Virus record (IMG/VR): IMGVR_UViG_3300030109_003137
Location: 1 to 29,046 of that record
DNA length: 29,046 bases
Source of the DNA: a virus
Reading direction: 5' to 3' (one strand)
The position numbers and the translations under genes are program-made. Under the pieces are notes generated by a model. That model was not told the DNA's origin, ran no database searches, and was given only the letters and a program-made list of their open reading frames with translations. Positions within the stretch are counted from its first letter, which is position 1; the number at the start of each line of letters is the position of its first letter. Positions 1-29,046 of the stretch are shown here, in pieces.

Positions 1-1957
1 CACCATCTACTTCTCTAACTAAAGCTAACTCAGCACCATCATTACCATCTGTAACCCAATTTTCTTTGTTCATGTATATAACGTCAGTCTGCTTGTCTAT
101 TCTTCTACTATTTGACTTAAATATAGTATCTTCATAACCGGTGGTAGTACTGTCTAACGCTAATATGTTATTTTCATTCTCTAGCGCACCAAGTGGTCTA
201 AAATTATAAGCTATAGCTTCTGGAGCTTCATTTTGTATATCTAGTATTTTATATTTATTTTCTTGTATAACCTGACCTCCATCACTACTCGTATCTTTCT
301 TCATGATTATATAATCTTCTTCAGAAAGTTTATTTCTATCAGCAGAATAAAAAGCTAACCATAAATGATCTTCTTTGTTTTCAAATTCTGTATGAGTACC
401 TATTCTATAAGCTGAGTTCATAATTAAATTATGATACTCACCTGATGGTTGTTTTACATAAAACTTGTAGTAACTAGCCCAGTCAGGATGCTGAGTTTGA
501 GGATACGCACATAATACATTTGACATACTTGACTGACTCCAATCAACTATAACATTACCACCATCTGATGTAAATACTGGAGTTTCTCTACCATATTTAT
601 CACCATAAATAATACCTATTTGATAATCTCTTTGTGATTTTATTGATTTTTGTCCTCCAGCTTCAAAGTCTAAATGTATATTACCTGATGCATTATAATA
701 TTTTCTTTGATTATACTCTGCTTGAAGTCTAGGAGTTAGTTCACCTAAATTATACCCTTGCAAGTAGTTTGCGTATATTATTCTATTTCCACTAACCTCT
801 TGTGCTTTTGCTGTTCTTGGAACATTATCAAAAGGTCTTAGTAATTGATTTTCAGCTATAACAGCATGAACATTTTCAGAAGTTAAAAAATATTTACCGC
901 GATGAGGGCTATAAGATTCAGTTATACCATTTACTGAATCACCTGTGTATGTTTGTTGAGACCCTGCTCTATTAAATTCAGTATCAGTTTTCTTTATATT
1001 AGCTACAGAGTATATAACATTAGAATTTTCTTGCTTGTATAAAATATCAACTTGAACTACATCTCTAGGAATATCGTTTGGTACAAAGTCAGATATTTCA
1101 ATTTGACTAATATTATTAACCATAGAAGTATTATAAACTTCTTTAGATGAATAATAATTTGAGTCATCATTATCACTTGCATGTAAAGGGTTAAATACAA
1201 CATTAGTAAAAGGACCAAAGGCAGAATATTCTCCATCAGCATATTTATATCTAAAGCAAAATCTAGGAAATATTTTTTCAAAAATTCCAGGAGCACTATA
1301 ACCTTCACTTTTAGGAGTTGCTCTTATTGTAGGAGCAATAGAAGGTTTTTGTTTAATAACTGTAAGATCTGCTTCTTGTATATAACCATTTTTACCAGGA
1401 ATACTATCTGAAGCCCAGGATTGATGACGTAAATCTTTTCCAGCTCCACCTAACTGTCCTTGTCTTATTCTAGCTCTAGATATATTTACTTTTTTAGGTT
1501 CATTAGTACCATCTGTCCAGATTAAATAATCATCAATTATATTTATACCTGTTATTTGTTGACCTGTAAACTTTAAAAAAGGTCTTAAAATGTTAGTTGA
1601 AGATTGAGCGTGCCCATCCATAAACCACATGTCACAAAGTACCGTTTGCGCACTTTTAGCTGTTTGATCATATTCAATAATAGCATCTGTACCTTCTTCA
1701 TAATCACAGTGTATAAACCAGTATAGTTTATTAGTTTTTTCATTAGCTATACTACCAACACACTTGCAGCTGTCGTGTATGGAGAATCCTGTAATATTTG
1801 TATTACCTAATATATTTCTAATAGTTCCAACATCCGCACCTTCAGCAGCTGAAACCTCAACGTTCATCGCGTCTCTATATTGTCCATTTGGAATTAATCT
1901 TTCGTCAAGGTCTTTGTTCATTTTACCTTGAAGAAAACTGTTTTTAATTTCTGGCAT
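1..1957 (-). CDS. Large virion structural protein, partial (tail nozzle/tail tube candidate)
   Basis: This frame is open from an ATG at 1957 to the left edge, 652 codons without a stop, so the C-terminus is missing. The N-terminus reads MPEIKNSFLQGKMNKDLDER and then a stretch with GQYRDAMN and GTIRNILGN. This pattern (few-residue lead, 'N.D..ERL.P.GQY.DA.N') recalls, from memory, large structural proteins placed after the adaptor genes of podovirus-like marine phages, and is loosely analogous to T7 gp12 (nozzle). The following sequence is rich in short beta-type segments with 'NKLYWFIH' and 'DDYLIWTDG' repeats, suggesting a beta-propeller-like or beta-rich platform. It starts 3 bases after the stop of the 578-residue protein upstream and belongs to the late structural operon. 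A virion role is likely from position; the exact part is uncertain. Confidence 0.7.
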   Translation of the reverse strand, partial: MPEIKNSFLQGKMNKDLDERLIPNGQYRDAMNVEVSAAEGADVGTIRNILGNTNITGFSIHDSCKCVGSIANEKTNKLYWFIHCDYEEGTDAIIEYDQTAKSAQTVLCDMWFMDGHAQSSTNILRPFLKFTGQQITGINIIDDYLIWTDGTNEPKKVNISRARIRQGQLGGAGKDLRHQSWASDSIPGKNGYIQEADLTVIKQKPSIAPTIRATPKSEGYSAPGIFEKIFPRFCFRYKYADGEYSAFGPFTNVVFNPLHASDNDDSNYYSSKEVYNTSMVNNISQIEISDFVPNDIPRDVVQVDILYKQENSNVIYSVANIKKTDTEFNRAGSQQTYTGDSVNGITESYSPHRGKYFLTSENVHAVIAENQLLRPFDNVPRTAKAQEVSGNRIIYANYLQGYNLGELTPRLQAEYNQRKYYNASGNIHLDFEAGGQKSIKSQRDYQIGIIYGDKYGRETPVFTSDGGNVIVDWSQSSMSNVLCAYPQTQHPDWASYYKFYVKQPSGEYHNLIMNSAYRIGTHTEFENKEDHLWLAFYSADRNKLSEEDYIIMKKDTSSDGGQVIQENKYKILDIQNEAPEAIAYNFRPLGALENENNILALDSTTTGYEDTIFKSNSRRIDKQTDVIYMNKENWVTDGNDGAELALVREVDG

Positions 1958-1960
1958 ATA

Positions 1961-3697
1961 CTAGTGTTTTATCCACTTAGATCTACCTCTAAGTATTTGA
2001 GTTAATTCTTCTAATTTAACATTAGATAATCTTAGTTTAGCTTTTCTAATAGCTGCAAATTTATCTTTTTTATAAAGCATTTTTTCTCGCCTACCAACAT
2101 TTCTTCTAGCTGACATTATATCGCAAAGAATACTTTTATACATTGCATCTTCAGCAAACTTATGAACTTGCATCTCCGCGTCTGTTCCTAAGCTATCGCT
2201 AATATAGTCTAAGATCACAGTTTTTCCTGAAATATTAGAGCTAAAATGTAAATTTCCTCTAAGCTCATCTATATAAAAGCTACCATTAACTTGAGCTTGT
2301 GATGGTTCAAGTCCATATCTTTCGCCATGATAAGGCCAATACACATCATCTTCGTAATCATCATTTTGAATTTCAGAAGGTGTATTTGCTTTGTAATTTT
2401 CCCAAGTAGAAGACGTACCAGCTTTTTTAGATATTTCTTGAAGTTTATCAGGTGGACTTTGATTAGTAACTGTTAATTCATCAATTTGAGTTTTAACAAA
2501 AAGTGTGTCTCTAGCTTCACCCCAAGCAACATCTGTCCAAGGAGCAATAGAACATATTAGTAAATAAACTTTATCATGATTTCTAACATCTACATTACTC
2601 ATATTTTGATAACCTTTCTCTCCGCCAGTCCATTCTAAATATGCTCTTTCAGTAACATCTCCAGTTTGATTTACTTTAAATATATCAAATATAGAAATTT
2701 TATCGTTTCTAGTTGGGGTAGACAAAAGACCTAAACCAGCATCCATATCTGTTTGCACACCTCCTGCGCGAGTACTTAAACCAACTCTTATAGTTGTAGC
2801 TGGTATTGTAACATTGTTAACTGTGCCTTCAGCGCCAATTTGCGTAGATAAAGTATCAAACAAAGTTCCAGAGTTTCCAGAGTCTGTTGCAAAAAAGTTT
2901 CCTGAACTAACAGTAAAACGTGGTACAGAAGAAACTATATTTCCAGCGGAATCCGTAATAGCAGGATTAGTTGCATGACCAGCTAGCTCTGCTGTACTTT
3001 CAGCTCTAGCTTCAAAGTCTACAAAGTCTATACCAGTAACATCAATCTCTTGCCAAGTACATCTTGCAGTACCTCTAGCAACACTCGATGATCTACCAGG
3101 AGCTAACTGATGATAAAGAACATTATTACCAGTAAATCCTGTATCAATAAAAGCATAACTATATAATTCACTAGGTGTGTCAAGAGCATTTTGAGTTCCA
3201 GCATTACCAGAGTTTCCTGGTGATTTAAAAAACAAACTGTTCTGCCAACTAAGCATACCACCACCTGTAAACTCACTGTTAACTAATATATCTTCACCAC
3301 TTGGAAATTGATAATCACCATCGTCTTCTTGTCTAATTTGAAAAGGATTTGAAGTAAGAGATGTAGGATATAATAAATGTTTAATACCAGAAGAGTCAAC
3401 AGTACTTAATTTAGTATAATTAACATAATCGTGAGGTAGTATCATTGTTAAACTAGAAGGAACATCTATTTGTTGAGATTTTATAGATTTAAAAGTATCA
3501 AAAGACATTTCAGCTAAAGCTCTTTGAGCCCAGAATGCCACATCAGTTCTACTAGTTTTACTTATAACTTTTTCATCTCCAACATATGCAAACATAAACT
3601 GATTAATAATATCTTCTAGAGGTACAAATTGATAATTACCAAAACTTGATGGAGATTTATAATAATCTTTTTGTGATATGTTGTCTAATAGCGCCAT
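1961..3697 (-). CDS. Virion adaptor/ring-type structural protein with an inserted beta-rich domain
   Basis: This 578-residue protein has an N-terminal helical part (about 1-120, with FVPLEDIINQFMFAYVG and FWAQRALAEMSFDTF) and a C-terminal helical part (about 510-578, with KFAEDAMYKSILCDIMSARR, ending in RGRSKWIKH). Both resemble the two halves of head-tail adaptor or tail-tubular-A type proteins. Between them lies a long Ser/Thr/Gly-rich region (about 130-450) with beta character, which looks like an inserted surface or carbohydrate-binding-like domain. It follows another adaptor-like protein (246 residues) with 4 bases between them and precedes the large beta-rich virion protein. The family resemblance is from memory of marine phage proteins; placement between capsid and tail genes supports a connector/ring role. 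The function of the inserted domain is inference. Confidence 0.65.
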   Translation of the reverse strand: MALLDNISQKDYYKSPSSFGNYQFVPLEDIINQFMFAYVGDEKVISKTSRTDVAFWAQRALAEMSFDTFKSIKSQQIDVPSSLTMILPHDYVNYTKLSTVDSSGIKHLLYPTSLTSNPFQIRQEDDGDYQFPSGEDILVNSEFTGGGMLSWQNSLFFKSPGNSGNAGTQNALDTPSELYSYAFIDTGFTGNNVLYHQLAPGRSSSVARGTARCTWQEIDVTGIDFVDFEARAESTAELAGHATNPAITDSAGNIVSSVPRFTVSSGNFFATDSGNSGTLFDTLSTQIGAEGTVNNVTIPATTIRVGLSTRAGGVQTDMDAGLGLLSTPTRNDKISIFDIFKVNQTGDVTERAYLEWTGGEKGYQNMSNVDVRNHDKVYLLICSIAPWTDVAWGEARDTLFVKTQIDELTVTNQSPPDKLQEISKKAGTSSTWENYKANTPSEIQNDDYEDDVYWPYHGERYGLEPSQAQVNGSFYIDELRGNLHFSSNISGKTVILDYISDSLGTDAEMQVHKFAEDAMYKSILCDIMSARRNVGRREKMLYKKDKFAAIRKAKLRLSNVKLEELTQILRGRSKWIKH

Positions 3698-3701
3698 TTA
3701 T

Positions 3702-4442
3702 TTATGCTTTTTCTTGTTTTATATTATTAACTTCTTCTTGAACTGCAACTTGTGCTAGCACAGGATCTTTTATAGAAACACCTGATAACTTAAGTATTTT
3801 AATAATTAAGTTTTGTTCTTCAGACGGATGTAACTCAAAGTCTTGTGTTCCAGCTGTTTCGCTATCATTCCACATGGGTTTGTTTAAAATCATTTGATAC
3901 GTCCAGTTAGGAGCTTTAGGTTTTCTTATATAAGATACTCGCACTTCTCCACCCACAACGCTTGTTACGCTTTCGTATGTTGTATTAGCGCTTAAAACGC
4001 CAATTGGTCTTATTTCTAGTTGATTTTGCCCAAGTCTATAACAAATAGGTCTTTCTTTTGTAGCGCGAGTTAGTTTATTTCCAAGCGCAAGATTAGCTCG
4101 TGTTCTAGACATAAGTTCACAAGTTCTACCGTCTTTAGTAACAACGGATAATCTATAAACATTATCAGGTAAGGTTACACCAGTTTCTGACTGTGTTACT
4201 TCATGGACTTCTACAAATCTTTGTATTTTTTCTTCTATAATACCTGTAACGTCTGCGTAATCAGATTGATTACCTGGAATTCTTTTAAATTGATTTAGAT
4301 CATAAAAGTATTGTTCAAATATATCCATTTGAGCATGTTTGGCAAATAAATTAAACTCCTGTGGAGTGATGTAACCTCTTTGTTCTTTATTAGCTAAAGC
4401 TAAAACTGTTTGATAAACAGTGTCTATCATCTTACCTTCCAT
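3702..4442 (-). CDS. Head-tail adaptor / ring protein candidate
   Basis: This 246-residue protein carries near its N-terminus the segment GYITPQEFNLFAKHAQMDIF, typical as I recall of connector proteins in Bacteroidota podoviruses including crAss-like phages, where it lies between the major capsid protein and the tail proteins, as here. The remainder is mixed alpha/beta with 'LPDNVYRLSVVTKDG' and a C-terminal helix. Two in-frame starts exist. The first ATG (4442) has an A-rich leader; the second (4430, MIDTVYQ) has a GGAAGG six bases upstream, but the neighbours do not rely on Shine-Dalgarno sites, so I keep the first. A strong stem-loop lies just upstream (4465-4491). No catalytic motif is seen, which fits a structural part. 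Confidence 0.65.
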   Translation of the reverse strand: MEGKMIDTVYQTVLALANKEQRGYITPQEFNLFAKHAQMDIFEQYFYDLNQFKRIPGNQSDYADVTGIIEEKIQRFVEVHEVTQSETGVTLPDNVYRLSVVTKDGRTCELMSRTRANLALGNKLTRATKERPICYRLGQNQLEIRPIGVLSANTTYESVTSVVGGEVRVSYIRKPKAPNWTYQMILNKPMWNDSETAGTQDFELHPSEEQNLIIKILKLSGVSIKDPVLAQVAVQEEVNNIKQEKA

Positions 4443-4464
4443 ACTTTTTTATTTTTTATAGTTT

Positions 4465-4491
4465 AGCAACCACCCTTGAAGAGTGGCTGCT
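4465..4491 (-). promoter_or_regulatory. Intergenic stem-loop between two structural genes
   Basis: An 11-bp inverted repeat (AGCAGCCACTC and GGGTGGTTGCT on the minus strand, with two G-U pairs) encloses the loop TTCAA. It sits in the 63-base gap between the 278-residue gene and the adaptor gene. On the minus strand it is followed by an A-rich, not U-rich, stretch, so it does not look like a simple intrinsic terminator. A role in mRNA processing, stability or partial attenuation is possible. Confidence 0.5.
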
Positions 4492-4505
4492 CTACTATAG
4501 GGTTG

Positions 4506-5342
4506 TTACGAATTTAATCGTTTTTCAATATTGGAGTACACCTCCATTCCTTCGTCAGTTTTAAACCAAGCAGCTAAAGCTGAGTAAGGATGTTCATCAA
4601 ATGGTACATTCATTAGTTTTCTATCGTTAGATCCCCACATGAATGTTCGTTGATCAGAAGACAATTTAAGTATTTTCATTTCTGTAGCTCTAATACCAAA
4701 GTTTCTAAGTTGAACATTTTCATCACTTGCTAACTCTAAGAATAATCCAGGATTGTTCTTAGCAAATATAAGTAAATCTCTTTTAAGTTCCTTAGAACTC
4801 ATGTTAGATACTTTAGAACCAATCTCTACACGCATAATTGCTTCAGCCATATCAATATCCATACTGTTTGCTGCGTTCAACGCTTCAATTTCTAATTCTA
4901 TAGTTTCTACTTCACTAGCAGCTTTTACAGCTGGTTTTTCTTCATAAAAAGTAGTGTCTCTTTCTGGATGATATAAAGATAAAAACTTTTGTAAAACAGT
5001 TTTTTCTCTTTCAACAACTAACATGCCGTTTCTAAAAACAATATGCTCCATCCTTTGTTCTCCTTGCATTTCATCAACAAAAACAGTTCTTTGATTTTGA
5101 CAATACTTTATTTCTCTTTCGTAACCTTTTTCTTCGTCAAAATAAAAAAGATTTGCTGACTTTAACATTCTAGATAAAGGTTTTTTACTACCTTTTAATC
5201 TATACATCCTATCCTTGATTTCCCATTTATTTTTTTTAGGTTTAACTTCTATTTTAGGAGCTTTAACCACCGGTTGCTCAACAACCGTTTCTTTAACTTG
5301 AGGAGTTTTTACCTCAACGTTTTCTGTTTGTTTCTTTGCCAT
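4506..5342 (-). CDS. Conserved virion-module protein of unknown function
   Basis: This 278-residue protein starts with a low-complexity, Lys/Val/Pro/Glu-rich tail (residues 1-38), then a compact beta-rich part with FYFDEEKGYEREIKYC and VFVDEMQGEQRMEHIVFRNG (about 60-115), a middle helical Glu/Ala-rich segment, and a C-terminal helical part ending AAWFKTDEGMEVYSNIEKRL. I recall similar proteins directly after the capsid gene in uncultured marine phages but know no assigned function. It is the first gene after the terminator that follows the capsid gene, so it is probably expressed at lower level than the capsid protein. Head completion or a minor head protein is a guess from position only. Confidence 0.65.
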   Translation of the reverse strand: MAKKQTENVEVKTPQVKETVVEQPVVKAPKIEVKPKKNKWEIKDRMYRLKGSKKPLSRMLKSANLFYFDEEKGYEREIKYCQNQRTVFVDEMQGEQRMEHIVFRNGMLVVEREKTVLQKFLSLYHPERDTTFYEEKPAVKAASEVETIELEIEALNAANSMDIDMAEAIMRVEIGSKVSNMSSKELKRDLLIFAKNNPGLFLELASDENVQLRNFGIRATEMKILKLSSDQRTFMWGSNDRKLMNVPFDEHPYSALAAWFKTDEGMEVYSNIEKRLNS

Positions 5343-5359
5343 AATATATAATATAATAA

Positions 5360-5397
5360 AAAATTAAAAAAAAGATCGAGAGCCGAAGCTCTCGACC
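5360..5397 (-). terminator. Intrinsic terminator after the major capsid gene
   Basis: On the minus strand a perfect 8-bp stem (TCGAGAGC / GCTCTCGA) with the stable tetraloop TTCG is followed by TC and a run of eight T, then AA and more T. It lies 15 bases beyond the capsid gene stop. This is a textbook rho-independent terminator. Placed inside the late operon it should make the capsid transcript end here in part and lower expression of the adaptor and tail genes downstream. Confidence 0.92.
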
Positions 5398-5409
5398 TAA
5401 TAATGTTGT

Positions 5410-6909
5410 CTACTTGAATAACATAAAGTTATTAGCACCTTGAGTAACTAAACATCTTTCAGATAACATATGGATTTCCATAGCATCTAAAGCAGATGTA
5501 GCAGCTCCAACAGAACCAGTAACCCAAGTTTTAAATCTTCGGTTGTCTGTTGCTGAAGCACGGAAACGAACGTGTAAGAAAGGACGCTTCATGTTCTGTC
5601 CTAACATTTGATCGTATACCGATGATACACCAGCAGGGATGATAGCACCTCTGATAGCAGCTGTAGTACCACGAGAGTTAATCGCGCCACGAGTAGCTTT
5701 ATCATTTAGATATTTCCAGTCAGATTTGTAGAAGTCATAAGAACCTCTTCGGAATCCAGAGAAACCTAAGTTAAGTGCGTTGTCTTCAGAGTTGTCAAAT
5801 ACACCGTAAGATGTACCACCAGCTCCGTAAGAATTCATAGAAGCTAACATGTCATCAATAGCTAAACTTGTAGCACGATTAACGAACATCATGTTTTCTT
5901 CAATAGCACCTTGGTTATCAAACTCAGCTAAGATAGCATCAAATTCAGCTAAATCAGTAGCAGCGTTAACACCAGTAACACCAGAAGTAACATTACCTCT
6001 TGATTCGATAGCATCAAATAAACCTTGAGTACCTACACCAGCAGTACCTGCGTCAGCAGAACCTCTAATTTCACCATCAGCAAAACCAATGATAGAGTTA
6101 CCAACTGATTTTTCAGCTTCTAGTAAAGTCATTTCTAAGTAATCAGTGAATCGAGCTCTAGTTTCACCTTCAGCTTTCAAGTACCATAAGTAACCAGAAG
6201 TTCCATCTTCAGCAGAAACCTCAACCCAACCTACTTGAGATGCATCAGATCCTGATACAGCATAGTAGTCTTTTAGGATTTGCATTTGGTTTCCGTAAGA
6301 CTTGAACGTTGGAGCTAAAGAAGTTCTTGAAGAAGAAGCAGCAGCTCCAGTAATAGAACTGTAAGATTGTCCTTTTCCAAAGTGAGAACCTATAACTAAT
6401 AGAGTAGCTGTACCATCAGATAAAGTTGATAAAGCAGCCGTAGCGTAAGGCTCAACTGTAACAACAGCAGTAGCTGGAGTTTCAACAACTAGTGCTTTTA
6501 CAATAACACCAGCTTGAGCGATTAATACAACGTCGTTAGCTCTAATACCGTGAGATGCAACAGCAAAACCATTTTCACCGTCAGCAGAACCGTCGATGTC
6601 ATGAGTAACTGTAAATGTACCATTAGTATCTCCATCAGCATCTACAGTACCTACGTAAGATAAATGTAAACGTGATTGTTCAGACCATACAACTTGATCA
6701 GATGTAGAAGCCTCTTCTGCGCCAACTTGATTTAAGAATCCAGAAACTGTACGGTTACCGAAAACCGCTGCTTCTTTTTCCATCAAGTCAGGCAGGTATT
6801 GTTGTTCCCAGCCAGTTGAACCGTCTGTGAAGTCGATGTAGTTTGAAGCAAGTGCTTGCTGTTGAGCTGAAGGCACTTTGTTTAAACTACTTCCTGCAGT
6901 AATTGCCAT
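5410..6909 (-). CDS. Major capsid protein
   Basis: This 499-residue protein lies directly after the portal and scaffold-like genes. It begins MAITAGSSLNKVPSAQQQAL, has an N-arm with 'YLPDLMEKEAAVFGNRTV', an inserted Gly/Ala/Thr/Asp-rich beta domain (about 85-170) and a mixed C-terminal half with FVNRATSLAIDDMLASM and a terminal HVRFRASATDNRRFKTW. Codons are cleaner and less AT-rich than in neighbouring genes, as expected of a very highly expressed gene, and an intrinsic terminator follows. An HK97-type fold is expected for this position in tailed phages; I cannot prove it from sequence alone. The inserted domain may be a surface insertion domain. Confidence in the capsid call rests mainly on gene order, length, composition and the terminator. 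Confidence 0.82.
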   Translation of the reverse strand: MAITAGSSLNKVPSAQQQALASNYIDFTDGSTGWEQQYLPDLMEKEAAVFGNRTVSGFLNQVGAEEASTSDQVVWSEQSRLHLSYVGTVDADGDTNGTFTVTHDIDGSADGENGFAVASHGIRANDVVLIAQAGVIVKALVVETPATAVVTVEPYATAALSTLSDGTATLLVIGSHFGKGQSYSSITGAAASSSRTSLAPTFKSYGNQMQILKDYYAVSGSDASQVGWVEVSAEDGTSGYLWYLKAEGETRARFTDYLEMTLLEAEKSVGNSIIGFADGEIRGSADAGTAGVGTQGLFDAIESRGNVTSGVTGVNAATDLAEFDAILAEFDNQGAIEENMMFVNRATSLAIDDMLASMNSYGAGGTSYGVFDNSEDNALNLGFSGFRRGSYDFYKSDWKYLNDKATRGAINSRGTTAAIRGAIIPAGVSSVYDQMLGQNMKRPFLHVRFRASATDNRRFKTWVTGSVGAATSALDAMEIHMLSERCLVTQGANNFMLFK

Positions 6910-6933
6910 AATAAATTGTTTTTAAATTGTTAA

Positions 6934-8133
6934 TTATTTTGTTTTCTTTTTAATTTTAAACTTAAAATCAGAAGAATCTTCACCTAAAACTCTAAACTTC
7001 ATCCCTCCAGCTTCTACAGTTTTGTGTGACTGTCGAGGATCCATTTTAATATTTTTAGATTTTGCAACGCTATTTTTCAAAGCATCCGCCTTACCTTGCT
7101 CATAAAAATGTTGAGCTACAGCATCAGCGTTCATTGCTGTATACAACGCTTTGTGGTATCCAGCTGCGTCTGATAAAGAATTATTTTTGTCAACAAACTT
7201 TGCTGTAAAATTATTCAAATTACTTTGTGTAGCTTTTACTCCGTTAGCATCTTTAACATTAAAGCGATATTTTTTATCACCAACCTTATATTCAAAACCT
7301 TTGAACTTGTCGTTAAAAAGATTATTAGTCTTTTTTTCAAAAATGTCGCTATTACGTTTAATAGCTTTCTGAGTCTCTTCTGACTCTTTGTTGTAACGAT
7401 TGAAAAAATCAACTGCCTTTTGTTGCTCACCAGTGAGCTTCGATCCAGCTTTGATCTCTTCGTAATATTTAGACTTTTGCCCGTCTAAGTAGGCTTTCGC
7501 TTCGGCAACTTGCTCTTTTAAAGCGATTTTCTTTTTTCTAATATCTCTATCCTCATCTTCTGTTTCATCGTAAGAAAAACTTTCTTCCATTAGAAAATTA
7601 ACTTCTTCGTTGTCTAAATGAGGTTTTGTTTGTCTATAATACTCTCTTAATAAATTTGTATTATCTAACTTATCATAATTTTGATTTAGTCGAACATAAT
7701 CTTCTAAATCTCCACCAGTTTCATCCATGAACTGCATTAGCTTTTCAATACCTTCTGGTAATGGTTGGCCAGTAGCCTCAGCTTCAGCAAGAGCTTCTTC
7801 AATCTCTTCTTTAACTTCTTCAACCTTTTCTTCTACCTCTTCATCAGTTATTTCTTCTAATACTGGTAGTTCTTCTTGTACTTCTCCTTCCGGTTGTACT
7901 TCCTCTTGTTTTTCTGTGGTTGAGGTACTTTCATTGCTTCCAACCACTCCTGGGTTGTCAACTGAATCTTCTGTAGTTTCTTCTGGTTTTTCATTTTCTT
8001 CTGTTACTATTGGTTTGCTTAAATCTACTTTGATAACTGAATCATCTCCAGCAGTTTCAAATTTACTTTCATCAACACTTTGTGTTGTTTCTTCTTGTTG
8101 AACTTCTTCAACGTTTTCTAGTTCTTGTTCCAT
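6934..8133 (-). CDS. Scaffolding-like acidic protein
   Basis: This 399-residue protein sits between portal and major capsid genes, the usual place of the capsid scaffold. Residues 1-130 are extremely Glu/Val/Thr-rich with almost no aromatic residues, a disordered acidic arm. The middle is helical and charged (coiled coil likely, about 180-270). The C-terminus is basic (MKFRVLGEDSSDFKFKIKKK), which suits binding to the capsid protein by electrostatic contact, as in known scaffolds. Such proteins are poorly conserved and no motif proves the role; the call is from composition and position. The acidic arm gives rise to a false Ser-rich frame on the other strand. Confidence 0.7.
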   Translation of the reverse strand: MEQELENVEEVQQEETTQSVDESKFETAGDDSVIKVDLSKPIVTEENEKPEETTEDSVDNPGVVGSNESTSTTEKQEEVQPEGEVQEELPVLEEITDEEVEEKVEEVKEEIEEALAEAEATGQPLPEGIEKLMQFMDETGGDLEDYVRLNQNYDKLDNTNLLREYYRQTKPHLDNEEVNFLMEESFSYDETEDEDRDIRKKKIALKEQVAEAKAYLDGQKSKYYEEIKAGSKLTGEQQKAVDFFNRYNKESEETQKAIKRNSDIFEKKTNNLFNDKFKGFEYKVGDKKYRFNVKDANGVKATQSNLNNFTAKFVDKNNSLSDAAGYHKALYTAMNADAVAQHFYEQGKADALKNSVAKSKNIKMDPRQSHKTVEAGGMKFRVLGEDSSDFKFKIKKKTK

Positions 8134-8163
8134 AATATAAAATATAAAAAATTAATGTTTGAT

Positions 8164-10584
8164 TTATCTAGGCTCAAACGCCTCTAAATTAAATCCTCCA
8201 CCTATAGTATCATTACCTGAAGACTCAAAGTTTTTAGGTGCTTTACCTGTTTTTCTTTGATCTATAAGCTCTGACTGTTGAGATGCTTGGATTTTAGTTC
8301 TTTCATCTTTACGATCTTCTTTTTGTTTTTCTCTATTTTTCATTCCATCAACTTCAATTCCTTTTAATTGCATGTTGTATTGGAACTCTAAAGCCATAAG
8401 CTCTTTTTTAGCTTCTATTTCCATAATCATTCTTTGACTATCAAAATCTGCTTGAGCTTTAGCTAATTGTATTTTACTCTGCGTTAACGCTTGATCTTTT
8501 TGTACTTCAGCTTGAGCAGATGCTTGAGCAGCTTGTTGATTAGACTGAGATTGAGCTTGAATATTTTCTAATTGCATTTGTCTATCTCTCTCTTGCTTTT
8601 TAGCTCTTCTAATTTTTAATAATTCATTAGCTAACCTTAAATTTCTAACTTCTCTAATATCTATAGCGTCTTCTAGCTCTATGCTTTGTTGTTGAATAGC
8701 CATTTGAATATTGTTTTCTAACAACTGTTTTTCTTCTTCGTCTGGAGTTAATTCTAAGAAAATTCCAAAATCATAAAGATATAACTCTGATAATTCTTCT
8801 AAAGTTCCAACATTAGAATGACCAATAGCGTTTATGAACGCCTCTCTTGTTGGAGAATATTCTAAAACATCAGATATTCTAAGTGACAAACACTCTGCTA
8901 TTTCAGCTGTTAAAAATAATCCTGATTGTAAAATATGTCTTGTTGCTGTATTAGAGTTTGCTGCTGCTATTTTTTGTATACCGACTAAAGCGTTTTTATC
9001 TGGCATGCTACCATCTCTAGCTTCATTAAGTCCGGTAACATCGCGGATCATTTGTAAATAGTAATTGTAGTTATTTATTAATGCAGCAATTTTATTACCA
9101 CCACTACCACTTGTTATTTCTCGTATAGGTACTTTACCTGGGTTAATATCACCTTCACTTGTGAATGATCTACCAATTACAGATCCAGTTTGGAAGAACA
9201 TATTTAAAGCTTCTTGTGGATTATAGTTTGTTCCATTACCAAGATCAACTTCTGCTAAACCATCAGCATCAAGATAAACTCCATCTGGAACCATTCTTGA
9301 CATTACTTGTTGTAGTTTTAAATGAGTAAGTTGTATCATATCTGCAAATCCAGTAATTCTTCTTACTAAAGATTCTATCTTACCATTATACATTCTAGGT
9401 GCTACAATAGCATAGTTCATTTTAACTTTAGTAAAATCACTTTTTGGCCTCATCATGTTTGATGCCATCTCCCATTTAAGTAACTTATCAGTACCAAGAA
9501 TTAAAGCGCCATCATAAAGACACTCTATAGATCTTTGTAGCTTCATATAGTTACCTTCAGCGTCTGCTGGAGGATTAAATGTATCATCTTTTTCTATAGC
9601 TTTATTAGCACCTGTTCCAGTTTCTTTTAACTTGTAAACTTCGTTCATATAAGTTTTATAGTTAAAGTATAAAACTTGAATTTTATTATTATCTGCTTTA
9701 TCGCTAGAGTATCTACTTTGATTATTATTTCTGTTGAACGTTTTGTTTTTTGCAATATCACTTAACTCTTCTTCTGTTAAGTGAGGAAATTGTTTAGCTA
9801 GTTCATTTATTGGTATAGATTTTACTTCACCTACATAATATACATCGTCAAAATAAGGGGAGTCAGTGTAAGAATAAACAAGGTTTGCAGGATCTACATA
9901 ATCTATTGTTATACCTTCAGATGTATTAAAGCCACTTTTAACAGCTCCAATACCTAATACTGTTAAATCGTAATAAAATCTCTTTTTTATTAGTTCATAT
10001 CTATTACCTTCAAATAGAACATTTAAAGCTTGTTCTTCAGCTATTTCTATTGCTTGTTTATATTCTAATTGCATATGTAGAGCTAGTTCTTCTTCTGAAC
10101 CTGGTAGCTCTTTCATATCAGTCTCTCTAGTATTAACACCTAACTGTTGAGCCATTTCTTTGTCAAACTCCATCATTTGCATATCACCAGCAATAGCTTC
10201 CATATAGTCAGATCTTTGTTTTGATCCGTTAGCATCTATTGAAAAAGCTTTTATATCATAAGTTCTTTCAGCAATACCATTTACTACAATGTCTACGAAT
10301 TTAGGAATAATTGGAACAGGACTCCAATCTAAATTAAGATAAGATAAATCTCCATTTATAGATAATTCATCTTTATATTTTTGAACTGATTGTTCTCCAC
10401 GTGCATATAATCTTAAATTATGAAAATTATTAGAATTATGCGTATACTTATTATTGTTTCTATCATCATTAAACCACTCTGTCTCTATAGCTTTAGCAAC
10501 TTTTAAACCATATTCGTAGCTAAGCTTTTCAGCATCGCTGACCGTTTGACTAGGGAAATAACTTTTTACAACAGACTCTGCCAT
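8164..10584 (-). CDS. Portal protein
   Basis: This 806-residue protein lies between TerL and the scaffold/capsid genes, where the portal is expected. The N-terminal two thirds are mixed alpha/beta with 'DWSPVPIIPKFVDIVVNGI' near residue 95, a segment typical of portal wing/clip regions, 'YDLTVLGIGAVKSGF' near 207, and MIRDVTGLNEARDGSMPD near 515-530, the 'D.TG.....G' signature seen in many podovirus portals just before the crown. The last about 170 residues are Gln/Ala/Lys/Glu-rich coiled coil (QAQSQSNQQAAQASAQAEVQ), forming a long barrel or crown as in long crAss-like portals. It is separated from TerL by only 4 bases. The twelve-subunit ring would be the channel for DNA packaging and the seat of the tail. 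Confidence 0.85.
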   Translation of the reverse strand: MAESVVKSYFPSQTVSDAEKLSYEYGLKVAKAIETEWFNDDRNNNKYTHNSNNFHNLRLYARGEQSVQKYKDELSINGDLSYLNLDWSPVPIIPKFVDIVVNGIAERTYDIKAFSIDANGSKQRSDYMEAIAGDMQMMEFDKEMAQQLGVNTRETDMKELPGSEEELALHMQLEYKQAIEIAEEQALNVLFEGNRYELIKKRFYYDLTVLGIGAVKSGFNTSEGITIDYVDPANLVYSYTDSPYFDDVYYVGEVKSIPINELAKQFPHLTEEELSDIAKNKTFNRNNNQSRYSSDKADNNKIQVLYFNYKTYMNEVYKLKETGTGANKAIEKDDTFNPPADAEGNYMKLQRSIECLYDGALILGTDKLLKWEMASNMMRPKSDFTKVKMNYAIVAPRMYNGKIESLVRRITGFADMIQLTHLKLQQVMSRMVPDGVYLDADGLAEVDLGNGTNYNPQEALNMFFQTGSVIGRSFTSEGDINPGKVPIREITSGSGGNKIAALINNYNYYLQMIRDVTGLNEARDGSMPDKNALVGIQKIAAANSNTATRHILQSGLFLTAEIAECLSLRISDVLEYSPTREAFINAIGHSNVGTLEELSELYLYDFGIFLELTPDEEEKQLLENNIQMAIQQQSIELEDAIDIREVRNLRLANELLKIRRAKKQERDRQMQLENIQAQSQSNQQAAQASAQAEVQKDQALTQSKIQLAKAQADFDSQRMIMEIEAKKELMALEFQYNMQLKGIEVDGMKNREKQKEDRKDERTKIQASQQSELIDQRKTGKAPKNFESSGNDTIGGGFNLEAFEPR

Positions 10585-10588
10585 ATTA

Positions 10589-12805
10589 TTATTTAATTAT
10601 TTGTGACATATTTCCAGTATTTTTAAATTTAGAAATACTTATATTTAACTTGGGTTTATCTACTTTAGCATTAGGTCTATATAAATGTCTATTACAAGCC
10701 ATTATTGCTAGACCAGAGCTTATAGAAGCATCAAACTTTGTTCGTTTATTTATATCAAACTTTGTCCACTCATTTAGTAACTCGTTAAAATATAGATCTC
10801 CAAACGTTCCATCTTGCTTCATGCCCACGTGATCATTGATGTACATTTCAATAGCTGCCGCGTGAGCTTGTTTAATATCTTCGCTTGAGTTTGGTATACC
10901 TCCAACTTCTTTTTCTGCTACAGATAGCTTATTCCAAACTTTATCTGGTCTGTTCATACTAAAACCTCTATAACCTCTACGTCTTAGATAATATAGTAAT
11001 CTTGGTTTATTATTTTCTGCTAGTATTGGCATACCGTAAAAAACGCAAGCCATAAGTACATCTTCAAAAAACATCTCAGCGGTTTGTGGTCTTGCAAGGT
11101 ATTCTAAAAAAAATGTATTAGCAGGAGCATCTTCCATGCTAAACTTTGTTAATCCATGTAACGCTCCTTTAGAGCCTTTACCATCAACAGTACCACTAAT
11201 ATCGTAACTATCACAGCCGAACGCACCAATGTGTTCATTTCTTGGGTACTTAATTCCATTTTTTAATGTTACTCTATTTTGCAAATTACTAGGTGGTATC
11301 CAACTTACTTTAAATCTTCCGTTTGGATCTGGAGTAAAAACTACTTGAGTATCTTTAACTCCATTTGTCCATTGAAAACTACCAACTGTAACACCTAGTG
11401 TTCTACCTAGCTCTTCGTTATAATCTATTTGCTCGTATATTTTAACTAAGTTAAATATACTATTTTTTGTCTCATCTCTAAACGCATGCTCTGTCGTTCT
11501 TGGAAACTGACGATAAAACTCGTTTAATGCATCTTGATCACCTTTTAAACCATCAACTTCGTTTTGCCAATGATCAATAACACCAACATCTATTAATTCA
11601 CCGTCGGGTCCAAAAGTCTCTTGTCCTGGAGTGTTGAAGACAGGTCTTCCAAACTCATCAATAAAACCTTCATAGTTCCATTCCATTGGGATAAACAAAG
11701 CATATAAACCAGAGCGTGTTTGGCCATTTCTATTTCTTTTTGTGACATCACTGTCGTTATATAACTTTTTAAAGTTATCTCCACCTTTATCTAAAGCATT
11801 AGATGTTGATCCCATCATACACTTACCAATAATTCTACTACCTAATCTAAGACATGTTTTTGTAACACGCCAGTTATTTAATATATTATCAGGTCTTTCC
11901 CACTTACCACTTTCATCATGAACTAGTAACGCTAATTTCTCACCATCATAACTATTATCACCAGTGTTTTTCCAGTCAATAGTTGTATCTAATCCTTTTA
12001 ACTCCTCTAACTTTTCGTTAGTTGTTATTTTTTTACGAGTAAACTTACTTGCAGGAACTCTATATGCTAACTCTGTTTTAGGTCGATCCATACCATCTTG
12101 AATCGGCTTAAAGAAAAACGGATAGTTTATACTAATTGGTACAACTTTGTCTGTAAACATTTTTTTAGCATCACTACCACTTTTAGATAGTATCCCATAT
12201 CTACTATCACTCGATATAGTTGCTAAGTTAACTGTTTCTGCTGAACTCATAAAAGAAAACCCAGAACGTCTGTTTTTTAAATAGCACATTCCGTAGCATC
12301 TTTTGTCAGCTTTACACGCCTCCCAAAATATAAAGAACAACCTGTTGGCCTCTCTAAAATCTGGAGCACCAACATCAATTTTACTCCATTGTAAATACAT
12401 ATAATGTGTTCCAACTATATAAGTATCTACTCCATTATTTTTAAACCAAAAACCTTCTTCACGACGTTTAAACTCTTCGTCAATATATTCGTACCACTGC
12501 TCTTTGTTTTCGTCTGGATAGTTTCTCCAATCAAATATATTTTTTAATCTACTAAGCTCTTTTGGATTTTCAAACTTAACCCATTTATTTTTCTTATGTT
12601 TAAACACCTCTTTAGGTGATTTTGGTAAAGCTATATGTAATCCTTGTATATCATATATTTCACCAATTTGCCCAGTTTTAGATATTACAACAACATCATG
12701 CTCTTTGTTATATCCGTACTTCCACTTTTTACCTTTATTCATACGACTAATTGTCGTATTTTTAATTGGTTCAACTATCTTATATAAACTTTGCTCGTAA
12801 CTCAT
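10589..12805 (-). CDS. terL: Terminase large subunit (packaging ATPase/nuclease)
   Basis: This 738-residue motor pumps DNA through the portal and cuts concatemers. The ATPase part has a divergent Walker A-like strand/loop at residues 173-184 (MCYLKNRRSGFSF, lacking the usual GKS/T) and a Walker B, LALLVHDE, at 291-298 with the catalytic DE pair. A coupling-like segment MMGSTSNALDKGG lies at 330-342. The nuclease part has GAFGCDSYD with Asp532, a second acidic site in ILAENN (Glu597) and further Asp residues near 675, the pattern of the RNase H-like terminase nuclease. The protein is longer than T4 or lambda terminases but similar to those of crAss-like and marine podovirus-like phages as I recall. 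It starts 4 bases inside the end of the upstream small gene (ATGA-type junction). Confidence 0.92.
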   Translation of the reverse strand: MSYEQSLYKIVEPIKNTTISRMNKGKKWKYGYNKEHDVVVISKTGQIGEIYDIQGLHIALPKSPKEVFKHKKNKWVKFENPKELSRLKNIFDWRNYPDENKEQWYEYIDEEFKRREEGFWFKNNGVDTYIVGTHYMYLQWSKIDVGAPDFREANRLFFIFWEACKADKRCYGMCYLKNRRSGFSFMSSAETVNLATISSDSRYGILSKSGSDAKKMFTDKVVPISINYPFFFKPIQDGMDRPKTELAYRVPASKFTRKKITTNEKLEELKGLDTTIDWKNTGDNSYDGEKLALLVHDESGKWERPDNILNNWRVTKTCLRLGSRIIGKCMMGSTSNALDKGGDNFKKLYNDSDVTKRNRNGQTRSGLYALFIPMEWNYEGFIDEFGRPVFNTPGQETFGPDGELIDVGVIDHWQNEVDGLKGDQDALNEFYRQFPRTTEHAFRDETKNSIFNLVKIYEQIDYNEELGRTLGVTVGSFQWTNGVKDTQVVFTPDPNGRFKVSWIPPSNLQNRVTLKNGIKYPRNEHIGAFGCDSYDISGTVDGKGSKGALHGLTKFSMEDAPANTFFLEYLARPQTAEMFFEDVLMACVFYGMPILAENNKPRLLYYLRRRGYRGFSMNRPDKVWNKLSVAEKEVGGIPNSSEDIKQAHAAAIEMYINDHVGMKQDGTFGDLYFNELLNEWTKFDINKRTKFDASISSGLAIMACNRHLYRPNAKVDKPKLNISISKFKNTGNMSQIIK

Positions 12806-13077
12806 TTTGATCTGCCTTCCGCGAAACCTTTAAATACTCTGTCTTTTTTCTCTTCAAGTGTCTTTCCTTCCAAAAGACCTTCTTCTTCTTGTATACGGTT
12901 GAGTATTTCAAATGCATCAAATATAGCTAGTTTTTTAGTTGCTGCAGCATTTTTCAGTCTATCTGCTGAAATATCATCATCACTATCAACAATAGCTTCT
13001 TTAGCTACTTTAATTAATTCTTCAACCGCTTTGTGCCCAGCTTGGATTATACGCTTCTTCGTCTCCTTGATATTCAT
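12802..13077 (-). CDS. Terminase small subunit candidate
   Basis: I place the start at the internal ATG of 13077 (MNIKETKKRIIQAGHKAVEE, 91 residues) rather than 13125, because the longer form adds a hydrophobic stretch that only mirrors the end of the gene upstream in another frame. The protein is helical and charged, with LKNAAATKKLAIFDAFEILN near the middle. It overlaps the TerL start by 4 bases, the classical place of the small terminase subunit that recognises viral DNA. I see no obvious HTH, so the role is from position and size. Confidence 0.55.
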   Translation of the reverse strand: MNIKETKKRIIQAGHKAVEELIKVAKEAIVDSDDDISADRLKNAAATKKLAIFDAFEILNRIQEEEGLLEGKTLEEKKDRVFKGFAEGRSK

Positions 13078-13612
13078 ATTTAATTGTAATAAATTTAGAT
13101 AAAGCTCTATACATTCTAACACCATCTACAACAAATTCGTATGTAGATACAGGATCAAACCCTACTAAATCACCAACATCAACTATTCCGTCAGAATATC
13201 TTACAATACCTACTAGTGGTTTTTCTGATTCAATATTAAATTTATCAACCGCTTTTATAGGTTGAACAAAACAATAACCAGGTAAAGGTTTCCATTTTTC
13301 GTTTGTTTTGTAAAGAAATATTTGATCTTCTGAAACTATATATTGACCTTCTTTAAAATAGCTTCTACTGTTCTTTTCAATTTTCTTTACATTATGCCAT
13401 CTACGAAAAACATTGTGATGAACTAATATTGTATCACCTTCTTTAATATCTGTATTATTAATTTTAGGTGCACTTAATACTATAGCTTCTCTATTAACGT
13501 ATTGATGATTATATATTTCTGTATTTACTATTAATTTTTTATCATCAATATCTACAGTGTTATTATATCTATCACCTTTAGGTTTTATTAAAAACCCATA
13601 CACGCCTTTCAT
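13022..13612 (-). CDS. Tandem GroES-like co-chaperonin candidate
   Basis: This 196-residue protein seems to hold two GroES-like halves. Half one (about 5-75) has GFLIKPKGDRY, REAIVLSAP and IKEGDTILVHHNVF, matching the co-chaperonin order 'keeps ... G.V..... vk.GD.V.....'. Half two (about 108-178) repeats it with LPGYCFVQPIK, PLVGIVRYSDG, VDVGDLVGF and a final FITIKY. Each half resembles the small beta barrel of GroES or T4 gp31, though the mobile loop is poorly defined. It lies three genes from the holin, just before the terminase genes and far from the phage GroEL/GroES pair. It may be a second, specialised lid for the chaperonin or a virion protein that borrowed the fold. No function can be proven from sequence. 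Confidence 0.5.
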   Translation of the reverse strand: MKGVYGFLIKPKGDRYNNTVDIDDKKLIVNTEIYNHQYVNREAIVLSAPKINNTDIKEGDTILVHHNVFRRWHNVKKIEKNSRSYFKEGQYIVSEDQIFLYKTNEKWKPLPGYCFVQPIKAVDKFNIESEKPLVGIVRYSDGIVDVGDLVGFDPVSTYEFVVDGVRMYRALSKFITIKYEYQGDEEAYNPSWAQSG

Positions 13613-13833
13613 TAGTACTCTAGATTATATTCTACAGACACTGCCATGTTCTTGTTAAAGTCTTTCCATGGAAGAACGTCTTTGTCTTTTTTAATGTAAA
13701 TGGAAAATTTATTTTTTTCTTCTATAATATCGCATATAGTATGACCACCATACACTTCTTGCCCAACGGCGTAGTGCATGGCGTCATTCTTGTAATCTTT
13801 ACCGATACTAATCTTTCTTATCAGCTTCGACAT
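13612..13833 (-). CDS. Small conserved hypothetical protein
   Basis: This 73-residue protein (MSKLIRKISIGKDYKNDAMH) is beta-rich with 'YAVGQEVYGGHTICDIIEE' and looks like a small single-domain barrel. Its stop overlaps the start of the tandem GroES-like gene by one base and its start overlaps the coiled-coil gene by 26 bases, so the three are translated together. The motif 'VGQ.V.GG' is similar to small SH3-like barrels, but I cannot assign a family. Confidence 0.55.
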   Translation of the reverse strand: MSKLIRKISIGKDYKNDAMHYAVGQEVYGGHTICDIIEEKNKFSIYIKKDKDVLPWKDFNKNMAVSVEYNLEY

Positions 13834-14113
13834 TTTCTTCTTTATAATTTATTACTCCAGTTTGGATATTAATATCGTAAGTACCATATTCTTTTTCAAA
13901 CTCGTTCTGCATAATTGTTAACTGATCTTGAATAGTAGTTATGTTATGTAGCATATTATGCTTTCTTGTTTCTAGCATACCAAGATCTAACTGAGCTCGA
14001 TTAATAGTATTTACAATACCTTGAACTTTTTGTAGTTGTTCATCAGTAATTTTTTCTGCCTTAGGTTTAAGGTCTACGATTTTCTCCTTTTTAGGAGTTT
14101 TTACTTTTGCCAT
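13808..14113 (-). CDS. Small coiled-coil protein
   Basis: This 101-residue protein has a Lys-rich start (MAKVKTPKKEKIVDLKPKAE), then a long amphipathic helix (about 20-82) containing LQKVQGIVNTINRAQLDLGM with heptad-like hydrophobic spacing, and a short charged tail. It is preceded by an A/T-only leader made of TTAAATTAAA repeats. Proteins like this are common near the packaging genes of marine phages, as I recall, but I know no function. An assembly or spanin-like role is possible; there is no signal peptide. Confidence 0.55.
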   Translation of the reverse strand: MAKVKTPKKEKIVDLKPKAEKITDEQLQKVQGIVNTINRAQLDLGMLETRKHNMLHNITTIQDQLTIMQNEFEKEYGTYDINIQTGVINYKEENVEADKKD

Positions 14114-14143
14114 GATTTAATTTAATTTAAGTTAATTATTTAT

Positions 14144-14860
14144 TTATACAGTCCCTGACAATATTAGTTGTATAGGGCTAACATTATATAAAACGTCGTT
14201 GTTAGTAATAGCATCAACGTTTGCTTTTGTTAAAGTTATTTGTGTAGCTGAGTCTACAGTTTTAATAGTACCAAGCACAGCATCATCTACAGCGTGGATA
14301 ACATCTCCTGGCGCAAATAATAATGTAGCATCTTTAGTGTCTAATGTTATTACTGTTTGCGTACCAGCTGCAAAATTATCTTCATTTACTTGGACTGTAG
14401 TTCTGAAATCTAAAGCGCCTTTAGCAATAGCCGCTACGTATAAATCTCCACTAACAGGTATTTCTTCACCAGATAAGTTTACATTAGCTATATTTAGATA
14501 TATTAAATCTCCATCGTTAAAGTCACCAGAAGCTACAGGAACGTAGCCAACTAAATTGTTAAACCAACCTGGAGTATCTACAGCAGCTCCTGTTGTTCCT
14601 AGAGTTGTAGGTGCTACATCGATACTAACATTAGCTTCGTCGCTTGGAGTTGGAATGTGACTTGTAGCAAACAGCAAATCTATACCAACCATTGTTTGAT
14701 CAGCACCATTAGTACCTCTTACTATAACTTTTATACCATCTATTGAACCGCCTTTAAACCCTTCAACTTTATGCCAGTCGAAAAGTATTTCAGTGTCTGC
14801 ATAAGCTGCTGCTTGTATGCTTGCCGGCATTACCGGTGATACTTTTGTGTATGTTCTCAT
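14144..14860 (-). CDS. Virion-like protein, decoration or head-fibre candidate
   Basis: This 238-residue protein is rich in Val, Thr, Ala, Gly and Asp with few charged helices (for example FKGGSIDGIKVIVRGTNGAD and VTIDL-type strands), so it is probably all beta. It has the composition and cleaner codon use of an abundant virion protein and resembles in style the 111-residue protein at 16638-16973. Starting MRTYTKVSPVMPASIQAAAY, it lies beside the holin rather than near the capsid gene. Capsid decoration or a head fibre is the most likely role but not proven. Confidence 0.5.
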   Translation of the reverse strand: MRTYTKVSPVMPASIQAAAYADTEILFDWHKVEGFKGGSIDGIKVIVRGTNGADQTMVGIDLLFATSHIPTPSDEANVSIDVAPTTLGTTGAAVDTPGWFNNLVGYVPVASGDFNDGDLIYLNIANVNLSGEEIPVSGDLYVAAIAKGALDFRTTVQVNEDNFAAGTQTVITLDTKDATLLFAPGDVIHAVDDAVLGTIKTVDSATQITLTKANVDAITNNDVLYNVSPIQLILSGTV

Positions 14861-14864
14861 TTTT

Positions 14865-15257
14865 TTATTTTTTTACTTTTTCAAGGCTACGTCCTCCGAA
14901 ATAAGCCCCGATTACTGTTATTAATACTAGTTGAAGAAGGTCCACATACGAATCCTTCACATTAAAGTTAATTGCACCAGCATCAATAAATATTAATAGC
15001 ATCGTGCATACTATTAAGAATATAAGTGTCATTGGACGTACATTCTTGCTAAGCCATGAATCTGACTTTAAATCTGCTTCCCAACGAGATGTGATGTTTT
15101 TTTCCATCTCAACTTGATAATTAGCAATTAATTCTTTTATTTTTCTTTCAGCTTCGAGCTTTTCTTCTTTAGATGTAGTTAAGTTATCAACAACTCCACC
15201 TACACTCTTAATAAGATCAGCAGCACCACCTGAAAACATTTTAGTTAATATACTCAT
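14865..15257 (-). CDS. Holin, 3TM/GTA-type family
   Basis: This 130-residue membrane protein begins with an amphipathic segment (GGAADLIKSVGGVVDNL, 10-26), then a charged helix with KEEKLEAERKIKEL (30-43) and EKNITSRWEADLKSDSWLSK (52-71), followed by two clear membrane spans (about 75-93 and 106-122) and GGRSLEKVKK at the end. The segment 'SRWEADLKSDSWLSKNVRP' is characteristic of the GTA_holin_3TM family. Holins make holes in the cell membrane and time lysis. Its start codon overlaps the stop of the small membrane protein before it (ATGA), so the two are coupled. Confidence 0.85.
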   Translation of the reverse strand: MSILTKMFSGGAADLIKSVGGVVDNLTTSKEEKLEAERKIKELIANYQVEMEKNITSRWEADLKSDSWLSKNVRPMTLIFLIVCTMLLIFIDAGAINFNVKDSYVDLLQLVLITVIGAYFGGRSLEKVKK

Positions 15258-15472
15258 TTAGTTTTTACTTTTTCAAACGAACTAATACCAAAGCAACCTA
15301 AAGTTACCCATACAAATGAATTATAAACAACTTCATTTATAATTAAATCTTTATCAGCTATCACACTAGTACCAAGATCAGCTACAGCAAATAATACCAT
15401 AACTACAAACGAAGCAAAACCTACTACGTTCTTTTCATTAATTTCGTTTTTATCTTTAAATAAACTCCACAT
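15254..15472 (-). CDS. Small two-span membrane protein, holin partner candidate
   Basis: I use the ATG at 15472 (MWSLFKDKNEINEKN, 72 residues); an upstream ATG at 15511 only extends into the preceding gene. The chosen start follows the previous stop in the arrangement TAATATG, which recurs through this genome. Two hydrophobic segments (about 15-35 and 45-63) flank a short polar turn, and the end is KVKTK. Translationally coupled to the 3TM-type holin, it could be a second holin, an antiholin or a pinholin-like subunit. The role is inferred from neighbours. Confidence 0.6.
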   Translation of the reverse strand: MWSLFKDKNEINEKNVVGFASFVVMVLFAVADLGTSVIADKDLIINEVVYNSFVWVTLGCFGISSFEKVKTK

Positions 15473-15473
15473 A

Positions 15474-15869
15474 TTATATTTTGTTTTTTTCCCAAGGAAG
15501 ACTATTATCACCCTCTATTAATCTTTCTCCAGTATGAGGATTAATAATGTAGCCATTATCTCTTTTCCAGGTTTCACCATGAAAGTAAACAGCATCATCG
15601 TCATAGGTTTCTGTACCTAGTTTCATTGCTGTTATATGTTGCATTTCATGAAGTATAGCTTGTTTTAACATAGGATCATCTGAACGTAAATTTTTATTTA
15701 CATAAATAGATCCGTCCATGTTAGCTTCTGCCATTACATTAGCATCAAGTTCTTTTCTTATTATAGGAGTTCCAGATATATTATTTTTGGTTTTACCAAA
15801 CTTTAATTTACTTTTAATATCTCCACCTCTAGCTTGTAATCCTCTTGATGAACCTAGTTTAAATCCCAT
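15474..15869 (-). CDS. Zinc metallopeptidase-like protein (HExxH)
   Basis: This 131-residue protein has HEMQH at residues 74-78 in the helix LKQAILHEMQHITAMKLG, the zinc-binding and catalytic motif of gluzincin-type metallopeptidases (His74, Glu75, His78). A possible third ligand is His97 or Glu99 in VYFHGETW. The preceding strand GSIYVNKNL fits the usual edge strand. The N-terminus is basic (LGSSRGLQARGGDIKSKLKF). It has no signal peptide. It lies between a basic DNA-binding-like protein and the holin pair, so a role in virion maturation, DNA ejection or lysis is possible. The fold is likely; the substrate is unknown. Confidence 0.7.
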   Translation of the reverse strand: MGFKLGSSRGLQARGGDIKSKLKFGKTKNNISGTPIIRKELDANVMAEANMDGSIYVNKNLRSDDPMLKQAILHEMQHITAMKLGTETYDDDAVYFHGETWKRDNGYIINPHTGERLIEGDNSLPWEKNKI

Positions 15870-16192
15870 TAAGCTAACTTATTTTTCTTTTTTCCGTACA
15901 TTTTTTTTGGGCTATTACCCATGTTAAAAACCTTGTACTCTTCAGGATTCATATAATTTTTCTTAGGAGATCTTTCAGCTTTAGAAGCATGTACTGCTTT
16001 ACGGTGAGCGTCTGATTTATACTTTTTCTTAGGAGATTTCTTACCATACATTTTATTAGGTGAATCTTCTGGAGCAGCCTCAATAGCCGCTGCTAATTCT
16101 GGTGCTTTTTCTTTTAGAATTTTTTGTCCACCAATTAGAGCTTTCATCATTGGTGATTTACCGTGCATTTTAAATGGTTTTTTTCCGTACAT
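15869..16192 (-). CDS. Basic repeat protein with SPKK/MYGKK motifs
   Basis: This 107-residue, very basic protein carries repeated short motifs: KMYGKK at about 48-53 and again near 97-102, a leading MYGKKPFKMHGKSP, and SPxK units (KSPMM, DSPNK, KSPKKKYK, RSPKKNY, NSPKKMYGKK). SPKK motifs in eukaryotic H1 histones bind the minor groove of AT-rich DNA; here this is only an analogy. A short helical, less basic segment (ALIGGQKILKEKAPELAAAI) lies near the N-terminus. Its stop overlaps the start of the metallopeptidase gene (TAATG). It may be a packaged DNA-binding protein or a capsid-cement type protein. Confidence 0.6.
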   Translation of the reverse strand: MYGKKPFKMHGKSPMMKALIGGQKILKEKAPELAAAIEAAPEDSPNKMYGKKSPKKKYKSDAHRKAVHASKAERSPKKNYMNPEEYKVFNMGNSPKKMYGKKKNKLA

Positions 16193-16193
16193 A

Positions 16194-16634
16194 TTATCTT
16201 TCTTTGTCTTTGATCATATCATCAATAGCTTTATTATAAACTTTATCAGTATATGATTTATTGTTATAAAAAATACTTCTATCTGAAGTCGGCAAATCCT
16301 CTTCGCCTAGTAAAATTCTGTAAATTCTACTTATTAGCTGGCTGCATTTAAACGATGTTTTAAATACTGAATATTTTATTGTAGTTCTATTTCTTTGTCT
16401 CCACACTTCGACCCAACCAGCAGATCGTAATCTCTCCCATCTTTCTTTATCCCAAGAGTATGTATATGTTCCATCAATAAACTCTTGTCTTGTAAAACGC
16501 TTCTTACAGTCTAAATAAATTAGCAACTCTAAGTCTGCATCTTTTAACCCGTAAGTCTTACAGGCCCATTTTCTAACGAGCCTGTAATACTTAAGGATTT
16601 GTAATTCACGAATATCGTGACTAGTTAATCTCAT
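16194..16634 (-). CDS. Winged-helix DNA-binding protein
   Basis: This 146-residue protein has the order helix-helix-HTH-wing: LELLIYLDCKKRFTRQEF, then WDKERWERLRSAGWVEVWRQ (recognition helix plus first wing strand) and RNRTTIKYSVFKTSFK (second wing strand), similar to MarR-type winged helices. A C-terminal helical extension follows. It is coupled to the basic repeat gene by a TAATATG junction. Lying within the late module it could regulate late transcription, or be a virion protein using the fold. Similar genes occur in marine phage structural blocks, from memory. Confidence 0.6.
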   Translation of the reverse strand: MRLTSHDIRELQILKYYRLVRKWACKTYGLKDADLELLIYLDCKKRFTRQEFIDGTYTYSWDKERWERLRSAGWVEVWRQRNRTTIKYSVFKTSFKCSQLISRIYRILLGEEDLPTSDRSIFYNNKSYTDKVYNKAIDDMIKDKER

Positions 16635-16637
16635 CTA

Positions 16638-16973
16638 TTATGTATCAAGTGCGATTGCGATACCAGTGATGTTACTATTAACGTAAGATGAATTTACATC
16701 ATCAGCAACAGTAACATAGCCTAAAGAATTATTTCTTTTAGCTCCAGCTAACGCCTCTGCAATTGCTTTGAATACTGTTAACTCTGTGTCTGCTGTAACA
16801 GTAACTGTTACGATATCAGCCGCAGCGCCATCTGTACCAAAACTACCAATAGAACTTTCAAATTTCATCAAGATAGTTGCGTTAGCAGCTACTGTCATAC
16901 CTATCAATCTAGATAATGGATAACAAGCAGCGTCATCAGCAGCATCGATAAAAATCAATAATGGATCATGCAT
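16638..16973 (-). CDS. Small virion-like protein
   Basis: This 111-residue, Ala/Thr/Val-rich, acidic protein reads DPLLIFIDAADDAACYPLSR, then beta-type DIVTVTVTADTELTVFKAI and a conserved-looking NNSLGYVTVADDVNSSYVNS. It has no charged helices, no signal peptide and no catalytic motif. Codon use is similar to that of the capsid protein. Small beta proteins of this style in late operons are often capsid decoration or fibre components; this is inference. It begins 75 bases after the GroES gene. Confidence 0.5.
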   Translation of the reverse strand: MHDPLLIFIDAADDAACYPLSRLIGMTVAANATILMKFESSIGSFGTDGAAADIVTVTVTADTELTVFKAIAEALAGAKRNNSLGYVTVADDVNSSYVNSNITGIAIALDT

Positions 16974-17048
16974 TGTTTTAGTTTTTAAGGATTAATAAAT
17001 AATTTGTTTGTCGTTTGTGTTTTGTGGATTATGGATTCCGGTCTAGGT

Positions 17049-17306
17049 TTAATCTATTAGTACCACATCGCGTGAGCGAATAACATGGTATAATATGTCT
17101 TTATATTGTACGCCGTGCCCAGCGTGTTTATCGTAGTAAACTACGTCTTTGTCTTTTATAGCTTCAACTAAATGTCCAGTTGAAATAACAGTAGCTTTAA
17201 TATATCGATTGTCTTCATCAATATCTTCAGTCATTATTAAACCTGCAACTTTCTTAGGTTCAATCTTTAGCTTCTGTACTACTATGTAATCATTTACCGC
17301 TTTCAT
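17049..17306 (-). CDS. groES: Co-chaperonin GroES
   Basis: This 85-residue protein follows the GroES pattern along its whole length: an N-terminal strand IVVQKLKI, a mobile-loop region with AGLIMTEDIDEDNRY, the strand IKATVISTG, then DKDVVYYDKHAGHGV (GroES roof/barrel strand), and the end YHVIRSRDVVLI. It is slightly shorter than bacterial GroES (about 95). It would cap the phage GroEL, whose gene it overlaps by 17 bases. The order groEL-groES is the reverse of the usual bacterial groES-groEL order, which suggests independent assembly in phages rather than capture of a host operon. Mobile-loop residues GLIM replace the usual hydrophobic tripeptide (GGI[VL]). Confidence 0.88.
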   Translation of the reverse strand: MKAVNDYIVVQKLKIEPKKVAGLIMTEDIDEDNRYIKATVISTGHLVEAIKDKDVVYYDKHAGHGVQYKDILYHVIRSRDVVLID

Positions 17307-18855
17307 CCATTCTCATATTTGAAATTACACAATCTGCGGATATAATAGTAGTTACAACTGAAACCGCATTTTTAAGTGCTGATTTAGTAACGAGTACAGG
17401 ATCTATAATACCAGCTTCAACCATATTAACTGGTTCACTTGTTACAACGTTTAAACCGCAACCTTCTTCTAGCTTAGCATCAAACTCAATACCAGCATTA
17501 TCTAATATAGTATCAAAAGGAGCTTTAATAGCTTTTAAGATAATCTCTTCACCGACATTGTCGGTCGAAATTTTTTGAGATGCGTTTAACAACGCTACAC
17601 CTCCACCAGGTACAATACCTTCTTTTAATGCAGCTTTAGTAGCATAAATAGCATCTTCTACTCTATCTTTCTTCTCTTTCATCTCTACTTTAGAGTTTGC
17701 GCCAACTTTAATAATACCAACAGAACCTGAAAGCATAGCTAATCTTTGTTGATGCTTTTTTTGTATAAACGGGTTTTTATCCCATTTATCTATAGTTTTT
17801 TTAATACTTTCAATTCTTTCTTCTAACTGCTCTTCTGGAGTATCTATTGTTAAAACTGTTGTTTTATCATCTGTTACAGAAGTATAAGCTTCACCTAAAC
17901 AATCTACAGTTATTAAATCAAGATCATCTCCGAGTTCTTCATTTATAACTTTAGCTCCAACTAAAAATGCTAAATCTGCAACAGTATCCATTTTAGTAGG
18001 ACCAAAGCCTGGTAAATCAATAATATTAATCTTAATATTACCTTTTACTTTATTCATTAATAATGCAGCTTTAACTTGCTGAGCAACTGGCGCTACTATT
18101 AATAATGATCTATTTTGTTTTATAACATGTTCTAATACTGTTTGTATTTTACGTATATTAGGGATTTCACTAGATACAATAAGGATAAGTGGATTATCTA
18201 ACTCACAAACTTGCTTGTCTTTATCTGTAATAAAGTGAGGTGAAGTTACTCCACTATCTAATTGAACGCCGTCGACAACTTCTACATAAGTCTCTTCAGT
18301 TTCCGATGTCTCCATAAGTACTACACCATCTTTACCCACAGTAGTATAAGCTTCTGCTATGATCTCACCTAGCTCTTCGTCATTGTTACATGAGATAGAA
18401 CTTACAGATCTTAACATATCTCCTTCAATTTTAACAGAATTATTATCTAAATAGTCGTTAATCTTGACTAATCCAGACTTTATCCCATCTTTTATTTCTC
18501 TAGTAGTTGATTTTTCGGCTTTGTTAACTTCTTTTAGAAGTGATTCAGCAAGAACGGTAGCTGTAGTAGTACCGTCTCCTGCCTCTCTCACTGTGTTTTT
18601 AGCAGCTTCTTTTATGAGTGTTGCACCCATATTTTCAACCGGGTCAAATAAGACTACGCTTTCTGCAACGGTTACACCGTCTTTTGTTATGACCGGGTTT
18701 CCTCTAGCATCCTCGTATATTACACACTTACCGGATGCTCCTAGAGTTGATTTTACTGCTTTTGCTAGCTTTTCTACACCAGCAATTACCTTTTCTTTTG
18801 CAATATTGCCAAAGTTTAGATCTTTGACAATCTCGCTAGGTTGATTGTATTCCAT
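17290..18855 (-). CDS. groEL: Chaperonin GroEL
   Basis: This 521-residue, full-length GroEL is the 60-kDa ring chaperonin that folds proteins in its cavity with ATP. Key parts are present: ATP site GDGTTTA at 93-99, TKDGVTVA at 57-64, the hydrolysis Asp in RVEDA (Asp401, equivalent to Asp398 of E. coli), and GGGVALL at 417-423. The apical domain (about 190-375) is more diverged than the equatorial domain (for example KQVCELDNPLILIVSSEIPN). The C-terminal Gly-Gly-Met tail of bacterial GroEL is missing; it ends RMDESGK. It is preceded by an A/T-only leader of TTAAAT repeats and lies in the late virion module, so a role in folding capsid or tail proteins is likely. Confidence 0.95.
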   Translation of the reverse strand: MEYNQPSEIVKDLNFGNIAKEKVIAGVEKLAKAVKSTLGASGKCVIYEDARGNPVITKDGVTVAESVVLFDPVENMGATLIKEAAKNTVREAGDGTTTATVLAESLLKEVNKAEKSTTREIKDGIKSGLVKINDYLDNNSVKIEGDMLRSVSSISCNNDEELGEIIAEAYTTVGKDGVVLMETSETEETYVEVVDGVQLDSGVTSPHFITDKDKQVCELDNPLILIVSSEIPNIRKIQTVLEHVIKQNRSLLIVAPVAQQVKAALLMNKVKGNIKINIIDLPGFGPTKMDTVADLAFLVGAKVINEELGDDLDLITVDCLGEAYTSVTDDKTTVLTIDTPEEQLEERIESIKKTIDKWDKNPFIQKKHQQRLAMLSGSVGIIKVGANSKVEMKEKKDRVEDAIYATKAALKEGIVPGGGVALLNASQKISTDNVGEEIILKAIKAPFDTILDNAGIEFDAKLEEGCGLNVVTSEPVNMVEAGIIDPVLVTKSALKNAVSVVTTIISADCVISNMRMDESGK

Positions 18856-18884
18856 TATTTGATTAAATTAAATTAAATTTGCTT

Positions 18885-19178
18885 TTATTCGAATGTTTTT
18901 ACAACTTTTGGCCCTCTTGTAGCGTCTAACTTCTTAGTAAAGTGCTCTACAGACCCGTCAATTGCAGATTCTGCGCCTTGAAGCGTCTCTCTACGCGTGA
19001 CATCGTGCCAATTATCGTTATCGGGGTTCGAAACCTCGGTTTGATAATAACCATTTGGCAATTGGGTTATCCTCCAGTTTGATTTTTTGGATAAATGTTC
19101 CCATTGTTTTTTGGTTTTCTCATTTGCTTTAACTTCGCCACCAGTTGTACTAGTGGTCTGGTAATATAGGTACGTCAT
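18885..19178 (-). CDS. Small hypothetical protein
   Basis: This 97-residue protein, MTYLYYQTTSTTGGEVKANE, has 'WEHLSKKSNWRITQLPNGYYQTEV' in the middle, where a short helix and two strands can be predicted, and a Lys-rich end. It has no signal peptide, Cys pairs or known motif. It is the gene just before groEL in the late operon. Function unknown. Confidence 0.5.
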   Translation of the reverse strand: MTYLYYQTTSTTGGEVKANEKTKKQWEHLSKKSNWRITQLPNGYYQTEVSNPDNDNWHDVTRRETLQGAESAIDGSVEHFTKKLDATRGPKVVKTFE

Positions 19179-19229
19179 AATAATTTGGTTTTAGGTTAAT
19201 AACGTGGTTAATCGGTGTTTCCGATATTT

Positions 19230-19466
19230 TTATTTTTTTCTTACTACTTTTGTAGCTTCATTTTTAGAAACTTTTTTAGGAACATACAATGGATCATCTG
19301 GCTTTTGGAAATATTCACCGTCTTTTTCAAAATATCCTTTGTTTAACTCTAATGTAGTTTTAGTTTTTTTATCTTCTACTGTAACTTCTGGAATATTTGC
19401 TTTAAAAGCTGATCGAAAGTTTTTATACATTGGGCCTTCTTTACCCGCTTTCATTTTAAATGCCAT
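19230..19466 (-). CDS. Small basic hypothetical protein
   Basis: This 78-residue, Lys-rich protein (MAFKMKAGKEGPMYKNFRSA) has one beta-type stretch with LNKGYFEKDGEYFQKPDDPL. The start MAFKMKAG resembles that of other small basic proteins encoded in this module, including the MYGKK-repeat protein. It may be packaged with DNA or associated with the head; no family is recognised. An overlapping plus-strand frame is a shadow. Confidence 0.5.
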   Translation of the reverse strand: MAFKMKAGKEGPMYKNFRSAFKANIPEVTVEDKKTKTTLELNKGYFEKDGEYFQKPDDPLYVPKKVSKNEATKVVRKK

Positions 19467-19495
19467 AGTTTTTATTTTTAAATATTAATTTTATT

Positions 19496-19867
19496 TTAAG
19501 CATAGCCATACTGCATTTGTTCAGCATATTTTTTCTCCATACTGAAATCATACATTTCTCCAGGAGTAGTAGGTCCTGTATAAAACGATTGGGCTGATGA
19601 ACCTCCAAATCCTCCAAACGAGCCGAACCTGCCGAATCTACGTCTACGTGGCTTATACATATCTTCGTATTTTCTTACCTCAAAATCAGGGTTAAGTCCA
19701 GATGATGCAGCCATAGCTTCTTCGTAAGCAGCAGCCTCATCAATAGGATCAGTTGTATCCTCAGATTGTGCTGGAACAGGTATATTTGTTTTACCAGCTC
19801 TTACCGCGTGGAAAGGAGATCTCATTTGAAATCCTCTTACATCTGCTTTACTTCTAAATTTTGGCAT
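19496..19867 (-). CDS. Hypothetical protein with Arg/Gly-Phe-rich segment
   Basis: This 123-residue protein begins MPKFRSKADVRGFQMRSPFH, has an acidic Ala/Glu helix in the middle (DEAAAYEEAMAASSG) and then a basic and aromatic low-complexity segment YKPRRRRFGRFGSFGGFGGS (residues about 72-91). RGG/FG-type segments of this kind commonly bind nucleic acid or drive self-association. The C-terminal part is Tyr/Met-rich. It may be a minor virion or DNA-associated protein; the role is unknown. Confidence 0.5.
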   Translation of the reverse strand: MPKFRSKADVRGFQMRSPFHAVRAGKTNIPVPAQSEDTTDPIDEAAAYEEAMAASSGLNPDFEVRKYEDMYKPRRRRFGRFGSFGGFGGSSAQSFYTGPTTPGEMYDFSMEKKYAEQMQYGYA

Positions 19868-19904
19868 GTACTTTATTTTTTGTCGATGTTACTATAGTTA
19901 CAGG

Positions 19905-20141
19905 CTATCCTTCTTTTTTAGTTCCTTTGCCATCGTTACCACGATTAGCTTTAATAGATTTAAACTTCTTATCTTTGTGATCGTAATCTTTTCCTTTTAT
20001 ATCTTTACCAGATTTAATAGCAGCACGACGTAGTCTTTGATTCTCCGCCTTTTTACGCTTACGAGCAAAGGTCTTAGCGAATGCTAGATCTCTTTTCTTT
20101 TTAGCAGTTGCTGCTTCTGGTGATAATTTCTGTTTAGCCAT
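19905..20141 (-). CDS. Very basic small protein
   Basis: I place the start at 20141 (MAKQKLSPEAATAKKKRDLA, 78 residues); the upstream ATG at 20165 adds eight residues without leader features. It is dominated by Lys and Arg with a helix to about residue 40 (FAKTFARKRKKAENQRLRRA) and a disordered Lys/Gly-rich end. It is the first gene of the minus-strand module beside the divergent control region. DNA or RNA binding is likely from charge; no family is recognised. Confidence 0.5.
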   Translation of the reverse strand: MAKQKLSPEAATAKKKRDLAFAKTFARKRKKAENQRLRRAAIKSGKDIKGKDYDHKDKKFKSIKANRGNDGKGTKKEG

Positions 20142-20177
20142 ACACTTATTATCACTCATAAACACTTTTATTTACTA

Positions 20178-20227
20178 GTGTGACAATAGGGTACTACTAT
20201 CTATTTTTTAATAGGCTTATGTCACTA
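20178..20227 (+). repeat. GTGTGACA element, copy A
   Basis: This is a 50-base segment bounded by GTGTGACA and TATGTCACTA, thus with inverted ends (GTGACA/TGTCAC), with TAGGGT near its left end and TAGGC near its right end. Copy B (20656-20707) is the same plan in opposite orientation, and copy C (26809-26854) matches at both ends in this orientation. It may be an operator for a phage regulator. Confidence 0.5.
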
Positions 20228-20374
20228 AAAGTTGTTATAAATATAGGGGTATAGTGTAACCCCCCTAACCCCCTGGTACCCAGCCTGTTACAAAATCGTT
20301 TACAAATACGCCCACGGGCCCCTTTTCAGTATATTTCTGCCAAAAGTTTTTACGTTTTACTATAATATATACAT

Positions 20375-20407
20375 ACAAACTAACTACGACCATTAATGGA
20401 TAATATA
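20375..20407 (+). promoter_or_regulatory. Phage promoter module, copy 1
   Basis: Conserved left part ACAAACTAACTACGA (one difference from the consensus ACAAAYTAAATACGA), eight variable bases, then GGATAATATA. It lies 29 bases before the ATG of the 72-residue gene, which it probably drives. See the finding on the seven-copy family. Confidence 0.8.
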
Positions 20408-20435
20408 AATGTAAATAAACTAATAAATAAATAAT

Positions 20436-20654
20436 ATGACAAAGAAAAGATTTGTACTGAGCAAAGCTCTAATCGGAAAAGGAATTGTAATTGAATTTAC
20501 TAACAAAAAAGGTATTACATACAAGTATGATCACGATGCAGTATACTCTGCTAATCAAGAAAAACTTGAAACTATGGAATGTTTTACTAAATATGGTAAC
20601 TATACTAATAGTAATAACTTACCGACATGGGCACGTGAGTTCGCTGTTGAATAA
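20436..20654 (+). CDS. Small hypothetical protein, first plus-strand gene
   Basis: This 72-residue protein, MTKKRFVLSKALIGKGIVIE, is beta-rich in its first half (GIVIEFTNKKGITYKYDHDA) and ends WAREFAVE. It has a TAAATAATATG leader behind promoter module 1, and is flanked by inverted copies of the GTGTGACA element. It is the first gene expected to be transcribed rightward, so a role in host takeover or regulation is possible, but there is no recognised motif. Confidence 0.55.
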   Translation: MTKKRFVLSKALIGKGIVIEFTNKKGITYKYDHDAVYSANQEKLETMECFTKYGNYTNSNNLPTWAREFAVE

Positions 20655-20655
20655 A

Positions 20656-20707
20656 CAGTGACACTTGCCTACTACTAAACCTAACTATTAACACCCTAAT
20701 GTCACAC
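20656..20707 (-). repeat. GTGTGACA element, copy B (inverted)
   Basis: On the minus strand this reads GTGTGACAT, then TAGGGT, and ends TAGGC, AAG, TGTCACTG, the same plan as copy A. It begins 2 bases after the stop of the 72-residue gene. Confidence 0.5.
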
Positions 20708-20713
20708 TATATT

Positions 20714-20827
20714 ATGATTGCACTAGAAATACTAACACATTTAACTATAATTACAACAATTTGTTACTTAATGGATAAATTCGTTATGGAGAAAGAGAGT
20801 GAGAGTAATAACTCCAAACAAAAATAA
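20714..20827 (+). CDS. Small membrane peptide candidate
   Basis: This 37-residue frame MIALEILTHLTIITTICYLM begins with one hydrophobic span (about 2-20) followed by an acidic and polar tail ending NNSKQK. The start codon follows ATT ATG in A/T-rich sequence. It lies behind copy B of the repeat. Small single-span peptides are common in early phage regions. No family is recognised; the short length limits confidence. Confidence 0.35.
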   Translation: MIALEILTHLTIITTICYLMDKFVMEKESESNNSKQK

Positions 20828-20856
20828 ATACATAAATAATTAACCTACTTTTATAT

Positions 20857-20889
20857 ACAAGTTAAATACGACTTAAAAGGGATAATATA
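20857..20889 (+). promoter_or_regulatory. Phage promoter module, copy 2
   Basis: ACAAGTTAAATACGA, eight bases, GGATAATATA. Here a third G precedes the right part (AGGGATAATA), so the copy looks very like a T7-type promoter (TACGACTTAAAAGGGA). It lies 33 bases before the ATG of the 42-residue gene. Confidence 0.85.
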
Positions 20890-20922
20890 TATAAATAAAT
20901 AATAAATTAAAATATAAATAAA

Positions 20923-21051
20923 ATGGAGAAATTAAAAATTAAATTATTGGAGTTATTATTAAAAAATATATTTAAATATAACGAGAATGAGTGTCGAGAA
21001 AAATATATGGAGACAACTATAGACGATATAACCTATTTATTAAATAATTAA
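20923..21051 (+). CDS. Small hypothetical protein
   Basis: This 42-residue frame begins MEKLKIKLLELLLKNIFKYN, an amphipathic helix, and continues with an acidic segment ending TTIDDITYLLNN. It is placed correctly behind promoter module 2 with an A/T-only leader. No family is recognised. Confidence 0.4.
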   Translation: MEKLKIKLLELLLKNIFKYNENECREKYMETTIDDITYLLNN

Positions 21052-21106
21052 AAAAAATATTATGAAAAAAATAAAACTTATAGAGTTTGTTTCGACAAGA
21101 AATTAA

Positions 21107-21139
21107 ACAAACTAAATACGACAAGTATTGGATAATATA
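21107..21139 (+). promoter_or_regulatory. Phage promoter module, copy 3
   Basis: ACAAACTAAATACGA, eight bases, GGATAATATA: a perfect consensus copy. The reading frame behind it has no ATG (see the next feature). Confidence 0.85.
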
Positions 21140-21158
21140 ATTGAACTTAAAATAAATA

Positions 21159-21422
21159 ATTAACTTAAATTTTACTACTATTAAAACTTTAACTACAAAT
21201 CAACTAAACATCTTAAAATTAAATAATAAAACTTATATACCTTATCAATTACATCAACTACCAAAGTACTTTGATAAATATCAAACAGACTACTTAAATC
21301 ATAAAGGTTATATTTATATATCACTTGACGACATATACAACAATAATCCTTACTTTAATCTTAAAAACTTCTTATCAAGATTAACATTTAATAAAGATAT
21401 TCACTATACTCTAAAAAGATAA
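21159..21422 (+). CDS. Coding-like frame without ATG
   Basis: A frame open from 21156 to the stop at 21420-21422 encodes about 87 residues of protein-like sequence (TYIPYQLHQLPKYFDKYQTD, then GYIYISLDDIYNNNPYFNLK and a Lys/Arg end). It has no ATG or GTG; ATT at 21159 is the earliest near-cognate start, and in-frame ATT codons follow. It sits 20-30 bases behind promoter module 3 and ends 5 bases before the next gene, exactly where a gene is expected. Either it uses a rare ATT start, or the start was lost by mutation or sequence error, leaving a decayed gene. No family is recognised. Confidence 0.45.
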   Translation: MNLNFTTIKTLTTNQLNILKLNNKTYIPYQLHQLPKYFDKYQTDYLNHKGYIYISLDDIYNNNPYFNLKNFLSRLTFNKDIHYTLKR

Positions 21423-21427
21423 TAACT

Positions 21428-21664
21428 ATGACTTACAATAAATTAAAATCAATACTAAAAAATAACTCTGAAGTACATTACTTAACTGACTGCGATATAT
21501 TTCTTGAAGATAATAACTTAAATATATCTGACTTTAAAAACAATGAATTTATACTATTCGAATATACAACTCAAATGATTACTACAATTAAATTATTAAA
21601 AGAAAATAATATAAAGTATTCAATTCATGAAGATGAACTAGACTTACAATATATAATAATATAA
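21428..21664 (+). CDS. Small hypothetical protein
   Basis: This 78-residue acidic protein, MTYNKLKSILKNNSEVHYLT, is mixed alpha/beta with ITTIKLLKENNIKYSIHEDE. It starts 5 bases after the stop of the ATG-less frame, and both probably belong to one transcript from promoter module 3. Its stop overlaps the upstream edge of promoter module 4. No family is recognised. Confidence 0.5.
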   Translation: MTYNKLKSILKNNSEVHYLTDCDIFLEDNNLNISDFKNNEFILFEYTTQMITTIKLLKENNIKYSIHEDELDLQYIII

Positions 21665-21665
21665 T

Positions 21666-21698
21666 ACAAACAAAATACGATTACTAATGGATAATATA
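21666..21698 (+). promoter_or_regulatory. Phage promoter module, copy 4
   Basis: ACAAACAAAATACGA (one difference), eight bases, GGATAATATA. It is followed not by a short leader but by a structured 160-base stretch containing a tRNA-like arm. Confidence 0.8.
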
Positions 21699-21708
21699 TA
21701 TGTAATCA

Positions 21709-21756
21709 GAATCAATAAAAACTCTGTATGAAGTACTGATTAGTACAGAGTGATTC
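21709..21756 (+). ncRNA. Long hairpin in the leader behind promoter 4
   Basis: GAATCA (21709-21714) and CTCTGTA (21722-21728) pair with TACAGAG (21744-21750) and TGATTC (21751-21756), a 13-bp helix with a 7-base bulge on the left side. The terminal loop contains a second possible helix GTACT/AGTAC. There is no U-run after it, so it is not a simple terminator. Confidence 0.5.
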
Positions 21757-21805
21757 AAGTCGTAGTTGAGCACGTTTAGCGACTTATAAAAAATGCGAAT
21801 GGCAA

Positions 21806-21847
21806 AGTACGAATGGTTTTCTCGAGGTTCGATTCCTCACGTACTAC
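21806..21847 (+). ncRNA. tRNA-like T-arm and acceptor element
   Basis: GAGG TTCGATT CCTC (21824-21838) is a typical tRNA T-arm, including the box GGTTCGATTCC. It is enclosed by AGTACG (21806-21811) and CGTACT (21840-21845), a 6-bp acceptor-like helix. I could not fold a complete cloverleaf: no convincing anticodon arm is present and no CCA is encoded. It may be a degenerate tRNA, a tRNA mimic, or the tRNA 3' part of an attachment site, though no integrase gene is visible. Confidence 0.4.
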
Positions 21848-21859
21848 TAAATATAAATT

Positions 21860-21937
21860 ATGATAAAAATAATAATAGCATTTTTAATACTACAAATATT
21901 AAAAATAATAGTAGCATTAACACCAGAAGAAAAATAA
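21860..21937 (+). CDS. Very small membrane peptide
   Basis: This 25-residue frame MIKIIIAFLILQILKIIVAL followed by TPEEK is a single hydrophobic span. It is coupled closely to the next gene (6 bases). Because Ile/Leu codons arise easily in AT-rich DNA, this is only a moderate candidate. Confidence 0.3.
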   Translation: MIKIIIAFLILQILKIIVALTPEEK

Positions 21938-21943
21938 AAAATT

Positions 21944-22183
21944 ATGAATAAAGAAAGAATGTTAATTAAAAAAGACGAAGAAACTGGACTATATAGACTT
22001 GAAGTATGGGATAAGTACGACAACTATGTAGGTGTTTATGAAAAGTCTATAGAAGACTGTCACAAATATGCCCAAAGTCATTATGACTCTGCTGACAAGC
22101 GTTTTGCTAGTCGTGAATCTTGGGGTGAATGTGTTAAAGAAATGATTAAAGAAGACCGTAAACACGGTAGAAGCTGGGAATAA
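21944..22183 (+). CDS. Small hypothetical protein
   Basis: This 79-residue charged protein, MNKERMLIKKDEETGLYRLE, has a beta hairpin RLEVWDKYDNYVGVYEKSI and a helix with CHKYAQSHYDSADKRFASRE. No metal site or known motif is clear. It is followed by a TAATATG junction to the next small gene, so translation is probably coupled. Confidence 0.55.
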   Translation: MNKERMLIKKDEETGLYRLEVWDKYDNYVGVYEKSIEDCHKYAQSHYDSADKRFASRESWGECVKEMIKEDRKHGRSWE

Positions 22184-22184
22184 T

Positions 22185-22289
22185 ATGACATATACTTATA
22201 AACATATAACAAAAGAAGGTACAACTATCACTACTTATAAAGTAAATAGTAATGGAACTGTAACAATAAAAGAAATAAAACTAAAATAA
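22185..22289 (+). CDS. Small hypothetical protein
   Basis: This 34-residue frame MTYTYKHITKEGTTITTYKV is all beta-like with alternating polar and hydrophobic residues. It is flanked on both sides by TAATATG stop-start junctions, which supports that it is translated. No family is recognised. Confidence 0.45.
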   Translation: MTYTYKHITKEGTTITTYKVNSNGTVTIKEIKLK

Positions 22290-22290
22290 T

Positions 22291-22533
22291 ATGAAGAAAA
22301 AACTATTAATAATAGGTGTAGCAATCACTTGCTTTGCATTTACTAACGAAAATTTTACTTTAAAAGGTAACTTAGATTATATAGAAACTATAAATACTCT
22401 TGAAGATTTACAAGAGTGGATAGCTCAAGATATTAAAAATGGTCAAGTAAACCAAGTAATAGGTGAGACTTATCTCGAAAATATCGACGAATGCTTATCA
22501 AGATTAGAAGATTTAGAACTAAAAACTAAGTAA
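22291..22533 (+). CDS. Small exported protein candidate
   Basis: This 80-residue protein has a signal-peptide-like start (MKKKLLIIGVAITCFAFTNE: two or three Lys, a hydrophobic core 5-17, then polar). Cys14 does not fit a lipobox well. The mature part is acidic and helical with LEDLQEWIAQDIKNG and CLSRLEDLELKTK. An exported early protein may act in the periplasm, for instance in superinfection exclusion; this is inference. Confidence 0.55.
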   Translation: MKKKLLIIGVAITCFAFTNENFTLKGNLDYIETINTLEDLQEWIAQDIKNGQVNQVIGETYLENIDECLSRLEDLELKTK

Positions 22534-22619
22534 TGACACCAATAGATTTAATAGTTTATCTTATATTTTATTACTATATAGTATTTTTTATAAGATTTTG
22601 CAAACAAGATACAAATTAA
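22533..22619 (+). CDS. Very small membrane peptide
   Basis: This 28-residue frame MTPIDLIVYLIFYYYIVFFI ends RFCKQDTN. Its ATG overlaps the previous stop (TAATG) and its stop lies in promoter module 5. It is a single-span peptide candidate. Confidence 0.35.
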   Translation: MTPIDLIVYLIFYYYIVFFIRFCKQDTN

Positions 22620-22643
22620 ATACGAACGCTTTTGGATAATATA
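22611..22643 (+). promoter_or_regulatory. Phage promoter module, copy 5
   Basis: ACAAATTAAATACGA, eight bases, GGATAATATA: a perfect consensus copy, 32 bases before the ATG of the zinc-ribbon gene. Confidence 0.85.
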
Positions 22644-22675
22644 TATGACAAAAGCTTATTAAATAAAATTAAATT

Positions 22676-22888
22676 ATGAATTACTGTAAATGTGGTGCGC
22701 TCGTACACCCAGTTAGACAAAAATACGGGTACAAAACATGCGTTAGTTGTAGTAGTACAGAGCGTGTAGCTTCTGCACCTATTACAAATCATAAAACTGG
22801 CAATACGATACAAATTGTTTCTCAAGAAGTATCAATTGCTATAAACAAAGCAGGCAGGCGTAAAGGTTATGGCACTTGTCTTAGATAA
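22676..22888 (+). CDS. Small zinc-ribbon protein
   Basis: This 70-residue protein has Cys4-x-Cys6 (YCKCG) and Cys22-x2-Cys25 (KTCVSCSS), a likely four-Cys zinc site, followed by a basic C-terminus with RRKGYGTC. It has no other domain. Small zinc ribbons in early phage operons often bind nucleic acid or host transcription proteins. It is the first gene behind promoter module 5 with an A/T-only leader. Confidence 0.6.
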   Translation: MNYCKCGALVHPVRQKYGYKTCVSCSSTERVASAPITNHKTGNTIQIVSQEVSIAINKAGRRKGYGTCLR

Positions 22889-22899
22889 AATTAAATAAT

Positions 22900-23385
22900 A
22901 TGGAATATATGTCAACAGAAATCAGATCAGCACGAGAAGCAATGACTATCTTTAAGATACTAGGTATCAAAGATATAACTACAGATCGTCAACAGAAAAA
23001 TGGTACTCAAGTATTTGAATTACCAATAAAACAAATGTATCAAAACTTAAAACCTTATAACTTAAGATTTGCTACATACGAAACAGGTTATGTACGTAAC
23101 GTAACTGAGTGTAACTCAAGCTCTTACCAAGTAAATAAAACTAAGAAGCGACCAGCAGAAAATGGCTATCACTTTGAAGGTGTAGAGCGTATACTAATAC
23201 GTAATTGGGAAGAGCGATTAATATACTTAGCTAAGTTTATTATTAAAAACTACTATCAAAAACCTACGTATTTGATTAGTGATTATACACTCGAGTGTCT
23301 TAAAAAACAGATGCAAGAAAAAGACGACATTAAATTAATTATTAACGGAAATAGATACAATTTATCAGATGACTACATTTTATAA
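22900..23385 (+). CDS. Hypothetical protein
   Basis: This 161-residue protein, MEYMSTEIRSAREAMTIFKI, has 'LGIKDITTDRQ' and a C-terminal helical part with LIYLAKFIIKNYYQKPTY and LKKQMQEKDDIKLIINGN. It overlaps the next gene by 17 bases. The start could also be the ATG at 22909 (MSTEIRS). I see no catalytic motif and do not recognise the family. Confidence 0.55.
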   Translation: MEYMSTEIRSAREAMTIFKILGIKDITTDRQQKNGTQVFELPIKQMYQNLKPYNLRFATYETGYVRNVTECNSSSYQVNKTKKRPAENGYHFEGVERILIRNWEERLIYLAKFIIKNYYQKPTYLISDYTLECLKKQMQEKDDIKLIINGNRYNLSDDYIL

Positions 23386-23608
23386 AGATACAAGAGTAAA
23401 CGGAAAACTAGTGGCATTAGAAGATGTTATTGAAGAGATATTTAATGAAGCAATGGCAACTATAGATGATGGTATTGTAAATTCTTTATTAGATAATGGC
23501 TTTCACCAGGAGACTAATGATGAATTTTGGCCTGACTATAACGAATGCTTCGACGGAGTATTAGAAAAATTAAATAAACGATATGAAGAAATTAAAGAAG
23601 ATAATTAA
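23369..23608 (+). CDS. Small acidic hypothetical protein
   Basis: This 79-residue protein, MTTFYKDTRVNGKLVALEDV, is rich in Asp and Glu, with FNEAMATIDDGIVNSLLDNG. It overlaps both neighbours, the upstream gene by 17 bases and the downstream small gene by 26. An acidic small early protein may mimic DNA or bind a host factor; that is only a suggestion. Confidence 0.5.
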   Translation: MTTFYKDTRVNGKLVALEDVIEEIFNEAMATIDDGIVNSLLDNGFHQETNDEFWPDYNECFDGVLEKLNKRYEEIKEDN

Positions 23609-23729
23609 AACAATATTTGTATACGAGCCAAATATAATAAAAAACCTAGAGGAATATGACAAAAAAGAGAAAGCTAAACAGCAAAAATCCAAAGTACAGA
23701 ACAACAGAACAAATAAAAGCAACAACTAA
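23583..23729 (+). CDS. Small basic protein
   Basis: This 48-residue frame MKKLKKIIKTIFVYEPNIIK continues with LEEYDKKEKAKQQ and an Asn/Lys-rich end. The first 14 residues form a basic amphipathic helix. It overlaps the next small frame by 74 bases in another reading frame, so at least one of the pair may be spurious; this one is somewhat less likely. Confidence 0.35.
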   Translation: MKKLKKIIKTIFVYEPNIIKNLEEYDKKEKAKQQKSKVQNNRTNKSNN

Positions 23730-23814
23730 AGAAGTTGACAAAAGGGTGCTAATTAACAAGTTGACTAGAAAAGGAGTTGAAGGCGTAGAAGTATACGCTA
23801 CATTTTATAAATAA
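23656..23814 (+). CDS. Small basic protein
   Basis: This 52-residue frame MTKKRKLNSKNPKYRTTEQI continues with KEVDKRVLINKLTRKGVEGV and a final EVYATFYK. Its stop falls at the first bases of the closing helix of the structured RNA. The GAGGAATATG before the start gives a weak Shine-Dalgarno-like GAGG, unusual in this window. No family is recognised. Confidence 0.45.
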   Translation: MTKKRKLNSKNPKYRTTEQIKATTKEVDKRVLINKLTRKGVEGVEVYATFYK

Positions 23815-24034
23815 ACGAGGTGAGGGTGGTAGCGCGTGAGATGTGTAGACAAGCTGTGATCTCTATGAGACATCCAGTAGTCATCTTACTCACTTGGCAG
23901 AACGGCAGGATAAAGCAAAAATAGTGACAACACTGAACAGTAGAGCTGATAAACGGACGGACGATCGCCTGACTTTATCTTGTTTAAATACTCAGACGTA
24001 AACACTATAGAACCACACCTGCCCGACCTCGTTT
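23813..24034 (+). ncRNA. Structured RNA candidate of about 220 nt
   Basis: The only long gap free of frames in the right half is visibly more GC-rich than its surroundings. AAACGAGGT (23813-23821) and ACCTCGTTT (24026-24034) form a perfect 9-bp closing helix. Inside are a 10-bp helix with one G-U pair (23906-23915 with 23973-23982), a hairpin AGTG/CACT with loop ACAA (23923-23934), GTGAG/CTCAC (23836-23840 with 23889-23893) enclosing TCTC/GAGA (23860-23870). The 3' end runs into TTTTATTT, as at an intrinsic terminator. It shows no signature of tmRNA, RNase P RNA, tRNA or a group I intron that I know. Promoter module 6 follows directly. Confidence 0.65.
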
Positions 24035-24039
24035 TATTT

Positions 24040-24072
24040 ACAAATTAAATACGAACACTAACGGATAATATA
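24040..24072 (+). promoter_or_regulatory. Phage promoter module, copy 6
   Basis: ACAAATTAAATACGA, eight bases, GGATAATATA: a perfect consensus copy, directly behind the structured RNA and 19 bases before the next ATG. Confidence 0.85.
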
Positions 24073-24091
24073 ATAAATTAAATTAAATAAT

Positions 24092-24436
24092 ATGTCAGAA
24101 ACAAAAGAAATGTTAGAAGCTACAGTAAAAGGCTTACAAGACAAAATAGGTCAATTAAATATGGACTTAAAATCTAAACAACAAGATTTAGAAGATGCTA
24201 ATAAACCAGTTATATCTAGTAAAATAATGGATGTAGTAAATGATGCAGTAAATTATGCTATAGAAAACTACAACTTTGATAACTCAGACCAATACGAAAT
24301 TGACTTTGGTATTGACTATGATGGTAGAGTACAAGCAGAGACTATTAATTTTAGAGATACGTATGAATTAGTAGAATCAATAGTAACTGGAATAGAAAAA
24401 CAGTTTAAAGTAGTTAAAGAAGAAACCACAGACTAA
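24092..24436 (+). CDS. Coiled-coil hypothetical protein
   Basis: This 114-residue protein has an N-terminal coiled coil (about 3-35, VKGLQDKIGQLNMDLKSKQQ) and a C-terminal alpha/beta part with YEIDFGIDYDGRV and YELVESIVTGIEKQFKVVKE. It is the first gene behind promoter module 6, with a leader of AAATT repeats, and it is joined to the next gene by a TAATATG junction. No family is recognised. Confidence 0.6.
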   Translation: MSETKEMLEATVKGLQDKIGQLNMDLKSKQQDLEDANKPVISSKIMDVVNDAVNYAIENYNFDNSDQYEIDFGIDYDGRVQAETINFRDTYELVESIVTGIEKQFKVVKEETTD

Positions 24437-24437
24437 T

Positions 24438-24629
24438 ATGAAAGACGGAATATACGAAAGCGATAACGCTAGATACTTTGTACAAAACGGCAAAGTACTT
24501 ATGAACCTAAAAGGCATAGGCTGGTTCAAGACAACTAAACATTTTAACTTCGGTAAATGGGTGTCAGAGCTTAACTCAGCAATGAGTGTTAACTTTGACC
24601 ACGCTTATTTAACCGCAAAGCAGTGGTAA
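24438..24629 (+). CDS. Small hypothetical protein
   Basis: This 63-residue protein, MKDGIYESDNARYFVQNGKV, is beta-rich at the start and then has WFKTTKHFNFGKWVSELNSA. Its stop overlaps the next start (TAATG). It is aromatic-rich for its size, with no recognised motif. Confidence 0.55.
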   Translation: MKDGIYESDNARYFVQNGKVLMNLKGIGWFKTTKHFNFGKWVSELNSAMSVNFDHAYLTAKQW

Positions 24630-24736
24630 TGAGAAGGTTAATATATGATATGTATTACAAAGATGAAATCTCAATGGAAATTGCTATGAGATTATTAGAT
24701 AAATTAACAGAATTAAGTAATAAAAAAAGAAGATGA
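24629..24736 (+). CDS. Very small protein
   Basis: This 35-residue frame MRRLIYDMYYKDEISMEIAM is probably a helical hairpin and ends Lys/Arg-rich. It fills exactly the space between two genes, with TAATG at its start and ATGA at its end, so translation is plausible. Confidence 0.45.
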   Translation: MRRLIYDMYYKDEISMEIAMRLLDKLTELSNKKRR

Positions 24737-25125
24737 GTACAAGAGCACAAGTTAGATTTGCTACGCGCGAATCAGGTATATCTTTCAACGAAATACCAAA
24801 TGCTATACACGCACAGTTCTATGTCCACAGTGATGGATACCCAGAAGGATTAGGTGTAGAAATAGCAGAATCACTTACTAAATATCAAAAGATAATGCAT
24901 TGGGAAATAGAAAGCCTTGATGCGGAGCATAGCGATCTTGAATACATATATGTAGTATGGCAAGCGCCTGGTAAATCTACATGGATTAGTATATTTGAGG
25001 TAAGCTTTCCTCATATGTGCGAGTTATGTTACTATGAGCATCCAGCTAGAGAACATTGTATATTTGTAGGTGAACCCTGTAATCTTATAAGTAGATACAA
25101 ACCAAATACGAATAAAGATGGATAA
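24733..25125 (+). CDS. Conserved hypothetical protein (phage STRAQVRF-type)
   Basis: This 130-residue protein begins MSTRAQVRFATRESGISFNE and contains AQFYVHSDGYPEGLGVEIAE, a 'Y.H.DGYP.G.G' motif that I have seen in many phage and bacterial proteins of unknown function beginning MSTRA. It also has a Cys pair CELCYYEH near its end. The family is widespread but not characterised as far as I know. Its last codons overlap promoter module 7. Confidence 0.65.
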   Translation: MSTRAQVRFATRESGISFNEIPNAIHAQFYVHSDGYPEGLGVEIAESLTKYQKIMHWEIESLDAEHSDLEYIYVVWQAPGKSTWISIFEVSFPHMCELCYYEHPAREHCIFVGEPCNLISRYKPNTNKDG

Positions 25126-25129
25126 TATA
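25097..25129 (+). promoter_or_regulatory. Phage promoter module, copy 7
   Basis: ACAAACCAAATACGA (one difference), eight bases, GGATAATATA. It lies inside the end of the previous gene and only 3 bases before the next real ATG (25133), so transcripts from it have no or a very short leader. Confidence 0.82.
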
Positions 25130-25132
25130 ACT

Positions 25133-25387
25133 ATGACAGACAAACAATTAGATAAACTAGTAGATAAACTAGCAGGCGCTATGATTAAACGAATATATGG
25201 CGTAGAACAAAAAGAGGCTAGAGAAACAATGTCTTTTTATACTGAAAATTTAGATGATCACGCTATTGGCGAGTTAGCTAGGCTAATGACACTATTAAAC
25301 CTATATGAAGACCGTGAAGAATATGAAAAATGTGCGGCAGTAAAAAAACATTTAGATAAAGTAAATAAAATTATAGAACAATTATGA
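25133..25387 (+). CDS. Small helical protein
   Basis: I choose the ATG at 25133 (MTDKQLDKLVDKLAGAMIKR, 84 residues). The upstream in-frame ATG at 25118 lies within promoter module 7, just before its GG, and would not be on that transcript. The protein is alpha-helical and charged with ETMSFYTENLDDH and an end EYEKCAAVKKHLDKVNKIIE. It overlaps the ligase start by 4 bases (ATGA), so it may be coupled with it. Function unknown. Confidence 0.6.
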   Translation: MTDKQLDKLVDKLAGAMIKRIYGVEQKEARETMSFYTENLDDHAIGELARLMTLLNLYEDREEYEKCAAVKKHLDKVNKIIEQL

Positions 25388-26238
25388 TGAGAAAAAAACC
25401 AATGCTAGCATATCCAGTTAGCTCAAAACCAATTGATTACACCAAACCTGTATTCATGCAACCAAAGCTTGACGGCGTTCGTTGTGTAATACAGTATGAA
25501 AATATGGGCTTAGAATATGAAGTCAAAGCATACTCACGTACAGGTAAAGAGTGGAAAAACATACACCACATACTTGAACAGCTTAAGCCTTTCTTTCAAA
25601 AGTATCCAAATGTTATACTCGATGGCGAACTGTATAATCACGATCTAAGAGACGATTTCGAAACTATCATATCATTAGTCAGAAGACAGAAACCAGATGA
25701 CATAGACATGCTAGAATCAGCAGATCTTGTACAATTTCATTGCTATGATATCATAGATGAAAAACTACCATTTGATCAGCGTATAGAGTTTGTAAATTCA
25801 ACACTAATGTTGCTAGGCGATAGCATACATACTGTCAGCACTATACAAATACCTAATCAATTTGAAGCTGAAGAAATGCATCAAGTTAATCTAAACAGCG
25901 GTTTCGAAGGCTCTATACTACGTATCAACAATGAATATCAGTGCAAGCGATCTCACAGTTTACGTAAGTTCAAAGACTTTTCTGATACTGAAGCTGTAAT
26001 TACAGACTGGGTTGAAGGTAAAGGTAAACGTAAAGGTACTATCGGTAAGTTTATGGCTATCGATGCTGATGGTAACGAGTTTGGTATGCCAGTTATGGAC
26101 AATTTCAAAAAGTTACAAACAATGTTTAAAGAAATGCAAAGTTGGGTTGGTCAAACAGCTACGTTTACATATTTCGAACGTACTAAAGCTGGCTCATACC
26201 GTCATCCATTATTTAAATGTATACGAAACTACGAGTAA
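25384..26238 (+). CDS. ATP-dependent DNA ligase
   Basis: This 284-residue enzyme seals nicks in DNA via a ligase-AMP intermediate. Motif I is KLDGVR with the AMP-accepting Lys28, motif III DGELY (about 81-85), motif IV EGSILR (about 178-183) and motif V KFKDF (about 196-200), all in the order of the nucleotidyltransferase fold. The C-terminal OB domain begins near EGKGKRKG (about 213). The length matches small phage ligases (T7 ligase has 359 residues; this is more compact). With the ERF and exonuclease genes downstream it forms a replication/recombination set. Two consecutive Met codons begin the gene; either may be used. Confidence 0.92.
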   Translation: MMRKKPMLAYPVSSKPIDYTKPVFMQPKLDGVRCVIQYENMGLEYEVKAYSRTGKEWKNIHHILEQLKPFFQKYPNVILDGELYNHDLRDDFETIISLVRRQKPDDIDMLESADLVQFHCYDIIDEKLPFDQRIEFVNSTLMLLGDSIHTVSTIQIPNQFEAEEMHQVNLNSGFEGSILRINNEYQCKRSHSLRKFKDFSDTEAVITDWVEGKGKRKGTIGKFMAIDADGNEFGMPVMDNFKKLQTMFKEMQSWVGQTATFTYFERTKAGSYRHPLFKCIRNYE

Positions 26239-26239
26239 T

Positions 26240-26722
26240 ATGAATATATTTTATTTAGATAAAGATCCAGTTAAAGCTGCTAAAGTACAGTATAACAAGC
26301 ACGTAGTCAAGATGATACTTGAGTCAGCTCAAATGCTTTGTACAGCTCATCATCATTTTGGACACGGTGATAATGTTCCATATAAAAAAGCTCATTATAA
26401 CCATCCATCAACTATATGGGCTAGAGAAAACCATTATCAATATCAATGGTTATATTGGCATATGATAGCTCTTGGTGATGAATATAAAAAACGTTATAAT
26501 AAAGAACATCTTAGTATAACTAAATGTAAAGAGTGTTTATCTTTTAGCCCTTATGGTATAAGTTTAGGAAAGTTTAATCAACCTCCACAGTGTATGCCTG
26601 ATGAATACAAAGATAAATGTAGCGTACAAGCTTATTGGAATTATTATATAGGCGAAAAACACGTAGTAGTAAATAAAAACAAAGAAAAATTATATGAACA
26701 AAGACCTAAAGAAACGTATTAA
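26240..26722 (+). CDS. Conserved phage protein, NIFYLD/DKHVVKM-type, unknown function
   Basis: I choose the ATG at 26240 (MNIFYLDKDPVKAAKVQYNK, 160 residues), as the longer open frame only runs over the ligase gene. The stop of the ligase and this start form TAATATG. The protein contains NKHVVKMILESAQMLCTAHH and NHPSTIWARENHYQYQWLYW, motifs with many His and Trp that I recall from a family common in marine and T4-like phages; its function is unknown to me. The His, Asp and Glu residues in the first 50 residues could make a metal-bound or nuclease site, but that is speculation. Confidence 0.7.
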   Translation: MNIFYLDKDPVKAAKVQYNKHVVKMILESAQMLCTAHHHFGHGDNVPYKKAHYNHPSTIWARENHYQYQWLYWHMIALGDEYKKRYNKEHLSITKCKECLSFSPYGISLGKFNQPPQCMPDEYKDKCSVQAYWNYYIGEKHVVVNKNKEKLYEQRPKETY

Positions 26723-26837
26723 AAAGTTTAATGATATAAAATATGTTAAAGATAATTCTAAAAGAATTATTATTGCAACATTGAGTGTTAATACAAATAG
26801 AAAGTGGGGTGTGACAACAGCCCCTAAGAATAAATAG
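26694..26837 (+). CDS. Small basic protein
   Basis: This 47-residue frame MNKDLKKRIKKFNDIKYVKD continues with SKRIIIATLSVNTNRKWGVT. It overlaps the previous gene by 29 bases and ends 10 bases before the HTH gene. Copy C of the GTGTGACA element lies in its last codons and in the following start. No family is recognised. Confidence 0.4.
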   Translation: MNKDLKKRIKKFNDIKYVKDNSKRIIIATLSVNTNRKWGVTTAPKNK

Positions 26838-26854
26838 TAACAGGCTTATGTCAT
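26809..26854 (+). repeat. GTGTGACA element, copy C
   Basis: GTGTGACAACAG near its left end and AACAGGCTTATGTCA at its right end match copy A at both ends and at nearly the same spacing (33 against 35 bases); the middle differs. It covers the start codon of the HTH gene, a good site for an operator. Confidence 0.4.
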
Positions 26855-27468
26855 ACGAAAGAAACCTAAAATACCTAAACAATAATAGGATTACTTATAG
26901 GCGTTTACCTATAACTGATAAACCTACAATAGATACCAAAGAATACATGTTTTACGAAAACGGTACACATGAGTGCTATGAGTTATTCCGTTCGTCAGCA
27001 AAAATAACTACATATAAGTCTCTTAAATGGCACTTACTTGTTCTTTGGTATCTTAATCCTCAACTTGATCCTGATGACTTTAATAAGTTAGCAGAGATTA
27101 TATCTCACAAACCAAATGGTTTTGTAAGTTTTGAGTTATCAGATAGAATACTCGATAAAATTATTTATGGAGTTAGCATGGCTGATTTAGAACGTCCACC
27201 TAAAAATAAATTACGTAAAGTAATATTTAAACCTTTTACTGGACTAACTAAAGAACAAAAATTATCCATTGTAGGTTCATTAATAGGTGTAACAAATAAG
27301 ATACATCCAGATGACATATATCAGTGTATGATAGATATACATGACATGAATAAAAAGATAACGATACGTAAACTCTCTGAGTTGCTAACAGTATCACAGC
27401 GAACAGTACATAGACATATGTGTCAAGAACTTAAAAAAGAAAAAGAACTATTAAACCAACAAATATGA
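26848..27468 (+). CDS. HTH-containing regulator or replication initiator candidate
   Basis: This 206-residue protein, MSYERNLKYLNNNRITYRRL, ends with a clear helix-turn-helix (about 171-197, KLSELLTVSQRTVHRHMCQE). The N-terminal part has no recognised motif; the middle, RILDKIIYGVSMADLE, is probably helical. Its final four bases overlap the start of the sigma factor gene (ATGA), so the two are co-translated, which suggests joint work in transcription control. An element of the GTGTGACA type lies on its start codon, compatible with autoregulation. It may alternatively bind an origin. Confidence 0.6.
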   Translation: MSYERNLKYLNNNRITYRRLPITDKPTIDTKEYMFYENGTHECYELFRSSAKITTYKSLKWHLLVLWYLNPQLDPDDFNKLAEIISHKPNGFVSFELSDRILDKIIYGVSMADLERPPKNKLRKVIFKPFTGLTKEQKLSIVGSLIGVTNKIHPDDIYQCMIDIHDMNKKITIRKLSELLTVSQRTVHRHMCQELKKEKELLNQQI

Positions 27469-28217
27469 AAAACTATAATGTAAACAATTATTCTGCTTAC
27501 AAAAATGATATAAAAATTAATGTAAAAAGAATAGGTAACAAAGAGTGGAGAGATCATACTAGAGATGAATTGATTTTAGTATTCTTACCTTTAGTAGAAA
27601 ATTTAGCACGTAAGTTTTCAACTGCTCAACAAGCTTCAGGAGTTATGACAGTTACTGATATGATTCAAGAAGGTAATGTTGGCCTTATAAAAGCTGTTGA
27701 TAAAATAATTTGGGAAACTATTTATGAAGCAGAAAAACCTGAACGTAGACTTAAATCTTTTCTAGCTAAAAGAATTAAAGGTGCAATACGTAGAGGTATT
27801 GATATTAATAGAGGCAGCATGCGTATACCTGAGCATAAGCTAAATGAAATACGTAAAAACTTTGGAGAAAATAAAAAAGAAGTTGAAATGTTTTTTAATT
27901 CTATATTCTGTAGTATTGACTCTCAAGAACACAACGGATTAGTGTATGATATACCAGAAGAAGACGCCGAATATAATAACGCTGTTTTAAATGCTTACTT
28001 ATTAGCATTGTTAAAACAACATTTAACACAAAGAGAAGAAGATGTTATACGTATGAGCTTTGGTCTTGATTGCGAAAAGCATTCAGCTACTGAAATAGCT
28101 AATCATTTAGGAATAAAAGGTAGTAGCTCTTATGTAAGAGTTTCTCAATTAAAAAAGCAAGCAATAGATAAGTTAATAGCTAACGTAGATCACTCGCAAC
28201 TAACTGATTTAATGTAA
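27465..28217 (+). CDS. RNA polymerase sigma factor, sigma-70 family
   Basis: This 250-residue factor redirects host RNA polymerase. Region 2 is at about 35-125 with LPLVENLARKF, DMIQEGNVGLIKAVDK (region 2.2, core binding), RLKSFLAKRIKGAIRRGI (2.3-2.4) and RGSMRIPEHKL (start of region 3). Region 4 is at about 185-238 with LTQREEDVIRMSFGL and an HTH around SATEIANHLGIKGSSSYVRV. Region 1.1 is missing, typical of alternative and phage sigma factors. Compared with housekeeping factors, region 2.3-2.4 has a long insertion (WETIYEAEKPERR) and lacks most aromatic residues for -10 melting, so promoter specificity is probably altered. It is a strong candidate to drive the late, minus-strand module. Confidence 0.9.
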   Translation: MKNYNVNNYSAYKNDIKINVKRIGNKEWRDHTRDELILVFLPLVENLARKFSTAQQASGVMTVTDMIQEGNVGLIKAVDKIIWETIYEAEKPERRLKSFLAKRIKGAIRRGIDINRGSMRIPEHKLNEIRKNFGENKKEVEMFFNSIFCSIDSQEHNGLVYDIPEEDAEYNNAVLNAYLLALLKQHLTQREEDVIRMSFGLDCEKHSATEIANHLGIKGSSSYVRVSQLKKQAIDKLIANVDHSQLTDLM

Positions 28218-28246
28218 GTTAAAGTAAAAAAAATAATTTAAAAGTG

Positions 28247-28264
28247 AATCACCTTTGTGTGATT
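28247..28264 (+). promoter_or_regulatory. Inverted repeat upstream of the ERF gene
   Basis: AATCAC and GTGATT with 6 bases (CTTTGT) between them form a small perfect inverted repeat, 27 bases before the next ATG, followed by TATATATATAA. It may be an operator or part of a promoter. None of the seven-copy modules is found here. Confidence 0.4.
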
Positions 28265-28290
28265 ATATATATAACTAAACCATATACCAG

Positions 28291-28833
28291 ATGAAAGAAC
28301 TAACTAAAAAATTAGCTGATGTACAAACTAAGTTAAAAGCTAAAAAGTCTTCATATAATAGCTTCGGTAAATACTATTTCCGAAAAGCTGAAGACATCCT
28401 CGAAGGCGTAAAGCCATTTTTATTACAACATAATATTTACGTAACAACATCTGAAGAGATCGTTGGCACTGAACCTGTGCCTATGTTAAAGGTTACAGCT
28501 ACAATTAGTGACGGTGACAATGCTATACACGCTTGTGCTGTAGTTGGTGTTGACTTAAATCAAAAAGGTATGCAAACATCTCAACAGTTTGGCGCAGCAT
28601 CTACTTATGGCAAGAAATATGCTCTTGGTAATTTATTCCTTATTGACGATACTGAAGATGCTGATGCTACTAACAAACACGGTAAAGCTCAGCAAGTTAC
28701 AGCAAAGCCAAAAGTTAAGATTACAAAAGATCAAATGCAAAAAGCTGTTGAGTTTGTAAAAGGCGGTGGGTCAGTTGATGCTATTAAGAAAAAGTATGAA
28801 TTAACATCAGCGCAAATTAAACAACTAGCGTAA
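28291..28833 (+). CDS. ERF-family single-strand annealing protein
   Basis: This 180-residue protein matches the ERF recombinase family: N-terminal SFGKYYFRKAEDILEGVKP (24-42), SSYNSFG, then QQFGAASTYGKKYALGNL (98-115) and FLIDDTEDADA (115-126), the signature of the family. It would anneal single-stranded DNA in phage recombination and repair. The C-terminal 40 residues (about 141-180) form a separate helical part, 'GGSVDAIKKKYELTSAQIKQ', probably a small protein-interaction or DNA-binding module. The stop overlaps the start of the exonuclease gene (TAATG), the classic pairing of annealing protein and exonuclease. Confidence 0.88.
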   Translation: MKELTKKLADVQTKLKAKKSSYNSFGKYYFRKAEDILEGVKPFLLQHNIYVTTSEEIVGTEPVPMLKVTATISDGDNAIHACAVVGVDLNQKGMQTSQQFGAASTYGKKYALGNLFLIDDTEDADATNKHGKAQQVTAKPKVKITKDQMQKAVEFVKGGGSVDAIKKKYELTSAQIKQLA

Positions 28834-29046
28834 TGACAAAAGAAATTTACAAAAAACTAAGAAGCGACGAGCACTATTACGGTGATTTTGGCAAGCAGTT
28901 TCTAAGCAACTCGGATATAAGTACATTACTTAAAAATCCTAAAGACTTGCATAAGCCAAGACCTAGTAGTCCTGCTTTTTTAGTCGGCGGTTACTTTCAT
29001 ACCGCAATACTTGAGCCTGATAAGCTCAACAGGTTTAAAATAGTTG
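28833..29046 (+). CDS. PD-(D/E)XK exonuclease, partial
   Basis: The first 71 residues are seen, then the window ends. The sequence YYGDFGKQFLSNSDISTLLK and PAFLVGGYFHTAILEPDKL is typical of phage PD-(D/E)XK nucleases of the RecE/exonuclease VIII-like family ('S.S....LL..P' and 'P..L.GG.FH...LEP'). The catalytic core would lie further right. It is directly coupled to the ERF gene, and together they form a two-component recombination system that resects ends and anneals strands. Confidence 0.8.
   Translation, partial: MTKEIYKKLRSDEHYYGDFGKQFLSNSDISTLLKNPKDLHKPRPSSPAFLVGGYFHTAILEPDKLNRFKIV

Follow-up and report, generated by a model that had tools for sequence, protein, structure and literature searches.

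A conserved structured RNA with two slots for exchangeable hairpin modules in uncultivated virus genomes

The stretch at positions 23813-24034 of the marine phage genome in IMG/VR virus record IMGVR_UViG_3300030109_003137, whose 29,046 nucleotides are referred to here as the window, is a conserved structured RNA, established by comparison between homologues and not by folding energy. This RNA, termed A, has the layout P0 - GGGUGGU - slot 1 - CGGCAGGAUAAAGC - slot 2 - ACCACRCCUGCCC - P0' in all 32 distinct copies, and its overall anatomy, as judged from the aligned copies, is near certain. The comparison shows that the core contains two open slots, each closed by a stem that covaries. The window copy resembles two conserved RNAs fused into one, with a module termed B inside A and a third module in slot 2. 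The preliminary description, made from the window alone, had proposed a single structured RNA of no recognized class. The structure and the lack of a class are supported, as covariation is evident and nothing reaches the Rfam threshold, whereas the picture of one monolithic RNA gives way to a conserved core in which a second RNA and exchangeable hairpins are nested. The features are as follows.

23656..23814, + strand: upstream gene of 52 aa, no known family; its stop codon shares two bases with the start of P0
23813..23821, + strand: 5′ strand of the closing helix P0 (AAACGAGGT), pairs with 24026-24034
23824..23830, + strand: core strand 1, GGGTGGT (proposed P1 GGG plus P2 TGGT), invariant in 32 of 32 homologues
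23831..23902, + strand: slot 1, here filled with module B
23836..23893, + strand: module B, GTGAGATGTGT - X hairpin - TCTTACTCAC
23847..23883, + strand: X hairpin, the variable insert of B; outer stem covaries
23903..23916, + strand: core strand 2, CGGCAGGATAAAGC; CAGG at 23906-23909 is one proposed pseudoknot half
23917..24011, + strand: slot 2, with frame module ATAGTGACAACACTG (23921-23935) ... CTCAGACGTAAACACTAT (23991-24008) and sub-slot 23936-23990
24012..24024, + strand: core strand 3, ACCACACCTGCCC (proposed P2', CCTG pseudoknot half at 24018-24021, proposed P1' CCC)
24026..24034, + strand: 3′ strand of P0 (ACCTCGTTT), runs into the U-tract at 24032-24035
24050..24075, + strand: phage-type promoter-like repeat (TACGA-N-GGATAATAT), starts the next unit

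Several properties read from the window alone hold up. The perfect 9-bp helix between 23813-23821 and 24026-24034 is present exactly as claimed, and just 11 of 2000 dinucleotide shuffles contain a Watson-Crick helix of at least 9 bp with a span of at least 150 and at least 4 GC, so the closing helix alone is improbable by chance. The stretch is indeed rich in GC (45.5%, compared with 32.5% over the whole window and 29% and 28% on either side) and free of reading frames, with ORFs of at least 40 aa overlapping it solely by the last 2 bases of the upstream stop codon. The U-rich end is found at 24032-24035, and the position between the 52-aa gene (23656-23814) and the promoter-like repeat (24050) is as described. 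Folding energy by itself is weak evidence for a structured RNA and not convincing, with a z of -1.60 on the + strand, where 14 of 200 shuffles were equally good, and of -2.75 on the - strand.

Covariation between the copies carries the case. In the closing helix P0, 82 of 84 cells are paired, in 14 distinct helices; with the stem register chosen by best pairing in the swap tests, and for P0 also before swapping, the swap control averaged 54 paired cells and none of 1000 swaps reached 82. The pairs in P0 include 5 G-U and no A-C, which favors the + strand as the RNA. The slot-2 stem (86 of 90 cells paired, 18 distinct stems, 0 of 1000 swaps) and the outer stem of the X hairpin (25 distinct inserts, 0 of 1000 swaps) also covary. 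In the alignment, for which no register was chosen, 92.7% of cells are paired over the whole structure versus 36-45% when it is slid, and P0 varies in both strands at each of the 6 pairs counted. On four of the five measures used, 0 of 500 alignment shuffles equalled the structure; the fifth, the count of pair types, shows no excess over shuffles (96 of 500). These compensatory changes go beyond the controls, as is required of a structured noncoding RNA. Covariation had been put forward as a check on the closing helix and also on a 10-bp inner helix, CAGGATAAAG/CTTTATCTTG, and this second helix gains nothing from it. It exists in the window copy with one G-U, the longest equivalent pairing has a median of 4 bp across the 32 copies, and it was rejected as a family feature, being unique to the window copy.

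The alignment of the 32 homologues has 34 invariant columns, some of them fixed by the search patterns used to collect the copies; GGGTGGT belongs to one such pattern. Core strand 2 changes solely by a C-to-T in L197 and an A-to-G in L180, and core strand 3 varies only as A or G at its 6th base. P1 (GGG/CCC), P2 (UGGU/ACCA) and CAGG/CCUG hardly vary, so that covariation neither supports nor refutes them, and the sole substitution among them, A to G in L180, still allows a G-U pair. P1 and P2 are put forward as proposed helices, supported by conservation. A short pseudoknot between CAGG (23906-23909) and CCTG (24018-24021) is likely, given its conservation and its retention in a divergent allele of the A core seen in two further copies, L232 and L239 (reverse strand, at about 4035 and 924). 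This allele reads GTGGT ... AAGTCAGGATAAAGC ... ACCACACCTG, with core strand 1 shortened to GTGGT and CAGGATAAAGC of core strand 2 retained, and its slot 1 is occupied by a different conserved insert, CAAGTAGGCGAG...CGGTCAACTTG. A 6-bp GGCAGG/CCTGCC pairing was dropped for the 4-bp version, L232 and L239 keeping only CAGG/CCTG.

The length of the RNA depends on the contents of its slots. It is 222 nt in the window and about 60 nt with both slots empty (L155), and in this minimal form (L155, L165) 62 bases are matched by the model. Slot 1 is empty (TTAA) in some homologues and in others holds an AAYGTA...TACAA stem or B. Module B has the conserved strands GTGAGAYGTGT and ATCTTACTCAC, with the paired variants GCGAG/CTCGC and GTAAG/CTTAC, and its pattern matched 32 copies, one of which (L041) looks like a chance match. 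It also stands alone in about a dozen contigs, in a frame of its own, ACGAGYGTGGC-B-GCCACCTCGTTTT, with its own U-tract. A is absent from all 18 records that had been brought in by B outside A or by an empty site, and this absence, together with the stand-alone form of B, leads to the reading of the window RNA as a fusion. The frame module of slot 2 also recurs outside the window: L029 has it with a different sub-insert, and L240 has it within B, where it holds hairpin F.

About ten hairpin modules are shared among the slots, B and a set of tRNA-like RNAs, sometimes across distant phages. Hairpin F (TATGAGGTTCTTAGCCCTCC) occurs in 19 distinct contexts, among them A slot 2, B, the slot-2 frame module, a tRNA-like RNA and sites elsewhere. 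Hairpin G is found in A slot 2 and B, hairpin I in A slot 1, A slot 2, B and one free element, and hairpin J in A slot 1 and slot 2; the remaining modules occur in B or A, plus a tRNA-like RNA. A flank-helix test of hairpin F, of poor design, showed no difference. As read from the copies, the slots assort independently: L003 and L009 have slot 2 in common and differ in slot 1, and L029 and L031 have slot 1 in common and differ in slot 2. Slot 1 is exactly identical in L019 and L180, though the L019 terminase is just 27% identical to that of the window.

The tRNA-like RNA families, with an acceptor, a T-arm and a conserved CTGACGAG, are found at L029:8930-9220 and in L064, L032, L042, L098, L184 and L197. 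Their middle holds the same exchangeable hairpins, and ARAGORN found no tRNA in those scanned. They are possibly RNase P-type processing signals, by analogy with MALAT1. The window itself contains a second conserved RNA at 21704-21847 (+ strand), behind the promoter-like repeat at 21676. It consists of a hairpin AAGTCG...CGACTT followed by a tRNA-like end (acceptor AGTACG/CGTACT and T-arm GAGGTTCGATTCCTC) with no anticodon arm; it has relatives in L003, L022, L024, L075 and L208 and no Rfam match.

The downstream gene (24092-24436), used as a lead, gave six relatives. In three of them the equivalent gap contains the A core, and in L002 it contains module B alone, so that four have a comparable RNA there. 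The other two, L004 and L006, keep the flanking gene and lack the element in the gap; the element is thus dispensable in related phages. Pattern scans of viral contigs extended the set to the 32 distinct A-core copies, all in uncultivated virus contigs of related and unrelated phages. Terminases of core-bearing phages are 87, 83, 67 and only 27% identical to that of the window, and L239, which carries the divergent allele, has the same kind of gene context and a terminase 86% identical. The core is also found in loci without any homologue of a window protein (L008, L016, L155). Since the contigs are drawn from many metagenomes, assembly chimeras are unlikely as a general cause of the module exchange. 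An 18-mer search of 84,980 bacterial species genomes gave six exact matches, all without the rest of the core, and the covariance model, which detected 8 of 8 virus records known to carry the element, had no match among 299 genomes from the family to which Flavobacterium collinsii belongs. Among isolated phages, a DNA search with the window and the minimal homologue gave chance matches only. The nearest named relatives by terminase are the elemo phage and MW202828; no A was found in MW202828 or in the first 50 kb of the elemo phage, and the latter stretch contained a single loose B match that resembles chance. Flavobacterium and Cellulophaga are the hosts of the nearest named phages, which makes Bacteroidota the probable hosts here.

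Seven promoter-like repeats (ACAAAYTAAATACGA-N-GGATAATATA) lie on the + strand of the window, at 20385, 20867, 21117, 21676, 22621, 24050 and 25107. The unit that starts at 22621 has the RNA at its end, about 16 bases short of the repeat at 24050. The phage encodes a sigma factor (27465-28217), which may read these repeats. The six genes tested between 22676 and 25125 yielded no family assignment, no reverse transcriptase and no integrase. Two further motifs recur in these loci. Motifs of the type GTGACA ... TAATAGGCTTATGTCAC are found at 20178-20226 and 20655-20710 (+ strand) of the window and in about 12 loci, and are perhaps operators; a conserved hairpin, AAACCAAAGGGGACTGTGACAACAGCCCCTAAATA, is found in 13 homologous loci and is perhaps a terminator.

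We give an even chance to the proposal that A represents a new family of small noncoding RNA genes and acts as a folded RNA, probably in trans. As far as the sequences can indicate, a trans-acting noncoding RNA with its core bound to a conserved host component is the most likely reading. Transcription would proceed, in the window, as the 3′ end of an operon from the promoter near 22621, ending at P0 and the U-tract, and in other phages from a promoter belonging to the RNA itself. The CAGG/CCTG pseudoknot would lock the core. More tentatively, a core that is rigid across very different phages, with inserts that are free, would fit an RNA bound to a partner that stays constant from one phage to the next, a host macromolecule being the likeliest candidate. 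The slots would require only a self-folding hairpin and could in this way collect and swap modules, such that a single transcript might combine the functions of A and B. On a broader scale, and with a probability that we place a little short of even, marine flavophage-like viruses share a combinatorial RNA system, in which several socketed cores (A, B, tRNA-like) draw on a common pool of exchangeable hairpins, nested at several levels and swapped between unrelated phages, giving phage-specific composite RNAs and perhaps a fast-evolving host interface. Should the core bind a host factor, RNA would be making a phage-host contact of a new sort. The RNA is directly testable with the covariance model and the roughly 30 natural variants, among them the minimal form of about 60 nt.

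The dispensability of the element counts against a trans-acting noncoding RNA, and its usual place just before a promoter would suit a cis-acting role at the 3′ end. The strongest rival, which we regard as unlikely, is that P0 and the U-tract terminate the operon before the next phage promoter, that the knotted core blocks 3′-5′ exonucleases, and that the slots serve only as neutral padding. Most array-ending copies have a T-rich tail, with TTTT directly after P0 in many, and in about half of the 32 copies a phage promoter-like repeat begins 13-25 nt further on. Several copies that are followed by another element have no T-run (L010, L012, L021, L024, L183), which favors this rival, but internal copies in L026, L029, L032 and L033 do carry TTTT. 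P0 and TTTT may be the counterparts of the GC-rich helix and U-run of an intrinsic terminator, with a loop of about 200 nt between the strands of P0 and with the U-run missing in some copies; a terminator has no need of the invariant core bases. A further argument against this rival comes from two unrelated contigs, L155 and L008, which have TTTG-N20-TATCTTTG immediately upstream of the element. The Flavobacterium promoter consensus is TAnnTTTG at -12 to -5 (PMC9723704). From such a host-type promoter of the flavobacterial sigma-A form, transcription would start within a few bases of P0, and the element in both contigs stands at the transcript 5′ end, has no U-tract and is followed by a gene.

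The exchange of modules could alternatively reflect mobile hairpin DNA, in the form of nested palindromic insertions that a transposase or template switching would spread and whose structure would serve mobility only. Identical modules at many positions and levels, movement between distant phages and the empty sites in L004 and L006 would fit this explanation, which we consider improbable. There is one A per virus record (two in L029) and at most one B in each of 45 records over the length range searched (control pattern 0), the inserts are confined to defined slots, no target duplication is seen by eye at the empty sites, and the core is frozen instead of decaying. Host-type promoters at P0 in two contigs also count against it. 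Mobility may account for the movement of modules but not for the role of A. It is less probable still that A is a self-cleaving ribozyme with peripheral hairpins in tolerant loops; a small invariant core with unpaired conserved bases, a likely pseudoknot and loops that accept long inserts would suit one, but no Rfam ribozyme matches even at an E of 10 and no conserved cleavage-site context was recognized. Least probable of all is a riboswitch or leader controlling the downstream gene, for which the element lies suitably between promoter and gene in L008 and L155, as downstream genes differ among phages and a promoter-like repeat separates the RNA from the next gene in the window and many homologues.

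A is a new RNA family by every library tested. In agreement with the initial failure to assign a class, there were no Rfam matches at the gathering threshold in the window and 7 homologous loci, and matches at an E of up to 10 were at chance level. ARAGORN found no tRNA or tmRNA in the window and ten homologous loci, and no description of such an RNA was found in the part of the literature covered. GOLLD and ROOL are ornate phage-encoded noncoding RNAs of unknown function, often near tRNA genes, and one ROOL is 659 nt and many GOLLD are over 800 nt in size (PMC12286853). A resembles them in being a phage-encoded structured noncoding RNA, but they are several times longer, and their covariance models had no match in the window and 7 homologous loci. 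No nested-module exchange has, to our knowledge, been described for GOLLD or ROOL.

Group I and group II introns and twintrons have a conserved RNA core whose peripheral loops carry inserts, even another complete RNA; A, unlike these, has a core of about 43 nt, is intergenic, and shows no splice-site anatomy and no Rfam match. BOX/REP-type intergenic palindromes and mitochondrial double-hairpin elements are short, modular, partly mobile hairpins between genes, whereas A occurs mostly once per genome, its core is fixed and not palindromic, its inserts sit in defined slots, and it shows compensatory changes. Integron attC sites have variable terminal structure between conserved ends; A has three conserved strands instead of paired ends, is sited by transcription units, and has no integrase among its tested neighbors. 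Retron msr-msd RNA is a similar-sized structured RNA inside a closing helix, but no reverse transcriptase is among the tested genes near A. Proteins evolve by domain shuffling, and we know of no precedent for the nested, exchangeable architecture of A, nor of a description of comparable shuffling and nesting of RNA modules in phages. Against these systems, and with the literature covered in part, this architecture looks new.
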